Shown here: positions 1-64,000 of the stretch, one piece after another | Position numbering within the stretch: position 1 is the stretch's first letter | Layout of the letters: every line of letters starts with the position of its first letter | NCBI GenBank assembly: GCA_018065985.1 | Contig: JAGHSF010000009.1 | Span: forward strand, 1 to 64,000 | From: Candidatus Cryptobacteroides choladohippi | GTDB taxonomy: Bacteria; Bacteroidota; Bacteroidia; Bacteroidales; UBA932 | Length of the DNA: 64,000 bases | Reading direction: 5' to 3' | Notes under the pieces: model-generated | Databases searched by the model: none | What the model saw: the letters and a program-made list of their open reading frames with translations, nothing else | What the model was told of the DNA's origin: nothing | Position numbers and translations under genes: made by a program

Positions 1-2
1 AC

Positions 3-95
3 AAGACTCCAATCCGAGACCTGTTTAATGGTCCTGAAAAACTGCCGGATGTATGTGATCAACCTGTTCAACTGGAGTTTGCTTTTAAATATTAA
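3..95 (+). CDS. C-terminal fragment of a probable outer-membrane protein
   Basis: An open frame enters from the left window edge and ends at a TAA codon, giving about 30 residues that finish in LEFAFKY. A strand of alternating hydrophobic residues with an aromatic last residue is typical of the final beta-strand of TonB-dependent receptors and other outer-membrane barrels. Too little is visible to name the family. It faces the phosphatase gene convergently. The barrel assignment is inference. Confidence 0.4.
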   Translation, partial: KTPIRDLFNGPEKLPDVCDQPVQLEFAFKY

Positions 96-100
96 CCGTT

Positions 101-115
101 CAAAGATTTTCTTTG
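101..115. terminator. possible bidirectional hairpin between convergent genes
   Basis: CAAAGA-TTT-TCTTTG is a perfect 6-bp stem just after the end of the left-edge gene and before the 3' end of the convergent phosphatase. The stem is AT-rich and no clear T-run follows it, so the terminator role is weak. Confidence 0.25.
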
Positions 116-163
116 GACACTAGTGACCTATTCTTTTGATAAACAAAGAAATGGCTATTGCGC

Positions 164-1435
164 TTATTTTTGGGGATGCGCGGCGTATACTGAATCGGCC
201 CAGGCCTTGAAGTCGGACCATCTGTAGTACGGCCCGCTGACTGCCGTGAGCTGGGGGAGTGTGACCTCCGAGTTGTTGAGCAGCAGTTTGAGGAGTATGT
301 CGCCGCTCTTTTTGTGCCTGTAGAGCACGAACTGGAGGTTTGCCGCCTTGGGGACGTTGTAGTTCTGGAACCAGTATTTCACGTCCTCGGCCTTGTCGCT
401 CTGGTATCCCGATCCGTTGATGTTCAGCAGGGGAATGATGGCGTTGAGGACCGTGTCGTGCCCGAAGCGGAAGTGCCCTCTGTATTCTCCTGTCCCGTCG
501 ATTGCTGCATCGGCACCGGCTATGATGTCCTGCAGAAGAGGAATCATCAGGTAGCGGTCGCTGCTGTGAGAGAGGTACAGGCGGCAGTTCTCCGCCTCCC
601 AGAGGTCGACGATCTCCTCGTCGGTGAAGAGGAACTCGAAGAGGTCCTCACTGCAGTAGTTGTGGTAGCCTGACCAGAACATGTGGAGCTCGAAGAGGAA
701 GTCGGAGCGTCCGCCTGTCTCCTCGAGGAACCTGCGGCTTGTGAACAGGCGGTCGAGTATGTTGTCGTAGTGCTTCTCCCTGAGCTCGGTGATGTATCCG
801 CGGTCGATCGGCTTCAGGCTGCCCTCGTAATCCCTGACAAGTTCGTCCGGAGCTTCGGGGGGATTGATGACTGTCATGTTGGTGTGCAGCGAGTTGCACT
901 CTACCTCTGCCTTGGGGGCGTTCTTCTCGAAGCTGGCGCAGAATGCGGCCATGCTGGTGATGGCGCGGGGCGATTTTGATGCCCTTGCAAGGAACTTTCC
1001 GCCCCTGGCGAAGATTTCCGGGAACTCCGCAACCATTGCAGCTGCTATGCTGGCATGCTGCTCGGCGCCTAGTTCGGTAAGGTCGCCGTAGTTCATAAGC
1101 GGCACCTGGTAGAAGTCCATGTAGCGGCTGTAGAACAGCTTGCCGGTCTCTGTCAGTGCATCTGCCTTCTTTGCGGCCTCGAGCACTTTGCGTATGACCG
1201 TGTAGGTGTCGTCATTCCAAGCGTAGCGTGAGCCGTGACGGCCGTAATGGCTGATGTAGAATGGCTCGTAGCCTTTGGGCGCAGGGGTGAGGGGAGAGGC
1301 GTCGTATCTGTAGGGCCCCTCGCAGCCGGCAGCCTTGTTGTGGTCGGCTGCAACTATCTCACGTACGTCATATGTCTGTGCGCTCAGGGTGAGTCCCAGA
1401 GTAAAAGCTAATGCTGATATCAGAATCTTTTTCAT
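164..1435 (-). CDS. secreted histidine phosphatase (MINPP/phytase-like, clade 2)
   Basis: A 423-residue protein with an N-terminal signal peptide (MKKILISALAFTLGLTLSAQ), so it acts in the periplasm or outside the cell. The clade-2 histidine phosphatase signature RHGSR lies at about residues 66-70 and supplies the phosphate-accepting histidine. The proton-donor pair HD appears in FRFGHDTVL near residue 325. Length and layout fit the multiple inositol polyphosphate phosphatase-like enzymes of gut Bacteroidales, which dephosphorylate phytate or other phosphomonoesters. The substrate cannot be read from the sequence. The gene stands alone, divergent from the DUF1080 gene. Confidence 0.85.
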   Translation of the reverse strand: MKKILISALAFTLGLTLSAQTYDVREIVAADHNKAAGCEGPYRYDASPLTPAPKGYEPFYISHYGRHGSRYAWNDDTYTVIRKVLEAAKKADALTETGKLFYSRYMDFYQVPLMNYGDLTELGAEQHASIAAAMVAEFPEIFARGGKFLARASKSPRAITSMAAFCASFEKNAPKAEVECNSLHTNMTVINPPEAPDELVRDYEGSLKPIDRGYITELREKHYDNILDRLFTSRRFLEETGGRSDFLFELHMFWSGYHNYCSEDLFEFLFTDEEIVDLWEAENCRLYLSHSSDRYLMIPLLQDIIAGADAAIDGTGEYRGHFRFGHDTVLNAIIPLLNINGSGYQSDKAEDVKYWFQNYNVPKAANLQFVLYRHKKSGDILLKLLLNNSEVTLPQLTAVSGPYYRWSDFKAWADSVYAAHPQK

Positions 1436-1506
1436 ATTCTACAAATTTATGACTAATTTTGTCTAATGGCAAATTGAGCCGTAACACTGAACCAATTATT
1501 TCTTCA

Positions 1507-2291
1507 ATGAAAAGAGCTATAATCACTGCCGCTTTGCTCGGCCTTGGAGCCCTCTCATATGCACAGGGCTCTTATCCAATGGGTTATGATGATTCCCGTA
1601 CAGAGGGAATGAAACCTGGAATGTCTGAATTCTATTCTCCGCAGCCAAAGAAGGTCTGCCCCGGCAACGCTATGGTTGCAGGCGCCCCTTCAGACGCCAT
1701 TGTGCTGTTTGACGGCTCGAACCTCGACAGCTGTGCGGCAACGACGGGCAGCCTGCCGGATGGATCGTCAATGCTGACGGCACCATGACCGTCAACAAGC
1801 AGTTCGGCGACATCAGGACAAAGGAGTCGTTCGGCGACTTCCAGCTCCATATCGAGTGGAAGGTCCCCGCGGACATCGAGGGATCCAACCAGGCACGCGG
1901 CAATAGCGGTGTCTTCCTTCAGAACAGATATGAGGTGCAGGTGCTTGACGTATACGAGAACGAGACCTACACCAACGGCATGGCTGGCGCCATCTACAAG
2001 CAGTCCACCCCTCTTGTGAATCCCTGCCGCAAGCCCGGAGAGTGGAACGTCTATGACATCATCTACACCGCCCCCACCTTCAAGGAGGACGGATCCTACA
2101 GGACACGCCCTTATGTGACCGTCCTGTTCAACGGCGTGCTTATTCAGAACCATCAGATGATTCTCGGAACCACCGAGTACATAGGCTGGCCCAAGTACGA
2201 GGCTCATGGCGATGATTGCATCAGACTTCAGAGCCATGGCGACCCCAGTGCTCCCATCAGCTTCAGGAACATCTGGATCAGGAAACTGTAA
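1507..2291 (+). pseudogene. DUF1080 (3-keto-disaccharide hydrolase-like) protein, interrupted by a frameshift
   Basis: The first frame (from ATG 1507, signal peptide MKRAIITAALLGLGALSYAQ) reads into the DUF1080 opening IVLFDGSNLD and then degrades into SCAATTGSLPDG. The next frame, read from about 1730, gives NDGQPAGWIVNADGTMTVNKQFGDIRTKESFGDFQLHIEW and the rest of the domain to RNIWIRKL. One missing base near 1725-1735 would restore a single protein of about 260 residues. DUF1080 proteins are secreted beta-sandwich enzymes or binding proteins of carbohydrate metabolism. The lesion may be a real frameshift or a sequencing error. The rest of the domain looks intact, which favours a recent event or an error. 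Confidence 0.75.
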
Positions 2292-5200
2292 CTAGAGATT
2301 GAAATACACTGCGTCGGGATGCGCGATCAGCAGTCCGCAGACGCTCGATTGAGGGATCATTGCTCCGTTTTCGGTGAGCGTGATCCCTAAATTGTTCATG
2401 TCCAGGAGCTTCGCGATGCCGAATATCTGCTTCTGGTCCGGGATCGACGGGTATCCTACGGCAGGTCGTATCCCGCCCCAGCCCTTCTGCTTCAGCCTCA
2501 TGCCCAGGAACTCCGCTCCCGCCTCCACGAGCCTGTCCCTGATGCTCTGGGCCAGTATGCTGTCGTGCCCCGAATCATCTTTTACCGAGCATGCGAATAC
2601 TCCCACATGCTCTCCTGCCGGGTTGACGAAGTCGCTGAGTGACAGGCATCTGTCTCTCTGCGAGCCATCCTGCCTGAGAAGCTGCTGGCGAGGCGTCTGG
2701 ACTGATGCGCCATGGCTGCAGCAGGGGCAGTCTGACGGATGACCGGTTTCAGGCATGAATTCAATGCTGCCCTCCAGTCCTCTTGCACGGTAGAATGCCG
2801 CCTGTGCAAGGACGCTCACACTGCCGCCCGCCTCGGCAAGCCAGGCCTCGGCTTCTGCGCGCAGGGCGACGGCTTCACCGCTTTCAGGCTTCACCTTCCA
2901 TGCGTGGTAGAAATATTCCCAGTTGATGTATGGAATCAGCTCCTCTGCCGTGTACTTCATTATGGCTCCCTTTCCTTCGAAGGGGACGGGTGACGGTGCG
3001 TAGCCGCCCCAGTCGCATCTGAACCTGAGATCCTCCGGGCGGACTGCGAGTCCCATGCTCTTCTCTTCCAGCATGCGGGCCTTCCTTGCCTGCTCTTCCC
3101 GTATCTCTTCCTGCAGGGCGGCGTTCCTTTCCAGTATCACCTTCCGTCTTGCAGGGTCAAGCAGCTGCATTGCCGTAACCGGGTTCTGTGCGGCATCCTT
3201 CATGTGGAACACGCCCGCCTTGTACAGAGGGGCCAGGCGTATGGCGGTGTAGGCGGCAGATGTTGTGGCTCCGCCCACGAAGAGCGGAATGTCCAGTCCG
3301 GCGCTCTGCATGGCTTCCGCCACGTGGCACATCTCGTCGAGGCTGGGGGTTATCAGGCCTGACAGGCACACTATGTCGGCCTTGGCGGCAATGGCTTCGG
3401 AAACAATGCGGTCTGCCGGGACCATGACGCCCAAGTCTATGACTTTGAAGCCGTTGCATGCAAGAACGACACCCACGATGTTCTTGCCTATGTCGTGTAC
3501 GTCTCCTTTTACGGTGGCAAGCACGACCGTGCCGGCGCTGCTTACGCTGCCGCTTTCGGAGGCCTTGATGTAGGGGTCCAGTATCTCCACGGCCTTCTTC
3601 ATGGTCCGCGCGGTGCGCACCACCTGGGGGAGGAACATCCGGCCTTCGCCGAAGAGCCGTCCTACCTCGTTCATGCCGGCCATCAGCGGGCCGGATATGA
3701 TCTCCAGAGCTGACCTGCCCTCGGAAATCAAAGACATGAGGTCGCTCTCCAGATTTGCCGGAATGCCGCTGATCAGGGCCTGCGTGACTCCTGATGCTGC
3801 ATCATGCACCTTTTCCGTGCCGGTGTTTGCGGCAGGGACGCTGCCGGTGCCGGTTTTCTCTGCGGCCATTCGTGCCGCCATCCCGGCAAGCGTCTCGACG
3901 GCATCCTCGCTGGTGTTGAGTATCACGGCCGTGAGGGCATCCCTGAGCACGGGATCCAGGCTGTCATAGTGCACCGCCGTTCCGGGATTCATTATCGCCA
4001 TTCCCATGCCTGCCTCGACTGCATGGTGCAGGAATACTGCATGCATTGCCTCGCGGATAAGGTTGTTGCCCCTGAACGCGAATGAAAGGTTAGAGATGCC
4101 CCCGCTGACCCTTGCTCCGGGCAGATTCTCTGTGATCCAGGCCGTTGCGCGGATGAAGTCGCGCGCATAGTCTGCATGCTCTGCCATTCCCGTGGCGATG
4201 GTGAGCACGTTGGGGTCGAATATTATGTCAGACGCGGGGAATCCCGCTTCCTCTGTGAGCAGCCTGTATGCCCTCCTGGCAATCTGTATCCTTCTTTCGA
4301 AGTCGGTGGCCTGCCCCTGCTCGTCGAAACACATCACAATCACGGCGGCACCGTATCTTCTGACCGTGCGCGCCTGCCGCAGGAACTCTGCCTCGCCCTG
4401 CTTCAGCGAGATGGAATTCACTATGCATTTGCCCTGGCAGCACTTCAGGCCTTCCTCTATCACATCGAAGCGGCTTGAGTCCACCATGACAGGCAGCCTG
4501 CTGACCGACGGGTCGCTGGCAATCAGGTTCAGGAATGTGCGCATCTCGGCCCTGGCGTCAAGCAGGCCGTCGTCCATGTTGATGTCGAGGACCATGGCAC
4601 CTTTGCCGGCCTGTGCCCTGGCGATGTCGAGAGCTTCGTCGTATTTCTTCTCCCCGATAAGCCTCAGGAACTTGCGGGAACCGGCAACGTTGCAGCGTTC
4701 GCCTACGGTCACGAATGTGCTCCGATCGAAGGAGAAAGCCTCCAATCCGCTGACAGTCAGTGCGCTGCCGCTGCGGGGTGAAAGCTCCGCCGGCTTGCTG
4801 AGATTATGTACCAGGGGCTCCAGCGCCTTGATGTGAGCGGGGGTTGTGCCGCAGCATCCGCCAAGGATGCGGCAGAGGTCCTCTTCCACCATGGGCTTCA
4901 TCTGCTCCAGCATTTCCCCGGGGCTTTGCGTGTAGGCGCCGAACTGGTCCGGCAGGCCTGCGTTGGGGTGGCAGCTCATCCAGGCTCTTCCCGCTATGGC
5001 CTCCTTCATCCTGCGGAGATAGGGGAGCATCCCGGCGGCACCGAGCCCACAGTTCATTCCTATGCAGAGCGGCCCGGCGTGCATTACTGACTCCACGAAC
5101 GCCTCCACCGTCTGCCCGCTGAGGGTGCGTCCGGACTTGTCGGATATGGTCATGGAAATGAGCAGGGGAATAGTCTTCCCTGCCTTTTTCGATGCTTTGC

Positions 5201-5741
5201 AATATGCTGATATTCCGGCCTTTGCGTTGAGCGTATCGAAAACTGTCTCCAGCAGTATGCCATCGACGTTCCCTTCCATCAGCGCCAGGATCTGCTCCGT
5301 ATAGGCGCCTTCGAGTTCGTCGAAGCTTATGCTGCGCTTTGCCGGGTCGGATGCGTCGTCGCTCATGGAGAGCATGCGGTTCGAGGGACCTGCGTCACCC
5401 AGCACGAAGCGCGGCCGGTCCGGAGTCAGGGCGGTCATCCTGTCGGCTTCCTCGCGGGCGAGCCTTGCGGCTGCGTGGTTCAGTTCGGCGATGCGCCCGT
5501 CCATGCCGTATTCGGCCTGCGAGATCCTCTGCGACGAGAAGCTGCAGGTGGTGATGATATCGGCGCCTGCTTCGAGGTACTGCCGGTGAATGCTGCTTAT
5601 GATATCAGGTCTAAGCAGCACAAGTGCGTCGTTGTTGCCGTCGTATTCTTGGGCAGAAAGGCCGAAAGTCTGTATCATCGACCCCATCGCCCCGTCAAGC
5701 AGCAGCCGTCTTGATTTCAGGGCATCCTCCAGTTTCTCCAT
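2292..5741 (-). CDS. metH: cobalamin-dependent methionine synthase
   Basis: A protein of about 1149 residues that transfers the methyl group of 5-methyltetrahydrofolate to homocysteine through cobalamin. Domains in order: homocysteine domain (residues 1-325) with zinc cysteines in GMNCG (about 228) and GGCCGTT (about 295); pterin-binding domain (about 335-590) with VGERCNVAGSRKF; B12 domain with the cobalt-ligand motif DVHDIGKN near 747; C-terminal SAM/reactivation domain with RPAVGYPSIPDQ near 1090. I start at MEKLEDALKSRRLLLDGAMG. The 49 upstream codons of the ORF track cover the promoter and do not look like protein. A TATATTTG box ends 6 nt before this ATG. The reactivation domain carries an odd cysteine-rich stretch (SDCPCCSHG). 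Confidence 0.95.
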   Translation of the reverse strand: MEKLEDALKSRRLLLDGAMGSMIQTFGLSAQEYDGNNDALVLLRPDIISSIHRQYLEAGADIITTCSFSSQRISQAEYGMDGRIAELNHAAARLAREEADRMTALTPDRPRFVLGDAGPSNRMLSMSDDASDPAKRSISFDELEGAYTEQILALMEGNVDGILLETVFDTLNAKAGISAYCKASKKAGKTIPLLISMTISDKSGRTLSGQTVEAFVESVMHAGPLCIGMNCGLGAAGMLPYLRRMKEAIAGRAWMSCHPNAGLPDQFGAYTQSPGEMLEQMKPMVEEDLCRILGGCCGTTPAHIKALEPLVHNLSKPAELSPRSGSALTVSGLEAFSFDRSTFVTVGERCNVAGSRKFLRLIGEKKYDEALDIARAQAGKGAMVLDINMDDGLLDARAEMRTFLNLIASDPSVSRLPVMVDSSRFDVIEEGLKCCQGKCIVNSISLKQGEAEFLRQARTVRRYGAAVIVMCFDEQGQATDFERRIQIARRAYRLLTEEAGFPASDIIFDPNVLTIATGMAEHADYARDFIRATAWITENLPGARVSGGISNLSFAFRGNNLIREAMHAVFLHHAVEAGMGMAIMNPGTAVHYDSLDPVLRDALTAVILNTSEDAVETLAGMAARMAAEKTGTGSVPAANTGTEKVHDAASGVTQALISGIPANLESDLMSLISEGRSALEIISGPLMAGMNEVGRLFGEGRMFLPQVVRTARTMKKAVEILDPYIKASESGSVSSAGTVVLATVKGDVHDIGKNIVGVVLACNGFKVIDLGVMVPADRIVSEAIAAKADIVCLSGLITPSLDEMCHVAEAMQSAGLDIPLFVGGATTSAAYTAIRLAPLYKAGVFHMKDAAQNPVTAMQLLDPARRKVILERNAALQEEIREEQARKARMLEEKSMGLAVRPEDLRFRCDWGGYAPSPVPFEGKGAIMKYTAEELIPYINWEYFYHAWKVKPESGEAVALRAEAEAWLAEAGGSVSVLAQAAFYRARGLEGSIEFMPETGHPSDCPCCSHGASVQTPRQQLLRQDGSQRDRCLSLSDFVNPAGEHVGVFACSVKDDSGHDSILAQSIRDRLVEAGAEFLGMRLKQKGWGGIRPAVGYPSIPDQKQIFGIAKLLDMNNLGITLTENGAMIPQSSVCGLLIAHPDAVYFNL

Positions 5742-5744
5742 ACA

Positions 5745-5775
5745 TTGCAAATATAGGCGATAATTCGTAAATTTG
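5745..5775 (+). promoter_or_regulatory. ade promoter (-33 TTGC, -7 TAAATTTG)
   Basis: TAAATTTG at 5768-5775 fits TAnnTTTG, and a TTG core lies about 20 nt upstream. The metH box on the other strand overlaps this region, so metH and ade share a compact divergent promoter. The ade ATG follows 21 nt downstream. Confidence 0.5.
5748..5755 (-). promoter_or_regulatory. -7 box of metH promoter
   Basis: TATATTTG on the minus strand matches the Bacteroidota -7 consensus TAnnTTTG. It ends 6 nt before the metH ATG, leaving almost no leader. No clear -33 TTTG was seen. Confidence 0.5.
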
Positions 5776-5796
5776 GAGGATAATAATACTGTAAAT

Positions 5797-7404
5797 ATGA
5801 ATACTGACTTGTTTCTTGGCCATATTGTGGATGTGCTCGGACAGAGGATATTCGATGGCCGTATCACGCTGAAAGACGGAAAAATCAATAAAGTGGAGGA
5901 GTGTGCGGTTCCGGAGGATGCGCCTTACATCATGCCTGGTTTTGTCGATTCCCACGTTCATGTGGAGAGCTCGATGGTGCTGCCCGTCAACTTTGCTGCT
6001 GCTGCAGTGAAGCATGGTACGGTTGCGGCCGTGTGCGACCCGCACGAGATAGCCAATGTGCTGGGCATGGACGGCGTCAGGTTCATGATAGACAATGCCG
6101 CCGGAAATCCTTTCCACTTCTGGTTCGGCGCACCTTCCTGCGTGCCCTGCACCAACATGGAGACGGCCGGCGCCGAGCTCGGACCCAAAGAGATAGGCGA
6201 GCTGATGCAGATGCCTGACATTCACTACCTTTCGGAGATGATGTTCGCGTACGGCGTGGTCATAGAGGTACCCGAGGTTATGGAGAAACTGCGCCTTGCG
6301 CGTGAGGCCGGGAAGCCGATAGACGGCCATGCTCCCGGATTCACCGGTGAGTTCCTGCAGAAGTATGTTGCGGCCGGAGTGTCGACTGACCATGAGTGCT
6401 TCGACATCACGGAGGCGCGTGAGAAGGTCGGTGCGGGAATGAAGATCCTGATCCGCGAGGGCTCTGCCGCAAAGAACTACGAGGCCCTCAGCCCGCTGAT
6501 CGCCGAGGCTCCCGAAAATGTGATGTTCTGCTCTGACGACAAGCATCCCGAGGACCTGCAGAAGGGTCACATCAATCTGCTGGTGAAGCGTGCGCTCGGG
6601 GAGGGCTATCCTTTCTGGGCCGTGATCCGTGCAGCCACTCTCAATCCGGTGAAGCACTACTCCATTGACTGCGGACTGCTTCGCGAGGGCGACAGCGCCG
6701 ACTTCATCCTGGTCGACAATCTCCAGGACATGAACGTGCTGGCAACCTATCTGCGCGGCCTGAATGCATCCGATACCGTGAAGCCCTGCGAGCTGCCCCT
6801 GCAGGAGGCTCCAAACAATTTCAAGGCGGGAAAGATTGCCGCAGCCGACATCCGTGCACCGTATGACGCCGGGAAGACCGTCCAGGTCATCAAGGCTGTC
6901 GACAAGGAACTCGTTACGGGTAAGCTGGAGATGGAACCGCTGGTCAAGGATGGAGCCATCCAGTCCGATCCCTCGAGAGATATGCTGAAGATCGTCGTGT
7001 ACAACCGCTACAGCGCCGCCGCTCCCGCAGTGGGATTCATCAGCGGATTCGGTCTGAAAAAGGGTGCCATCGCTTCTTCGGTTGCGCATGACAGCCACAA
7101 CCTCGTTGCCGTGGGCACGAGCGATGAGGAGATAGTTGCCGCAATCAACCGGCTTGTGGAACTCAAGGGCGGTCTTGTAGCCGTGGATGGCGCTTCGATC
7201 ATTGCCGAACTGCCTCTGCCCGTGGCCGGTCTGATGACCTGCGGAACAGTGGATGCCGCTGCAGAGGGGCACAACCTGGTTCAGAAGGCTGCTTCCGACC
7301 TTGGATGCACGCTCGGATCCCCGTACATGACACTGGCATTCATGTGCCTTCCCGTAATCCCCGCACTCAAAATCACAGACCGCGGTCTGGTAGAAATGAA
7401 CTAG
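5797..7404 (+). CDS. ade: adenine deaminase
   Basis: Converts adenine to hypoxanthine and ammonia in purine salvage (cytoplasmic, metal-dependent amidohydrolase family). About 535 residues from ATG 5797; the TTG at 5773 used by the ORF track overlaps the promoter box. The metal-binding HVHVESS follows MPGFVDS near residue 53. FCSDDKHPEDL and a carboxy-terminal domain with GLMTCGTVDAAAEGHNLV are typical of bacterial Ade. It diverges from metH and is followed after 3 nt by the C69 fusion gene, which suggests cotranscription. Confidence 0.92.
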   Translation: MNTDLFLGHIVDVLGQRIFDGRITLKDGKINKVEECAVPEDAPYIMPGFVDSHVHVESSMVLPVNFAAAAVKHGTVAAVCDPHEIANVLGMDGVRFMIDNAAGNPFHFWFGAPSCVPCTNMETAGAELGPKEIGELMQMPDIHYLSEMMFAYGVVIEVPEVMEKLRLAREAGKPIDGHAPGFTGEFLQKYVAAGVSTDHECFDITEAREKVGAGMKILIREGSAAKNYEALSPLIAEAPENVMFCSDDKHPEDLQKGHINLLVKRALGEGYPFWAVIRAATLNPVKHYSIDCGLLREGDSADFILVDNLQDMNVLATYLRGLNASDTVKPCELPLQEAPNNFKAGKIAAADIRAPYDAGKTVQVIKAVDKELVTGKLEMEPLVKDGAIQSDPSRDMLKIVVYNRYSAAAPAVGFISGFGLKKGAIASSVAHDSHNLVAVGTSDEEIVAAINRLVELKGGLVAVDGASIIAELPLPVAGLMTCGTVDAAAEGHNLVQKAASDLGCTLGSPYMTLAFMCLPVIPALKITDRGLVEMN

Positions 7405-7407
7405 CAT

Positions 7408-9777
7408 ATGAAAAGGCTGATTATCAGTGTCCTGGCATTCGCCGTCCTGCTCTTTCAGGAAGGCGCCGCCGACGCTTGTACAAATCTTCTTGTGGGCCCC
7501 GGAGCATCGGTCGACGGGTCCACGATGCTCACCTACAACATGGACTCCTACGGGATGTGCGCCAAACTGCGCTACACCCCCGGCGGCACCCACGCAAGAG
7601 GGGAGAAGGTTCAGGTGTATGACTACGACAACCACCGTCATCTCGGCGAGATTCCCCAGGTGCCGCAGACCTATAGCGTCATGGGTTTCATCAACGAAAA
7701 GCAGCTGTCGATAGTCGAGACCACATGGGGAGGTCGCGGCCTGGCCAATCCTGACGGCCTGATTCACTATACGGAACTCATCGAACTCGGGCTCGAGCGT
7801 GCCGCCACCGCGCGTGAGGCCATCAAGGTCATGACCGATCTCGTTGCCAGATATGGCTATTGCAGCACGGGTGAGACCTTCAGCATCGCCGACACCAGGG
7901 AGGTGTGGATCATGGAGATGATAGGCAAGGGAAGCGACGAGAAGGGAGCCGTATGGGTAGCCATGCGCGTGCCCGACGACTGCATCTGCGCCCACGCCAA
8001 TCAGAGTCGCATACACCGCTTCGACCGTTCCGACAAAGAGAACGTGATCTATGCAAAGGACGTGATAAGCTATGCTCGCAAGAAGGGCTTCTTTGCCGGG
8101 AAGGACGATGAATTCGACTTCTCCAAGGCCTACAGCCCCACCAACTTCCACATGCAGAGGGCTTGCGAGGCCCGCGTATGGAGCATCTTCAACAGGTTCT
8201 CCGATGACTTCGGCAGGTACATCGCCACCGTCGACGGGTTCCACCTCGACAGCAGCGAGCAGATGCCTCTCTTCATCCGGCCTGACCACAAGCTGAGCCT
8301 TCGCGAAGCCATGGACGTCATGCGCGACCACTACGAGGGCACGCCCTTCGACATGACCACCGACATGACCGGCGGCCCCTGGCATTCGCCCTATCGCCCC
8401 CGCCCTCAGGATTATTCGATAGACGGTGTGAGCTACTACCACGAGCGTCCCATAGCAACGCAGCAGAGCGCGTGCACGGTTGTGTGCCAGATGCGCGGCA
8501 GCCTGCCTGACGCTCTCGGCGGCGTGCTCTGGTTCGGAAACGACGACGCCAACATGGTGACCTACACCCCCGTTTACTGCAGCGCCACCCGCGTTCCTGC
8601 CTGCTACAACGATCCCGTCGCCACCGATGTCGACTTCTCATGGGATTCCGCATTCTGGGTATGCAACTGGGTTTCCAACATGGTTTATCCTCGATACGAC
8701 ATACTCTTCCCGAAACTCAAGGAAACGCGTGAAGTCCTGCAGGACAAATACATAGCCGAGGCTGCCGACCTTGAGAAGGCAGGTGCCGACGCCGAACGTC
8801 TGACTGCTTTCGGCGAGGCCTGCGCCTCCGAGATGCTCTCCATCTGGAAGGATATGGGCATACACATGATAGTCATGTACAACGACATGGCTCTCAAGCC
8901 CGAGAAGGATGGCAAGTTCCTTCTCACCCCCGAGGGACGTGGCGTTTCTCCCGAAAGGAACGGGTACAACGACATGTACCGCCGCGCAATCGCCAGCTGC
9001 ACCGGCGACCGCTATTACAGCGGAGAGCTGACCTTCGTGCACATCACTGACCCGCAGATCGGCTTCTATGACGAGAGCGAGCACTTTGTGAAGACTGACA
9101 GCCACCTGCGCCAGGCGGTAGAGATGATAAACGGCATCGACCCGGCCTGCGTCATCGTTACGGGAGACCTGTGCCATGACTGGCAGAACGTGGAGCAGCA
9201 TGATATCTTCAATGCCCGCATGGCTGAGATCGACTCCACTATCCCTGTGTTCGTGACGCCCGGTAATCACGACATCAATTACGGGACTCCGGAAAGCCTG
9301 GCCCTCTACGATGACTTTGTGGGGTATCTCCGCTTCAGTTACGTGAAGGGCGACTGCGCTTTCATCGGTTTTGACAGCAACTGCATCCAGAAACAGGTGC
9401 AGCCTCAGGAGAGCGAGCAGTTCGAGTGGCTCGAAAATGAGCTCAGAAAGGCTTCAGAGATGACCACCTCGACCGACCGCAGGCACATCTATCTGTTCTG
9501 CCACTGCCCGCTCGTGTACGCCTCATACGACGAGGATGACAACCACAACGCCTTCCCCAAGGCATTGAGGGACAAGTACCTGAACCTGTTCAGGAAATAC
9601 GGTGTAGAGGCTGTGTTCACAGGTCACAGCCACATGGGAACCGAGTTGGAACTCGAGGGGATAAGGACGGTCAATGCCGACCCTGTTGCCGATGCCTTCG
9701 GCGGTCACAGGTCCGGTATCTACGTCTACCGTGTGACGCCTTCGGGATTCAGCTCCGAATTCAGGGCAATAGAGTAG
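7408..9777 (+). CDS. exported fusion: C69 peptidase domain plus calcineurin-like metallophosphoesterase
   Basis: A 789-residue protein. After a signal peptide (MKRLIISVLAFAVLLFQEGAAD) comes a peptidase family C69 (Ntn-hydrolase dipeptidase) domain beginning CTNLLVGPGASVDGS; the cysteine at about 24 would be the N-terminal nucleophile after processing. GFINEKQLSIVETTWGGR and the following core fit the family to about residue 520. From about 538 a metallophosphoesterase follows with HITDPQIG, GDLCHD, GNHDI, CHCP and GHSH metal motifs, so all expected ligands are present. DPQ in place of the common DxH resembles CPPED1-like members. Two complete enzymes in one exported chain is unusual. It probably acts on peptide and phosphate substrates in the periplasm; substrates are unknown. 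Confidence 0.8.
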   Translation: MKRLIISVLAFAVLLFQEGAADACTNLLVGPGASVDGSTMLTYNMDSYGMCAKLRYTPGGTHARGEKVQVYDYDNHRHLGEIPQVPQTYSVMGFINEKQLSIVETTWGGRGLANPDGLIHYTELIELGLERAATAREAIKVMTDLVARYGYCSTGETFSIADTREVWIMEMIGKGSDEKGAVWVAMRVPDDCICAHANQSRIHRFDRSDKENVIYAKDVISYARKKGFFAGKDDEFDFSKAYSPTNFHMQRACEARVWSIFNRFSDDFGRYIATVDGFHLDSSEQMPLFIRPDHKLSLREAMDVMRDHYEGTPFDMTTDMTGGPWHSPYRPRPQDYSIDGVSYYHERPIATQQSACTVVCQMRGSLPDALGGVLWFGNDDANMVTYTPVYCSATRVPACYNDPVATDVDFSWDSAFWVCNWVSNMVYPRYDILFPKLKETREVLQDKYIAEAADLEKAGADAERLTAFGEACASEMLSIWKDMGIHMIVMYNDMALKPEKDGKFLLTPEGRGVSPERNGYNDMYRRAIASCTGDRYYSGELTFVHITDPQIGFYDESEHFVKTDSHLRQAVEMINGIDPACVIVTGDLCHDWQNVEQHDIFNARMAEIDSTIPVFVTPGNHDINYGTPESLALYDDFVGYLRFSYVKGDCAFIGFDSNCIQKQVQPQESEQFEWLENELRKASEMTTSTDRRHIYLFCHCPLVYASYDEDDNHNAFPKALRDKYLNLFRKYGVEAVFTGHSHMGTELELEGIRTVNADPVADAFGGHRSGIYVYRVTPSGFSSEFRAIE

Positions 9778-10609
9778 AAAGTTCTTTCATGAGCCACTCC
9801 TTCCTGGGGTGGCTCAAATATTTCGCGGGTATCTGCCTGCTGCCTTTGCCTGCATAGCAGCGCATGCGGTCATCGGCCTCCAGTGCATGCAGGGCAGGGG
9901 TGACGCCTTCCATCGGTGTGTTGCAGAGCGGCCTGAAAACCACGTCGGCAATCGGGTCGAACCACTTTCCCAGGGCAATCATCCCGGTGTCGACTATGCC
10001 TGGGTCGGCCACGTTGATGCTGATTCCCGGGTATCCCATTGACGGCAGCTTTTCCTGCAGCCCGATGCTGTAGAGCAGCAGGCCCAGCTTGCTGTCGGCG
10101 TAGCTCCGGATCTGGTGGTACTTCTTTTCCCTGTGGCAGAGGAGGTCTTCCCTGATCCGCCCCACGTGGCAGGCGAGAGAGACCATGTTCACTATCCGCG
10201 CGTTCGGTGACATCAGCGGCAGCAGGCTCTCGGTAAGCCTTGCCGTTCCTATCAGATTTGTGGCGATGGCCGACTCGAAACCTTCTTCCGTCTGTACGTA
10301 TGAGTGTGCCAGAAGCCCTGCGTTGTTGAAGAGCGCGTCCACGGTGGTGCCGCTGTCTTTCAGCTCCTGCACGAAGGCCTCGACGGATTCCTTGCTGCAC
10401 AGGTCGAGCCGCATCAGGCGGGGCTTTGCTCCAAGGCAGGTCCTTTCTATGTGCTCCTTTATCATTTCGCCCTTCCATGGTGTCCTGCAGGCCATGATGA
10501 CATCCCAACCCTTGCCCGCGAGATACTCGCAGGCCTTGGCACCCATGCTGCCGTTTGCTCCTGTTACAATGACTGTTCTGCTCATGTTCCAATTTTTGTT
10601 TGCATGCAT
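9761..10609 (-). CDS. SDR-family oxidoreductase
   Basis: A 282-residue short-chain dehydrogenase/reductase. The NAD(P)-binding glycine motif TGANGSMG is near residues 16-23, NNAG near 95, and the catalytic YADSK near 170-174. The overall pattern resembles the retinol dehydrogenase/protochlorophyllide reductase-like group, but the substrate is unknown. An alternative start is MSRTVIVTG at 10585, which drops eight residues of doubtful value. Its 3' end overlaps that of the C69 fusion by 17 nt, so the two genes converge. Confidence 0.8.
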   Translation of the reverse strand: MHANKNWNMSRTVIVTGANGSMGAKACEYLAGKGWDVIMACRTPWKGEMIKEHIERTCLGAKPRLMRLDLCSKESVEAFVQELKDSGTTVDALFNNAGLLAHSYVQTEEGFESAIATNLIGTARLTESLLPLMSPNARIVNMVSLACHVGRIREDLLCHREKKYHQIRSYADSKLGLLLYSIGLQEKLPSMGYPGISINVADPGIVDTGMIALGKWFDPIADVVFRPLCNTPMEGVTPALHALEADDRMRCYAGKGSRQIPAKYLSHPRKEWLMKELSTLLP

Positions 10610-10658
10610 ACGCCGCGCCCCCGCCTTATTTTCCGTAAAGGTAGTGATTAATATTGAT

Positions 10659-10689
10659 TTTGAATTGTTGAACAGTTTCGGTAATTTTG
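10659..10689 (+). promoter_or_regulatory. consensus Bacteroidota promoter of the rhaM-manC unit
   Basis: TTTG at 10659-10662, exactly 19 nt, then TAATTTTG at 10682-10689: a perfect match to TTTG-N19-TAnnTTTG. The rhaM ATG starts only 6 nt after the -7 box, so the transcript should begin at or within a few bases of the start codon. Confidence 0.7.
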
Positions 10690-10695
10690 TATGAT

Positions 10696-11031
10696 ATGAA
10701 ACGTTATTGTCAGACTCTCACCCTGGTCGATGACCCTGAGATGGTGGAGAAGTATTGCGAGGTGCACAGCCACGTCTGGCCTGAAATCATCGAGGGTCAG
10801 CAACAGGTGGGCATCCTGAGCATGGAGATATACCGTAATGGACGCAAGCTGTTCATGATTATTGATACCCGTGACGATTTTGACTTCGAGAAGGACATGG
10901 CGCGTCTCGCCACACTTCCGAGGCAGGCTGAATGGGAGGCCTATGTGTCTCAGTTCCAGGGGTGTTCGGCTGATGCACGCAGCGACGAGAAGTGGCAGCT
11001 TTGCAGTAAGATATTCGATTCGGAAAAGTAG
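10696..11031 (+). CDS. rhaM: L-rhamnose mutarotase family protein
   Basis: About 111 residues from ATG 10696 (MKRYCQTLTLVDDPEMVEKY). The length, the MKRYC start and HSHVWPEIIEGQQQVGILSMEIYRNGRKLFMI match the RhaM/YiiL ferredoxin-like fold family, which interconverts anomers of L-rhamnose (or L-fucose). The TTG at 10687 in the ORF track lies inside the promoter box. The gene is followed after 6 nt by manC, an unusual pairing that may place it with surface-sugar supply. No other rhamnose catabolic gene is in the window. Confidence 0.8.
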   Translation: MKRYCQTLTLVDDPEMVEKYCEVHSHVWPEIIEGQQQVGILSMEIYRNGRKLFMIIDTRDDFDFEKDMARLATLPRQAEWEAYVSQFQGCSADARSDEKWQLCSKIFDSEK

Positions 11032-11037
11032 GGTGTC

Positions 11038-12384
11038 ATGCAGATAGTTCTTTTGTCAGGCGGCTCCGGCCAGCGTCTCTGGCCTCTGAGCAACAGCGCC
11101 AGGAGCAAGCAGTTCCTTCCGCTTCTGGAAAGGGCGGACGGCTCGATGGAGTCGATGGTTCAGCGCGTGGTGCGCCAGGTGCTGGAAGCCGGATTGACCA
11201 GGGATATCACTATCGCAACCAACACCAGTCAGCTGGACATAATAACAAAGCAGCTTGGTGACAAGGTGGATGTCGTGACCGAGCCCCAGAGGCGGGATAC
11301 ATTTCCTGCCATCGCGCTGGCAGCATGCTATCTGAGCCTCGAGAAAGGCTGCCGGGACGACGAGACCGTGGTCGTCATGCCCTGTGACCCATACACCGAT
11401 GACGGGTATTTCAGGACAATAGCCAGGATGGCCGGCTGTCTCGAGAATGGAGCCGCCGACCTTGTGCTGATGGGAATTACCCCTACACACCCATCTACCC
11501 GTTTCGGATATATCGTGCCGGAAGCCTCGGACGGTGACTGTCTGAAGGTCCGGCGATTCACCGAGAAACCCGACGAGACGACTGCTGTGGACCTTCTGAG
11601 CCAGCATGCCCTGTGGAACGGTGGAGTCTTTGCGTTCAAGCTGGGATACATGCTTGGCATTGTCCGCAAATATGTATGCGGCGCCAGCTTTGGCGAGATA
11701 CGCGCACGATATGGGGAATTCCCCAGGATCAGTTTCGACTACGAGGTGGCCGAGAAGGCGCAGAGCGTTGCCGTGGTACCTTTTGCCGGCAGCTGGAAGG
11801 ATCTTGGCACATGGAACTCCCTTACCGGTGAGCTTCGCCGCTCTGCCATCGGAAATGCCACGCTCGGGCCCGATTGCAGCAATGTGCATGTGATAAACGA
11901 GCTGCCCAACCCTGTGTTTGTCGACGGTATTTCCGATGCCATTGTGGCAACCTGCCCTGATGGGATCCTTGTGTGCTCCAAGGATAGGTCTGAGGATATA
12001 AAGAACTATGTGTCAGGGCTTTCGCAGCGGCCCATGTATGAAGAGCGCCGTTGGGGAACCTATCGCGTCATGGACGAGACCGTCTTCCCCGACAAATGCC
12101 ACTCGCTGGTCAAGCGCATCACGATGATGGCAGGGAAGAACAGCTCGTATCACCGTCACCTTGAGCGTACCGAGACATGGACTTTCGTTGACGGAAGCGG
12201 CTTCGTCGTGCTTGACGGTGCAGTGCAGGAAGTGCATGCAGGCGACACCGTCGTTGTGCCCGCCGGCCGTCTCCACGCAGTAAAGGCTGTGCGGGACCTG
12301 ACTTTCATCGAGGTTCAGAGCGGGTCCAGACTGGTCGATGAGGATGTCGACAGGCTCTCGTGGGATTGGGAGTGGGACCAGTAA
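11038..12384 (+). CDS. manC: mannose-1-phosphate guanylyltransferase / mannose-6-phosphate isomerase
   Basis: A 448-residue type II enzyme that makes GDP-mannose for surface glycans. The N-terminal nucleotidyltransferase opens with LLSGGSGQRLWPLSNSARSKQFLPLL (SKQF instead of the usual PKQF). FTEKPDE and WNGGVFAFK follow. The C-terminal cupin has YHRHLERTETWTFVDG and the end FIEVQSG, corresponding to the isomerase half. It begins 6 nt after rhaM and precedes the polysaccharide operon, for which it is the likely GDP-mannose source. Confidence 0.92.
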   Translation: MQIVLLSGGSGQRLWPLSNSARSKQFLPLLERADGSMESMVQRVVRQVLEAGLTRDITIATNTSQLDIITKQLGDKVDVVTEPQRRDTFPAIALAACYLSLEKGCRDDETVVVMPCDPYTDDGYFRTIARMAGCLENGAADLVLMGITPTHPSTRFGYIVPEASDGDCLKVRRFTEKPDETTAVDLLSQHALWNGGVFAFKLGYMLGIVRKYVCGASFGEIRARYGEFPRISFDYEVAEKAQSVAVVPFAGSWKDLGTWNSLTGELRRSAIGNATLGPDCSNVHVINELPNPVFVDGISDAIVATCPDGILVCSKDRSEDIKNYVSGLSQRPMYEERRWGTYRVMDETVFPDKCHSLVKRITMMAGKNSSYHRHLERTETWTFVDGSGFVVLDGAVQEVHAGDTVVVPAGRLHAVKAVRDLTFIEVQSGSRLVDEDVDRLSWDWEWDQ

Positions 12385-12553
12385 TTGCTTTTTGGCTTAT
12401 TTTTACGTAACTTCACACGCTATTTTAAAAGAGTTGTTGCGCCGTCCGCATTTGGGACTGGTGAGGGCGAAGCCGTAATGTGAATTCTTTCTTGGAAGAT
12501 GCGGTCTCAGTTCTAGCGGGATAACAGTAATTAGCTATCAGAGAAATCAGAAT

Positions 12554-13033
12554 ATGCGCAGATTTGTTATTGCCATTGTTGCAGCAATCCTGATACTTTT
12601 CACAGGAGAGAACCTGGCTTATGCGCAGCTGAGCAAACTGCATTTCAAAGGGTATAAGATAACCAGGATTGCTCCAACGAGTCTCAGGAGTGTGCGAGGA
12701 ACAGCGGAATTCAATTGCATAAATGATTCTTTAGGCTTTACAATGTCCAATATCAAGGGTACAGTTTATAAGAAGGGCGTTGCTTTTATCAGCGGTAGTG
12801 CCGACCCTGTATCTGTTCCATCTGGTTCATCTGCAGTTACGGTTAATGGTAAGGCTTCTCTTTGTGATGGCATCGGCCTATGGGATGTGCTGCAGTGCAT
12901 CGCATTCAAGGCGGAAGATTATTCTATTGATGTGTCCATGACTGTTGTGAACTCGAAGGGAAATCGCAGGGAATATTCAAAGATGGGCATGAGCGTTTCT
13001 GCGCTTTTGAACAATATAAGAAAGAAGAAATGA
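12554..13033 (+). CDS. exported hypothetical protein of the polysaccharide locus
   Basis: 159 residues with a signal peptide (MRRFVIAIVAAILILFTGENLAYAQ). The mature part is a small beta-rich domain (FKGYKITRIAPTSLRSVRGTAEFNCINDSLGFTMSNIKGTVYKKG) ending in a basic tail. The pattern weakly resembles the LEA-type-2/WHy fold, but I do not recognise the family. It begins the AT-rich block after a 169-nt gap from manC and is separated from the next glycosyltransferase by 1 nt, so it is cotranscribed with the operon. Confidence 0.65.
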   Translation: MRRFVIAIVAAILILFTGENLAYAQLSKLHFKGYKITRIAPTSLRSVRGTAEFNCINDSLGFTMSNIKGTVYKKGVAFISGSADPVSVPSGSSAVTVNGKASLCDGIGLWDVLQCIAFKAEDYSIDVSMTVVNSKGNRREYSKMGMSVSALLNNIRKKK

Positions 13034-13034
13034 T

Positions 13035-14171
13035 ATGAACATTCTTATATTCGATTGGTCTGTGCAAGGACACCATCTTGAGTACCTTCATCATATATAT
13101 TGTGAGGCTGTAAAACATACGAAGCATCATTTTTATTTCTATGTTCCAGCGGAATTTGCGGAAGTAAAGTACAAGTTCATTTGGGAAAAAGCCGAAAACA
13201 TCGACATCCAATACTTGAAAGACAAAGATTTGATGAAATGCAAAAAGAAGAATCTTCTTGTATCTGCATTCTTCAAATCATTAATCATAAGGCGAATTGT
13301 CCTGCTGCATCATATTGACCGCGTCTGGTTGATAATGTTTATGCATCTGATGCCGTTCCTGCCTTTTATGTTGCCTGGAAACGTTCTGATTTCAGGAATA
13401 CTATATAGGATTTACTTCTACGAAGGAAGTAATATCAAAGGAGCTAGATTGCTGTTGGAGAAATTGCGATATGCCTTTTTGGCCAAAGAAGCTAATGTAG
13501 AGGCTGTGTATGTTCTTAATGACGAGTTAGCCGCCAGTAAACTGAATTCAATATATTCTTCTTCAAAGTTTATTCAGATCCCCGACCCAGTTCCTATGAT
13601 TGACGATAGTCGGGTTCGCAACATCAGACAAGAAATAGGTGTTGGAGAATCAGAAACCATGTTCCTCCATTTTGGCGGCCTTGATGAAAGGAAGGGTACT
13701 CTTGAAATTCTCAAAGCAATAATAGATATGCCTTCTGATAAATTGAAGGGTAAGGTTTTTGTCTTTGCAGGCAAGATCAAGGATAGCATACATGATGACT
13801 TTTATTCATTACTTCAGAAAGCTGAGAGAAAAACCAGAATAATAGTCTATGATGAATTTTGTTCATATCTTTTTTTGATTAATCTCTGTAATAGCACCGA
13901 TTATATTTTGATTCCATACAAGAACACGAATCAGAGCAGTGGTGTTATTGGATACGCATCTTTTTTCAGTAAGCCGGTGATTGGCCCGTCACAAGGACTG
14001 CTAGGCAGATTGATAAAATCCTACAATCTAGGTTATGCCATTGATGATTTGTCTTCAACTGGTTTAGCAAGAACGATGTCGACTGTGAAGCCCATACTGT
14101 GTTCTAGGGAATATGCAATAACTCATTCTGTGGAAAAATTTTCAGAAGTATTATGGCGTAATCTGCAATGA
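13035..14171 (+). CDS. glycosyltransferase (GT-B fold, GT4-like)
   Basis: 378 residues. The start MNILIFDWSVQGHHLEYLHHIY is a GT-B N-terminal Rossmann strand. MFLHFGGLDERKGTLEILKAI is the nucleotide-sugar-domain opening typical of GT4 relatives, and YKNTNQSSGVIGYASFFSKPVI sits where the donor-binding region is expected. It probably adds one sugar to the lipid-linked repeat unit on the cytoplasmic face. Donor and acceptor are unknown. It overlaps the polymerase gene by 4 nt (ATGA). Confidence 0.75.
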   Translation: MNILIFDWSVQGHHLEYLHHIYCEAVKHTKHHFYFYVPAEFAEVKYKFIWEKAENIDIQYLKDKDLMKCKKKNLLVSAFFKSLIIRRIVLLHHIDRVWLIMFMHLMPFLPFMLPGNVLISGILYRIYFYEGSNIKGARLLLEKLRYAFLAKEANVEAVYVLNDELAASKLNSIYSSSKFIQIPDPVPMIDDSRVRNIRQEIGVGESETMFLHFGGLDERKGTLEILKAIIDMPSDKLKGKVFVFAGKIKDSIHDDFYSLLQKAERKTRIIVYDEFCSYLFLINLCNSTDYILIPYKNTNQSSGVIGYASFFSKPVIGPSQGLLGRLIKSYNLGYAIDDLSSTGLARTMSTVKPILCSREYAITHSVEKFSEVLWRNLQ

Positions 14172-15454
14172 GAATCCTGAAACTGAAATATTGGAACCTG
14201 CCTTTGGTGGGAATAGCATTGACATTGTGTGGAGTGCCTCTTGCAATGTATCTGAATCAGTTTGTCCCTTCTGTGCCTTGGACGCCTGCTTTTATGATCA
14301 TGTCTGTTCTTTTGATGGTGCATTGGCAAAACTTGTTCAACTTGCGTTTCCCGTCATATAACAAATGGTTTCTTGCCATATTCCTTTTTCAACTGATAAT
14401 GATAGTGTACGGTATTTTGTCGGAAAATATGACGACACAGTATCTGACGTTTCATTTGTTCATTATCGCTGATGTTTTTGCAATGACCACGTTCCCCAGG
14501 TCCCGTTCATATGATAGACTCCCATTTGTTGTTTTTCTTGTTTCATTACCGTGTGTGATATTGGGCATCCTTGTGTGTCAATTGCAGATGGTTACGGGAG
14601 ATATCGCATATGAGATGCGAAAGTTGAATGACTCATATGCCATTGAAGCATTCACAGTAGCATTAGGCGCGCTGACAAATATGTTCTCAGCATTATGCAT
14701 CATTAATATGAAACATGCACGTGGTAAAATCTGGAAAGTATTATCACTGTTTGGATTGCTTGGTGGCTTTTATGTGCTGCTTGAATGTAGCAAAAGAACG
14801 CCGATTCTTGTGTTTGTTTTGGGATGTTTATATTTCATATATGCCTTTAATCGAACTTCTAGGAAAAAAAGAAGGAAGGGACTCAAAGTATCGAAGAAAT
14901 TCTTCTTTTCTTCGTTGGCGGTTATTTGTGGCTTGTTGGTAGCCTATTTTGCGGTCCCATACGTCAATGATAAAGTTAATACACTAGCATATAATATTTA
15001 TGCTGGAGTTATGAATATGTTCGGGAATACTAGTGTCAGAGATGAAACCGGTTCAGCAATTGAAAGATTTGATAATAGAAAAGCCGCTTATGATATTATC
15101 GAGAGCCAGTTTTCTATGGGGAACTATTTATTTGGGAAAGGCTATCTGACCAGGTGGATTGATAATCCGCTATTGGAATCATATCTTGATATGGGGCTAA
15201 TAGGGGCTTTCTTTTATTTTATACTGGTTGTTGTATTCCCTTTGCGTGTAATGTTCATAAGGCGGTGTTCCTTGCCTCAGGTACTGGCGACGATGATGTG
15301 CATATATTCTATGCTTTCCATCATGAATTCGGGGAATCCATACCAGATAACGAAGTATACTGGCCTTTGCCTTGTCGCGCTCGTGTATGGTAAATGCTTT
15401 AGACGAAAGAAAGGTGAAAAATATATTGATATTAAGCAAGATATATCCTGCTGA
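14168..15454 (+). CDS. O-antigen polymerase-like membrane protein (Wzy-like)
   Basis: 428 residues with around ten hydrophobic segments and a large polar loop (about residues 270-330) before the last membrane helices, the general architecture of Wzy/O-antigen ligase-like proteins. Sequence conservation in this family is low, so the call rests on topology and operon position among glycosyltransferases and a flippase. It would polymerise repeat units in the periplasm. The next gene overlaps its 3' end. Confidence 0.65.
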   Translation: MRILKLKYWNLPLVGIALTLCGVPLAMYLNQFVPSVPWTPAFMIMSVLLMVHWQNLFNLRFPSYNKWFLAIFLFQLIMIVYGILSENMTTQYLTFHLFIIADVFAMTTFPRSRSYDRLPFVVFLVSLPCVILGILVCQLQMVTGDIAYEMRKLNDSYAIEAFTVALGALTNMFSALCIINMKHARGKIWKVLSLFGLLGGFYVLLECSKRTPILVFVLGCLYFIYAFNRTSRKKRRKGLKVSKKFFFSSLAVICGLLVAYFAVPYVNDKVNTLAYNIYAGVMNMFGNTSVRDETGSAIERFDNRKAAYDIIESQFSMGNYLFGKGYLTRWIDNPLLESYLDMGLIGAFFYFILVVVFPLRVMFIRRCSLPQVLATMMCIYSMLSIMNSGNPYQITKYTGLCLVALVYGKCFRRKKGEKYIDIKQDISC

Positions 15455-16598
15455 TGATTTGAAATACGGAGATACGCCTGTTGTCCATTATTTTGCCAGA
15501 CAATGGGCGAATATGGGATATAATGTACTGGTAATCCATAATTTTGCCTTATTTCCCAAATTCTTTTATCTTTTTACTTCTCATTTTGCTTCATTCCTTT
15601 CATCAAAGATTGGTTCTGTAGTTCCTTCTGTTTATGATGATTCGACAAGGGAGTATGAATATGATGGAATAACAGTTGTGAGAATTCCAATAAAGAAAAT
15701 TGTGCCCCACGGCATGTTTCCTGATTCTTCAGTGGCTTGCCAATTTATGAAGATCACGTCCGTGTTGGATGCGAAATCATTTGTGCCTGACGTGGTTGTT
15801 GGCCACTGGTGGAATCCTCAGTTGCCCTTGATAGCCAGATTCAAGTCAAAATATGATTGCAGAACAGCCATGATAGTACATGATGTTGACGAATCAAAAG
15901 CAAAACCGGAATATACCAGGTATTACGATTCGGTTGATTCATGGGGCTTCCGTTCCATTCCTTTGCAGAAACAGTTTGAAAAGATAGTAGGCAGTTCATT
16001 CAAGTCTTTTCATTGTGCGTCAGGAATTCCTCCCGAATATATAACAGGGAATTCTCACAGACTGTTCGATAATAAATTAAGAAATATTGTATTTGTAGGC
16101 CAGTTGATTAAAAGAAAACATCCCGCTTCTATTCTTGATGCGATTGACAAATTGGATGATGGTGACCAATATAATGTTTTATTCGTTGGAACCGGAAATG
16201 AAAGTAACCATTTGAAAGCGATGTCTTCATCTATGCCTAACGTATCATTTACGGGTCGGTTACCCAGGAACGAAGTTACTGTATGCATGAAGCAATCGGA
16301 CATTTTCATCATGATCAGCAGGGCAGAGGCGTTTGGCCTTGTTTATCTCGAAGCTATGGGCTGTGGCTGTATAACTGTCGCGTCAAAATATGAGGGGATG
16401 GATGGGATAATCAAGGATGGTGTTAATGGGTTTCTATGCAAAGCTGGAGATTCTGATGAACTGGCATCCATATTAAAAAGGATATCACTAATGACTACTG
16501 CAGAACTCAAGGCAATCTCAGATCGTGCTGTAGAAACTGCTTCATACTATACGGATCAACTTGCTGCTCAGCGGTATCTTGAAAATATTATTGAATGA
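15387..16598 (+). CDS. glycosyltransferase family 4
   Basis: About 403 residues. The N-terminal [29 protein letters not shown] and C-terminal [21 protein letters not shown] with the EX7E-type motif [14 protein letters not shown] identify a retaining GT4 enzyme. I start at ATG 15387 ([10 protein letters not shown]), overlapping the polymerase by 68 nt; a GTG at 15414 directly before KNILILS would reduce the overlap and is a real alternative. It ends in a 4-nt overlap with the acyltransferase. Confidence 0.8.
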
Positions 16599-17209
16599 AT
16601 ACATATATATTAGGTTGGCTAAGGCATTTGTTCAATAACAATGTCTCCCCGATTTCATTTGTTTCCTCTGAATCGGTTGTGGCAAAATCAGCGGTAATAT
16701 CGCGTAAATGTAAGCTGTATAAATCATCGATTGGAGAATATAGTTATTGTGCACCAAACGTAGATTTGGAACATGCCAAAGTTGGCAGGTATTGTTCAAT
16801 TGGAAAAAGGTGTATTATCGGGGCTGCATCACATTCTATTGACCATTTATCAACTTCGCCTGTTTTTACGCAGCAACATAATAGATTGGGTGTATCCTTT
16901 ACTGAGCGGGATCTGTTCAAAACGGCATATAAAACAACCAATATTGGCAATGATGTATGGATAGGGTCATGTGCAATCGTGTTAAGCGGTGTCAATGTTG
17001 GTGATGGTGCTGTGGTTGGTGCCGGTGCTGTGGTTACAAAAGATGTCCCGCCCTATGCAGTTGTGGGAGGCGTGCCGGCGAAGATAATAAGATACCGTTT
17101 CAAGGAGGATACGATTGCTTCTCTTCAACAAATGCAATGGTGGAATTGGGATGAGAAGAGAATCAAGGAGAACGTTGATTTGTTTCAGCATCCAATTGAA
17201 GAGAAATAG
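16595..17209 (+). CDS. hexapeptide-repeat acyltransferase (CatB/NodL-like)
   Basis: 204 residues with left-handed beta-helix repeats ([74 protein letters not shown]). The motif series and C-terminal [11 protein letters not shown] are typical of xenobiotic/sugar O-acetyltransferases using acetyl-CoA. It probably O-acetylates a sugar of the repeat unit. It overlaps the upstream GT by 4 nt. Confidence 0.8.
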
Positions 17210-17214
17210 TGGTT

Positions 17215-17991
17215 ATGAGGGTGAGTATTATTACGGTTTGTTATAATAGAGCGTCGACCATAGACCAGTCTATCCGCTCTGTTTTTAAACAGGATTATCC
17301 TGATATTGAATATATTATTGTTGATGGCAATTCCAGCGATGGCACTCAGAATGTTATTGAAAGAGCAATTAAGGGTGCTCCGCGGAATTTTGTTGTTAAA
17401 TATGTGTCTGAACGTGATTCTGGCATGTATGAGGCACTCAACAAGGGCGTGGCCATGGCAACAGGAGAAGTCGTGGCATTGTGCCATTCGGATGATACCA
17501 TATTCGATAATCATGTCGTAGCCGATTATGTAAAGTGTTTTGAAGAGACCGGTGCTGACATGGTATATGCAGATGGATTGTTCGTCGATGCTGATGATCC
17601 GTCAAAAGTAATCCGTCATTGGATTGGCGGGAACTATTCCAAGTGGAAGGTCCGTCACGGCTGGCTCCCGCTTCATCCTACATGTTATATAAAAAGAGAT
17701 TTCATGCAGAAGGCGGGGTTGTATGATACAAAATACAAGATTGCTGCTGACTCGGAGTTGCTGGTCCGCTATCTTAAGATGGATACTATCAAGGTTTCTT
17801 ATATGAAACGCCGGAATACCGTTTTGATGAGGATGGGCGGGTTGAGTACGGACAACACAAAAAGAAAGATGATGTGGGATGAAGACATTGACCTCTATAC
17901 AAGGCATGGCTTCAAGCTCCCTACTCTTATGAAAATGGAGAAGATTATGTGGAAAATTCCACAGTTTATTCTAGGATTGTTCAATGCCTGA
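17215..17991 (+). CDS. glycosyltransferase family 2
   Basis: About 258 residues from ATG 17215. GT-A signature VSIITVCYNRASTIDQSIRSVFKQDYPDIEYIIVDGNSSDGT, then SERDSGMYEALNKGVAMATGEVVALCHSDD, where the DD-type metal site is read as HSDD. Common in colanic acid and capsule loci (WcaE/WcaA-like). It overlaps the downstream NTP_transf_5 gene by 8 nt. Confidence 0.85.
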   Translation: MRVSIITVCYNRASTIDQSIRSVFKQDYPDIEYIIVDGNSSDGTQNVIERAIKGAPRNFVVKYVSERDSGMYEALNKGVAMATGEVVALCHSDDTIFDNHVVADYVKCFEETGADMVYADGLFVDADDPSKVIRHWIGGNYSKWKVRHGWLPLHPTCYIKRDFMQKAGLYDTKYKIAADSELLVRYLKMDTIKVSYMKRRNTVLMRMGGLSTDNTKRKMMWDEDIDLYTRHGFKLPTLMKMEKIMWKIPQFILGLFNA

Positions 17992-19147
17992 GTTTTTTTT
18001 CGAACTTCTTCAGATAGCCGTTGGAAACAGGAAAACCCTTTCGGCTGCGATATCTCCTGCTGAGTGGAGTGCTCTGCATAATCTGTCAATCAAACAGTCT
18101 CTTGAGGGCGTGTGTTTTTCCGCAATTCAGATAATCAAGGACAAACGAAATGATTATGGGGCGTCGATTGGAATTGAAAAACCGCTTTATCTCAAATGGC
18201 TGGCATCGGCCGTTCTGATAGGGGATAAGAATAAAGTAGTGAATGAATGCTGTTCAAGTGTTGCTTCAGAGTTCCGAGAGCGTGGTTTGTGGTGCTGCGT
18301 TCTGAAAGGACAAGGAAATTTGGAGTATTATCCGGAGTGGCTCAGGTCCTCACGAACTCCAGGAGATATAGATCTATGGCTCAATTATAATACTGATAGG
18401 ACGAATATCACGCACATTCTTGGCCAGATTCAGGATTGCCTGGTCTCTCATGGAAAAATGAGTGTACTTATACCAAGGTACCATCATGTTTCGATACCAA
18501 GAATCTTTGATGTCGAGGTTGAAATTCACTATCGTCCTACCTTTGTCAATGCACCGATCAGGAACCGCCGAATCACGCATTGGTATTCTGGTCATATTCG
18601 TAATTGTTCACATGAATTCCAGATTGATGGGCAATCTTTTCCTGTCCCGTCAGTTGGATTCAATGTAATATATCAGTTGCTGCATATCTTCCATCATTTT
18701 TTTGATGAGGGTGTAGGGTTGAGACAACTTCTGGATTACTACTTCACCATTCAAGAGTATGAAAAGTCCGGTCATGAAGATTTGCATGAGGTCAGGCGTC
18801 TGATTAAAAGGTTTGGTCTTGAAAAATTTGCTGCTGCAGTGATGTGGATTTTGCAGCGTGTCTTTCTTATGCCCGATTCAAATTGTCTGATTGACCCGGA
18901 TGAGAAGGGCGGAAAATTCCTGCTCAATGAAGTGATGCTTGCCGGCAATTTTGGGAAATACGATCCCCGTATCAAAAGGCAGCACGGTGCGCCTTTCAAG
19001 GTGATGCTGAACAGGGCATTATATAAAACGAAAAGATTATCAAAGTTTATCTGTAAATATCCGGAGGAGACCATCTCGGAGCCGTTCTTTAGATTATATC
19101 ATCTGATATGGCGAAGAATGAGGCTTTGGCGTTTTCTTTCGTATTGA
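17984..19147 (+). CDS. nucleotidyltransferase-fold protein (NTP_transf_5 family)
   Basis: 387 residues. CVLKGQGNLEYYPEWLRSSRTPGDIDLWL carries the KG plus GDIDLW pattern of the uncharacterised NTP_transf_5 family, related to nucleotidyltransferases with a D-x-D metal site. EVEIHYRP further on fits the third acidic position. The family turns up repeatedly in surface polysaccharide loci, but its reaction is not established. It is cotranscribed with the glycosyltransferases on both sides. Confidence 0.7.
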   Translation: MPEFFFELLQIAVGNRKTLSAAISPAEWSALHNLSIKQSLEGVCFSAIQIIKDKRNDYGASIGIEKPLYLKWLASAVLIGDKNKVVNECCSSVASEFRERGLWCCVLKGQGNLEYYPEWLRSSRTPGDIDLWLNYNTDRTNITHILGQIQDCLVSHGKMSVLIPRYHHVSIPRIFDVEVEIHYRPTFVNAPIRNRRITHWYSGHIRNCSHEFQIDGQSFPVPSVGFNVIYQLLHIFHHFFDEGVGLRQLLDYYFTIQEYEKSGHEDLHEVRRLIKRFGLEKFAAAVMWILQRVFLMPDSNCLIDPDEKGGKFLLNEVMLAGNFGKYDPRIKRQHGAPFKVMLNRALYKTKRLSKFICKYPEETISEPFFRLYHLIWRRMRLWRFLSY

Positions 19148-19156
19148 ATTGATAGT

Positions 19157-20422
19157 ATGAGAATATTGTGGTTTAGCAATACACCGTCATGTTATGCGTC
19201 GATGTCTACTGACGCTAAAAAGAGAGGCGGCGGTTGGATAGAATCAGCGGAGAGGGCGTTGTCATCATCAGTAGATGTAGATTTGGCCGTCTGTTTCGTG
19301 TCGGAGGGGGACTCTGAAAAATTGGAGAGGCAGGGTGTCGTATATTATCCTGTCCGCAACCCCAATGATTCAAGTATTTGGATCCGTGTCAAGAAGGCAT
19401 GGCATGCGTTTATCGGCAAATATGATTATGCTGTGGAAGAATCCACATGGAAGTACCACATTGCAGCATATATGGATGTGGTCAAGGACTTCAAGCCCGA
19501 TATTATCCATGTCTGGGGAACCGAGAAGTATTTCGGACTTATTGCCAAGTATACAGAAGTACCTGTAGTACTTCACATTCAAGGTCTTCTCAATCCGTAT
19601 TACAGCGTTTTGCTCCCACCTGCTGTTTCGTGGTCAGAGTTTGAGGGCAGTTGTCTGAATTTGAAGAGATGGTTTGATAACAGAATGTATCATTATACTT
19701 GGGAGATGGCATGCCATAGAGAGCAAGAGATTGTTTCTGGGCTGAAGTATTATATGGGACGGACAGAGTGGGATAAAAGGGTTTCTTCAATTATGAACCC
19801 TCAATCTGAGTATATGTATTGTGGCGAATTCTTGAGAGAGGAATTCTATAATGTTGGGGAAAGACGTATTCCCGAGAATCTGGTCATAGTGAGTACGATA
19901 TCGCGTCCTCTCTATAAAGGTGTAGATCTGATTTTGAGAACAGCAAAAGTACTTAAAGAAGATATGCATCTGTCATTTAACTGGAAATGCTTTGGTGTGT
20001 CAGAGGCTCCTATTCCTGAGAAAATAACAGGAATCAGGCCCAATGATGTAAATGTGAAATTTTGCGGTGTGGCATCTGCTTCCGAGTTGATTACAGAAGA
20101 GTTGTCAGCAACGTTATACTTCCATTCTTCATATATTGAGAACAGTCCTAATAGTGTTTGCGAAGCTCAGATGCTTGGTCTTCCTGTAATATGCACGAAT
20201 GTCGGGGGAACCAGTTCTCTTGTACAAGATGGTGTAGACGGCTTTCTTGTTCCGGCAAATGATCCATACCAAAGTGCATATCTGATTTCGAAATTATATT
20301 CCGACATGGACTTGAATATGGAAATCGGTTCAAATGCTCGAGCAACGGCAAACAGAAGGCATAACAAGGATGTAGTGCTTAATCAGTTGAGAATGGTTTA
20401 CGATAAATTGGCAGAAAGATGA
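19157..20422 (+). CDS. glycosyltransferase family 4
   Basis: 421 residues. The start MRILWFSNTPSCYAS, the central PDIIHVWGTEKYFGLIAKYTEVPVVLHIQG and the motif ENSPNSVCEAQMLGLPVICTNVGGTSSLVQDGVDGFLV are characteristic of GT4 enzymes (E-x7-E with the donor-binding GG). Donor and acceptor cannot be inferred. It overlaps the next acyltransferase by 4 nt. Confidence 0.85.
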   Translation: MRILWFSNTPSCYASMSTDAKKRGGGWIESAERALSSSVDVDLAVCFVSEGDSEKLERQGVVYYPVRNPNDSSIWIRVKKAWHAFIGKYDYAVEESTWKYHIAAYMDVVKDFKPDIIHVWGTEKYFGLIAKYTEVPVVLHIQGLLNPYYSVLLPPAVSWSEFEGSCLNLKRWFDNRMYHYTWEMACHREQEIVSGLKYYMGRTEWDKRVSSIMNPQSEYMYCGEFLREEFYNVGERRIPENLVIVSTISRPLYKGVDLILRTAKVLKEDMHLSFNWKCFGVSEAPIPEKITGIRPNDVNVKFCGVASASELITEELSATLYFHSSYIENSPNSVCEAQMLGLPVICTNVGGTSSLVQDGVDGFLVPANDPYQSAYLISKLYSDMDLNMEIGSNARATANRRHNKDVVLNQLRMVYDKLAER

Positions 20423-20985
20423 TATTGCGTAAAATCATTGTAGTCTGGAACATGCTAAGAATGCGCATGTGTAATGTTAATTATGGAAAATGTTTGCGAA
20501 TCCGAGGACTTGTTGGTCTTAGAATGAAAGGCCATATGTCAGTAGGCGATCATTTCCAGGTGTCATCCGGTGATATGGGTAATCCTATGGGCCGGAACAT
20601 CAGGTCTTTTATTTGTGTAGGCCCCAAAGGTGTCTTGACCATTGGCAATAATGTTGGTATGTCGAGTTCTACGCTTCGATGTGTCGACAGTATTACAATT
20701 GGAGACAATGTCAAAATAGGCGCTCTTTCAATCATAACCGATACCGACGCACATTCGCTTGATCCGGTTCTACGTGCATCAATAGAAACTGATGCTGTGA
20801 ATGCAAAACATAAGCCTGTTGAAATCCATGATAATGTATTCATCGGTGCCATGTGCTTTATTGGGAAAGGCGTGGTCATCGGAGAGAATAGCGTAGTTGG
20901 TGCTGGCAGCGTTGTTACTAAAAGTATTCCCGATAATGAAATCTGGGCTGGCAATCCAGCAAGATTCATAAGAAAAATCCAATAA
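20419..20985 (+). CDS. hexapeptide-repeat acyltransferase (WcaF/CatB-like)
   Basis: 188 residues with beta-helix repeats ITIGDNVKIGALSIITDTDAHSLD, IHDNVFIGAMCFIGKGVVIGENSVVGAGSVVTKSIPDNEIWAGNPARFIRKI. The GNPARFIRKI end is typical of sugar O-acetyltransferases. Second of three acyltransferases in this operon. It ends 5 nt before the initiating transferase. Confidence 0.8.
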   Translation: MILRKIIVVWNMLRMRMCNVNYGKCLRIRGLVGLRMKGHMSVGDHFQVSSGDMGNPMGRNIRSFICVGPKGVLTIGNNVGMSSSTLRCVDSITIGDNVKIGALSIITDTDAHSLDPVLRASIETDAVNAKHKPVEIHDNVFIGAMCFIGKGVVIGENSVVGAGSVVTKSIPDNEIWAGNPARFIRKIQ

Positions 20986-20990
20986 AAACT

Positions 20991-22403
20991 ATGGTGAATC
21001 AGTCTTCACGGGAGTTCTTTTATTTTAAAGTCCCTGTATTTATCATAGACATTGCATTGCTCCTATCTGTCTTTTTGCTTCTGGTCAGGCTGCTCCCACC
21101 GGAATGTCATCTGGGCCTCGACGGAGCTTTGTTGGGCGTATGCTCATTGCTGGTAGTCAGTTTTGCTGTTGTTGTCGGTGTCGTCGAAATAAGATTGCAT
21201 GAACGCAGAATTCGGCCTTCCGTTGTTTTCTCTCGAGCTGTTAGAATGGCAGTGCTGACGTATTTTTTGTTTACGGTTCTTGTCATGATGGTGTATAAGA
21301 CTTCTCCGAGAATGTTGCTTGGTCTTGGCCTTGTATGTTCCATCTTTGCTATTTCCATATGGCACTACATTGCTAATAAGATTGTCCGTGGACTTCGTAA
21401 ATTAGGAAGGAATACCCGACATGTGGTTATCGTAGGAGCTGACGTCACCGCAGGAAGAGTCTGTGCTGAATTGCTTCGTGGCAAAGATGTTACTGGATAC
21501 GTCGTGTCTGGCTATTTCTCTTCATTGGAACAGTGTAGCATGCCTGGTGGTGTAAAGTTCCTTGGCCCTGTTGAGGGTGCTCTTGAATGGCTCAACGACA
21601 ATAGACCGGATGAATTATACTGCTCGCTGCCTCCAACCCAGTGCCATGATATGGTGAACAAGCTAATTCAATGGTGCAATGACAACTTCATAGAGTTCTA
21701 TTTCGTTCCTACGATGGATGGATATCCTCATAGAAAATTGGCAATCAGAGACCTGGGCTCAGTGACAGTATTCAAGTTGAGGCCTGAGCCGTTGAATAAT
21801 CCATTCTCGAAGTTTGTAAAGAGGCTTTTTGACATAATTATTAGTCTTCTGTTTTTGTGTACGCTCTATCCTATTGTGTTCATGTTTGTATGGATTGGCG
21901 ATGTCGTCACCGGGAGCAAAGGACCGGTTTATTTTCGTCAATTGCGCACTGGATACAATGGACACAGCTTCAAAATATTCAAATTCCGTTCTATGAAGAT
22001 AAACGATGAAGCGGACACCCTGCAGGCTACTGCCGATGATCCCAGGAAGACTAGATTCGGTGACTTCCTGAGAAGGACGTCCATTGATGAACTTCCGCAG
22101 TTTATCAATGTTTTGCTTGGCGATATGTCAATTGTCGGACCTCGCCCTCATATGGAGCATCATACTGAAATATACAGTGGTCTTATCAACGACTATATGG
22201 TCAGGCATCTGGCCAAGCCAGGAATTACCGGGTGGGCTCAGGTAAATGGATGCAGGGGGGAAACCAAAACTTTGGAAGAGATGGAGAACCGTGTCAAGCA
22301 TGACATTTGGTACATTGAGCACTGGACACCAGTCCTTGACATGGAGATCATATTGAGGACATGTTGGCAAATACTTCCCGGACATGATGAACAAGCGTAT
22401 TAA
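20991..22403 (+). CDS. initiating polyprenyl-phosphate sugar-1-phosphate transferase (WcaJ/WbaP-type)
   Basis: 470 residues. Several N-terminal membrane segments, a nucleotide-binding-like middle domain (HVVIVGADVTAGRVCAELL) and a C-terminal bacterial sugar transferase domain with KRLFDIIISLLFL, FKFRSMK, RTSIDELPQFINVLLGDMSIVGPRPHMEHH and GITGWAQVNGCRGET. This enzyme loads the first sugar-phosphate onto undecaprenyl phosphate, so it starts the repeat unit. The long form resembles the undecaprenyl-phosphate glucose phosphotransferase group; the sugar used is unknown. Confidence 0.88.
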   Translation: MVNQSSREFFYFKVPVFIIDIALLLSVFLLLVRLLPPECHLGLDGALLGVCSLLVVSFAVVVGVVEIRLHERRIRPSVVFSRAVRMAVLTYFLFTVLVMMVYKTSPRMLLGLGLVCSIFAISIWHYIANKIVRGLRKLGRNTRHVVIVGADVTAGRVCAELLRGKDVTGYVVSGYFSSLEQCSMPGGVKFLGPVEGALEWLNDNRPDELYCSLPPTQCHDMVNKLIQWCNDNFIEFYFVPTMDGYPHRKLAIRDLGSVTVFKLRPEPLNNPFSKFVKRLFDIIISLLFLCTLYPIVFMFVWIGDVVTGSKGPVYFRQLRTGYNGHSFKIFKFRSMKINDEADTLQATADDPRKTRFGDFLRRTSIDELPQFINVLLGDMSIVGPRPHMEHHTEIYSGLINDYMVRHLAKPGITGWAQVNGCRGETKTLEEMENRVKHDIWYIEHWTPVLDMEIILRTCWQILPGHDEQAY

Positions 22404-22424
22404 TCGGGTCTTGTAACATTAGAA

Positions 22425-23954
22425 ATGTCAGAGACAAATACTATTGCGAAAAATACTATATTCCTATATTTCAGGATGTTCCTGATTATGGGAGTCTCTC
22501 TTATTACTTCCAGGGTAATTCTGGATAAATTAGGCGTTGATGATTATGGCTTGTACAACGTTGTTGGAGGCGTTGTCGGATTCCTGTCATTCATCAATGG
22601 CACGTTAAGTGTTGGAACCTCAAGGTTCATTACATTTGCAATAGGACGGAATGATGCTGAAGAATTGAAACTTACTTTCAGTACTGCATTTGTTGCGCAT
22701 TTGGGCCTTTCTTTGATTCTCGCTTTCCTGCTGGAGACCGTAGGGCTCTATTTCGTGTATCATAAACTGGTAATCCCTGATGGTCGATTTGATGCGGCAG
22801 TCATCGTATATCATATATCGATATTGACTATGGTCCTATATGCCACACAGGTTCCATATACGGCGGATATCATGGCTCACGAGCGAATGGGAATCTATGC
22901 GTATGTCAGCATATTCGAGGCTATTGGCAAGTTGGCCATCTGCTATTTGCTTGTCATTTCACCTGTTGACCGTCTAGTTTCGTATGCGGTGTTGCTTTTG
23001 ATTCTCCAGATAGGTCTGATAATGGCATATCGAATATATTGTATCAGACACTTTGAGGAATCAAGGTTCTCATTGAAGTTCAAAAAAGATATTTTTCTTG
23101 ATATCACGAAGTTCTCCGGCTGGAATATTCTTGCAAGCTTCACTGAAACTTTGAAAGTTCAGGGCGTTATCGTATTGATGAATATGACATTTTCTCCCGT
23201 TATTGTGGGAGCCCAGGCGTTTGCAAATCAACTTACTCATGTTCTCAATCAGTTTGTCGCTAACTTCAGAGCTGCTAGCAACCCTCAAATTATAAAAAAA
23301 TATGCTGCCGGCAATTTTGAGGGGAGCAAAGAGCTTACATTATCCACGACTGTATATGTCTACGATCTTGTTCTGATGATAGGGTTGCCTCTGTTCCTGA
23401 CCATGCCGAAGGTTTTGGATATCTGGCTTGTTGATGTTCCTGAGTACACTGTGTTTTTTTGCAGATGGGCTGTTGTCAATATCGTTACAGTCAGTTTGCC
23501 GACTGCTTTTTATGTCCCGATGATGGCATCCGGACGGATAAAGTCCAATTCGCTGATGTCTTTGATTGTTGGCGGTTTCTTCTATTTGCTGCTATGTTTG
23601 GTGTGGCATCTAGGCGGAGGAATCGTATGGGGCCCTGTTTCAATGTTTGCGATGTCCATCATATATGGTTTTATTGTAAGACCTTTGATTTTGGTCAAAG
23701 AGGTCGAATGCTATTCGTATAAGGCAATATATTCATGTCTCGTCAAATGCCTTGTCATTACGGTTTGCTCGTCAGTCATTCCGGTATTTGTGTATTTTCT
23801 ATTGGTCAATCGTGATACTATTGCCGGAAACATTATTGCCATAGTAATCAGCATAATATCTGTTAGTGTTTGCGCGTATGTATTTATGCCACCAAATCAT
23901 AGAAGGAAATTGACGACATATATCAAAAATAAAATTTGCCAGACAAATGCCTAA
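22425..23954 (+). CDS. polysaccharide flippase (Wzx-like, MATE/MOP superfamily)
   Basis: 509 residues with about 12-14 hydrophobic segments. The N-terminal MSETNTIAKNTIFLYFRMFLIMGVSLITSRVILDKLGVDDYGLYNVVGGVVGF is typical of lipid-linked oligosaccharide flippases of Bacteroidales capsule loci (VLGVxDYGxYNVVGG). It would move the lipid-linked repeat unit to the periplasm for the Wzy-like polymerase. It follows the initiating transferase by 21 nt and overlaps the next gene by 8 nt. Confidence 0.85.
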   Translation: MSETNTIAKNTIFLYFRMFLIMGVSLITSRVILDKLGVDDYGLYNVVGGVVGFLSFINGTLSVGTSRFITFAIGRNDAEELKLTFSTAFVAHLGLSLILAFLLETVGLYFVYHKLVIPDGRFDAAVIVYHISILTMVLYATQVPYTADIMAHERMGIYAYVSIFEAIGKLAICYLLVISPVDRLVSYAVLLLILQIGLIMAYRIYCIRHFEESRFSLKFKKDIFLDITKFSGWNILASFTETLKVQGVIVLMNMTFSPVIVGAQAFANQLTHVLNQFVANFRAASNPQIIKKYAAGNFEGSKELTLSTTVYVYDLVLMIGLPLFLTMPKVLDIWLVDVPEYTVFFCRWAVVNIVTVSLPTAFYVPMMASGRIKSNSLMSLIVGGFFYLLLCLVWHLGGGIVWGPVSMFAMSIIYGFIVRPLILVKEVECYSYKAIYSCLVKCLVITVCSSVIPVFVYFLLVNRDTIAGNIIAIVISIISVSVCAYVFMPPNHRRKLTTYIKNKICQTNA

Positions 23955-24657
23955 CTTGCTGAAAATCGTTAAAACTGCCATACTGTCTCTTAAATGGTCT
24001 AATATGACTAGCGAAAATTTCCTTAATCGATTAAGAGATAAAGGCGTCACAGTAGGGGAGGGAACGTATGCAATCAATCCTAGAACTGTTCAGATAGATG
24101 TTTCCCGGCCCGAACTTATTTCCATAGGTAAACATGTTTTCCTTCATAGTGGAACAGTCATCATGTCTCACGATTGGGCTGGGTGGTGTTTTGTCAAGTC
24201 TCATAATGAGTTTATTCCTTCACATGGGAAAGTAACTATTGGCGACAATGTGTGGTTTGGTGAAAATGTGACGGTTTGCAAGGGTGTGTCAATAGGCAAT
24301 AATTGTATCATAGGAACGGGAGCGATTGTAACACTTTCAATCCCTGATAATTCTGTTGCTGTTGGTGTGCCTGCAAGAGTAATCAGTTCATATGAGGACT
24401 ATTATGAAAGAAGGCGGAAGGAGTATGTGTCCGAGTGCGTTGAATATGCGAAATCAATATTAGCCTCGGGACGTGAGCCTGAACGTGAAGATTTCTTTGA
24501 AGATTATCCCTGTTTTGTGGATGGTACCAATTATATGGAATATGATTATCCTTATTCCCGAGTATTCAGCCCAGAGGAATTCGAGGTCTGGAAACGTGAA
24601 CACCATAAAATCTTTGACGGATTTGATGATTTTATGTCATTCGTGAAGAAAAGTTGA
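23947..24657 (+). CDS. hexapeptide-repeat acyltransferase
   Basis: 236 residues. Beta-helix motifs ISIGKHVFLHSGTVIMSHDWAGW, VTIGDNVWFGENVTVCKGVSIGNNCIIGTGAIVTLSIPDNSVAVGVPARVIS. A C-terminal extension of about 90 residues (YYERRRKEYVSECVEYAKSIL...) goes beyond the usual acetyltransferase. Third acyltransferase in the operon; the acyl donor and target are unknown. Confidence 0.75.
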   Translation: MPNLLKIVKTAILSLKWSNMTSENFLNRLRDKGVTVGEGTYAINPRTVQIDVSRPELISIGKHVFLHSGTVIMSHDWAGWCFVKSHNEFIPSHGKVTIGDNVWFGENVTVCKGVSIGNNCIIGTGAIVTLSIPDNSVAVGVPARVISSYEDYYERRRKEYVSECVEYAKSILASGREPEREDFFEDYPCFVDGTNYMEYDYPYSRVFSPEEFEVWKREHHKIFDGFDDFMSFVKKS

Positions 24658-24661
24658 CCAT

Positions 24662-25705
24662 ATGTTACCGATAATTTCAGTAATTGTCCCTGTTTATAAC
24701 ACATCGAAATATCTTGCCAGATGTCTTGACTCGCTTACCAATCAGACCTTTGATCGGATAGAAATCATATTGGTTGATGATGGGTCAACGGACTCAAGTC
24801 CGGAGATATGCGACTCGTATGCAGCTGGTTTTTCAAATGTCAAATGCATACATAAAGAGAATGGTGGTATTGACAGTGCCAGAAATGCGGGCTTGTCGGT
24901 TGCAACTGGGGAATTTGTCTCATTTGTCGACAGTGATGATTTTGTTGACAAGAGTATGTGTGAGTCATTGTTTGCGGCGTCTGAAGATGGGAAATTTGAC
25001 ATCGTTTACTGTGCCGTGCATTTTGCCTGGCACGACTCACGAGATACGCGTGTGGAGTATTCTTTTGATGAGTGCGTTTCTGGCGATGCTGTTGTTGAGT
25101 CTCTTGCTGATTTGACCGCATCGCCATGGAGCAGCGATTCCTATGTTGTTCGCAACATGGCAGTATGGGGAGCTCTCTTCAAGAGGTCAATCATTGCTGA
25201 CAATTGCGTCCTTTTCAGGTCTGAACGGCAATTGCTGTCCGAGGATACCATATTTGACTATGAGCTATATCCGTATGTCAACAGCATAAGATATATCCCC
25301 AATCCACTCTATTTCTATTGCTACAACACTCAATCAATAAGCAGAACTTTTTCGGTCTTCAAGATTGACCGTTTGGATAGCATGATGAAGTTTCTGGCGA
25401 GTCAGGCAATAGTGAAAGAGAACCCGTCATTGCTCCCAAGACTTATTAAACTGGAGATATTATATCGATATAACCATATGCGAAGTATACTTAAGTCGAA
25501 TATGTCTCTCTTTCAGAAGAATAAATATATACGTGTTATTTCTCAAAAGAATTTATTGAAGAACGATTTACTTTTGACCAACTATTCGCAGCTTGGGCCG
25601 AGGTTTCAATATATGGTTTCTGTTGTCAGACAACGGAATATATTTGCTTTGACATCGGTGATTCTTTTAAAGAAGCTAAAGAAGTTTGCCTCCATACATG
25701 AATAA
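24662..25705 (+). CDS. glycosyltransferase family 2
   Basis: 347 residues. GT-A start ISVIVPVYNTSKYLARCLDSLTNQTFDRIEIILVDDGSTDSSPEICDSYA, HKENGGIDSARNAGLSVATGEFVSFVDSDDFVD with the SDD metal motif. Last gene of the polysaccharide operon, followed after 36 nt by a strong hairpin. Sugar specificity unknown. Confidence 0.88.
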   Translation: MLPIISVIVPVYNTSKYLARCLDSLTNQTFDRIEIILVDDGSTDSSPEICDSYAAGFSNVKCIHKENGGIDSARNAGLSVATGEFVSFVDSDDFVDKSMCESLFAASEDGKFDIVYCAVHFAWHDSRDTRVEYSFDECVSGDAVVESLADLTASPWSSDSYVVRNMAVWGALFKRSIIADNCVLFRSERQLLSEDTIFDYELYPYVNSIRYIPNPLYFYCYNTQSISRTFSVFKIDRLDSMMKFLASQAIVKENPSLLPRLIKLEILYRYNHMRSILKSNMSLFQKNKYIRVISQKNLLKNDLLLTNYSQLGPRFQYMVSVVRQRNIFALTSVILLKKLKKFASIHE

Positions 25706-25741
25706 TTTTTGAAAATTTCCCATTTCGGGAAAGGTAATAAT

Positions 25742-25779
25742 AAGAGAACTCTCGGGCTTTGAAGTCCGAGAGTTCTCTT
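25742..25779. terminator. bidirectional hairpin terminator closing the polysaccharide operon
   Basis: AAGAGAACTCTCGG and CCGAGAGTTCTCTT form a perfect 14-bp stem around a 10-nt loop. It lies between the last glycosyltransferase (+) and the convergent YccF gene (-), so it can serve both. No long T-run follows on either side. Confidence 0.75.
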
Positions 25780-25788
25780 GTTAGAAGT

Positions 25789-26154
25789 CTATTTGATTGT
25801 GCCCCCGAAGGGGAACAAGGAGTACTGAGCCATCTTGAAGTGCTGCTTGCCCAGGGGAATGCCTATCAGGGTGATGCAGAGCAGGATCCCGAAGACTAAA
25901 TGTACAATGGCAATCTCCCACCATCCGGTTACAGCCCAGATGATGTTGAAGACCGTGCTGAGGCAACCTTTGGCGGGCTCGAGATGCACCGTCTTGCCGA
26001 ATGGGGCCAGGGCGAGTGCGCCCAGCTTCATGATCTTTACTCCGAAGGGAATGCCGATGATGGTGCAGCACAGGACGAGTCCGAACAGGAAGTACCACAG
26101 TGCCGTGATAAGTCCTCCGAACACAAGCCAGATGATATTGCCCAGCAGACTCAT
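25789..26154 (-). CDS. yccF: YccF-domain inner-membrane protein
   Basis: 121 residues with two tandem copies of the YccF motif: LITALWYFLFGLVLCCTIIGIPFGVKIMKLGALALAPFGKTV and EIAIVHLVFGILLCITLIGIPLGKQHFKMAQYSLFPFGGTI. Family members are small inner-membrane proteins of unknown function. A 56-residue membrane protein gene lies directly upstream (2-nt gap) on the same strand. Confidence 0.88.
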   Translation of the reverse strand: MSLLGNIIWLVFGGLITALWYFLFGLVLCCTIIGIPFGVKIMKLGALALAPFGKTVHLEPAKGCLSTVFNIIWAVTGWWEIAIVHLVFGILLCITLIGIPLGKQHFKMAQYSLFPFGGTIK

Positions 26155-26156
26155 TG

Positions 26157-26327
26157 CTACTTATTCTTGAGGAAGATGTAATATACGGCAAATCCTACCC
26201 AGCTTGTAGCCACGACAAGGATTGCGATGATGAGTTTCTTGATTATGCCCCAGCTGCTTTTCTTGAAGATGTCAAGAACGCACCAGATGGTCAGGAGAAT
26301 ACCGATGATGTAAACGATTTTTGCCAT
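26157..26327 (-). CDS. small membrane protein (PLDc_N-like), hypothetical
   Basis: A 56-residue protein too short for the ORF track, starting MAKIVYIIGILLTIWCVLDIFKKSS and ending VGFAVYYIFLKNK. It has two hydrophobic segments separated by a basic loop. The WCVLDI and GFAVYY features resemble the phospholipase D N-terminal-like (PLDc_N) membrane hairpin found as stand-alone small proteins in Bacteroidota. It is 2 nt upstream of yccF and probably cotranscribed. Function unknown. Confidence 0.65.
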   Translation of the reverse strand: MAKIVYIIGILLTIWCVLDIFKKSSWGIIKKLIIAILVVATSWVGFAVYYIFLKNK

Positions 26328-26378
26328 GGTTGTGTTGTTTTTTGGTTAATGTTTTCCCAAATATAGCAAAATTTCTTT

Positions 26379-27536
26379 TCAGTGCCGGCTCTTTCCCGCA
26401 AAGTTTACCATGCTCACGCCTGCGAACACAAGGGCTGTGGCTATGGCCTTCCCCCAGGTCATCGTATCCATTCCGGCAGCCAGGCTGATTGCCATTGCCA
26501 CGATGGGCTGGACATATGTGTACATGCACAGCAGTACCGGGTTGAGGCGCTTCTGGCCTATCGGAATCAGGAAATATGAGATGAAGGTGGCGCAGACGAC
26601 AACGAACAGTATCTGCCAGATGATGCCCGGCGCAAGTGCGGCGCAGTCCACTTCGAACAGGCCTTTGAGCCCGAAGGGGAGGGCGTACAGGGTCGAGAAG
26701 AGGAACATCCACTTCATGAATGTGACGACGCTGTATTTCTCGATGGTGCGCTTGAACAGCACTATGTAGCTTGCGAAGCAGAGGGTGTTGACGAGCATCA
26801 GCACGATGCCTCCGATGCTGGTGTGGGCTGCTCCGCTGCGTATCGACACTGTGTTGAGCACGAGGAACAGCACGCCGGCAAAGCTTATCGCAAGGCCGGT
26901 GACGCCTCCTGCTGTGACTCTTTCTATGCGGAACGCGACGGCCACGAGCAGGGCCATTATGGGGCTCAGCAGGCTGAGGATCGAGATGTCGAGCGCGGTG
27001 GTGAGGGTGACGGCTTTGAGGAAGCTGAGTTGGGTGAGGAAGAGGCCGAGCAGCGATGCCACGGCTACCTTCCACATATCGCGGACTTCTATACCGCCGA
27101 TTTTCCGGGGCGCTGCAGATGCATCCGGCCGCTCGACCATGGTATCTGGTTGAAAGGTCTCGCTTGCCGGATGTATCTGCGCTGTGCTGGTTGCAGGGGC
27201 ATCCGATCGCTCGACCATGGTATCTGGGTGAAAGGTCTCGCTTGCCGGATGTATCTGCGCTGTGCTGGTTGCAGGGGCATCCGACCGCTCGACCATTGTA
27301 TCTGGTTGAAAGATCTCGCTTGCCGGATGCTCCTGCTTCTTTGTGCGACGGGAGAAGATGGATATCAGCCAGAAGAGGGCGAGGGCTCCGAGGGCGCGCA
27401 TGAGATAGAGCGTCATGGGGGAGACGACTCCGCAGTCGGCAATGTTCTTGCAGAAGACGATGTTGAAGCCGAAGATGAGGTATGCTATGAAGCAGGCGAG
27501 ATTCCCGATTATTGCACTGCGTGTATTACTGTCCAT
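26379..27536 (-). CDS. DMT-superfamily (EamA) transporter with a repeat insertion
   Basis: 385 residues, about ten membrane segments and two EamA units (N-terminal FIAYLIFGFNIVFCKNIADCGVVSPMTLYLMRALGALALFWLISIF; C-terminal from IGGIVLMLVNTLCFASYIVLFKRTIEKYSVVTFMKW). Such proteins export metabolites or amino acids; the substrate is unknown. Between membrane segments, at about residues 69-138, there is an insertion of 2.7 copies of a 26-residue repeat (SDAPATSTAQIHPASETFHPDTMVER). It has no transporter features and comes from tandem 78-bp DNA repeats containing a palindrome. Confidence 0.82.
   Translation of the reverse strand: MDSNTRSAIIGNLACFIAYLIFGFNIVFCKNIADCGVVSPMTLYLMRALGALALFWLISIFSRRTKKQEHPASEIFQPDTMVERSDAPATSTAQIHPASETFHPDTMVERSDAPATSTAQIHPASETFQPDTMVERPDASAAPRKIGGIEVRDMWKVAVASLLGLFLTQLSFLKAVTLTTALDISILSLLSPIMALLVAVAFRIERVTAGGVTGLAISFAGVLFLVLNTVSIRSGAAHTSIGGIVLMLVNTLCFASYIVLFKRTIEKYSVVTFMKWMFLFSTLYALPFGLKGLFEVDCAALAPGIIWQILFVVVCATFISYFLIPIGQKRLNPVLLCMYTYVQPIVAMAISLAAGMDTMTWGKAIATALVFAGVSMVNFAGKSRH
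27122..27329. repeat. 78-bp tandem repeat carrying a 52-bp imperfect palindrome, three palindrome copies
   Basis: Palindrome copies at 27122-27173, 27200-27251 and 27278-27329. Each begins CATCCG and ends GCCGGATG, with arms of the form CATCCGGC...CTCGACC and GGTCTCG...GCCGGATG. The 26-bp spacers (TATCTGCGCTGTGCTGGTTGCAGGGG) are identical, which rules out a CRISPR array. The array lies inside the transporter gene, in frame. Confidence 0.85.
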
Positions 27537-27558
27537 TACTAACTGCTCTAACCGGGTG

Positions 27559-27566
27559 CAAATATA
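27559..27566 (-). promoter_or_regulatory. -7 box of the DMT transporter promoter
   Basis: TATATTTG on the minus strand, 22 nt before the ATG at 27536. It sits divergently close to the nudC box at 27589-27596. Confidence 0.5.
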
Positions 27567-27588
27567 GCCAAATACGGAGTAAATTGTT

Positions 27589-27596
27589 TATATTTG
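27589..27596 (+). promoter_or_regulatory. -7 box of the nudC promoter
   Basis: TATATTTG on the plus strand, 17 nt before the nudC ATG at 27614. A matching -33 element was not evident. Confidence 0.5.
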
Positions 27597-27613
27597 TGCT
27601 TAAAGCGTGTACT

Positions 27614-28513
27614 ATGGCTTTGTTGAATTTGATTGATTCCAGTGCTGAACCTCGTGAGATTTTCCTCATGAGGGGGCGTGATATCCTGGTTGCATCGGAC
27701 GGACAGCCTGTCCGGGTGCTTCCGGATGCCGCATACATCAGGGATGCAATCTACGATTCCTTTACCGGGACCGCAGGCGTTGAGCTGTCGCGGGAATTCG
27801 TTCCGGTTGATGGCTCCGTCTTTATTCCCCTCAGGCAATTTTTCTTTGCGTCTATGGCGCCGGACGGATATCCGATCGCTCGGCCTATAGATTTGGGTGA
27901 AAGGCCTCGCTTGTCGGATATCCGTCCGGACAGCTCTGGAGAAAAGGCCCGCTTGTCGGATACCCGTCCGGCAACCTCTGCCCCAGCTTTGGCGGCGGCC
28001 AGGATGAGGGGGTATCTGAACTGGCGGTCATCGGTGCGCTTCTGCCCGTCGTGCGGAGCAATGCTTGAGGACCATCCTGTCGAGAATGCCAGGGTATGCC
28101 CTGAATGCGGCAAGGTCCAGTATCCCAGGATCGAGCCTTGCGTCATTGCTGTCATCTGCCGTGGCAAGGAGATCCTGCTTCTGAGGCATGCGCAGCGCAA
28201 TCAGGACATCTGGTGCTGCCTTGCCGGATTTGTCGAGGCGGGGGAGTCGCTTGAGCAGGCTCTCCGGCGTGAGGTGAAGGAAGAGACCGGCCTTGAAATC
28301 GGGAATATCCGTTATGCGGGAAGCCAGAGCTGGCCTTTCCCCGACCAGCTCATGGTGGGCTTCTATGCAGACTATGCGGGAGGGGATATCGTTCTTCAGG
28401 AAAGCGAGATCCTTGAAGCTGGCTGGTTCCGTACCGACAACCTGCCGCCGCATCCTTCGCCCGGCTCCATTTCCTGGAACCTTATTCACTTTATGCCAAT
28501 TACTAACGAATAA
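27614..28513 (+). CDS. nudC: NADH pyrophosphatase NudC-like Nudix hydrolase with a repeat insertion
   Basis: 299 residues from ATG 27614; the ORF-track extension upstream overlaps the promoter. NudC hydrolyses NAD(H) to NMN(H) and AMP and can remove NAD caps from RNA. Zinc ribbon [24 protein letters not shown] starts near residue 143, the Nudix box [26 protein letters not shown] near 205, followed by the NudC-specific [11 protein letters not shown] (canonical SQPWPFP). Between the N-terminal domain and the zinc ribbon, residues about 84-118 ([34 protein letters not shown]) derive from the same palindromic DNA repeat as in the divergent transporter gene. Confidence 0.88.
27866..27961. repeat. 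palindromic repeat copies inside nudC
   Basis: The first copy (27866-27923) has perfect 10-bp ends, GGATATCCGA and TCGGATATCC, around a core CTCGGCCTATAGATTTGGGTGAAAGGCCTCG. The second, shorter copy (about 27920-27961) ends in CGCTTGTCGGAT. The core is clearly homologous to the copies in the transporter gene (TCGCTCGACC...TGGGTGAAAGGTCTCGCTTG). Confidence 0.75.
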
Positions 28514-28539
28514 CCAATATATTATTGATGTTGAACCCT

Positions 28540-30021
28540 ATGAAGAAGCAGTATATTCTGGCCATAGATCAGGGAACGAGCAGTTCCAGGGCCATCGCGT
28601 TTGACAGGTCCGGCTCATCAGTGGCCGTAAGTCAGAAGGAATTCACGCAGTATTTCCCGAAACCGGGCTGGGTTGAGCACGACCCTATGGAGATCTGGTC
28701 CAGCGAATACAGCGTCCTCACCGAAGTGCTTACAAGCCTCGGCCTCGGTGGCTCGGATGTCGCAGCCATCGGAATCACCAATCAGCGCGAGACTACCATA
28801 GTCTGGGATGCTGCAACGGGCAAACCGGTGTACAACGCGATAGTATGGCAGGACCGTCGTACCAGCGCCTACTGCGACTCGCTGAAGGCTGCCGGCCTTT
28901 CCGAACAGATACGCAGCAAGACCGGCCTTCTTATCGACGCGTATTTCTCCGGCACCAAGATCAAGTGGATACTTGACAATGTTCCGGGTGCCCGCGAGCG
29001 TGCTGAGAAGGGCGAGCTTCGATTCGGTACAGTCGACAGCTGGCTGGTGTGGAATCTCACCGGCGGCGCCGTCCATGTAACCGATGTGACCAATGCCTCC
29101 CGCACCATGCTCTACAACATCCATGATCTGAAGTGGGACGAGGATATGATGAAGCTGCTCGGCATTCCGGCATCCATGATGCCCCGCGTCTGCGACAGTT
29201 CCGAAGTTTACGGCTATGCCGATATCCTCGGGGGCAGGATTGCCATTGCGGGCATTGCCGGCGACCAGCAGGCTGCGCTTTTCGGGCAGATGTGTACCGA
29301 ACCCGGTTCGGTGAAGAATACTTATGGAACAGGCTGCTTCCTTCTGATGAACACCGGAGAGACTCCTGTTGTCTCAAGGAACAATCTGCTCACCACAATC
29401 GCCTGGAAGATAGGCGATACCGTCAACTATGCGCTCGAGGGAAGCATCTTCGTTGCAGGCTCAGTAGTGCAGTGGCTGCGCGACGGGCTTGGCATCATCA
29501 GAAGCTCTTCGGAGATAGAGGCGCTTGCCGCCAGTGTGCCCGACAACGGAGGCGTATATCTTGTGCCGGCCCTTACCGGACTCGGCGCACCCTACTGGGA
29601 CCAGTATGCCAAGGGCAGCATCACCGGGATCACCCGCGGTACCAAGGCCGCACATATTGCGCGAGCCGCACTCGAGGGCATTGCCTTCCAGACGATGGAC
29701 ATCGTGGACGCCATGCAGAAAGATGCCGGCGTTGTACTCGGTGAACTCAAGGTGGACGGAGGCGCATCGAAGAACAACCTGATGATGCAGTTCCAGGCAG
29801 ATATACTCAATACCAGCGTGATACGTCCAAAGGAAACCGAAACCACCGCCCGCGGTGCAGCCTATCTTGCAGGACTTGCGGTAGGCTTCTGGTCCAGCAT
29901 CGACGAGGTCCGCGGACAATGGGAGGCCGACCGCAGCTTCAGCCCTCAGGCGAGTCCTGAGGAAGTGAAGGCAGCCCGCAATGGTTGGGCGGAGGCAATA
30001 GGAAGAACACTAACCAAATAA
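28540..30021 (+). CDS. glpK: glycerol kinase
   Basis: About 493 residues, ATP-dependent phosphorylation of glycerol to sn-glycerol-3-phosphate in the cytoplasm. FGGY-family features: phosphate-binding [16 protein letters not shown] at the N-terminus, [19 protein letters not shown], and the C-terminal [22 protein letters not shown] start at [17 protein letters not shown] (28540); the upstream TTG and ATG are unlikely. glpF follows after 3 nt, giving a glycerol uptake and trapping pair. Confidence 0.95.
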
Positions 30022-30024
30022 GAT

Positions 30025-30744
30025 ATGCTAGCTTACATTTTCGAATTTATCGGCACTATGGTGCTGATCCTTCTCGGTGACGGCGTGTGCGCATGCACCA
30101 GCCTCGAAAAGTCAAAGGGCAAGGGCGCAGGCTGGGTGGTTGTCACCATGGCATGGGGCTTTGCCGTAATGTGTGGCGTGTTCATCGCAGGACCTTACTC
30201 GGGAGCGCATCTGAATCCTGTTGTCTCCATCGGTCTTGCTCTGGCAGGCAGCTTCGACTGGGCGCTCGTCCCCGGTTATGTGATCGCACAGCTGCTGGGC
30301 GGCTTCTGCGGAGCCGTGCTCGTATGGCTATTCTACAAGGACCAGTATGATGCGACACCGGATCCCGATACCAAGCTCGGCACGTTCTGCACAATGCCTG
30401 CAGTGTACAATCCTGCACGCAACGTGTTCTGCGAGGCTGTTGGCACCTTCCTGCTTGTATTCTGCATTCTGATGTTCGGTACCAAGGAGAACACCCCCGC
30501 AGTCGGGATGGGCGACCTCGGCGCCATCCCTGTGACTCTGCTTATCATGGCGATAGGCATGTCGCTCGGCGGAGCCACCGGTTATGCGATCAACCCTGCA
30601 CGAGACCTTCCTCCGCGTATCGCTCATGCCGTGCTCCCTATCAAGGACAAGGGTGGCAGCGGATGGCAGTACAGCTGGGTGCCCGTAGTCGGCCCCGCCA
30701 TCGGCGCCGCTGCGGCTGCAGGCGTGTATCTGCTGCTTTTCTAG
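30025..30744 (+). CDS. glpF: glycerol uptake facilitator (MIP/aquaglyceroporin)
   Basis: 239 residues with about six membrane segments and the two half-helix loops. The first signature is AHLNPVVSIG, with NPV in place of the usual NPA; the second is YAINPARDLPPR (canonical NPARD, aquaglyceroporin-type with D). It lets glycerol diffuse across the inner membrane, and the adjacent kinase traps it. It converges on the outer-membrane barrel gene with a 4-nt overlap. Confidence 0.92.
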   Translation: MLAYIFEFIGTMVLILLGDGVCACTSLEKSKGKGAGWVVVTMAWGFAVMCGVFIAGPYSGAHLNPVVSIGLALAGSFDWALVPGYVIAQLLGGFCGAVLVWLFYKDQYDATPDPDTKLGTFCTMPAVYNPARNVFCEAVGTFLLVFCILMFGTKENTPAVGMGDLGAIPVTLLIMAIGMSLGGATGYAINPARDLPPRIAHAVLPIKDKGGSGWQYSWVPVVGPAIGAAAAAGVYLLLF

Positions 30745-33182
30745 AATTCCTTTCCCTCGAACAGGGAATCGCTGCTGACGCCCGCCGCCTTTCTGTTTGA
30801 AGCGTTGAAGCGGTAACTCAGCGAGATGATGAAGTTCGGATATTTCGGGCGGACTTGCGTGTTTGACGTAAGTCCGCTCGTCTGTCTGATATTGATGTAC
30901 TTCGCCGTATGGAACACGTCATGTGCCACTGCTGACAGTGCAAGATGGTTCTTGAGGAAACTGTGACGAGCGGCCAGGTCGCAGTAGAAATATCCTTTCT
31001 CGCGCCCCTGTGTGATGACTCTCGGCCCTATCGCATGGGCGTCAAGCTGTACGTGGGTGTTCCTGCCTGCCGTGAAGGCGTTGTTCCAGTCTGCCTTCCA
31101 GAACAGACCGCTGCGGTCGGTGCATGAGGGGTCGGTTGCCGTGAAGTCATAGTAGAATGCACTGCCTCCGAGATTCGAGGCCCACCATTTTGCAGGTTTG
31201 AGCGTGGACAGCACTTCGATGCCTGTTTCCTTCTGGTTGCCGGCGTTCACGATCTGGTCGAGTGTGACTCCCGGTTCGTAAGGTGTGCGCACCCAGTCCG
31301 CGATATCCTTCCTGTCGCGGAAGTAAGCAGTGGCGCTGAGGCTCAGCCTGGGGCTGAAGGTCTTTCTCCATCCGAGTTCGGCCGAGGTGATGTACTCCGG
31401 ATCGATGTCAGGGTTGCCTATCTTCTTGGTGAAGTAGTCTTCATATGTGATGTAGGGCTCGAGGTTCCATATTCCCGGGCGGTTGGTCCTGTAGGACAGG
31501 CCGGCCGAGAATGTGCCGGCACTGCCTGCCTCGTATGCCGCATGAGCCGATGGGAAGATGTTGAAGCGTCTGATGTGCCTGCTGGCATCGACAATCTTGA
31601 TGTCCATCTGGTCTATCACCCTGTCGGCGCGAAGTCCTGCATCGTAGCTGATCTTTCCTGCCTTGCCCGTTGCCATGGAGTACAGCGAGTGCACCTGCCT
31701 GCGGTAGTAGAAGGGTGTGGCAAGGTCGTCCTGCCATTCGAAATCCTGGGTGTCGCGGTTCCAATATTTGATGCGGTATCCGCCGTGTTCGCTGTAAGTT
31801 GTGTACTGGTAGCCGGTTTCAAGCTTGCATGCGTCTGCAATGGCCCATTTCCAGGCCAGGGAACCGTCAGCATCCCAGTGATGCTCCTCCTCATAGCCTC
31901 TTGTGCCTTCCCAGCGCGCGCCCGAGCGGTCGAACATGTTGCTCTCGGTGTATTCGATTGAATAGGAGTCGTACCTGAGCCTGCTGGTTGCAGCGAGTTC
32001 GTGCCCGTCGGCGGGCTTGAAGATGTAGGAAATCGAGTACTGGTACAGCGTCTTGGCGAGCTTGTACCGGTCATGAGAGTCGAAGTCCAGTCTGCTGAAG
32101 CCTTCGGGGAAGGCCATTTCCTGGATGTAGGACATGTCGCCGCCACGCCGGTTGGCTGTCTTGCCTATGAGAATGTCGAGGCTGAGCTTGTGCTTCCTGC
32201 CGTCGTCCAACTGCCATCCGGCCCTGCCGGTGTATGTGCCGTACTGTCTCCATCGCTCTCCGTCGGCTGTGGATATGGTGGTGATGCCGTCCACTACCGT
32301 GGTCTTTTCCTGATTGAAGTTGCTTCTGTTGCAGATGTCCTGGAAGGTGCCGCCCACATACCAGCTGTTGTGGCCTCTGGTGTAGCTGAGGTCGCCGTCC
32401 ACGTTCCATGTGCCCAGCGTGCCTGCGGAAAGGTTCAGCATGCCGCTCCATCCGGCGTTGCTGTCCTTGCGTGTGATGATGTTGATGATGCCTGCATCGC
32501 CGTCTGTGCGGTATCTTGCAGATGGGGTGGTGATGATCTCTATGTCTTCGATGGACGCGGCCGGAATCTGCTGCAGCGCTGCCGTGCCTTCGAGAGGGGA
32601 GAGGCGGCCGTCGACGTAGACCAGGAAATTGCTGCTGCCCCGCAGGATTACGTTGCCGTCGGAGTCGGTCTGTACTGACGGTGTGCCTGCCAGTATGTCG
32701 ACCGCGGTGCCGCCAGCCGACGCGAGCGAGGCCTGTCCGTTGATCTTCTGCCTGTCCAGTTTGTATATGATCATGTTCTTCTCCCCGCTCACCGTGACTT
32801 CCTGTATTCCGTCGGAGGCCGGTGTAAGCGCAATGGTGCCGAGGTCGAGCTCGCTTCCGGCGGACAGCTCCAGCTTGCTTGCATATGGCTCATATCCAAG
32901 AAGGTATATGCTGAGTATCGCTTCACCCTCATGCCTGCTGTTCAGGCAGAACGAGCCGGCGTTAATGTTGCCGGAGGACAGGATATGGTCGTCGAGGTCG
33001 GTGAGTATGACATCGGCAAAATCGATGGGAGTCCCGTTTGCGGCGTCAACAGCCTTGCCGCTTATCCTTGAATCACCGTTTTCTGCAGCGAATGATTGTG
33101 TTTGTGCAAGAAAACAGAGAAAAATCACTAAAATTTTGGAAAGTGTGTCATTAATTGACGCAAGCAGGGGGTACCTTTGCAC
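30741..33182 (-). CDS. TonB-receptor-like outer-membrane beta-barrel protein (OMP_b-brl_3 family)
   Basis: About 813 residues. Signal peptide (KILVIFLCFLAQTQSFA), a carboxypeptidase-like regulatory domain (ISGKAVDAANGTPIDFADVILTDLDD...), a plug domain (GGTAVDILAGTPSVQTDSDGNVILRGSSNFLVYVDGRLSP) and a long barrel ending VRPKYPNFIISLSYRFNASNRK. No ATG is available near the start. A GTG at 33182 lies 6 nt after a TATTTTTG box and gives the basic residue needed before the hydrophobic core, so I prefer it to the TTG at 33191. No SusD partner is present. Ligand unknown. Confidence 0.85.
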   Translation of the reverse strand: MQRYPLLASINDTLSKILVIFLCFLAQTQSFAAENGDSRISGKAVDAANGTPIDFADVILTDLDDHILSSGNINAGSFCLNSRHEGEAILSIYLLGYEPYASKLELSAGSELDLGTIALTPASDGIQEVTVSGEKNMIIYKLDRQKINGQASLASAGGTAVDILAGTPSVQTDSDGNVILRGSSNFLVYVDGRLSPLEGTAALQQIPAASIEDIEIITTPSARYRTDGDAGIINIITRKDSNAGWSGMLNLSAGTLGTWNVDGDLSYTRGHNSWYVGGTFQDICNRSNFNQEKTTVVDGITTISTADGERWRQYGTYTGRAGWQLDDGRKHKLSLDILIGKTANRRGGDMSYIQEMAFPEGFSRLDFDSHDRYKLAKTLYQYSISYIFKPADGHELAATSRLRYDSYSIEYTESNMFDRSGARWEGTRGYEEEHHWDADGSLAWKWAIADACKLETGYQYTTYSEHGGYRIKYWNRDTQDFEWQDDLATPFYYRRQVHSLYSMATGKAGKISYDAGLRADRVIDQMDIKIVDASRHIRRFNIFPSAHAAYEAGSAGTFSAGLSYRTNRPGIWNLEPYITYEDYFTKKIGNPDIDPEYITSAELGWRKTFSPRLSLSATAYFRDRKDIADWVRTPYEPGVTLDQIVNAGNQKETGIEVLSTLKPAKWWASNLGGSAFYYDFTATDPSCTDRSGLFWKADWNNAFTAGRNTHVQLDAHAIGPRVITQGREKGYFYCDLAARHSFLKNHLALSAVAHDVFHTAKYINIRQTSGLTSNTQVRPKYPNFIISLSYRFNASNRKAAGVSSDSLFEGKEF
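33172..33179 (+). promoter_or_regulatory. -7 box in front of the 27-codon micro-ORF
   Basis: TACCTTTG followed by C on the plus strand is a very typical Bacteroidota -7 sequence. It is divergent from the barrel-gene box 10 nt away and lies 29 nt upstream of the micro-ORF ATG. No good -33 box at 19 nt. Confidence 0.4.
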
Positions 33183-33188
33183 TGTAAA

Positions 33189-33196
33189 CAAAAATA
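33189..33196 (-). promoter_or_regulatory. -7 box of the outer-membrane barrel gene
   Basis: TATTTTTG on the minus strand fits TAnnTTTG and ends 6 nt before the candidate GTG start at 33182. This spacing supports the GTG start and a near-leaderless transcript. Confidence 0.45.
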
Positions 33197-33208
33197 AAGA
33201 ATTCAGTT

Positions 33209-33292
33209 ATGAGCAAGCAGGACATACTCAATCTCCTTCTTTCAGAAGAAGTCTCAGCATTGGTGGACGATCTCGACCTTGAAATCGCTTAA
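33209..33292 (+). CDS. candidate 27-residue micro-protein
   Basis: ATG 33209 to TAA gives MSKQDILNLLLSEEVSALV followed by DDLDLEIA, an acidic amphipathic helix-like peptide. It is preceded by a TACCTTTG promoter box and sits alone on the plus strand between two minus-strand genes. Composition looks protein-like rather than random: it is rich in Leu, Asp and Glu with no rare residues. I do not recognise a family. It could be a regulatory or leader peptide, a RiPP-like precursor, or chance. Confidence 0.4.
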   Translation: MSKQDILNLLLSEEVSALVDDLDLEIA

Positions 33293-33304
33293 CCTGTAAA
33301 TATA

Positions 33305-33670
33305 TTATTGCCTTTCGATTCTGGAAAGCTTGGTGTTACCCTGGAGGTCTTTGTAGATGACGACCTTGCAACGTCCGCTTTCGCCGGTGGTGCGGTCGGT
33401 GTATGTGCAGAAGAAAAGGTAGTTCGTGCCGGCAACTACCTGTGTGGAAACGGCTGAAGGGGTAAGTACCATATCTTCACTTCCGGTCACTTTCCGGAAC
33501 ATCTCGGCTTCTGAATCGGTCACGTCACGCGGTGTGGTGTAACCTCCGACCATTTCAGCCTTTGCCGGTTTTGCGGTCCTTGTTGTACTTGTTGTGGCTT
33601 TCTGGGCCACGGGCGCTGTGCCGCATGAAACTGCAAGCAGTGCAGCTGCCATGATTGCTGCCTTTTTCAT
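33305..33670 (-). CDS. cystatin-like lipoprotein
   Basis: 121 residues. Lipoprotein signal peptide MKKAAIMAAALLAVSCG with the lipobox cysteine at about 16. After a Thr/Ala/Lys-rich linker comes a small domain GGYTTPRDVTDSEAEMFRKV...STQVVAGTNYLFFCTYTD...KVVIYKDLQGNTKLSRIE. QVVAGTNY is exactly the QxVxG protease-binding loop of cystatins, and the leading GG matches the cystatin N-terminal glycine. Probably a membrane-anchored periplasmic or surface inhibitor of papain-like cysteine proteases; inhibition is inferred from the motif. Divergent from ndk. Confidence 0.7.
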   Translation of the reverse strand: MKKAAIMAAALLAVSCGTAPVAQKATTSTTRTAKPAKAEMVGGYTTPRDVTDSEAEMFRKVTGSEDMVLTPSAVSTQVVAGTNYLFFCTYTDRTTGESGRCKVVIYKDLQGNTKLSRIERQ

Positions 33671-33696
33671 TGTTGTCTTTTGTTGTCTTTCACTGG

Positions 33697-33704
33697 CAAA
33701 AATA
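33697..33704 (-). promoter_or_regulatory. -7 box of the cystatin-like gene
   Basis: TATTTTTG on the minus strand, 26 nt before the ATG at 33670. It is back-to-back with the ndk box, only one base apart. Confidence 0.5.
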
Positions 33705-33705
33705 C

Positions 33706-33713
33706 TAATTTTG
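33706..33713 (+). promoter_or_regulatory. -7 box of the ndk promoter
   Basis: TAATTTTG on the plus strand with TTGT 19 nt upstream (33683-33686). The ndk ATG follows 25 nt downstream. Confidence 0.5.
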
Positions 33714-33738
33714 CATTATAAGAGAAAGTATCGGCAAT

Positions 33739-34200
33739 ATGGAAAGAACACTTTTGATAATCAAGCCCTGCGCTGTTCAGCGCGGCCTAATAGGAAAGAT
33801 AGTTACCCGTCTTGAAGAGCGCGGTCTCAAGCTTGTTGCAATGAAGATGCAGCAGCTTGGTCCTGAAGTTCTGCGTGAGCACTATGCCCATCTGGTCAAC
33901 AAGCCTTTTTACCCGATCATCGAGGAGTCGATGATGGCTGCTCCTGTCATTCTGACCTGCTGGGAGGGTGTGGATGCCGTCGAGGTTGTCCGCGAGATGG
34001 CTGGTGCCACCAACGGCCGCAAGGCTGTGCCCGGTACACTCCGCGGTGACTTCTGCGTGAGCCATCAGGAGAACATCGTGCACACTTCCGACTCCCTCGA
34101 GACTGCGCAGAAGGAACTTGCGCGCTTCTTCGCCCCTGAGGACTACTGCGACTATCCTTCTCCCATGCTTGGCTTCATCTACGCCAAGGACGAACTGTAG
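33739..34200 (+). CDS. ndk: nucleoside diphosphate kinase
   Basis: 153 residues, transfers the gamma-phosphate between nucleoside tri- and diphosphates via a phosphohistidine. MERTLLIIKPCAVQRGLIGKIVTRLEERGLKLVAMKM is the family start. The catalytic histidine is in ENIVHTSDS at about residue 115 (T replaces the usual G of HGSDS). Full length for the family. Monocistronic, ended by the palindrome-rich region and a strong hairpin. Confidence 0.95.
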   Translation: MERTLLIIKPCAVQRGLIGKIVTRLEERGLKLVAMKMQQLGPEVLREHYAHLVNKPFYPIIEESMMAAPVILTCWEGVDAVEVVREMAGATNGRKAVPGTLRGDFCVSHQENIVHTSDSLETAQKELARFFAPEDYCDYPSPMLGFIYAKDEL

Positions 34201-34492
34201 CGGAATGCCGTTTTGTGTCTGCCGAGCGGTGGCTGTTCTCCTCTGGGACCCGTGGTCGCCCGTGACCACGTGAACGGGAGGGGCCCGCAAGCGTAGCGCA
34301 GTGGGAGGGATGGAGCGAAGCGGAAGGTCGTGAGGGTGTTTACAGCGAGCATTTTGATGCTCGCGGCCCGAGCAGAAGGGCTTTAGCCCGCCGGACATCC
34401 GGAGGAGAGCTGCCACCGCCCGGTGGGCTGCAGGAGATAAAGCAAGAAGGTGACCATCCGGTCACCTTCTCGTTGATTATGTGAGGTTCTTC
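34201..34492. other. palindrome-rich intergenic region between ndk and a Gfo/Idh gene
   Basis: No gene found. Contains stem-loops CGTGGTC/GACCACG (34251-34270), GCGAGCAT-TTTG-ATGCTCGC (34345-34364) and GGGCT/AGCCC (34378-34389), the related phrases GCGTAGCGCAGTGGGAGG and GGAGCGAAGCGGAAGG, and then the terminator. The density of hairpins resembles intergenic repeat mosaics. Confidence 0.5.
34445..34470. terminator. bidirectional terminator for ndk and the Gfo/Idh gene
   Basis: AGAAGGTGACC-ATCC-GGTCACCTTCT is a perfect 11-bp stem with a 4-nt loop, located between two convergent genes. Confidence 0.75.
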
Positions 34493-35824
34493 TTAGACTT
34501 CGAGAAGTTTCTCGTAACCAGGACGATACTGGTAGTGGAGAAGCTTGTTGGCCTCGTCGTCGTGCATGAACTTCTGTACGATGGGATTCCACTCGAGGGG
34601 ACGTCCGAGCTCGCCTGCGATGATACCGATGTTGCACATTGTGCATGATGAGTGGCCGACCTCGACGGGAACGTTGGGATCGATGCGGCTCTTGATGCTC
34701 TCGATGAATACTCTGTGGTGACCTGCGCGTGCCTCGAAGGGGATCTCGGTTGCACCGACTTTCATCTCGAACTTCGGGTCTGAAGCATAGAGCAATCCGC
34801 GGTGAACTGCAATCCAGCCCTCGTCTCCCCAGATCTTGACACCCTGGCCGTGGTCATCGAAGGTATTCTCCTCGACTACGATGCCGTTGTCATACTTGTA
34901 GGTGAGGTTCTTGTAGAAGCTGTATCCGGGAGGTATGATCTCGGTAGGTCCTGTGAGGTCCTTGCCCACTGCCCACTGGCAGATGTCGAACATGTGAGCA
35001 CCCCAGTCGGTCATGTAACCGCCGCCTGTGGGCTTGTACCAGCGCCATGCGCCCCAGCAGTCCTCGCCGCCATTCTCGTTGAGAAGCGGGTCGATGTCAG
35101 GGAAGTAGGTGGCCTTGTCGGTCATAGGGCCAAGCCACTTGTCCCAGTTGAGTCCTGCGGGAGGTGTCTGTGCCGGGAAGTTGTGCTTTACGGGGAAAGG
35201 CTTTCCGTCCCAGCGGCCTACGAATACGTCAACCTTGCGGATGTGTCCGAGCGCTCCCTCGCGGGCCATGTTGGCTGCGTGGATGAACTCCTCGCTTGAG
35301 CGCTGCTGGCTGCCCACCTGGAGGATGCGGTTGTACTTGCGTACAGCCTTGCAGAGCTGCTGGCCTTCATAGACTGTGAGGGTCATAGGCTTCTCGAGGT
35401 AAACGTCCTTGCCTGCCTTGCATGCTGCGATTGCGATGATTGCATGCCAGTGGTCGGGAACTGCGATGACTACTGCGTCGATGTCGGGACGCGCAAGGAG
35501 TTCCTGGTAGTCCTCGTACATTGCGGGAGCGCACTTCTTCATGCCCTTGCCCTGGTAGTACTCGGTTACGCGCTTGAGGAAGCGGTCGCGCTTGATGTCG
35601 TAGACGTCGCAACCTGCAACTACCTGAACGTCATCCATCTGGATGAAGGAGCCCATTAGGTACATGCACTGCTGGCCGAGGCCGATGAATCCGAGGTTGA
35701 TCTTGCCGTTCTTGGCTACTGCCTTGGCCTTTGAGCCGGTGGCGGCTGAGGCGATTGTGGAAGGAGCCACAACTGCGCCTGCAAATCCAAGTGCGGATGC
35801 TTTAAGGAAATCTCTTCTTTGCAT
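34493..35824 (-). CDS. Tat-exported Gfo/Idh/MocA-family oxidoreductase
   Basis: 443 residues. Twin-arginine signal MQRRDFLKASALGFAGAVVAPSTIASA, so the protein is probably exported folded with its nucleotide. Rossmann domain KINLGFIGLGQQCMYLMGSF, DIDAVVIAVPDHWHAIIAIAACKAGKDVYLEKPM with the catalytic EKP motif, and a C-terminal domain with GGGYMTDWGAHMFDICQWAVG. Members act on sugars or sugar derivatives with NAD(P). Tat-targeted forms are abundant in Bacteroidota glycan metabolism. The substrate is unknown. Confidence 0.88.
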   Translation of the reverse strand: MQRRDFLKASALGFAGAVVAPSTIASAATGSKAKAVAKNGKINLGFIGLGQQCMYLMGSFIQMDDVQVVAGCDVYDIKRDRFLKRVTEYYQGKGMKKCAPAMYEDYQELLARPDIDAVVIAVPDHWHAIIAIAACKAGKDVYLEKPMTLTVYEGQQLCKAVRKYNRILQVGSQQRSSEEFIHAANMAREGALGHIRKVDVFVGRWDGKPFPVKHNFPAQTPPAGLNWDKWLGPMTDKATYFPDIDPLLNENGGEDCWGAWRWYKPTGGGYMTDWGAHMFDICQWAVGKDLTGPTEIIPPGYSFYKNLTYKYDNGIVVEENTFDDHGQGVKIWGDEGWIAVHRGLLYASDPKFEMKVGATEIPFEARAGHHRVFIESIKSRIDPNVPVEVGHSSCTMCNIGIIAGELGRPLEWNPIVQKFMHDDEANKLLHYQYRPGYEKLLEV

Positions 35825-35833
35825 AATGATTGG

Positions 35834-36058
35834 TTATTGATTTGAAGTATGAATTGTTTCAAGTGATTCCAGCAGTGTCTCGACTGCGCTGTCTGATGTT
35901 GCCCAGGAAGTGCACACGCGGATGACAGAGTTGGCGGCCTCCTTGCAGTGAGTGTCCTCTCCATAGCCTGGGCTCTGTTCCATATTGGTGAGTGTCAGAG
36001 CCTTCAGGATCTCGGGGTGGGCACCTTCAAGATAGTCGCTGTAGAATAATGGTTTCAT
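35834..36058 (-). pseudogene. ltaE: remnant of L-threonine aldolase, internal deletion
   Basis: A 74-residue frame. The first about 46 residues (MKPLFYSDYLEGAHPEILKALTLTNMEQSPGYGEDTHCKEAAN) match the start of low-specificity L-threonine aldolases (PLP enzymes, threonine to glycine plus acetaldehyde). The last about 27 (IRVCTSWATSDSAVETLLESLE) match their C-terminus. The roughly 270 residues between, including the PLP lysine, are missing, with the frame kept. A TATATTTG promoter box remains 5 nt before the ATG. It cannot be a functional aldolase. An assembly collapse is possible but less likely without repeats at the junction. Confidence 0.7.
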
Positions 36059-36063
36059 TACAA

Positions 36064-36071
36064 CAAATATA
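36064..36071 (-). promoter_or_regulatory. -7 box in front of the threonine aldolase remnant
   Basis: TATATTTG on the minus strand ending 5 nt before the ATG at 36058. Confidence 0.45.
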
Positions 36072-36085
36072 ATCAAAGAATTTCA

Positions 36086-36093
36086 TATATTTG
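36086..36093 (+). promoter_or_regulatory. -7 box of the rubrerythrin promoter
   Basis: TATATTTG followed by C on the plus strand, 36 nt before the rubrerythrin ATG, divergent from the aldolase-remnant box. Confidence 0.5.
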
Positions 36094-36129
36094 CCTACTA
36101 CATTTTGTAACTTTTAAATATTGAAAGAT

Positions 36130-36669
36130 ATGGCAAACAAGTATGCCGGTACCCAGACCGAGAAAAATCTGGAAGCTGCATTCGCAGGTGAGTCTCAGGC
36201 TCGCAACAAGTACACATATTTTGCTTCCAAGGCCAAGAAGGAAGGATTCGAGCAGATCGCAGCCATCTTCGAGCAGACGGCCAACAATGAGAAGGAGCAT
36301 GCAAAGCTCTGGTTCAAGGAGTTGAACGGCATCGGCAGCACCACCGAGAACCTTGCAGCAGCCGCTGCAGGCGAGAATTACGAGTGGACCGATATGTACG
36401 AGGGCTTCGCAAAGACCGCCGAGGAAGAGGGCTTCGATGAGCTTGCAGTCAGGTTCCGCCTCGTTGCTGCCATCGAGAAGCGCCACGAGGAGCGTTATCG
36501 CGCCCTGCTCAAGAACATAGAGACCGCAGAGGTATTCAAGAAGTCTTCAGTGAAGGTCTGGGAGTGCCGCAACTGTGGCCACATCGTTGTTGGCGAGGCT
36601 GCACCTGAGATCTGCCCTACCTGTGCACATCCTCAGAGCTACTTCGAAATTCACGCAGACAATTTCTAA
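36130..36669 (+). CDS. rbr: rubrerythrin
   Basis: 179 residues, cytoplasmic di-iron peroxidase that protects anaerobes from hydrogen peroxide. The four-helix ferritin-like domain carries [30 protein letters not shown] and [11 protein letters not shown] iron ligands. The C-terminal rubredoxin domain has [31 protein letters not shown] with the four expected cysteines. I start at ATG 36130 ([18 protein letters not shown]). A hairpin terminator follows the gene. Confidence 0.95.
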
Positions 36670-36688
36670 CAGATTGATTCAATAGCGT

Positions 36689-36717
36689 AGCCGAGGGCCG
36701 TACGACCCCCGGCTTTT
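36689..36717 (+). terminator. Rho-independent terminator of rubrerythrin
   Basis: AGCCG-a-GGG, loop, CCC-c-CGGCT followed by TTT: a stem with one mismatch and a T-run, 20 nt after the stop codon. Confidence 0.7.
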
Positions 36718-36723
36718 GTGTTT

Positions 36724-37890
36724 ATGACATTAGGAACTTTCAGATCCAAGATGCTTGTGAGAGTGCTCGTGGCCATTGTGCTGGGCATTCTGTGCTCGCT
36801 GTTCTTCCCTGTCTGGGCGGTGCGGGTATTCCTGACATTCAACTCGATTTTCGGGAATTTCCTTGGGATGTTCATCCCTGTGCTTATCATAGGCCTTGTC
36901 GCCCCGGGAATCGCTGACCTTGGCAAGGGGGCAGGCAGGCTGCTGCTGATCACGGTCGCCCTGGCCTATGCTTCGACCGTGCTTGTCGGGATGGGAACCC
37001 TGTTCACCTGCCGATGGACATTCCCCTCGCTTCTCGGCGGGGCGTCACTCGCGTCGGCATCTGCCATCTCGAACACCCTGACCCCCTTCTTCACGGTCGG
37101 GATGCCGCCGTTCTTATCGGTCACCACGGCGCTTGTCCTGGCGTTTGTGATCGGACTGGCGATGACTGCCATCGAGAATCCAACCCGCCTGATGTTCAAC
37201 ATCAGGGAGCTTGTCTACCTTGTCATCACCAAGGTGATAGTGCCCTGCCTTCCGCTTTTTGTGTTCGGCATTTTCCTGCAGATAGGGGCCGAAGGGAAGG
37301 TTGCACCAGTGCTCGGGCTTTTCAGCAAGGTCGTGCTGGTGATTCTGGTCCTGCATGTGGCGGTGCTGGTGCTTCAGTTCTGCATTGCCGGAGCTGTCGC
37401 TGGGGTCAACCCCTTCAAGGCTCTCAAGGGGATGCTGCCAGCCTATGTGACTGCCCTTGGCACCCAGTCGTCCGCTGCTACCATCCCTGTGACGCTGCGT
37501 TGCGCAAAAGGGATTGGCGTTGACGGCACGATTGCCGATTTCACCGTTCCGCTGTGCGCCACGATACATCTCAGCTGCAGTGTGCTGAAGATTACCGCAT
37601 GTGCTTTTGCCATTGTGTTCACAACCGGGATGAGCGTCAGCCTGGAGACTCTGGTCGGCTTTGTGTTCCTGCTGTCGATCACCATGGTGGCTGCTCCCGG
37701 CGTGCCCGGCGGCGCAATAATGGCAGCACTTGGCCTGCTTGCCGATTGCCTTGGGTTTACGCCAGACCAGCAGGGACTCATGGTTGCCCTGTATATTGCC
37801 CTCGACAGTTTCGGGACAGCCGGCAACGTCACCGGAGACGGCGCGATCTCGCTCATTGTCGACAAAATCTGGAGAAAGAGAAAAGAATAA
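36724..37890 (+). CDS. dicarboxylate/amino acid:cation symporter (SDF/DAACS family)
   Basis: 388 residues from ATG 36724 with about eight membrane segments and two re-entrant-loop regions. TALGTQSSAATIPVTLRCAKGIGVD is the serine-rich HP1 motif region of glutamate/aspartate and C4-dicarboxylate symporters. DSFGTAGNVTGDGAISLIVDK matches the end with the substrate-binding D and N. Imports acidic or neutral amino acids or dicarboxylates with Na+ or H+; the exact substrate is unknown. Followed after 14 nt by an acyltransferase gene. Confidence 0.88.
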   Translation: MTLGTFRSKMLVRVLVAIVLGILCSLFFPVWAVRVFLTFNSIFGNFLGMFIPVLIIGLVAPGIADLGKGAGRLLLITVALAYASTVLVGMGTLFTCRWTFPSLLGGASLASASAISNTLTPFFTVGMPPFLSVTTALVLAFVIGLAMTAIENPTRLMFNIRELVYLVITKVIVPCLPLFVFGIFLQIGAEGKVAPVLGLFSKVVLVILVLHVAVLVLQFCIAGAVAGVNPFKALKGMLPAYVTALGTQSSAATIPVTLRCAKGIGVDGTIADFTVPLCATIHLSCSVLKITACAFAIVFTTGMSVSLETLVGFVFLLSITMVAAPGVPGGAIMAALGLLADCLGFTPDQQGLMVALYIALDSFGTAGNVTGDGAISLIVDKIWRKRKE

Positions 37891-37904
37891 TAAACTGACC
37901 TTCG

Positions 37905-39017
37905 ATGGAAAAAGAGAGAATAGTCTTTGCTGATTATCTGCGTGTGCTTGCATGCTTTCTTGTGATGCTCGTGCACGCTTCCGAGAATTTCTACGGTGCC
38001 GACACGTCCGGCCTTGCCGGGAGCATGTCAATGCTAGCGACCGAGGCGAACCGCTTCTGGGTGGCGTTCTATGACGGTTTTATCGCCAGAACCTGTGTGC
38101 CTCTGTTCATGGTGCTGTCGGCATTCCTGCTTGTTCCAATGAAGCCGGGCGATACCATGCTCGGATTCTACAGGAGAAGATTCCTGCGCATTCTACCTCC
38201 TGTTGCATGCTTCATGCTCATATACTGTTTCCTGCCACTGGCATGGGGTGGAATGACATGGGAACAGTCCCTTGCCGACCTGAAGCTCATTCCTTGGAAT
38301 TTCCCTTCCATGGCCGGCCATCTGTGGTTCATCTATCCTCTGATCAGCCTTTACCTGATCATTCCGGTGGTTTCCCCTTGGCTTGAGAAGGCCGGCGCCA
38401 GGGAGGAACTTGTGTTCCTTGGCATATTCTTCGTCTCGACCTTCCTTCCGTTCATCCACCGTTTCATCACTCCCGAGGTGTGGGGCGAGTGCTTCTGGAA
38501 TGGATTCACCATGCTGTGGTACTGTTCCGGCTATCTGGGATATCTCGTGCTTGCGCACTACATAAGGTTCCATCTTGACTGGGATAGGGGACGGCGTCTC
38601 CGTGTCGGCGCAATCTGCTTCCTTGCGGGTGCGGCGTTTACCGGCTGGTCATTCTGGTACAAGGGCACGCCCGGCACTCTCATCGAGACTCCCGCGCTCG
38701 AGTGGGCATGGGAGTTCTGCACCCCTAACGTGCTTGTCGCCACCTTTGGCATGTTCCTGATGTTCAGCGCGATGAGAAGAACGTCGGTGCCTTCCTGCAT
38801 CGTCTCCCTGTCCAGGATGTCATTCGGAATGTACCTTATGCATCTGCTGTATCTTGCACCCATCGCCAAGCTCGTGATAGGCGGCGACGTGGCAAATCCG
38901 CTGCTTCCCGTATGGGTTGCGATTCCGGTCATTGCCGTGGCGACCTTCATATGCTGTGCGGTCACGACAAAGATATTGTCATACATTCCCGGCAGCAAGT
39001 GGGTGATAGGGGTGTGA
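37905..39017 (+). CDS. membrane acyltransferase 3 family protein
   Basis: 370 residues with about ten hydrophobic segments. The start FADYLRVLACFLVMLVHASENFYG carries the expected conserved histidine (xxVHxS), and RRRFLRILPPV follows, both typical of acyltransferase family 3 (OafA/WecH-like). Such proteins acetylate surface polysaccharides or other extracytoplasmic targets. The target is unknown. No glycan genes are directly adjacent. Confidence 0.82.
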   Translation: MEKERIVFADYLRVLACFLVMLVHASENFYGADTSGLAGSMSMLATEANRFWVAFYDGFIARTCVPLFMVLSAFLLVPMKPGDTMLGFYRRRFLRILPPVACFMLIYCFLPLAWGGMTWEQSLADLKLIPWNFPSMAGHLWFIYPLISLYLIIPVVSPWLEKAGAREELVFLGIFFVSTFLPFIHRFITPEVWGECFWNGFTMLWYCSGYLGYLVLAHYIRFHLDWDRGRRLRVGAICFLAGAAFTGWSFWYKGTPGTLIETPALEWAWEFCTPNVLVATFGMFLMFSAMRRTSVPSCIVSLSRMSFGMYLMHLLYLAPIAKLVIGGDVANPLLPVWVAIPVIAVATFICCAVTTKILSYIPGSKWVIGV

Positions 39018-39108
39018 CCGGATGTCTATGCCAGGGGCTCCTGCCCCTTGACACCCCGCGGCCTTCCCGCCATTCGGCGTGAAATGCAAAGTGCTATGCT
39101 TTAATTGC

Positions 39109-39153
39109 TTACGCAAATCCGGTGCTGATCTTTGATACATCGGATTTGCGTAA
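39109..39153. repeat. 13-bp perfect inverted repeat
   Basis: TTACGCAAATCCG at 39109-39121 and CGGATTTGCGTAA at 39141-39153 with a 19-nt spacer. It may be a terminator hairpin for the acyltransferase gene or the end of a small element. Confidence 0.7.
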
Positions 39154-39366
39154 AATATTATATATCAATACTTTCTGTTGAACGGCCGTGTATCAATACC
39201 GTCGTTTCTGTCAATAATACCAACGGAGACGCCTCCTTGTTTTTGGCTTATCACTCATTAGATGAAATCGTTTTCATCTAATTTCTGTAATTATCCTTAA
39301 AACAGCTGTTCACAGCTGATTTTACCAACCGTTTTAGTCAATTATACCAGTGAGCAGGGGATACAG

Positions 39367-39396
39367 AAAAAGCCCAGTCAATTGACTGAGCTTTTT
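39367..39396 (-). terminator. terminator of tRNA-Asp
   Basis: On the minus strand AAAAAGCTCAGTCAATTGACTGGGCTTTTT follows directly after the tRNA: a long stem (one mismatch) with AATT loop and a run of five T. Confidence 0.8.
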
Positions 39397-39397
39397 G

Positions 39398-39471
39398 CGG
39401 TGCGGAAGGGACTCGAACCCTCGACCTCCGGCGTGACAGGCCGGCATTCTAACCAGCTGAACTACCGCACC
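39398..39471 (-). tRNA. tRNA-Asp (anticodon GTC)
   Basis: Minus-strand sequence begins GGTGCGGTAGTTCAGCTGG and ends CCGCACCG. Acceptor arms GGTGCGG/CCGCACC pair perfectly. The anticodon arm GCCGGCCTGTCACGCCGG holds GTC, and the T-arm GAGGGTTCGAGTCCCTTC is canonical. The full CCA is not encoded (GCA AAA follows). Promoter and terminator flank it as a single-gene unit. Confidence 0.97.
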
Positions 39472-39498
39472 AGGCTGGTTGCTTCCTGAAAGCGAGTG

Positions 39499-39529
39499 CA
39501 AAGATAGGTACTTTTTTTGAATCTGCAAA
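39499..39529 (-). promoter_or_regulatory. consensus promoter of tRNA-Asp
   Basis: On the minus strand TTTG (39526-39529), exactly 19 nt, TATCTTTG (39499-39506): a perfect TTTG-N19-TAnnTTTG match, about 28 nt upstream of the mature tRNA 5' end. Confidence 0.7.
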
Positions 39530-39608
39530 CTTCTGCCTGGATTTTTTTGAAAAAATGTTAAAATTTGTCCTTTGTCGCATTCTTCTATGATTCCCTGTAA
39601 AATTTTGC

Positions 39609-39616
39609 TATTTTTG
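39609..39616 (+). promoter_or_regulatory. -7 box of the SLBB export gene
   Basis: TATTTTTG, 32 nt before the preferred ATG at 39649. The ATG at 39625 used by the ORF track would be only 8 nt after the box. Confidence 0.45.
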
Positions 39617-39648
39617 TATGTTTTATGAATAATAGTGTTTTGCATAAT

Positions 39649-42084
39649 ATGAGAAAATTTTTGATTGTCTCCATTTCTTTGGCGTTGCTCTGCGGCTTTT
39701 CAGTAGAAGGACAGGCTCAGATGAAGGATGAAGATGTCATCGCCTATATCAAGAGCGGCATGGCTGCCGGCAAGGGAGAGAAGCAGATCGGTGCTGAACT
39801 TCTTGCAAGAGGAGTGACCCGCGCCCAGGCTGAACGTATCAAGGCCGGGCTTGAGACGGGAACAGGAACCGGTATCGGAACCGGTACTGCAGAAAGTTCT
39901 GAAACCACAAAGCCCACTCATGTCATGCGGGAACGCAAAACTGATGAATCCGAACTCGGTGTTGCTGATGATACAGATATGTTCGCTGCAGAAACGGCAG
40001 ATGCCGCCAACTCTTCGGAACCCCGCATCTACGGTCACAATGTTTTCAATGGCAAGGCCCTGACTTTTGAGCCTAACGAGAACATGGCCACCCCGGAGAA
40101 TTACAAGCTTGGTCCTGGCGACCAGGTGATCATCGAACTCTGGGGCTTCAACGAGGCCACATACAATCAGACCATTTCTCCAGAGGGCCGCATCACAATC
40201 AGCCAGGTCGGTCCTATCTATCTCAGCGGCCTTACGATCAAGGAGGCCCAGGCGAAGATCCGCAATGTCCTCAGGTCCAAATATGCCAGCATAGACGGTG
40301 CCCAGACCGAGGTGAGCCTTACTCTCGGCAATATCCGTTCCATCCAGGTGAACATGATGGGTGAGGTTGCGGTTCCTGGTACTTACCGCCTTTCATCCTT
40401 CTCTACCGTGTTCCATGCACTTCACCGTGCTGGAGGCGTGACCGATACCGGTTCCCTCCGCGGAATCAAGGTCATACGTGGTGGCAGGGAAATCGCAACC
40501 GTCGATGTATACGGCTATCTTTTCACCGGCAAGTCCGAGTCTGATATCCGTCTCGAAGAGGGTGATGTCGTTCTTGTGCCGCCCTATATCAAGATTGCCA
40601 CTGTAGAGGGTGGTGTCCGCCGCCCCATGAGCTATGAGCTTGCTGCGAACGAGACTCTAGCCGACCTTGTCCGCTATGCCGGAGATTTTACCGGCAATGC
40701 ATACAAGGATGATATATCCATTGTCCGCAATACAGGGCGCGAGCAGGAAATATTCACGGTATCCAGTGACCGCATGAAGTCATGTGTCATGGAGGATGGC
40801 GATGTCGTCACCATCGGCAGCAGCCTCGACCGTTTTGCCAACAGGATAGAGATCCGTGGCTATGTGTTCCGTCCCGGAATGTTCCAGCTTGGATCTGACA
40901 TCAAGACTGTAAAGCAGCTTGTCGAACGTGCCGGAGGCCTTACTGAAGATGCATTCCTGGACAGGGCAATCATCATGCGTGAGATGGCTGATCTCACTCT
41001 TGAGACAGTGTCATTCGATCTTGGCGCAGTGTTGAAGGGAATAAATGCCGACATCGCGCTCAGGAAGAATGACGTTGTGATCATCTCCGGAATCCATGAA
41101 CTGGAGTCCAGAGGTCCGCTTTCAATCAATGGCCTTGTCGCCAATCCTGGAGAATATCCGTTTGCGGAAAATACGACAATAGAAGACCTTATCCTTCAGG
41201 CCGGAGGACTGCTCAATGGCGCTTCTGCCGCCCGTGTGGAAGTTGCGCGCCGGGACATCGATCCCATGAGCCTCACCCCTTCGGATACCCTTGGCAGGAC
41301 CTTTACATTTTCATTGGAGAATGGTCTTGCCGTCGGCTCAGGACACGGTTTCATTCTTCAGCCGTACGATGTGGTCTCAATTCGCCGGAGCCCGGGATTC
41401 GTTTCGCCCCAGCATGTTGTCGTCGAAGGCGAGGTTGCTTTCCCCGGCAGCTATGTGCTTCTCACCAAGGATGAAAGGATTTCCGACGTGATAAAGCGCG
41501 CAGGTGCCGTGACGGCCCATGCCTACCTCAAGGGCGGAGTCGTTGTTCGCAAGACTTCTGACGAGGAACTTACTCTGAACTCCACTACCCGCAAAATGGT
41601 AAATCAGGGCGGTGGCCGTGACTCCGTTGATGTCAGCAAGCTGTCTTTTGCCAACCAGTACACGCTGGGAATCGATCTGGCAAAGGCTGTTGCCGAGCCT
41701 GGTTGTGACGATGATATCATACTCAGGGATGGAGACAGGATCATAGTTCCTGAGTACCTGAGCACCGTCAGGATACAGGGAGATGTGATGTACCCCAATA
41801 CTGTCCTCTACCATCCGGACAAAGGCATGTCGTATTACATCGATGCTGCCGGCGGCTACGGATCAAAGGCAAAGCGTAGCAAGGTGTATATCATATACAT
41901 GAATGGAAATGTGACAAAGGGCAGCAAGCTTAACGCCAAGATAGAGCCCGGTTGCGAGATTGTGGTTCCCACACGCAGGGAAAGGCGTGAACTCTCAACT
42001 GCAGAAATCTTGTCGATGGGTTCTTCTGCTGCATCCCTGACTACGATGATTGCCACGATTGTTTCTCTATTGAAAAAAATATAA
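39649..42084 (+). CDS. SLBB-domain polysaccharide export protein (Wza-like)
   Basis: About 811 residues. I start at MRKFLIVSISLALLCGFSVEGQAQ, a clear signal peptide; the ORF track adds eight residues. A coiled N-terminal region is followed by the Poly_export domain (YKLGPGDQVIIELWGFNEATYNQTISPEGRITISQVGPIYLSGLTIKEAQ) and then several SLBB repeats (VNMMGEVAVPGTYRLSSFSTVFHALHRAGGVTDTGSL; IEIRGYVFRPGMFQLG; SINGLVANPGEYPFAENTTIEDLILQAGG; VVVEGEVAFPGSYVL; VRIQGDVMYPNTVLYHP). Much longer than E. coli Wza, as in other Bacteroidota. Forms the outer part of the export channel with the downstream Wzz-like protein. Confidence 0.88.
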   Translation: MRKFLIVSISLALLCGFSVEGQAQMKDEDVIAYIKSGMAAGKGEKQIGAELLARGVTRAQAERIKAGLETGTGTGIGTGTAESSETTKPTHVMRERKTDESELGVADDTDMFAAETADAANSSEPRIYGHNVFNGKALTFEPNENMATPENYKLGPGDQVIIELWGFNEATYNQTISPEGRITISQVGPIYLSGLTIKEAQAKIRNVLRSKYASIDGAQTEVSLTLGNIRSIQVNMMGEVAVPGTYRLSSFSTVFHALHRAGGVTDTGSLRGIKVIRGGREIATVDVYGYLFTGKSESDIRLEEGDVVLVPPYIKIATVEGGVRRPMSYELAANETLADLVRYAGDFTGNAYKDDISIVRNTGREQEIFTVSSDRMKSCVMEDGDVVTIGSSLDRFANRIEIRGYVFRPGMFQLGSDIKTVKQLVERAGGLTEDAFLDRAIIMREMADLTLETVSFDLGAVLKGINADIALRKNDVVIISGIHELESRGPLSINGLVANPGEYPFAENTTIEDLILQAGGLLNGASAARVEVARRDIDPMSLTPSDTLGRTFTFSLENGLAVGSGHGFILQPYDVVSIRRSPGFVSPQHVVVEGEVAFPGSYVLLTKDERISDVIKRAGAVTAHAYLKGGVVVRKTSDEELTLNSTTRKMVNQGGGRDSVDVSKLSFANQYTLGIDLAKAVAEPGCDDDIILRDGDRIIVPEYLSTVRIQGDVMYPNTVLYHPDKGMSYYIDAAGGYGSKAKRSKVYIIYMNGNVTKGSKLNAKIEPGCEIVVPTRRERRELSTAEILSMGSSAASLTTMIATIVSLLKKI

Positions 42085-42089
42085 TTCCC

Positions 42090-43220
42090 ATGGCAGACCA
42101 ATTCGACGAATACTACGAGGAAGAGTATAGTGAGATAGACATAATGGCACTCCTTATGAAGCTTTTCTCCTATTGGAGAAGATTGCTTATTTGGGTTGTC
42201 ATTGCAGCAGTACTAGGCCTGATTATAGGATACAGTATTCCCAAAAGTTATACGGCACATGCTGCACTTGCTCCCGAGATTGCACAGAAATCAAGCAGCA
42301 GCATGAGTTCTCTGGCTGCTCTTGCCGGTTTCAACTTGAACAATATGACCGTGACGGATGCCATGTACCCTGATCTCTATCCAGAGATTGTGAACTCAGT
42401 TCCTTTCACGGTGGACCTCTTCGATATGCCTGTTACGATTCTTGAAAAAAAGGACACAGTCAAGACAGACCTCTATGATTATTTGTTGAATCATTACAAG
42501 ACGCCATGGTGGTCCAGTGTCATTGGCCTCCCGTTCAAAGTGCTGGGATGGGTGAAGAATATCGGTAAAGAGAAAGAGGATGATGCTACCGGACATGCTG
42601 AAGTTGACCCTTACCATTTGACGATAGAACAGGGAAGGATAGTCAAGGCACTTGGGGCCAGCATTTCCATTGCTGTTGAGAAGAAGACCTACCTTATCTC
42701 AATTTCGACTACTGCTCAGAATCCCAAGGTTGCTGCTGACCTCTGCCAGCTTGTGGTGGAAAACCTTCAGAAATATGTCGTGAACTACCGTACTGAGAAG
42801 TCCCGTCATGACCTTGCATACTACCAGCAGCTGAACGAGCAGGCGCAGAAGGAATACTACGATGCCCAGCAGCGTTATGCCCGTTATGTTGATGCCAACC
42901 AGGGAGTAGTGTTCCAGCGTGTGCTCATTGAACGTGAACGCCTTCAAAACGAAGCCAACCTCAAGTATCAGGTTTATAATACTACGTCTCAGCAGGTCAA
43001 CAGTGCAAAGGCCAAGGTGCAGATGGAAACTCCCGTATGTGCAGTTATTCAACCTCCTACCATCCCTCTGAAGCGCTCCAAGCCTTCAAAGGCCAAGATA
43101 CTTGTTGCCTTCATGTTCCTTGGGTTCTGCTTCGGGTCCGTGTGGTATCTCTGGGGGCAGGATATTGTTGCCAAACTTCGTGGCAAGGACGACGAATCTG
43201 AAACATCTTCTGAATCATAG
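42090..43220 (+). CDS. Wzz/PCP-type chain-length determinant protein
   Basis: 376 residues. An acidic cytoplasmic start, first membrane helix LIWVVIAAVLGLIIGYSIPKSYTAHAALAPE with the Wzz proline-rich signature, a large periplasmic coiled-coil region (RHDLAYYQQLNEQAQKEYYDAQQRYARYV), then PPTIPLKRSKPSKAKILVAFMFLGFCFGSVWYLW, the second helix. No fused tyrosine-kinase domain. It sets glycan chain length or couples the flippase and polymerase to the export channel. It follows the SLBB gene by 5 nt. Confidence 0.88.
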   Translation: MADQFDEYYEEEYSEIDIMALLMKLFSYWRRLLIWVVIAAVLGLIIGYSIPKSYTAHAALAPEIAQKSSSSMSSLAALAGFNLNNMTVTDAMYPDLYPEIVNSVPFTVDLFDMPVTILEKKDTVKTDLYDYLLNHYKTPWWSSVIGLPFKVLGWVKNIGKEKEDDATGHAEVDPYHLTIEQGRIVKALGASISIAVEKKTYLISISTTAQNPKVAADLCQLVVENLQKYVVNYRTEKSRHDLAYYQQLNEQAQKEYYDAQQRYARYVDANQGVVFQRVLIERERLQNEANLKYQVYNTTSQQVNSAKAKVQMETPVCAVIQPPTIPLKRSKPSKAKILVAFMFLGFCFGSVWYLWGQDIVAKLRGKDDESETSSES

Positions 43221-46030
43221 TGCAGGAAATCATACATATCAAGGGTTCCAGGGTAAACAATCTGAAGGACGTTTCTTTGGATATCCCCCGTGGAAGGCTC
43301 GTTGTCATAACGGGCCTTTCAGGTAGTGGCAAGTCATCCCTCGCGTTCGATACTCTCTTTGCAGAGGGCCAGCGCCGCTTTGCTGAGAGCCTTTCTTCAT
43401 ATGCCCGGCAGTTCCTCGGGCGCATGAGCAAGCCCGATGTCGATTCCATAGACGGCATCCCGCCAGCCATTGCCATCGAGCAGAAGGTAAGCACCAAGAA
43501 TCCCCGCTCGACGGTGGCGACCACCACCGAGATTTACGATTATCTGCGTCTCATCTTTGCCAGGATCGGAAAGACCTACAGTCCCGTTTCCGGCAGGGAA
43601 GTGCATGCCGATTCAGTGCATGATGTGCTCGAATACACGGATGCGTTGACCGGAGCGCCATATTTCTATATCCTTGCCGACCTCGGCTGGGCAGGCCGTG
43701 AAGACAGGACGGAACTTCTCCTTGGGCTCAAGGAAGACGGATACAACCGCCTGTACGCCAACGGTCCGGTCAAGATAGATGAAGTGCTGCAGATGCCGGA
43801 ATATCCTGCTGACGCTGATCTTCTTGTCGACCGTGTGAGCCTTGGCGCCACTGCCGACGATCCGGAGCAGCGCCGCACCCGTCTGCTGTCATCACTGAAC
43901 GATGCGTTCACCAGAGGCAACGGCAGAATCGCCATTGTATGCGGCGATGTACGCAGGGAATTCAGCAACCGCTTCGAACTTGACGGCATCACCTTCCGCA
44001 AGCCGGACGACTTCCTCTTCAGTTTCAACAGTCCGCTCGGAGCCTGCCCCACGTGTGGAGGTCTTGGCAAGATAATAGGCATCAGCGAGGACCTTGTGAT
44101 CCCTGACAAGACAAAGAGCATCTACGATGGCTGCATAGCGTGCTGGAGGGGTGAGAAGATGGGTTGGTTCAAGGACCATCTTTGCGAGGTTGCCGGGCTC
44201 TACGGCATAGATATCTTCAAGCCCTGGTGCGAGCTCCCTCAGTCTACCCGTGACCTTATATGGGATGGAATTCCGCCCAAGGATGGAGAACAATATGATT
44301 CAAATCCATCTCGGCTCGTTGGAATAAAAGAATTTTTTGCGTGGGTGGAGACCCAGCGTTACAAGATACAGTACAAGTACATGCTCAGCCGTTTCAGCGG
44401 CAAGGCCACCTGCCACGACTGCCACGGCAGCCGGCTTCGCAAGGAAGCCCTCTGGGTGCGTGTGGGAGGCAGGAACATCCATGAACTGCTCAGCATGAAC
44501 GTCGGGGAACTGCTTGCATTCCTTGATACGCTCGAACTTTCCGGGAATGAACGCTCAATCGTGGATGAGCCTCTTTCCGAAGTCCGTACCCGACTGCAAT
44601 ATATCATGGATGTCGGGCTTGGCTATCTGACTCTCAACCGTACGTGCAACACACTTTCCGGTGGCGAGAGCCAGCGAATCAACCTTGTGACGGCCCTCGG
44701 CAGTTCGCTAGTTGGGTCCATGTATATTCTCGACGAGCCGAGCATCGGCCTTCATCCGCGTGATACCGAGCGCCTTATCAGCGTCCTCAAACGCCTTCGC
44801 GACCTTGGCAACACCGTCATTGTGGTAGAACATGACGAAGAGATCATACGCGCTGCCGACCAGCTTATAGACATGGGACCCAGGGCCGGCATTTTCGGGG
44901 GTGAGGTCCTTTATCAGGGTACCGCGTACGGTGCAACCCAGGCGGATCTTGAGCGCTCCCTGACTTTGCAGTACCTCTCCGGTGCCAGGCATCGCTACGA
45001 GCGAGCCAAGCGCTCGTGGCAGTACAGCATCACTGTCGAAGGCGCGCACGAGCACAATCTGAAGGGAGTTGACGTGCAGTTTCCTCTGGGCGTGCTTACT
45101 GTTGTCACAGGCGTGAGCGGATCCGGCAAATCATCCCTTGTGGGTGATATCCTGTATCCTGCCCTCCGCCGTCATCTGACAGATTCCGGAGATGCTCCCG
45201 GCGTGTTCAAGGGCCTTTCCGGCAATCTTGACCGCATCAGACGCGTCGAGTATGTGGACCAGAACCCTATTGGCCGCAGCACCCGTTCAAATGCTGTGAC
45301 TTATCTTAAGGCCTATGACGATATCCGCACCCTGCTCTCCCAGCAGCAGTATGCCAAGATCAATGGATTCGGCCCCAACTATTTCAGTTTCAATGCCGAT
45401 GGCGGCCGCTGCCCCGAGTGCCAGGGTGAGGGCGTTGTGCGCATAGAGATGCAGTTCATGGCCGATGTTACCATGGTCTGCGAGGAGTGCGGAGGAAAGC
45501 GATTCAAACCTGATGTGCTGGAAGTGCGTTACCGTGGCAGGAATATCGACGATATCCTCAATATGAGCGTTGACGATGCCATCACATTCTTTGGCGAGGG
45601 TGCGGAACCTGAGGCCAGGTCGGTGGTGCAGAAGCTCAAGCCGCTGCAGGACGTGGGCCTTGGATATATCAAGCTGGGTCAGGGGAGCAGTACGCTTTCC
45701 GGAGGCGAGAGCCAGCGCGTGAAACTTGCATATTTCCTCAGTATCAGCCAATCCGGCCGCAAGGCCGAAAAGATGCTCTTCATCTTCGACGAACCCACAA
45801 CGGGCCTGCATTTTTATGATGTGGAGAAGCTTCTCCGGTCATTCGATGCCCTGCTTGAGGCCGGACACAGCCTTGTGGTGGTCGAGCACAATCCCGATGT
45901 GATACGCAGTGCCGACTGGATAATCGACCTCGGTCCCGAAGCTGGTGACAAGGGTGGGGAGGTTGTGTTCGCCGGAACCCCTGAGGATCTTGTTCGGCAG
46001 GGAAAGACCTGCACTGCAAAATACCTGTAG
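43220..46030 (+). CDS. uvrA: excinuclease ABC subunit A
   Basis: 936 residues, damage-sensing ATPase of nucleotide excision repair. Two ABC modules with Walker A GLSGSGKSSLAFDTL (about 32) and GVSGSGKSSLVGDIL, signatures LSGGESQRINL and LSGGESQRVKL, and zinc modules CPTCGGLG, CHDCHGSRLRKEAL and CPECQGEGVVRIEMQFMADVTMVCEECGGKRF. It appears to start at GTG 43220, which overlaps the stop codon of the chain-length gene (TAGTG), so translational coupling is likely. Full length and intact. Confidence 0.95.
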   Translation: MQEIIHIKGSRVNNLKDVSLDIPRGRLVVITGLSGSGKSSLAFDTLFAEGQRRFAESLSSYARQFLGRMSKPDVDSIDGIPPAIAIEQKVSTKNPRSTVATTTEIYDYLRLIFARIGKTYSPVSGREVHADSVHDVLEYTDALTGAPYFYILADLGWAGREDRTELLLGLKEDGYNRLYANGPVKIDEVLQMPEYPADADLLVDRVSLGATADDPEQRRTRLLSSLNDAFTRGNGRIAIVCGDVRREFSNRFELDGITFRKPDDFLFSFNSPLGACPTCGGLGKIIGISEDLVIPDKTKSIYDGCIACWRGEKMGWFKDHLCEVAGLYGIDIFKPWCELPQSTRDLIWDGIPPKDGEQYDSNPSRLVGIKEFFAWVETQRYKIQYKYMLSRFSGKATCHDCHGSRLRKEALWVRVGGRNIHELLSMNVGELLAFLDTLELSGNERSIVDEPLSEVRTRLQYIMDVGLGYLTLNRTCNTLSGGESQRINLVTALGSSLVGSMYILDEPSIGLHPRDTERLISVLKRLRDLGNTVIVVEHDEEIIRAADQLIDMGPRAGIFGGEVLYQGTAYGATQADLERSLTLQYLSGARHRYERAKRSWQYSITVEGAHEHNLKGVDVQFPLGVLTVVTGVSGSGKSSLVGDILYPALRRHLTDSGDAPGVFKGLSGNLDRIRRVEYVDQNPIGRSTRSNAVTYLKAYDDIRTLLSQQQYAKINGFGPNYFSFNADGGRCPECQGEGVVRIEMQFMADVTMVCEECGGKRFKPDVLEVRYRGRNIDDILNMSVDDAITFFGEGAEPEARSVVQKLKPLQDVGLGYIKLGQGSSTLSGGESQRVKLAYFLSISQSGRKAEKMLFIFDEPTTGLHFYDVEKLLRSFDALLEAGHSLVVVEHNPDVIRSADWIIDLGPEAGDKGGEVVFAGTPEDLVRQGKTCTAKYL

Positions 46031-46069
46031 TGCATTCCCTTTCTGTTGTACGGCGTAGAACCGGGAAAG

Positions 46070-46978
46070 CTAATCGAACCTTCTGTGAGTCCAGAGGTAG
46101 TTTGCCGGCTGCTTGCGGATGTCGTCTTCCAGCAGTTCGTAGTAGCGGGTCATGATGGCCTCGACACTCATGTCTGATGCATTCTCGCAGATGGGAACGT
46201 ATTCCATCACATAGTGTCCGCGCTCTTTGATCTTCATCCTCAGGTAGCACACTGCCATGCCGAATTTCTTTGCGATGGCGGCAGCGCCTGTCATGGTCTT
46301 TGTGTCCTGTCCCAGGAACCTTACAGGGATGTTGGCTCCTGAATCCTGGTACGGCCTCTGGTCAGTGTTGATGTTGTATATCCTCTTCTCGTCCCTGTGT
46401 CTGAATGCATGGCGGATGAGGTCTTTTGTCTCTACGTAGCCATTGAATCCGTCGCGGTCCCGGAGGGGGGCGAAGCGGTTCATTCTCAGCACTTCGTCGG
46501 TGGTCTTGCTGTTGGTGTGCTTGTAAACCACGCTGAAGTTCTGCTCGGTGATGGGCATCGGCTGGCCGCTGTAGTTGTAGTTCTCGATGCCACCGTAGAG
46601 CTCCCAGTTGCCGCAGTGCGAGTAGAGGACTGCTATGCCTGAAGCGGATTCGAAGAGTTCCGATATCACCTGCGGGTTTGCAATCTCCACGATATGGGCA
46701 TCGCGCAGGCGCCTGGGGTCCCTGCATGCTCCGAACCATACTGCCTCCGCAACGACGTCGGCAAAGTGCAGGTAGAAGTCCTTGCGGATCTTCTTGAGTT
46801 CGGCGGTGCTCAGCTCGGGGAAGCAGCGTGCCAGGTTGAAGGACACGACATCCCTGCGGTAGCGCAGGACATCTCCGATAAGCCAGGCGAGGAACCTGGC
46901 GTTTGCATGATGGAACTTGAGCGGCAGGCTGCCGATCAGGCGGAGTGGCGCATGCCATATTTTTGCTGCTGATGACAT
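46070..46978 (-). CDS. LpxL/HtrB-type lipid A acyltransferase
   Basis: About 302 residues from ATG 46978. N-terminal SLPLKFHHANARFLAWLIGDVLRYRRDVVSFNLARCFPELS is typical of the family. The catalytic HX4(D/E) motif is YSHCGNWELYGG, with further family motifs near DQRPYQDSGANIPVRFLGQDTKTMTGAAAIAKKFGMAVCYLRM. Adds a secondary acyl chain to lipid A at the inner membrane. The ORF track's longer start includes the promoter; a TATCTTTG box ends 5 nt before this ATG. Confidence 0.88.
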   Translation of the reverse strand: MSSAAKIWHAPLRLIGSLPLKFHHANARFLAWLIGDVLRYRRDVVSFNLARCFPELSTAELKKIRKDFYLHFADVVAEAVWFGACRDPRRLRDAHIVEIANPQVISELFESASGIAVLYSHCGNWELYGGIENYNYSGQPMPITEQNFSVVYKHTNSKTTDEVLRMNRFAPLRDRDGFNGYVETKDLIRHAFRHRDEKRIYNINTDQRPYQDSGANIPVRFLGQDTKTMTGAAAIAKKFGMAVCYLRMKIKERGHYVMEYVPICENASDMSVEAIMTRYYELLEDDIRKQPANYLWTHRRFD

Positions 46979-46983
46979 ATGTG

Positions 46984-46991
46984 CAAAGATA
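46984..46991 (-). promoter_or_regulatory. -7 box of the LpxL-type gene
   Basis: TATCTTTG on the minus strand followed by CACAT and the ATG, so the transcript would start at or next to the start codon. Confidence 0.5.
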
Positions 46992-47085
46992 AACATTAAA
47001 TTGCAATTATTGTAATGCCATGATTGCAGGGCGTCACTGCAGAGCGGGGGGTCCCTTTGCCGCGACAAGTTTGCCGATTATTTCG

Positions 47086-47093
47086 TATATTTG
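47086..47093 (+). promoter_or_regulatory. -7 box of the nonulosonate operon
   Basis: TATATTTG followed by C on the plus strand, 34 nt before the pseB ATG. No -33 TTTG at 19 nt; one lies 12 nt upstream. Confidence 0.45.
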
Positions 47094-47127
47094 CATGTTT
47101 AGGTGACAATAAAGAAAAACAACAGAT

Positions 47128-48132
47128 ATGCTTAACAACAAATCGGTCCTCATTACCGGAGGAACAGGCTCTTTCGGAAAGAAGTTCGTCGAGACAATTC
47201 TCCGCGATTACCCCAATGTGAAACGCATCGTGATATATTCACGCGGCGAACTGAAACAGTTCCAGATGAAGCAGCTCTATCCTGAGTCCAAATATCCTCA
47301 GCTCCGCTATTTCATCGGCGATGTCCGCGATGCCGACCGTCTGCGCCGTGCCTGCGAAGGGATTGACGTCATCATTCACGCCGCTGCCATGAAGCAGGTC
47401 GATACCGCCGAGTACAATCCTGATGAATGCATAAAGACCAATGTAGGCGGTGCCCAGAATGTGATCAACGCAGCACTCGACTGCGGAGTTCATGACGTTG
47501 TGGCCCTTTCCACAGACAAGGCCTGCGCCCCGATCAACCTCTACGGCGCGACGAAACTCACTTCTGACAAGCTCTTCGTCGCTGCGAACAATATCTCAGG
47601 ATGCAAGGACATCCGCTTCTCCGTGGTCCGTTACGGCAATGTTATGGGTTCCCGCGGTTCCGTCATCCCGTTCTTCATCTCGAAGAGAGACTCAGGCGCG
47701 ACGGAACTTCCCATCACTGATGCACGCATGACCCGTTTCAACATCTCCCTTCAGGCAGGTGTCGACCTTGTGATGTTCGCCCTCAAGAATCACCTTGGCG
47801 GCGAGATATTCATCCCCAAGATCCCTTCGTACAGAATAGGCGATGTCGCTACGGCCATCGCTCCCGGCCTCAAGCAGGTCGAGATAGGCATCCGTCCCGG
47901 CGAGAAGCTCCATGAGGAGATGCTGACCGCAACCGATTCGCTCAATACCATCGACCTTGGCCGCTACTATGCCATCCTTCCTTCCCGTTCATTCAACGGA
48001 AAGCGCTCGAAGGAGGATTACATCCAGCACTACAATGCAAAGCCCGTCCCCGAGGGATTCAGCTACAGCTCCGATTCCAACGAGGAGTGGGAGACTGTCG
48101 AGTCCTTGAGGGAAAAAATCGCCAAGCTTTAG
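47128..48132 (+). CDS. pseB: UDP-GlcNAc 4,6-dehydratase (5-inverting)
   Basis: 334 residues. First step of pseudaminic-acid-type synthesis: UDP-GlcNAc to UDP-2-acetamido-2,6-dideoxy-beta-L-arabino-hex-4-ulose. NAD-binding GGTGSFGKKF, IHAAAMKQVDTAEYNPDECIKTNVGG and STDKACAPINLYGATK with the catalytic D-K and Y-x3-K elements are diagnostic of PseB/FlaA1. It opens a plus-strand operon with short gaps and overlaps (3 nt to pseC), behind its own -7 box. Confidence 0.93.
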   Translation: MLNNKSVLITGGTGSFGKKFVETILRDYPNVKRIVIYSRGELKQFQMKQLYPESKYPQLRYFIGDVRDADRLRRACEGIDVIIHAAAMKQVDTAEYNPDECIKTNVGGAQNVINAALDCGVHDVVALSTDKACAPINLYGATKLTSDKLFVAANNISGCKDIRFSVVRYGNVMGSRGSVIPFFISKRDSGATELPITDARMTRFNISLQAGVDLVMFALKNHLGGEIFIPKIPSYRIGDVATAIAPGLKQVEIGIRPGEKLHEEMLTATDSLNTIDLGRYYAILPSRSFNGKRSKEDYIQHYNAKPVPEGFSYSSDSNEEWETVESLREKIAKL

Positions 48133-48135
48133 AAA

Positions 48136-49302
48136 ATGATAGATCATCCTATCTCATACGGACATCAGCTCATAACCGAAGAGGACATAGCTGCCGTAGT
48201 CGAGGCCCTGAAGTCGGACTACATGACCCAGGGGCCCCGCATCGTCGAGTTTGAGAAGACATTCGCGGACTATCTCGGATGCTCGTATGCCTGCATGGTC
48301 AGCAACGGTACGGCCGCGCTCCATCTCTGCGCGCTGGCGCTGGGCATAAAGCCGGGTGACAAGGTGATCACGACTCCTATCACCTTCGTTGCCAGTGCGA
48401 ACGGGTTCAGGTATCTCGGGGCCGAGATCGTATTCTGCGACATCGACCCCAAGACATTCCTTCTCGACCTTGACAAACTGGAAGAGATACTTAAGGCATC
48501 ACCCAAGGGAACATACAAGGCTGTCGTTCCTGTCGATTTCGCCGGCTATCCCATAGATGAGGAACGCCTCAGGGCACTGTCGCGCGAGTATGGCTTCGCC
48601 ATCGTGGTGGATGCATGCCACGCACCTGGCGCATGGTTCACCGATTCGAAGGGCCGCAGGTGCAAGGTAGGGGCCTGCGATTATGCTGACCTCACCTGCT
48701 TCTCCTTCCATCCGGTCAAGCATATCGCCACCGGTGAGGGTGGGGCTGTCACGACAAACAATCCCGAGCTGTACAAGCGCGTAAGCCTATACCGCACACA
48801 TGGTGTGACCAAGGATCCCGCCCTTCTGACCCGTAACGAGGGTGGATGGTACTATGAGATGCAGGAACTGGGGTACAACTACCGCATCACCGAGATGCAG
48901 GCCGCTCTCGGAATGACCCAGCTGAAGCGTCTGGACTGGAGCGTAGCGCGCCGCAATGAGATTGCCCGCCGCTACGATGCCGCCTTTGAAGGCTCCGAGG
49001 TGGTTTCACCCTATCGGGCTGATGACATATACCACGCTTTCCATCTCTATATGATCCGCGTACCGGAGGAGAAGCGCAAGGGCCTGTACGATTTCCTGCG
49101 CGCCCGCAACATCTTCTCTCAGGTCCTCTATATCCCTGCCCACCTGATGCCTTACTACCGTCAGTTCGGATGGAAAGAAGGGGACTTCCCGGTGGCAGAG
49201 GATTATTATAAGCACTGTCTCGCACTTCCCATGTTCCCTTCACTTACCGATGAGGAGCAGGAATGGGTGATAGAGAGCGTCAAAGCCTTTTTTGAGAAAT
49301 GA
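48136..49302 (+). CDS. pseC: UDP-4-amino-4,6-dideoxy-beta-L-AltNAc transaminase
   Basis: 388 residues, PLP aminotransferase of the DegT/DnrJ/EryC1 family, second step of the pathway. The GTAALH loop, VVDACHAPGAWF and the PLP-lysine motif CFSFHPVKHIATGEGGAV (K about 195) are visible. ISYGHQLITEEDIAAVVEALKSDYMTQGP is the PseC-type start. It overlaps pseF by 4 nt. Confidence 0.93.
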   Translation: MIDHPISYGHQLITEEDIAAVVEALKSDYMTQGPRIVEFEKTFADYLGCSYACMVSNGTAALHLCALALGIKPGDKVITTPITFVASANGFRYLGAEIVFCDIDPKTFLLDLDKLEEILKASPKGTYKAVVPVDFAGYPIDEERLRALSREYGFAIVVDACHAPGAWFTDSKGRRCKVGACDYADLTCFSFHPVKHIATGEGGAVTTNNPELYKRVSLYRTHGVTKDPALLTRNEGGWYYEMQELGYNYRITEMQAALGMTQLKRLDWSVARRNEIARRYDAAFEGSEVVSPYRADDIYHAFHLYMIRVPEEKRKGLYDFLRARNIFSQVLYIPAHLMPYYRQFGWKEGDFPVAEDYYKHCLALPMFPSLTDEEQEWVIESVKAFFEK

Positions 49303-49973
49303 AGAATCTGGCGATAATACCTGCCAGAGGCGGCAGCAAGCGCATACCCCGGAAGAACATCAAGCCCTTCCTGGGGAAGCCCATTATCGAATACTCCATA
49401 GAAGCAGCCCTGCAGAGCGGCCTTTTCGACGAGGTGATGGTCTCGACCGATGACCCTGAGATTGCCGCGATAGCTCAGCGTGCCGGCGCAAAGGTCCCCT
49501 TCCTGAGGTCTGCGGAGACTTCAGGCGATCACGCGGGGCTCGCTGATGTCATCAGCGAGGTTGTTGCAGGATACAAGGATGCCGGCAGGGAATTCGACAA
49601 CTGGTGCTGCATACTTTCTACTGCTCCCTTTGTCACGGGAGATCTTCTCAAAGACACCTTCGAGGTATTCAGTGAAGGTGGTTTTGATACACTCCGTCCG
49701 GTTGTGCGCTTCTCATATCCCATCCAGCGTTCATTCCGCAAGGATGAGAATGGCCGCGTCACCTTCATGTTCCCTGAGTATGCCTCTGCACGCTCCCAGG
49801 ATCTGGAACCCGCATTCCACGATTCCGGCCTTTTCTACTGGGGAACGGTGGAAAAAGGTTTCGGCGGGAACAGCTGGGGAGCCGTGGAAATAAGCGAACG
49901 CTTCTGTCAGGACATCGATACCGAGGAAGACTGGAAGATGGCGGAGCTCAAATTCAGACTGCTTGACAAATGA
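49299..49973 (+). CDS. pseF: CMP-pseudaminic acid synthetase (cytidylyltransferase)
   Basis: 224 residues. IIPARGGSKRIPRKNIKPFLGKPIIEYSIEAALQSGLFDEVMVSTDDPEIA is the CMP-NulO synthetase signature. Activates the nine-carbon sugar with CTP, the last soluble step. PseF rather than NeuA/LegF is suggested by the neighbouring genes and short length. Overlaps pseG by 4 nt. Confidence 0.9.
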   Translation: MKNLAIIPARGGSKRIPRKNIKPFLGKPIIEYSIEAALQSGLFDEVMVSTDDPEIAAIAQRAGAKVPFLRSAETSGDHAGLADVISEVVAGYKDAGREFDNWCCILSTAPFVTGDLLKDTFEVFSEGGFDTLRPVVRFSYPIQRSFRKDENGRVTFMFPEYASARSQDLEPAFHDSGLFYWGTVEKGFGGNSWGAVEISERFCQDIDTEEDWKMAELKFRLLDK

Positions 49974-50926
49974 CGGTTTTCTACACTGAAGGCGGCCATA
50001 AGCTGGGACTTGGCAACATCTTCCGATCCCTGTCTCTTGCGAAAGCCCTGAGAGACCGCGGTTGCGACGAGATACGTTTCGTCACATCCAGCGAGCCCTA
50101 TGCCTGCAGTTTCATCACTGATGCCGGTTTCGAAGCTGTCATAACCCGGGATCCTCTGTCCGCAATCCTTGATCTGAAACCCCACAGGCTGATAATCGAT
50201 TTCCTCGGGATAGGCAAGGATTTCGTTTCGAGTGCATCACGTGGCGGACAGACCAGAATAATAATCATCGGCAACGACAGCGAAGCCAACCACGAGGCTG
50301 ACCTTGTGGTGAATGCAATCATCGGCACCGGCTTCATCAACCGTTGTTTCAGAGATTCATACGGGACCCTCAACCTCTGGGGGCCAAGATACCTTGTCCT
50401 TCGGGAAGAGTTCGAGAAGCTGAGGGATACCTACCGCCTCAAAGACAGTATCAGGAATGTGGTGCTCCTTTTTGGCGGCAGCGACCAGGCCGACTTTTCC
50501 TCGAAAGTCCTGAATTCCTTTTCGGGGACGGACTATGCGGTCACGCTCATCCTCGGTGCCGGGTATCGGGACGATGAGAGTCTGGAAAAGGTTATCTCTG
50601 ATTACAAGGGAAAGGTTGAAGTGTACCGCAATGTGGGGAATGTCAGCGATTTCTATAAGAAGGCCGACTTCCTTTTCACCTCTCCCGGAACGGCTCTGTT
50701 CGAAGGCCTGTGTATGGGAATCCCTGCAATATCCTTCTTCCAGAACCAGAGCCAGATTGACGTTTTCGGGCCTTTCATGACCACGTGCGTGTATTCCCGT
50801 ACAACGGACCCCGTCGCCATGATGCTCGACGTGTACTCCCACTACGGAGTCTTCCGCTCCAATCTCGAGAGCTTCGCAGTAGGTATGGGAAGGAATGAAA
50901 TAATAGACAATATACTGGCATTATGA
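49970..50926 (+). CDS. pseG: UDP-2,4-diacylamido-2,4,6-trideoxy-altropyranose hydrolase
   Basis: 318 residues of the GT-B-like PseG family. Start FYTEGGHKLGLGNIFRSLSLAKALRDRG matches the G-x-G-H catalytic/UDP-binding region, although the usual GHVMR is changed to GLGNIFR. The C-terminal half has FLFTSPGTALFEGLCMGIPAISFFQNQSQ. Removes UDP to release the six-carbon sugar that PseI condenses with PEP. Overlaps the fusion gene by 4 nt. Confidence 0.85.
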   Translation: MTVFYTEGGHKLGLGNIFRSLSLAKALRDRGCDEIRFVTSSEPYACSFITDAGFEAVITRDPLSAILDLKPHRLIIDFLGIGKDFVSSASRGGQTRIIIIGNDSEANHEADLVVNAIIGTGFINRCFRDSYGTLNLWGPRYLVLREEFEKLRDTYRLKDSIRNVVLLFGGSDQADFSSKVLNSFSGTDYAVTLILGAGYRDDESLEKVISDYKGKVEVYRNVGNVSDFYKKADFLFTSPGTALFEGLCMGIPAISFFQNQSQIDVFGPFMTTCVYSRTTDPVAMMLDVYSHYGVFRSNLESFAVGMGRNEIIDNILAL

Positions 50927-53031
50927 TCATAGTAATCGGCGCTTCCGGCTTCATCGGAACATATCTTACCGACAGTCTTCTCCGAAAAGGATACGATGTC
51001 CTTGCGACGGGACGCAGCCCGAGGGCTGCCCGTTTTTTCGAATCAAGAGGCATCCCTTTCCTTCATCTGGACATCACCCGCCGGGAAGATTTCGACCTTC
51101 TTCCCACAGAAGGGGTGGAGGCGGTGATACTTCTTGCCGCTACGCTTCCTGCCAATGAAGAGGAAGAGAACCCGTACAGGTACATCGCTTCCAATCTCGA
51201 AGGTACGGTGCATGCCTTGGAATACTGCCGCAGGACGGGGGTACGCAAGTTCATCTCAACGACTTCATACGCCGATGTCAGCGGCCATTTCTCTGCCGAC
51301 CATGTCATCGATGATGACGAACTGAGAAGCTACAATCTCGTCGACGACCACTCCGAGTACATCATCACGAAGAATGCCGCGACCGACATGATACTCCATT
51401 ACAACCTCGTCTACGGGCTCCAGGGTTGCATCTTCCGCTTCCCTCCGGTCTACGGCGTGGGACCTCACTCCCAGCTAAGGACCGACGGCGTACTCCGCAA
51501 GTCCGGCTTCCAGATCTTTGTTGACAAGGCAAGCAGCGGAGAAGATCTCGAAGTCTACGGAGACAAGGATGTCGTAAGGGACATAGTCTATATCGAGGAC
51601 GTATGCGATGCCTTCGCGCAGGCGATAGAGTCTGACAGGGCTGCCGGCGTCTACAACATAATGTCCGGCGAGTCTTCTTCCCTTGAGCAGCAGGCCCGCG
51701 ACATCATCGCTGTCTTCGGAGACGGCAAGGGCAGCAAAGTCATCTTCTCTCCCGAGAAGAAGAACAACAGCCGTTCATATCGCTTCAGCATAGAGAAGGC
51801 GCGCAGGGATTTCGGATACAATCCCCGTTTCGTGCCGTTCCGCAAACTCTGCGAGGCCTACCGTGAGGAAATGGAAAATCCCCGTTTCCCTCATCTGCTT
51901 CCAACTCAGACACTTCTGATACTGGGGGCAGGCAGCATACAGGTCCCGATTATCAGGAAAGCCCGCGAGGCAGGTTTCCGCACAGTTGTGGCAGACTATG
52001 ACCCCAAGGCGCCCGGATTTGCATATTCTGATGTGAAATCCACGGTCAGCACTGTTGATTTTGATGCGGTCCTCGGCCTTGCCCGCGCTGAGAACATCGA
52101 CGGCATACTCACGACGTCTGAGTACCCGGTCAACGTTGTCGCGTACGTTGGTGAGGCACTTGGTCTGCCGTCCATGTCACGCGAGGTCGCCTCTGTATGC
52201 ACGAACAAGCTGCGCCAGCGGGAAATTTTCGCCGCGAACGGCCTCAATGTCCCGTTCTTCAAGCTGATTTCGGAAACCGACCCGCTTGAACCGTATGCCG
52301 ACTTCCCATATGTGGTCAAGCCGGTTGACTCTTCGGCCAGCCGCGGGGTCACCCTTGTAAGGGATGCCGCAGAGCTGAAGAAGGCCGTGGATTTTGCGCG
52401 TGAGTATTCCCGCTCCGGCAAGGTGCTGCTCGAGAGCGTAATAGGAGGCTCCGAGTTCAGCGTGGAGACGCTTACCCAGAACGGTGAGACCCATATAGTG
52501 AACATTACCGAGAAGGCCACCAGAGGCGATGGCTGTTTCGTCGAGGATACCCACATCGAGCCTGCGCGCATCAGCGAGGCCGAATGGAAGATCATCAGCG
52601 ATGAGGTGCTTCGCGGAATCAAGGCCATAGGACTCGACAACTGTCCCTCCCATACAGAGGTCAAGCTCTGGAACGGCCGGGCCTACATAATAGAGATGGC
52701 ATGCAGACTGGGCGGAGACTATATCACGAGCGACCTCGTGCCTCTTTCAACGGGCGTCGACATGCTCGGCAACCTTATCAATCTCGCCCTTGGCAGGAAG
52801 ATAGATGCGGAACCCAGATTCTCCAAGTGTTCATGCGTGCAGTTCCTCAATGAGTCGAACTACTCAAGGGCCGTCGAGTTCATCAATTCCGGTGATTCCC
52901 ATATCGTCCGCAGCGAGGTCCTTCCGTACAGTGCAGACCCCATCCTTGATTCGGGCGGACGGCTCGGCTATGTGATCCTTCAGGCTGAGAGGATGGATGA
53001 GATAGAAGCGATACTTGAAAAAATCAGGTGA
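50923..53031 (+). CDS. SDR epimerase/dehydratase fused to an ATP-grasp ligase, nonulosonate locus
   Basis: 702 residues. N-terminal extended SDR (1-310): GASGFIGTYL, and Y146-IIT-K150 as the active-site pair. C-terminal half (about 325-702): a pre-ATP-grasp Rossmann part (LLILGAGSIQVPIIRKAREAGFRTVVADYD) and an ATP-grasp fold with YVVKPVDSSASRGVTLV, EFSVETL and IIEMACRLGGDY. ATP-grasp enzymes form an acyl-phosphate and join it to an amine or thiol. In a locus lacking PseH this half could N-acylate the amino sugar. The SDR half may epimerise or otherwise modify a sugar. Both roles are inference. Overlaps pseG by 4 nt; pseI follows at 1 nt. Confidence 0.8.
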   Translation: MIIVIGASGFIGTYLTDSLLRKGYDVLATGRSPRAARFFESRGIPFLHLDITRREDFDLLPTEGVEAVILLAATLPANEEEENPYRYIASNLEGTVHALEYCRRTGVRKFISTTSYADVSGHFSADHVIDDDELRSYNLVDDHSEYIITKNAATDMILHYNLVYGLQGCIFRFPPVYGVGPHSQLRTDGVLRKSGFQIFVDKASSGEDLEVYGDKDVVRDIVYIEDVCDAFAQAIESDRAAGVYNIMSGESSSLEQQARDIIAVFGDGKGSKVIFSPEKKNNSRSYRFSIEKARRDFGYNPRFVPFRKLCEAYREEMENPRFPHLLPTQTLLILGAGSIQVPIIRKAREAGFRTVVADYDPKAPGFAYSDVKSTVSTVDFDAVLGLARAENIDGILTTSEYPVNVVAYVGEALGLPSMSREVASVCTNKLRQREIFAANGLNVPFFKLISETDPLEPYADFPYVVKPVDSSASRGVTLVRDAAELKKAVDFAREYSRSGKVLLESVIGGSEFSVETLTQNGETHIVNITEKATRGDGCFVEDTHIEPARISEAEWKIISDEVLRGIKAIGLDNCPSHTEVKLWNGRAYIIEMACRLGGDYITSDLVPLSTGVDMLGNLINLALGRKIDAEPRFSKCSCVQFLNESNYSRAVEFINSGDSHIVRSEVLPYSADPILDSGGRLGYVILQAERMDEIEAILEKIR

Positions 53032-53032
53032 T

Positions 53033-54043
53033 ATGCATACAATGATAGTGGCCGAAATGTCCGGCAACCACAACGGCTCGCTCAAGAAGGCTGTTGAAAT
53101 CATAAAGGCGGCGAAACAGGCCGGGGCTGATGCAATAAAGCTTCAGACCTATACTGCTGACACACTCACTCTTGACTGCCACAAGCCGGACTTCATGACC
53201 AACCCCAAAGGACCATGGGCCGGCAGGACCGCATATTCCCTCTATGAGGAGGCGCACACCCCCTGGGAGTGGCACGAAGAACTCTTCCGTGTGGCCCGAG
53301 AGGAAGGTATCCTGTGCTTCTCCTCTCCTTTCGACAGAAGTGCGGTGGACTTTCTCGAGTCTCTTGGCAATCCCATCTACAAGATAGCATCTCCCGAGAT
53401 AACGGATATTCCTCTGATTGAATACGTTGCCTCAAAGGGAAAGCCGGTTGTATTCTCGTCAGGCATAGCCACGCGTGGGGATATTGAACTTGCCCTGTCC
53501 ACCTGCAGGGCTGCCGGCAACGATGACATCACCCTTCTGAAATGCACGACGGCGTATCCGACGCCGCTTCAGGAATGCAACCTCGCCATGATTCCGGAGT
53601 TCGCCAGGACCTTCGGTGTAAAGGCCGGACTGTCCGACCATACACTCGGAAGCCTTGCTCCCATAATTGCCGTCAGTCTCGGCGCGGTGATGGTCGAGAA
53701 GCATTTCATCATAGACCGCAGCGAGGGCGGCCCTGACTCGTCTTTCTCGATGGACAAGGAAGAATTCAGCAGAATGGTGAAGGACATACGCAACGTCGAG
53801 GCGGCACTGGGAAGCAACTCCTTCGATCCGTCCGCCAGCAGCATTGCAGGACGCCGCGACGCCCGTTCGATATACATCGCCAAGCCCATGAAGAAAGGGG
53901 ATACTCTTGACGAAGAGAATCTCAGGGTAGTGCGCCCGGGATTCGGACTTCATCCGAAATATTATAAGGAGTGTCTCGGGAAACGCGTCAACCGCGACCT
54001 CGAACCTGGCGATCCGTTCAGTCTCGACCTTATCGAGCCATAA
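53033..54043 (+). CDS. pseI: pseudaminic acid synthase (NeuB family)
   Basis: 336 residues from ATG 53033. Condenses the free six-carbon sugar with phosphoenolpyruvate to the nine-carbon acid. NeuB-family motifs: IVAEMSGNHNGSLKKAVEIIKAAKQAGADAIKLQTYTADTLTLD, KIASPEITDIPLIEYVASKGKPVVFSSGIAT, KCTTAYPTPLQECNL, GLSDHTLG and EKHFIIDRSEGGPDSSFSM. A C-terminal antifreeze-like SAF domain (SIYIAKPMKKGDTLDEENLRVVRPGFGLHP) completes it. AEMSGNHNGSL and ADTLTLD point to PseI rather than NeuB. It converges with the GT30-like gene (14-nt overlap). Confidence 0.92.
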   Translation: MHTMIVAEMSGNHNGSLKKAVEIIKAAKQAGADAIKLQTYTADTLTLDCHKPDFMTNPKGPWAGRTAYSLYEEAHTPWEWHEELFRVAREEGILCFSSPFDRSAVDFLESLGNPIYKIASPEITDIPLIEYVASKGKPVVFSSGIATRGDIELALSTCRAAGNDDITLLKCTTAYPTPLQECNLAMIPEFARTFGVKAGLSDHTLGSLAPIIAVSLGAVMVEKHFIIDRSEGGPDSSFSMDKEEFSRMVKDIRNVEAALGSNSFDPSASSIAGRRDARSIYIAKPMKKGDTLDEENLRVVRPGFGLHPKYYKECLGKRVNRDLEPGDPFSLDLIEP

Positions 54044-55208
54044 TCCTTGCCACGATCTTTCCGGCGGCCCCGCTTCCGTCAAGGCAGTACCGCAGAGCGG
54101 CCTCTCCGGACTCCTTCAATTTCTCCGGATTGTTCCGCAGGGAGTCGTACCAGGCTGCAAGCTCCTCCGAATTGCCGATCGAAAATCCTGCTCCGGCATC
54201 GATCATGGCCTGGCAGTGACAGTATGAACCGAACAGGGGACCGTAACTGACGGGCATCCCGTATGATGCCGGCTCAAGAATGCTGTGGGGCGAGCAGTCG
54301 AATCCCGAGCCCACATAAGCTGCGAAACCATAGCGATAGAGCTTTGCAAGCATTCCTATCGTGTTGACTATGAGTACGTTGGCATTTTCGTCGCCCGGCT
54401 TGAATTCGGAATAAACAGCGCAGCTGACCTTCAGCCGGCTTTTCAGGGCTTCAACATCCTCTTTCCCGATTTCATGGGGTATGATGAGGAATTTGTCATC
54501 GGGGTGGGAGTTGGCCAGGTCGCATATGACAACGCTGTCTTCGTCCTGCAGTGTGCTTCCGGCAACGAATACCTTTTTACCTCCGCACCACTTGTCGACG
54601 GTCTCATCCCTCCACTCTGTCTGGGAAAGGGCTATCACCCTGTCCATTCTCGGGTCTCCCGTTACCGTGACGTGCTTCACACCGATGCCTTCCATCAATT
54701 CCCTGGAATTGCTGTCCCTTACAAGAATCTCGGTAAAGCAATTGCGGAATGCGGCCCTGTAGGGGAAAGCCTTGGGCTTGAACCACGACATCCATGGCAC
54801 GAAGCATGCCGATACAAGGTAGGTGGGAATCTTTCTCCGCCTCAGACCGCCAAGGAATCCTAGCCAGAAATCGCTTATGCTGACCAGGCACTTCACCGGC
54901 CTTACTATATTGAAGAACCTGATACGGTTCCAGAAGAAGTCAAGCGGGAGATAGTATGCATAATCAAGGACGGGGTCGTCCTTCAGATGCTCGTATCCGG
55001 AAGGGGAGAAGAATGTTGCGAGCAGCTTGTAGTCGGGATAATCCCTGCGGATCATCTCCAGCACGGGCCTGATTTCCTCGAACTCCCCATAGGAACATGA
55101 GTGGACCCAGATGATGTTTCCAACACCCTCAAGCTCTGATTTCATGCGCCGGAACTGTCCGATACGTCCGGAGATGAATTTCCTTGCTTTTTCAGACAAT
55201 ATCGGCAT
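54030..55208 (-). CDS. GT30/WaaA-like ulosonic acid transferase, short N-terminus
   Basis: 392 residues resembling 3-deoxy-D-manno-octulosonate (Kdo) transferase. IIWVHSCSYGEFEEIRPVLEMIRRDYPDYKLLATFFSPSGYEHLKDDPVLDYAYYLPLD corresponds to the WaaA acceptor half, including the conserved E of the GEF motif, and GYAAYVGSGFDCSPHSILEPASYGMPVSYGP to the donor half. The usual first about 30-40 residues with a membrane anchor are absent: the frame opens MPILSEKARKFISGRIGQF. Either the genome's Kdo transferase or a paralogue that transfers the nonulosonate made by the facing operon. Overlaps the FemAB-like gene by 17 nt. Confidence 0.75.
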   Translation of the reverse strand: MPILSEKARKFISGRIGQFRRMKSELEGVGNIIWVHSCSYGEFEEIRPVLEMIRRDYPDYKLLATFFSPSGYEHLKDDPVLDYAYYLPLDFFWNRIRFFNIVRPVKCLVSISDFWLGFLGGLRRRKIPTYLVSACFVPWMSWFKPKAFPYRAAFRNCFTEILVRDSNSRELMEGIGVKHVTVTGDPRMDRVIALSQTEWRDETVDKWCGGKKVFVAGSTLQDEDSVVICDLANSHPDDKFLIIPHEIGKEDVEALKSRLKVSCAVYSEFKPGDENANVLIVNTIGMLAKLYRYGFAAYVGSGFDCSPHSILEPASYGMPVSYGPLFGSYCHCQAMIDAGAGFSIGNSEELAAWYDSLRNNPEKLKESGEAALRYCLDGSGAAGKIVARIMAR

Positions 55209-56235
55209 TGTATTCTATTCTTGAAGTGATCCTTGGGATTTCGATGCTTCGGAAACCTCTCTGGTACTTTGATATCTCGCTGATCTTGAACTGCCCGGCA
55301 TCACCGTCCTTGGGGTATCTGTTCGAGCCTGTTTCGTAGAACTCGATACCCTGGCTCTTGAGGTACTTGATGGTGGTGAACTGGATTATGTATCCGCCGT
55401 GTCCGTTCAGCATCATGGAATCCATTGTTGCGAAGGAGGCGTAGTACGCGGCCTTTTTGTATATCATTATCAGTGCACCTGCAGTATAGGCGCCCTTTTC
55501 TTCCTGATAGAGCATTGTAAGGCAGCCCATCCCGGAAAGTATCCACTCGTACATGCACTCCCATGATGCGTCGGTCCGCGTCTGGCGTCCTGCGTCGAAG
55601 ATGTGTATCTCCTTGAACCGTGCCATTATTTCAGGAGTGATGTTGCTCCTGTCGAAGACGTCGACGTGGTAGCCGGGTTCCTTGAGAACCTGCTTTATCG
55701 CGGCCTTGTGCCCTTTTCTCATCAGACGCACTATGGTGTCGATATCAAGCCTGAGATCCACTATGTTCGTTGTCTGGAAGCTGACGATTGCGCCGTTCTC
55801 GACACCAGGGACGTTGAAGGGGGTGAAGTCCCTGAAATAGGGATACTCGACGAGGGGATCCAGCATGAACTTGCCGTATGAGATATTGTTCTCACGGGCG
55901 ATGGCAGCAAGCTGTTCGCAGATGAATTCCGCCACTTTCCCGCGGCTTACATCCTCGTCTCTGCGGTAGGCCGGCAGGGGAGTGTAGTCCCCGTACATCG
56001 CAAAGCAGTCGACTGTCCTCTCGGGGTAGCTGTATTCGGCAAGGAGAGGGACGATCGCCTGGATCTTTCCTCCCTGCTTCACCATGAAGGAGAAGTTCCT
56101 TGTATTGGAGTCAAATCTGCAACATGAGGAATACTTCTGCCATGCGGTCGTGTGACGCATCCAGGCCGAATCGGAGGCGAATGCGAACTCGTCCCACTGT
56201 TCCCTGTTGCTTTCGTTCAAGAATTCAATTTCCAT
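55192..56235 (-). CDS. FemAB/GNAT-fold transferase of the nonulosonate locus
   Basis: About 347 residues from ATG 56235 (MEIEFLNESNREQWDEFAFASDSAWMRHTTAW). The C-terminal half with KGHKAAIKQVLKEPGYHVDVFD, GALIMIYKKAAYYASFATMDSM and IQFTTIKYLKSQGIEFYETGSN matches the FemAB-like (lipid II glycyltransferase-type) acyl/aminoacyl transferases. Such proteins, with a GNAT fold, attach amino acids from tRNA or acyl groups to amines. Here it may N-acylate a sugar, complementing the missing PseH; this is inference. Translationally coupled to the GT30-like gene. Confidence 0.72.
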   Translation of the reverse strand: MEIEFLNESNREQWDEFAFASDSAWMRHTTAWQKYSSCCRFDSNTRNFSFMVKQGGKIQAIVPLLAEYSYPERTVDCFAMYGDYTPLPAYRRDEDVSRGKVAEFICEQLAAIARENNISYGKFMLDPLVEYPYFRDFTPFNVPGVENGAIVSFQTTNIVDLRLDIDTIVRLMRKGHKAAIKQVLKEPGYHVDVFDRSNITPEIMARFKEIHIFDAGRQTRTDASWECMYEWILSGMGCLTMLYQEEKGAYTAGALIMIYKKAAYYASFATMDSMMLNGHGGYIIQFTTIKYLKSQGIEFYETGSNRYPKDGDAGQFKISEISKYQRGFRSIEIPRITSRIEYNADIV

Positions 56236-56333
56236 ACTTTCGGGATTGCCCCATGTTCTTTCCACAGGCAAATCCAATCACGAAGATAACCAATTTTGTG
56301 CAAAATTGCCAACGCTCCCGCCGCAGGAACCCA

Positions 56334-57233
56334 TCATAACACGCTGTAGCTGTATTCGTGCGCTTCGTCCACGGTAATGGCCACAGACCTGGTGCTGGAG
56401 CGCCCCAGCGGAGGTAGTTCCACGGTGAACTGACGCGTCGTGTCCCTGATCTCGCATTCCAGTACCAGCTCAGTCCTGGGGCTGCCCAGCATGTTCTCCG
56501 GAGTCTCGTTCGGATAGCAATACAGTGTCGTGGCAGGATGCTGTGTGTAGAAGCCCACGTCGCAGGGGAGTGGACTGCGCTGCCCTTCTTCAATGTTTTC
56601 AGATGGGCGGAATCCGTTCACCCGGAGAATCTCGGCCTTCGGGTTGAGGTTTCTCAGGAAGATTCTCGGATTCTCCAGCCTTTTGTAATTCGCAAGGTTG
56701 TTGCTTATTTCCGCCAGTGTTATTCTGCACAGCAGGGGGGTGACGCTGATTCCGATCTCTGTCTGGGAATCCGGGCTGACTGTAAGGCTCCCATTCCCGC
56801 TCATTGCCGGGGCCGTGGGGCTTTCATCCTCGAACATGAACTGCACCTGCTCGAGGCTTTCCAGCTTCCCAAGGGCCTGTTCATTGAATTTGTAAGGGGA
56901 GTTGACTATTGCGATGATTTCCTTCTCGCCTTCCTTGAGATCCAGAGTGTGCACGTCTGATGAGTCGTCGAAACATCTGTGGATTTCCAGGCCTTTCTGA
57001 TCCGACAGAGAATAAACGAACAGGTCGGTGCGCACGATTGTGGTACTTCTTGCGCTTCCTTGTACATTGACGCGCACCGTGCCTGTCCGAGGTCCCGCAG
57101 GCTGCTCAGGTTCCTCCTGGGACTCTTTTTCGTTTATGGGAGTTCGAGAGCAGCCAGGGAAGGTCACAAGGGCCGGCAGCAAGCTAATTATAACACATAT
57201 TAATATGAATGACCGATGTTTGGCATGTAACAT
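56334..57233 (-). CDS. fimbrillin-like lipoprotein (Mfa/FimB type)
   Basis: About 299 residues from MLHAKHRSFILICVIISLLPALVTFPGCSRTP. The lipobox FPGC gives a lipid-anchored cysteine at about 28. The following beta-rich region (GTVRVNVQGSARSTTIVRTDLFVYSLSDQKGLEIHRCFDDSSDVHTLDLKEGEKEIIAIVNSPY) is the pattern of Bacteroidales Mfa-like/FimB fimbrial proteins, which anchor or form surface fimbriae. No major fimbrial subunit is next to it. The start at 57233 was chosen over the ORF-track start because it begins at the signal peptide. Confidence 0.65.
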   Translation of the reverse strand: MLHAKHRSFILICVIISLLPALVTFPGCSRTPINEKESQEEPEQPAGPRTGTVRVNVQGSARSTTIVRTDLFVYSLSDQKGLEIHRCFDDSSDVHTLDLKEGEKEIIAIVNSPYKFNEQALGKLESLEQVQFMFEDESPTAPAMSGNGSLTVSPDSQTEIGISVTPLLCRITLAEISNNLANYKRLENPRIFLRNLNPKAEILRVNGFRPSENIEEGQRSPLPCDVGFYTQHPATTLYCYPNETPENMLGSPRTELVLECEIRDTTRQFTVELPPLGRSSTRSVAITVDEAHEYSYSVL

Positions 57234-57410
57234 AGTTTGGAGGAGATCCCTCCACGACGAATGTCGCAGTTCAGATATTATCCGGCCCCTATGACTCTCT
57301 TTCCACATAGTGCCGGCAAAGCTAGCATCCCGGGACTCTTCATCAAAGCAAAGTAAAAGAACTCACCTGATGTTTTCAAGTTTCTTTATCGATTCGGCTT
57401 TGCATAACGA

Positions 57411-57439
57411 AAGATGCCGACCATGCAGGCCGGCATCTT
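57411..57439 (-). terminator. terminator of the nqr operon
   Basis: AAGATGCCG and CGGCATCTT form a perfect 9-bp stem around an 11-nt loop, 20 nt after the nqrF stop codon on the minus strand. Confidence 0.7.
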
Positions 57440-57458
57440 GAATTATAGAACTTGGCTT

Positions 57459-58733
57459 TTATGCGCCGAAGTTGTCGAAGAGGATGTTCTCAGGAGCGAC
57501 TCCGAGTGAATCGAGAAGGTCGCATACGCACTTTGTCATCATGGGAGGACCGCACATGAAGTACTTGATGTCCTCGGGTGCATCGTGCTGCTTGAGATAG
57601 GTCTCGAACATCACATTGTGAACGAAGCCTGCGGTGTAGGGAACGCCTGCTGCATCTGCTGCGGGATCCGGACGGTCAAGTGCCAGATGGAACTTGAAGT
57701 TCGGGAACTCGCGCTCGATCTCTGCGAAGTCCTCAAGATAGAATGCCTCCACAAGAGCACGTGCTCCATAGAAGAAATGAACCTTGCGGCCAGTCTTGAG
57801 GGTCTTGAAGAGCTGCATGATGTGGCTGCGGAGAGGTGCCATACCTGCACCACCACCCACGAATATGTACTCCAGATCGTCGGGATCGTTCTTCGGGAGA
57901 AGGAACTCGCCGAAGGGACCGCTGATCATAACCTTGTCGCCGGGCTTGCGTGTGAACACGTAAGAAGAGGCGATACCGGGGTTCACAGGGAGAAGCTTGG
58001 GACCAAGCTCGCGGGGAACGCTGCGGTCGAAGGGAGGAGTTGCGATACGTACGTTAAGCTTGATGATGCCTTTCTCACCAGGATAAGAGGCCATGGAGTA
58101 GGCACGGATCGTTGCCTGGGGATTGGAAGAATGAAGGTTGAAGAAACCGAACTTCTCCCAGTCCGCACGGTATTCGGGCTCGACCTCGATATCCTTGAAG
58201 TCAAGTTCGTATGCAGGGATGTCGATCTGGATGTACTCACCGCTCTTGAACTCGAGGTTCTCTCCCTCGGGAAGCTTGACGGTGAACTCCTTGATGAAGG
58301 TTGCGACGTTCTTGTTGGAGATAACCTCGCACTCGAGCTTCTTGACGCTCAGGGCGCTCTCTGCAACCTTGATCTTGAGATTGTCCTTGACTTTTACCTG
58401 ACAGCCGAGACGCCAGCCTTCCTTGATCTGCTTGCGGTTGAAGAAGCCGACCTCGGTGGGAAGGATCTCACCGCCGCCTTCCTCCACGATAACCTTGCAC
58501 TGACCGCAGTTTGCCTTTCCGCCACATGCTGAGGGGAGGAAGATCTTCTGCTCTGCGAGTGTTCCCATGAGGTTGCCGCCGGGAGTTACGTCAAGTTCCT
58601 TCTTGCCGTCGTTGATGCTGATCTTTACTGTACCCTTGGGGGTGATGTATGCCTTCACTGCGAGGAGAAGAGCCACGAGGATAAGCGCCACTATGGCGAT
58701 TACCGCTGCTGATGCTAAGATAGTTTTAATCAT
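57459..58733 (-). CDS. nqrF: Na+-translocating NADH:quinone reductase subunit F
   Basis: 424 residues, the NADH-oxidising entry subunit. N-terminal membrane helix (ILASAAVIAIVALILVALLLAVKAYI), a plant-type 2Fe-2S ferredoxin domain with LPSACGGKANCGQCKV and a later GC, an FAD domain (RAYSMASYPGE) and an NADH domain (EYIFVGGGAGMAPLRSHI, YFMCGPPMMTKCV). Last gene of the six-gene nqr operon. Confidence 0.96.
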   Translation of the reverse strand: MIKTILASAAVIAIVALILVALLLAVKAYITPKGTVKISINDGKKELDVTPGGNLMGTLAEQKIFLPSACGGKANCGQCKVIVEEGGGEILPTEVGFFNRKQIKEGWRLGCQVKVKDNLKIKVAESALSVKKLECEVISNKNVATFIKEFTVKLPEGENLEFKSGEYIQIDIPAYELDFKDIEVEPEYRADWEKFGFFNLHSSNPQATIRAYSMASYPGEKGIIKLNVRIATPPFDRSVPRELGPKLLPVNPGIASSYVFTRKPGDKVMISGPFGEFLLPKNDPDDLEYIFVGGGAGMAPLRSHIMQLFKTLKTGRKVHFFYGARALVEAFYLEDFAEIEREFPNFKFHLALDRPDPAADAAGVPYTAGFVHNVMFETYLKQHDAPEDIKYFMCGPPMMTKCVCDLLDSLGVAPENILFDNFGA

Positions 58734-58748
58734 ATTGCAATCCTCCTG

Positions 58749-59345
58749 TTAAAGTGAAATACCCATGAAGATCATGAATGCCATACCCATGAGACCAACG
58801 GTGATGAAGGTGATGCCGATTCCCTTGAGGGGGGCGGGTACGTTGCTGTAGCTGAGCTTCTCGCGGATTGCCGCAAGGCAGACGATGGCGAGATACCAGC
58901 CGATACCGCTGCCGAGAGCATATACTGCTGATTCGCCAAGGTTTGCGAAGTCCTTCTGCTGCATGAAGAGTGAACCGCCAAGGATGGCGCAGTTTACTGC
59001 GATAAGCGGCAGGAAGATACCGAGCGAGCTGTACAGAGAGGGAAGGAACTTCTCCACAATCATCTCGACGAGCTGCACGATTGCGGCGATGACGGCGATG
59101 AAGATGATGAAACTCAGGAAACTGAGGTCAACGCCTTCCATGAGCGCGTTCGGGGCAAGCACGAACTTGTTGAGGAGATAGTTGATGGGAAGTGTGATGA
59201 GGAGCACGCCGATGACTGCGATACCGAGGCCATTGGCGGTCTTTACATTCTTGGATACTGCCAGGTATGAACACATACCGAGGAAGTATGCAAAAATCAT
59301 ATTGTCAACGAAGATTGACTTTACGAATAAGCTTAAATATTCCAT
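58749..59345 (-). CDS. nqrE: Na+-NQR subunit E
   Basis: 198 residues, six membrane segments. [43 protein letters not shown] includes the conserved NMI-x-FxGMC region whose cysteine takes part in the intramembrane 2Fe-2S cluster shared with NqrD. Part of nqrABCDEF; 15 nt before nqrF. Confidence 0.95.
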
Positions 59346-59363
59346 GATCGATAAGTGTTGCTT

Positions 59364-59987
59364 TTATTTTTCCTGGAGATCCTTGTCAATGCTCCTGTGT
59401 ACCCAGATGATGCATCCGAGGAGGATGAGTGCGAACGGGGGAAGGATTACCAGTCCGTTGTTCACGTATCCTGCGTTGTAGAATGCCTCAGGGATGACAC
59501 GGAGTCCGAAGATGGTGCCGCTGCCGAGGAGCTCGCGCACGAATGCCACAATGATGAGGATGGCACCGTATCCGAGACCGCTGGCGAGACCGTCGACCAG
59601 TGAGGGAATGGGCTTGTTGCCGAGAGCGTATGCCTCGATGCGTCCCATTACGATACAGTTGGTGATGATGAGGCCGATGTATACCGAAAGGGCCTTGTCG
59701 ATGGGATAGGTTGCCTCGAATGACTTGAGGAGCTGGTCGACAAGGATTACCATCATGGAAACCACAACCAGCTGTATGATGATACGTACGCGGTTGGGGA
59801 TGGTGTTCCTGATGAGTGAGCATACAAGGCTTGAAAGACCTGTTACCATGGTCACGGAGAGTGCCATTACAAATGCGCCCTTGAGCTCGACTGTTACGGC
59901 GAGAGAAGAGCAGATACCGAGGATGAGGACGGTGATGGGGTTGCCCTTCATCAGCGGGTTGAGAAATGTTTCTTTCATTTTACCCAT
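59364..59987 (-). CDS. nqrD: Na+-NQR subunit D
   Basis: 207 residues, six membrane segments, homologous to NqrE with inverted topology. NPLMKGNPITVLILGICSSLAVTVELKGAFVMALS has the GxCSxLAVT cysteine motif for the intramembrane iron-sulfur cluster. Operon position between nqrC and nqrE. Confidence 0.95.
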   Translation of the reverse strand: MGKMKETFLNPLMKGNPITVLILGICSSLAVTVELKGAFVMALSVTMVTGLSSLVCSLIRNTIPNRVRIIIQLVVVSMMVILVDQLLKSFEATYPIDKALSVYIGLIITNCIVMGRIEAYALGNKPIPSLVDGLASGLGYGAILIIVAFVRELLGSGTIFGLRVIPEAFYNAGYVNNGLVILPPFALILLGCIIWVHRSIDKDLQEK

Positions 59988-59990
59988 GGC

Positions 59991-60803
59991 TTATTCCTCC
60001 GTTTCGTTTGATTCGTTGTTTTCTTCAGCCTCGTGCTGTCCGCACTCTCCATTGCAGCAATTGCATGCACATGAGGGAGCGGCAGCGCTGAAGGCGGGCT
60101 TGAAGGCGTTCATCCATGCCACGATGGCTGCGCTGAGGCCCTTGCTTGTCATTGTTGCGCCTGTGATGGCGTCCACTGCATTCTTCTTTCCGGCGGGAAC
60201 ACCACCCTTTATGATAGAAAGGGGAGCGTCGTCTGAGAAGTCGATCTTCTTTCCTGCGAACTGTGCGCGGAATGAAGGGTCATCCTTGATCTTTCCCCCA
60301 AGACCGGGAGTCTCTGACTCATGGTCGAAGTATGCACCTGCAACGGTGGTGAGGTCTGATTCAACTGCGATGTAGCCCCAGATAGGGCCCCAGAGGCCGG
60401 CACCGTAGATGGGAACGACGGTGATGCCGTTGCTGAATCTGTACATGGGGATCTTGAGATCTCCGGACTTTGCCTCGTCCTTCACGTTGTAGTTCTGAGC
60501 CTTGAGCTCTGCGACAGAGTAGATCTTGGCATCCTTGCAGTCAAGTTCTCCGACCTTCTGACCGTCAGCATTCACGAGAACCACCTCGCTGATGTTCTTC
60601 TTGTAGAAGTCGATCTTCTCTGCATTGGTGCTGCCGAAGTCCTCGAACTGTGCAGCGGTGAGAATCTGGCTGATGGTCTCCGCCTTCTGGTTTGCTGCCT
60701 GCATGGGACCGAGCTTCTGTGAAACGAAGGCCAGGATAGCTGCGACCAGTACGACCACTATCGTGGTGTAGATCACTGTATATACGTTGTTGTTTGTATT
60801 CAT
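59991..60803 (-). CDS. nqrC: Na+-NQR subunit C with a cysteine-rich C-terminal tail
   Basis: 270 residues. One N-terminal membrane helix (YTVIYTTIVVVLVAAILAFVS) and a periplasmic FMN domain with the flavinylation motif TGATMTSKG near residue 215, where the threonine carries covalent FMN. The C-terminus extends with SCACNCCNGECGQHEAEENNESNETEE, four to five clustered cysteines and an acidic tail absent from typical NqrC. Metal or redox role of the tail is inference. 3 nt before nqrD. Confidence 0.93.
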   Translation of the reverse strand: MNTNNNVYTVIYTTIVVVLVAAILAFVSQKLGPMQAANQKAETISQILTAAQFEDFGSTNAEKIDFYKKNISEVVLVNADGQKVGELDCKDAKIYSVAELKAQNYNVKDEAKSGDLKIPMYRFSNGITVVPIYGAGLWGPIWGYIAVESDLTTVAGAYFDHESETPGLGGKIKDDPSFRAQFAGKKIDFSDDAPLSIIKGGVPAGKKNAVDAITGATMTSKGLSAAIVAWMNAFKPAFSAAAPSCACNCCNGECGQHEAEENNESNETEE

Positions 60804-60805
60804 GG

Positions 60806-61918
60806 CTATGCGACCTTGATTTTCTTTGCCTTACGTGAAATATGGGTGCTTGTCACACAGTGGTCGATAAGCGGTGCGAAGGTGTTGCCAAGCAGGATTG
60901 CCAGCATCATGCCCTCTGCATATCCGGGGTTGAAAAGACGTACTGTGATGCAAAGCGCACCGACGATGAATCCGTAGATCCACTTGCCGCACTCTGTCTG
61001 GGCAGATGTCACAGGGTCGGTTGCCATGAATACGGTACCGAATGCGAAGCCGCCGAGAACGAGCTGCTCCCAGCAAGGGATTGCGCTCACGCCTGCGAGG
61101 TCTCCGAGGAAGCCTACTGCAAGCGCTCCGATTACGGAGCCTGCCATGATCTTCCAGCTTGCAACGCCGGTCCAGATGAGGATGAAGGCGCCGAGGAGGA
61201 TGCACAGGGTTGATGTCTCACCTACAGAACCGGGGATGGTGCCGAGGAACTCGCTCCAGAATGATGTGCTGTACTGTGCAGCGCCGTCGAGTGCGAGAGG
61301 AGTTGCTCCGGTGAATCCGTCGATTGCCTGCTCGCCGGCCTTGAAGTGGATCCAGGTGCTTGAGCCGGACATGCTGTTAGGATAAGAGAAGAACAGGAAT
61401 GCACGTGTGAGGAGTGCGGGATTCCAGATGTTCATGCCGGTGCCGCCGAATACTTCCTTTCCGAAGATGGTTGCGAATGCAACTGCAATCGCGAGCATCC
61501 AGAGGGGAGTGTCGACGGGAACGATGAGAGGAATCAGGAAACCTGTCATGAGGAAGCCCTCGTTGACTTCTTCGCCGCGGATCTGTGCGGTGCCGAACTC
61601 GATGGTGAGACCTACAAGGTAGGATACGACGTAGAGAGGCAGGACGCGGAGGAATCCGAACCAGAAGTTGCCGAGGATGTTGATGCGGTTGTCGCCGATG
61701 GCGAGACCGTGCTGATATCCGACATTCCACATGCCGAAGAGAGCGGCGGGAATGGCGGCGATGAGTGCGATGATGATGATGCGCTTCAGATCGACTGCGT
61801 CACGTACGTGGGAACCCTTCTTGGTGACGGTTCCGGGTACTGCAAGAAATGTGTCGAAAGCATCAGCTGTGGAGTGCAGCCACCAGAGCTTTCCTCCCTT
61901 TTCGAAAATCTTGTTCAT
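60806..61918 (-). CDS. nqrB: Na+-NQR subunit B
   Basis: 370 residues, about ten membrane helices. Carries covalent FMN at the threonine in FTGATPLAL (about residue 205) and the riboflavin/ubiquinone region. Core Na+-pumping subunit. Ends 2 nt before nqrC. Confidence 0.95.
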   Translation of the reverse strand: MNKIFEKGGKLWWLHSTADAFDTFLAVPGTVTKKGSHVRDAVDLKRIIIIALIAAIPAALFGMWNVGYQHGLAIGDNRINILGNFWFGFLRVLPLYVVSYLVGLTIEFGTAQIRGEEVNEGFLMTGFLIPLIVPVDTPLWMLAIAVAFATIFGKEVFGGTGMNIWNPALLTRAFLFFSYPNSMSGSSTWIHFKAGEQAIDGFTGATPLALDGAAQYSTSFWSEFLGTIPGSVGETSTLCILLGAFILIWTGVASWKIMAGSVIGALAVGFLGDLAGVSAIPCWEQLVLGGFAFGTVFMATDPVTSAQTECGKWIYGFIVGALCITVRLFNPGYAEGMMLAILLGNTFAPLIDHCVTSTHISRKAKKIKVA

Positions 61919-61921
61919 ACT

Positions 61922-63268
61922 TTAGGCCATTTCTTTAAGCATCAGGTCGATACCCTTTGCGATCATTTCCTGAATATTGTTCTTGCTCGGATCCACGAAC
62001 TCGCAGACTGCGAGATCCTCGGGGAGGACTTCATAGATGCCGAACTTCTCCATCTTGTCGATGTCTCCCGCAAGGCAGGCCTTGGCGAGATACAGAGGAT
62101 AGATGTCCATGGGGAGAACCTTTGCGTAGTAGCCGTCGTTCATGAGGAACGCACGGGGACCGCCGTGAAGGTTGGTGTCCATGTCATACTTGCGCCAGGG
62201 CATGAGCCAGCTGAAGTAGCAGTGGTCTGTGCTGAACTGCTTGTAGCGGATGGGGCGGATCCAGCCGAAGAGCTCGCGCTCGGTGCCTTCCTTGATGAGG
62301 GTCACCTGGTCAGAGTACCATCCGAGGTAGCCGTCCTGGCCGATGCTGTCGCCGCAGAGGACGTCACCGCTGACGAAACGGATATCGTCGGCAAGTGATC
62401 CGTAGAATCCTGAGATGCTCTTCATGGGGAAGCCGGGAAGGGCATCCACATAAGAAGCTTCGATTGCCATAGGTCCGCAGACTGCAACCTTGCGTGCGAA
62501 GTCTGCAGTGCCCTTGAGCATGAGCTTTCCGATTGCAGCGAGACCGGTGAGGCTGATGGTCCATACGGTCTCATCCTTGCAGATGGGAGCGATGTTGCTG
62601 ATCTGAACGCCTACATTGCCGGCAGGGTGCTTGCCCTTGAAGCAGTGCTTCTCGCAGTTCTCAAGCTTCCCGAATGCTGAAGCGATCTCTGCATTGAGGG
62701 AAACATGCACGGGTGCGATTGTGGCGAGAGCATTCACACCGGCCTGGATGAAGTTGACCTCGTCAGCGTGGCAGAACTCTGCGTCGGCTGCGAGGGGAGC
62801 GGTGTTGAATGCTGATGCGAAGATGGCTTTGGGGCAGCTCTCAGGGTTGGCGATGATGCCGTAGGGGCGCTGGATGAGCCAGGGCCACATGCCGCTTGAA
62901 AGCAGAAGCTGCTTTACCTCAGCGGCGTCCTGAGGAACTTTCTTGCACCCGAAGTCTACTCGAGTGGACTCGTGGTCGTTCTCGATGAGAACAGCCAGGA
63001 GCTTGCGTTTGTCTCCACGGACGATTTCCTTTACCTTGCCGCTTACGGGCGAGGTGATCAGGATGTCCGTGAACTTCTTGTCCGCCATGACGGGAGAACC
63101 GCACATCACAGGGTCGCCCTCACGCACAAGAAGCCTCGGTGTGAGGCCCTTGAAATCAGAAGGTTTGATAGCTATGACGTCCGGGGATACCGTCTTGGAG
63201 ATGCGGAGGGCTGCCTCTCCCTTGATGGGAATGTCGAGACCCTTTTTAAGAACGATAGTTTGGGACAT
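61922..63268 (-). CDS. nqrA: Na+-NQR subunit A
   Basis: 448 residues, cytoplasmic peripheral subunit. VLKKGLDIPIKGEA start and VREGDPVMCGSPVMADKKFTDILITSPVSGKVKEIVRGDKRKLLAVLIE biotinyl-lipoyl-like segment are NqrA hallmarks. First gene of the operon. A TATCTTCG box lies upstream on the same strand, and the divergent helicase promoter is adjacent. Confidence 0.95.
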   Translation of the reverse strand: MSQTIVLKKGLDIPIKGEAALRISKTVSPDVIAIKPSDFKGLTPRLLVREGDPVMCGSPVMADKKFTDILITSPVSGKVKEIVRGDKRKLLAVLIENDHESTRVDFGCKKVPQDAAEVKQLLLSSGMWPWLIQRPYGIIANPESCPKAIFASAFNTAPLAADAEFCHADEVNFIQAGVNALATIAPVHVSLNAEIASAFGKLENCEKHCFKGKHPAGNVGVQISNIAPICKDETVWTISLTGLAAIGKLMLKGTADFARKVAVCGPMAIEASYVDALPGFPMKSISGFYGSLADDIRFVSGDVLCGDSIGQDGYLGWYSDQVTLIKEGTERELFGWIRPIRYKQFSTDHCYFSWLMPWRKYDMDTNLHGGPRAFLMNDGYYAKVLPMDIYPLYLAKACLAGDIDKMEKFGIYEVLPEDLAVCEFVDPSKNNIQEMIAKGIDLMLKEMA

Positions 63269-63301
63269 TTTTTATAACGTTACAGTAATTTCTATAAATG
63301 C

Positions 63302-63340
63302 GACGCGAAGATAGTCATTTTTTTGCTAATTTCGCGTCGT
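63302..63340. promoter_or_regulatory. divergent nqrA/helicase promoter region with 9-bp inverted repeat
   Basis: CGACGCGAA (63302-63310) and TTCGCGTCG (63332-63340) are perfect inverted repeats 21 nt apart. The arms overlap two opposing -7-like boxes: TATCTTCG on the minus strand (63307-63314) for nqrA and TAATTTCG on the plus strand (63328-63335) for the helicase, each followed by CGTCG. Confidence 0.5.
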
Positions 63341-63342
63341 TA

Positions 63343-64000
63343 TGGAGAATAAAGTGAGTGCCATCTTTGATGGATTGAACGACGAGCAGAAAAAGGCTGT
63401 CGCGTGTGTGGACGGACCGGTACTTATTGTTGCAGGTGCGGGATCAGGAAAGACCAGGGTTCTTACAAGCCGTATTGCGAATCTTCTGGCACAGGGGGTG
63501 CCGGCAGAACGTATTCTGGCTTTGACATTTACAAAAAAGGCTGCTTCCGAGATGAAGGAGCGTATCGCCATGATGGTGGGTGCAAGAAACGCCCGTCACC
63601 TGGTCATGGGCACCTTCCATGCCGTTTTCGTGCGCTTCCTCAGGGAGTATGCGCAGTTCCTCGGATACAGCGAGCAGTTCACCATCTACGACCAGGGCGA
63701 TTCCACCTCCGCCATCAAGGTGTGCATAAAGGAACTCCAGCTGGATGACAAAATCTACAAGCCCCGTGATGTGCTCTCCAGGATCTCCATGGCGAAGAAC
63801 AACCTCGTGACCGTGAACAGCTACAGGAACAACCAGGACCTGCAGATGGCGGACCTGCATTCCAAGAAACCCCGTCTGGTCGACCTCTATGAGCTTTATC
63901 AGAAAAAGCTGAAGGCTTCCTCGGTGATGGACTTCGACGACATCCTGCTGAACATGAACATCCTTCTCAGAGACAACAAAGAGGCTCTGGAAAGCATCTC
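63343..64000 (+). CDS. UvrD/PcrA-type ATP-dependent DNA helicase, N-terminal part
   Basis: Runs off the right edge; about 219 residues visible, in a frame missing from the ORF track. MENKVSAIFDGLNDEQKKAVACVDGPVLIVAGAGSGKTRVLTSRIANLLAQGVPAERILALTFTKKAASEMKERI contains the Q-motif, Walker A (GAGSGKT) and motif Ia of superfamily 1A helicases; GTFHAVFVRFLREYAQFLGY and MDFDDIL follow in order. Roles in nucleotide excision and mismatch repair. ATG 63343 lies 7 nt after the TAATTTCG box. Confidence 0.92.

Follow-up and report, generated by a model that had tools for sequence, protein, structure and literature searches.

A predicted ATP-grasp ligase in the PseH position of a Bacteroidales pseudaminic acid operon

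Introduction

In the canonical route to CMP-pseudaminic acid (PseB-C-H-G-I-F), the amino group installed by PseC is acylated by PseH, a GNAT enzyme that uses acetyl-CoA. That the enzyme acylating N-7 of pseudaminic acid (Pse) can be exchanged is already known: in Acinetobacter, psaGH-type variants swap it to give either the acetyl or the 3-hydroxybutanoyl sugar (Pse5Ac7-3-hydroxybutanoyl) (PMC9676051). Among N-acylated precedents, 7-formamido Pse is known, and N-acetylglycyl and N-[(R)-3-hydroxybutyryl]-L-alanyl groups have been reported on 4-amino-4,6-dideoxyglucose in bacterial polysaccharides (PMC3210612). Within the Bacteroidota, Tannerella forsythia makes Pse5Am7Gra, in which the unusual N-7 acyl group is glyceroyl; a pseH gene is annotated there, and the glyceroyl gene has been elusive (PMC6120980). 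The flagellin cluster of type B Clostridioides difficile (CDR20291_0244-0247) encodes an ATP-grasp protein (PF13535), a FemAB-like protein and a sugar aminotransferase (PMC5207246). Our literature search, which lay mostly outside subscription journals, found no report linking ATP-grasp enzymes to N-acylation of Pse or other nonulosonic acids or to amino-sugar clusters; exchange at N-7 is thus known, and an ATP-grasp variant of it is without a description that we could find.

Here we analyse a 64,000-nucleotide stretch of DNA (the window) from Candidatus Cryptobacteroides choladohippi, a gut-type bacterium, and we think it rather probable that its CMP-Pse operon has the N-acyl group set by the ATP-grasp half of a fusion protein instead of by PseH.

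Results

A pse operon with a fusion gene between pseG and pseI

The operon runs pseB-C-F-G-[fusion]-I, tight and collinear on the plus strand. Four of its products exceed the NCBIfam equivalog cut-offs at this one locus: PseB, the inverting UDP-GlcNAc 4,6-dehydratase (47128-48132; TIGR03589, 527 bits against a cut-off of 408); PseC, the 4-aminotransferase that makes the amine to be acylated (48136-49302; TIGR03588, 477 against 424); PseF, the CMP-pseudaminic acid synthetase (49299-49973; TIGR03584, 263 against 206); and PseI, the pseudaminic acid synthase (53033-54043; TIGR03586, 474 against 340). The UDP-sugar hydrolase PseG (49970-50926) scores 111 bits with TIGR03590, below the cut-off of 154, and is therefore read as a divergent PseG, with which its position and its place in the PseG tree are consistent. 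The first-pass annotation had all five genes present and tightly linked, and this holds for the four equivalogs, with the fifth a probable PseG. Adjacent genes overlap by 4 nt at the C/F, F/G and G/fusion pairs and, given these mostly 4-nt overlaps and its pse neighbours, we treat the fusion gene as a member of the operon. The start of pseI is most likely the ATG at 53033, one base past the stop codon of the fusion; TTG at 53015 is the mechanical call. Upstream, at 39625-43220, lie genes that by eye resemble those for outer-membrane polysaccharide export and chain-length proteins, and similar genes also precede the pse operon of locus L015.

The fusion occupies 50923-53031 (plus strand) as a single uninterrupted frame of 702 codons. 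An extended SDR makes up residues 1-326 (50923-51900) and an ATP-grasp ligase, a predicted carboxylate-amine ligase, residues 327-702 (51901-53031). Pfam finds the NAD-dependent epimerase/dehydratase family (Epimerase, PF01370) at residues 2-246 (E 5e-42) and ATP-grasp_4 (PF13535) at residues 460-602 (E 1e-24), which confirms the SDR–ATP-grasp architecture originally proposed for this 702-residue protein; alignments and the structural model agree for the SDR half, as do alignments, AlphaFold and Foldseek for the ligase half. Residue 326 is roughly where the SDR ends; within a few residues of that point starts a Rossmann-like pre-ATP-grasp domain. For the full-length protein AlphaFold gives a mean pLDDT of 91 and a pTM of 0.69, with both halves confidently predicted.

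No PseH is found in the 93.4%-complete genome

The earlier observation that the locus lacks PseH extends to the whole assembly, which is 93.4% complete: neither the PseH profile TIGR03585 nor Acetyltransf_3 has a match at E<=1e-3, and a PseH domain from the same genus used as query returned nothing better than E 0.06. The same search does detect PseH in another genome of the genus, G604 (TIGR03585, 69 bits, E 4e-19), so we regard it as sensitive. The fusion itself matches no GNAT family in Pfam or NCBIfam, and the four generic GNATs that the genome encodes all lie outside the pse operon. With the profile and domain searches empty and the G604 control positive, we rejected the idea of a PseH hidden elsewhere in the genome, while allowing, at this level of completeness, for a small chance that the gene lies outside the assembly.

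Other proteins fill the PseH slot in related operons

We searched 393 genomes of the order with PseI, then fetched and annotated the loci. The resulting 16 complete operons are the sole sample that is informative on frequency; a second sample came from scanning named genomes with an ATP-grasp alignment, and its loci were thus chosen for having ATP-grasp. We define the PseH slot as lying between pseG and pseI or at the C-terminus of PseG. In the PseI-led operons it holds a GNAT in eight of 16 cases, a formyltransferase-like protein alone in four, an ATP-grasp in three (the window, L036 and L057) and a PglD-like hexapeptide protein in one, and no complete operon of the 16 has GNAT and ATP-grasp together. 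With both samples pooled, ATP-grasp is present in 10 of 23 complete pse operons (7 of the 23 having been selected for it), and only one, L077, also has a GNAT, which is broken. A Fisher test that sets GNAT against ATP-grasp (p 0.03) draws on selected as well as unselected loci, and we place no weight on it.

The ATP-grasp scan added operons from Porphyromonadaceae, Flavobacteriia, Roseivirga ehrenbergii, Paludibacteraceae and other Bacteroidales, as well as more distant NeuB-containing loci in Bacillota. Nine ATP-grasps from pse operons, that of the window included, form a clade (support 99/99) that spans several Bacteroidota groups. In the PseG tree, the window's PseG and six others from ATP-grasp operons form a clade of seven (support 98/95), which would be expected if PseG had adapted to a new acyl group. 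Outside pse loci, more distant ATP-grasps are often encoded directly after a DegT sugar aminotransferase, which fits an amino-sugar acceptor.

In G604, homologs of the genes for a KdtA-like protein (58%), a FemAB-like protein (63%) and PseI (59% identical) lie in the same order as in the window; its PseG is fused to a GNAT, and the SDR and a close ATP-grasp are absent. In L079 (Paludibacteraceae), the operon reads pseB-C-F-(PseG::ATP-grasp)-pseI, with no SDR, GNAT or LbH. The PseG part of that protein nests with GNAT-fused PseGs (support 98/86), implying that the acylating domain was swapped on the same carrier. In L077 the ATP-grasp gene adjoins a GNAT gene whose frame breaks at nine consecutive G. 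These cases support reading the ATP-grasp as a putative PseH substitute that occupies PseH's functional slot.

Several of these loci are of interest in their own right. The PseG::ATP-grasp protein at L079:9020-11140, in a minimal pse operon, is a second independent fusion with this ligase. In L077 (11142-11640; UBA7009), the PseH-like GNAT is broken after the nine G and its C-terminal part continues in another frame, possibly as a phase-variable switch between two N-acyl groups or possibly through an assembly error. Formyltransferase-like proteins occupy the slot in L031, L032, L033 and L058 (Formyl_trans_N confirmed by Pfam in the first three, L058 being assigned by similarity only), suggesting that some Bacteroidota may make 7-formamido Pse. 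Directly upstream of the ATP-grasp in L057 (7769-8719) and L036 (7025-7960) is a family of 311-316 aa with no Pfam match, which by eye may resemble PLP enzymes and could supply the donor.

The ATP-grasp half resembles L-amino-acid ligases

The closest solved sequence is the L-amino-acid ligase BL00235 (3VOT; phmmer E 2e-31), followed by BacD, although identity to both is low (17-24%). The ATP-grasp half is modeled with a pLDDT of 94, and the best Foldseek matches to this model include 4DIM, 3VOT and BacD, with query-normalised TM scores of 0.82-0.84 to 3VOT and BacD; PurK/PurT-type folds score close behind. Using BacD numbering set by the chain of the Trp332Ala mutant (3WO1), in which chain index and residue number are offset by two, we aligned Glu541, His544, Glu579, Glu591 and Arg595 with BacD Glu273, His276, Glu311, Glu324 and Arg328. 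All five are invariant across 17 aligned sequences. Glu579, Glu591 and Arg595 correspond by alignment to the Mg-binding Glu pair and catalytic Arg of ATP-grasp ligases, and Glu273 and His276 of BacD are part of its pocket for the N-terminal amino acid. Since BL00235 and BacD are the nearest relatives and these pocket residues are invariant, the donor is more likely to be an amino acid than a simple or arbitrary carboxylate. The first-pass annotation suggested that the ligase could acylate the 4-amino group of the PseC product with an unusual acid: a non-acetyl N-acyl Pse is still the best reading, PseH being absent and its slot filled, whereas the open choice of acid gives way to a probable amino acid on the strength of the BacD pocket residues.

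The strongest competing explanation also puts the ATP-grasp in the place of PseH but gives it a simple donor other than an amino acid, such as acetate, formate, glycerate or a hydroxy acid; the product would then be an ordinary Pse or one with a hydroxy-acyl group. Related ATP-grasp folds (PurT, 1KJ8, among others) use formate, formyltransferase-like proteins fill the same slot in other operons, and 7-formamido Pse has been described (PMC3210612); the best sequence matches are nevertheless L-amino-acid ligases, with the equivalents of BacD Glu273 and His276 unchanged throughout, and we judge a simple acid unlikely, though well worth bearing in mind. We thus favor an amino-acid-like group, which, judging from these alignments, the Pse sugar probably carries in place of the usual acetyl.

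Accessory acyltransferases and fatty-acid-type genes

Pfam annotation gives the order pseG-SDR-LbH-(MaoC-KASIII-FabG)-ATP-grasp-pseI for L015/L073, L074, L075 and L076, with other small genes in places. An SDR-LbH-ATP-grasp operon is also present in a cultured organism, Roseivirga ehrenbergii KMM 6017. LbH proteins are found in the ATP-grasp operons L015, L072 and L074-L076, and another LbH family in L036, L077 and L078; the window, L079 and L057 are the sole ATP-grasp operons with no obvious alternative N-acyltransferase. As a side observation, the LbH acyltransferase, MaoC, KASIII and FabG genes lie within the pse operons at L015:8761-11743 and L074:6996-9983, and their annotation suggests that the set is likely a dedicated hydroxyacyl-supply module. 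An amino-acid ligase combined with a capping acyltransferase and a small fatty-acid module would explain the accessory genes, although the LbH protein could itself be the N-4 acyltransferase in the species that carry it.

That last option belongs to a broader alternative, in which N-4 is acylated by another enzyme (encoded elsewhere, or LbH in the relatives) and the ATP-grasp makes an additional modification, such as amidation of the Pse carboxylate. It draws on the LbH acyltransferases of many relatives and on the ability of ATP-grasp enzymes to activate any carboxylate, C1 of Pse included, but we consider it distinctly unlikely: the operons of the window, L079 and L057 contain no such enzyme, both the exchange of PseG::GNAT for PseG::ATP-grasp and the swap within the genus point to the same step, and related ATP-grasps follow aminotransferases where a NeuB-type synthase is not seen.

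The SDR half and the fusion

The window's SDR retains its GxxGxxG motif (residues 6-12) and its YxxxK dyad (Tyr146 and Lys150). The dyad is also intact in L078, replaced by Phe/Glu (F..E) in L073-L076 and by Tyr/Asn (Y..N) in L077. In the alignments the dehydratase Thr-Asp-Glu motif is absent (the window reads TTS, and relatives are variable but never TDE), and we therefore rejected a 4,6-dehydratase role. Four ATP-grasp pse loci (L079, L057, L036 and L038) have no SDR, so it is not a required partner of the ligase; for that reason, and given the loss of the dyad in L073-L076, we find no support for treating the SDR as integral to the replacement of PseH. It is probably an accessory sugar-modifying enzyme that in some lineages is no longer a typical oxidoreductase. 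The SDRs of L073-L076 are themselves a curiosity, being conserved in pse operons despite the change of catalytic Tyr/Lys to Phe/Glu.

Among the loci compared, the SDR/ATP-grasp fusion is unique to the window, its relatives having two separate genes, and in L078 these overlap by 4 nt. One could suppose from this that an assembly or sequencing artefact has joined two proteins that are separate in life, but the frame is continuous, there is no long homopolymer at the junction and both domains are modeled confidently, making an artefact improbable. The argument for PseH replacement is independent of whether the fusion is real.

Flanking genes beyond pseI

Two minus-strand genes follow pseI: a glycosyltransferase resembling Kdo transferases of the WaaA/KdtA family (54030-55208; PF04413; 58% identical in L089) and a FemAB-like protein (55192-56277; TIGR04421 at 77 bits, below the cut-off; 63% identical in L089), both of which also lie beside pseI in G604. 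FemAB proteins are GNAT-fold acyltransferases, and the genome has its four generic GNATs; that this neighbor or another GNAT supplies PseH activity, leaving the ATP-grasp unrelated to N-acylation, is nonetheless very hard to credit, since G604 keeps its FemAB alongside a PseH domain and none of the GNATs in the window's genome is PseH-like, and we rejected the FemAB neighbor on the former ground.

Separately, the same genome encodes two WaaA/KdtA-like paralogs, 47% identical, at 54030-55208 of the window and in L088 (G000:C35:1-3937). Each adjoins nonulosonic acid genes (pseI in one case, NeuB plus a CMP-sugar synthetase in the other), and one of them could be a nonulosonic acid transferase. 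A match occurs in 3 of the 40 further genomes sampled from the genus.

Discussion

The sequences themselves show the gene content, the lack of PseH, the replacement in its slot and the conserved fold and motifs; from these we infer the reaction, its acceptor and donor, the order of steps and the role of the SDR as follows. The product would be a CMP-activated Pse in which the PseC-installed amine (numbered N-4 in the hexose and N-7 in the finished sugar) is acylated by the ATP-grasp ligase, a task that otherwise falls to PseH with its CoA-dependent acetyl transfer. With ATP and Mg bound, the ligase would convert a carboxylic acid to an acyl phosphate, from which the acyl group would pass to the sugar amine; the acid is most likely an alpha-amino acid, by analogy with BacD and BL00235. 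PseG, PseI and PseF would complete the pathway. Where related operons encode a hexapeptide (LbH) acyltransferase, in some cases along with KASIII/FabG/MaoC, this enzyme probably caps the amino acid with acetyl or a 3-hydroxyacyl group. The window's operon has no capping genes and may leave its aminoacyl group uncapped. The SDR half probably acts on the same nucleotide sugar as an epimerase or reductase type of enzyme and would not be essential to the ligase step. More tentatively, and with the odds perhaps slightly against so broad a claim, the Bacteroidota may harbor a widespread undescribed branch of Pse biosynthesis that makes amino-acylated nonulosonic acids, with an ATP-grasp amino-acid ligase in place of PseH and, in some species, an LbH enzyme that caps the amino acid with acyl groups supplied by acetyl-CoA or by a small fatty-acid module of its own.

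The N-7 group of Pse is exposed on bacterial surfaces and is not the same in every strain. Should it be set by an ATP-dependent ligase, Pse loci that appear broken for want of PseH would be intact pathways to a different sugar, the rules for annotating them would need a new branch, and enzymes for building amino-acylated sialic acid mimics would become available. The proposal also offers a testable genetic basis for the amino-acid-bearing amino sugars known from bacterial polysaccharides.

Comparison with known systems places the locus as follows. T. forsythia, whose genus the first-pass annotation had offered as an analogy, is likewise a Bacteroidota species whose Pse has an unusual N-7 acyl group, but strain ATCC 43037 has an annotated pseH, absent in the window, its glyceroyl gene is reported as unidentified (PMC6120980) and no ATP-grasp is described there, and we therefore rejected it as a precedent. 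The C. difficile type B cluster pairs an ATP-grasp with a FemAB-like protein, as the window does; no Pse genes are described in it, and the function of its ATP-grasp is putative. BL00235 (3VOT) and BacD/YwfE (3VMM, 3WO1), the nearest solved proteins in sequence and among the top matches in fold, share the catalytic and pocket residues, whereas the window's ligase is encoded in a nucleotide-sugar operon and its predicted acceptor is a sugar amine rather than a second amino acid. The Acinetobacter psaGH variants offer the same kind of swap, a change of N-7 enzyme bringing a different acyl group, but the window's enzyme would be an ATP-dependent ligase of another superfamily. With the canonical CMP-Pse pathway the window shares PseB, C, F and I, together with a probable PseG that scores below its cut-off; where that pathway has PseH, the window has an ATP-grasp fused to an SDR.
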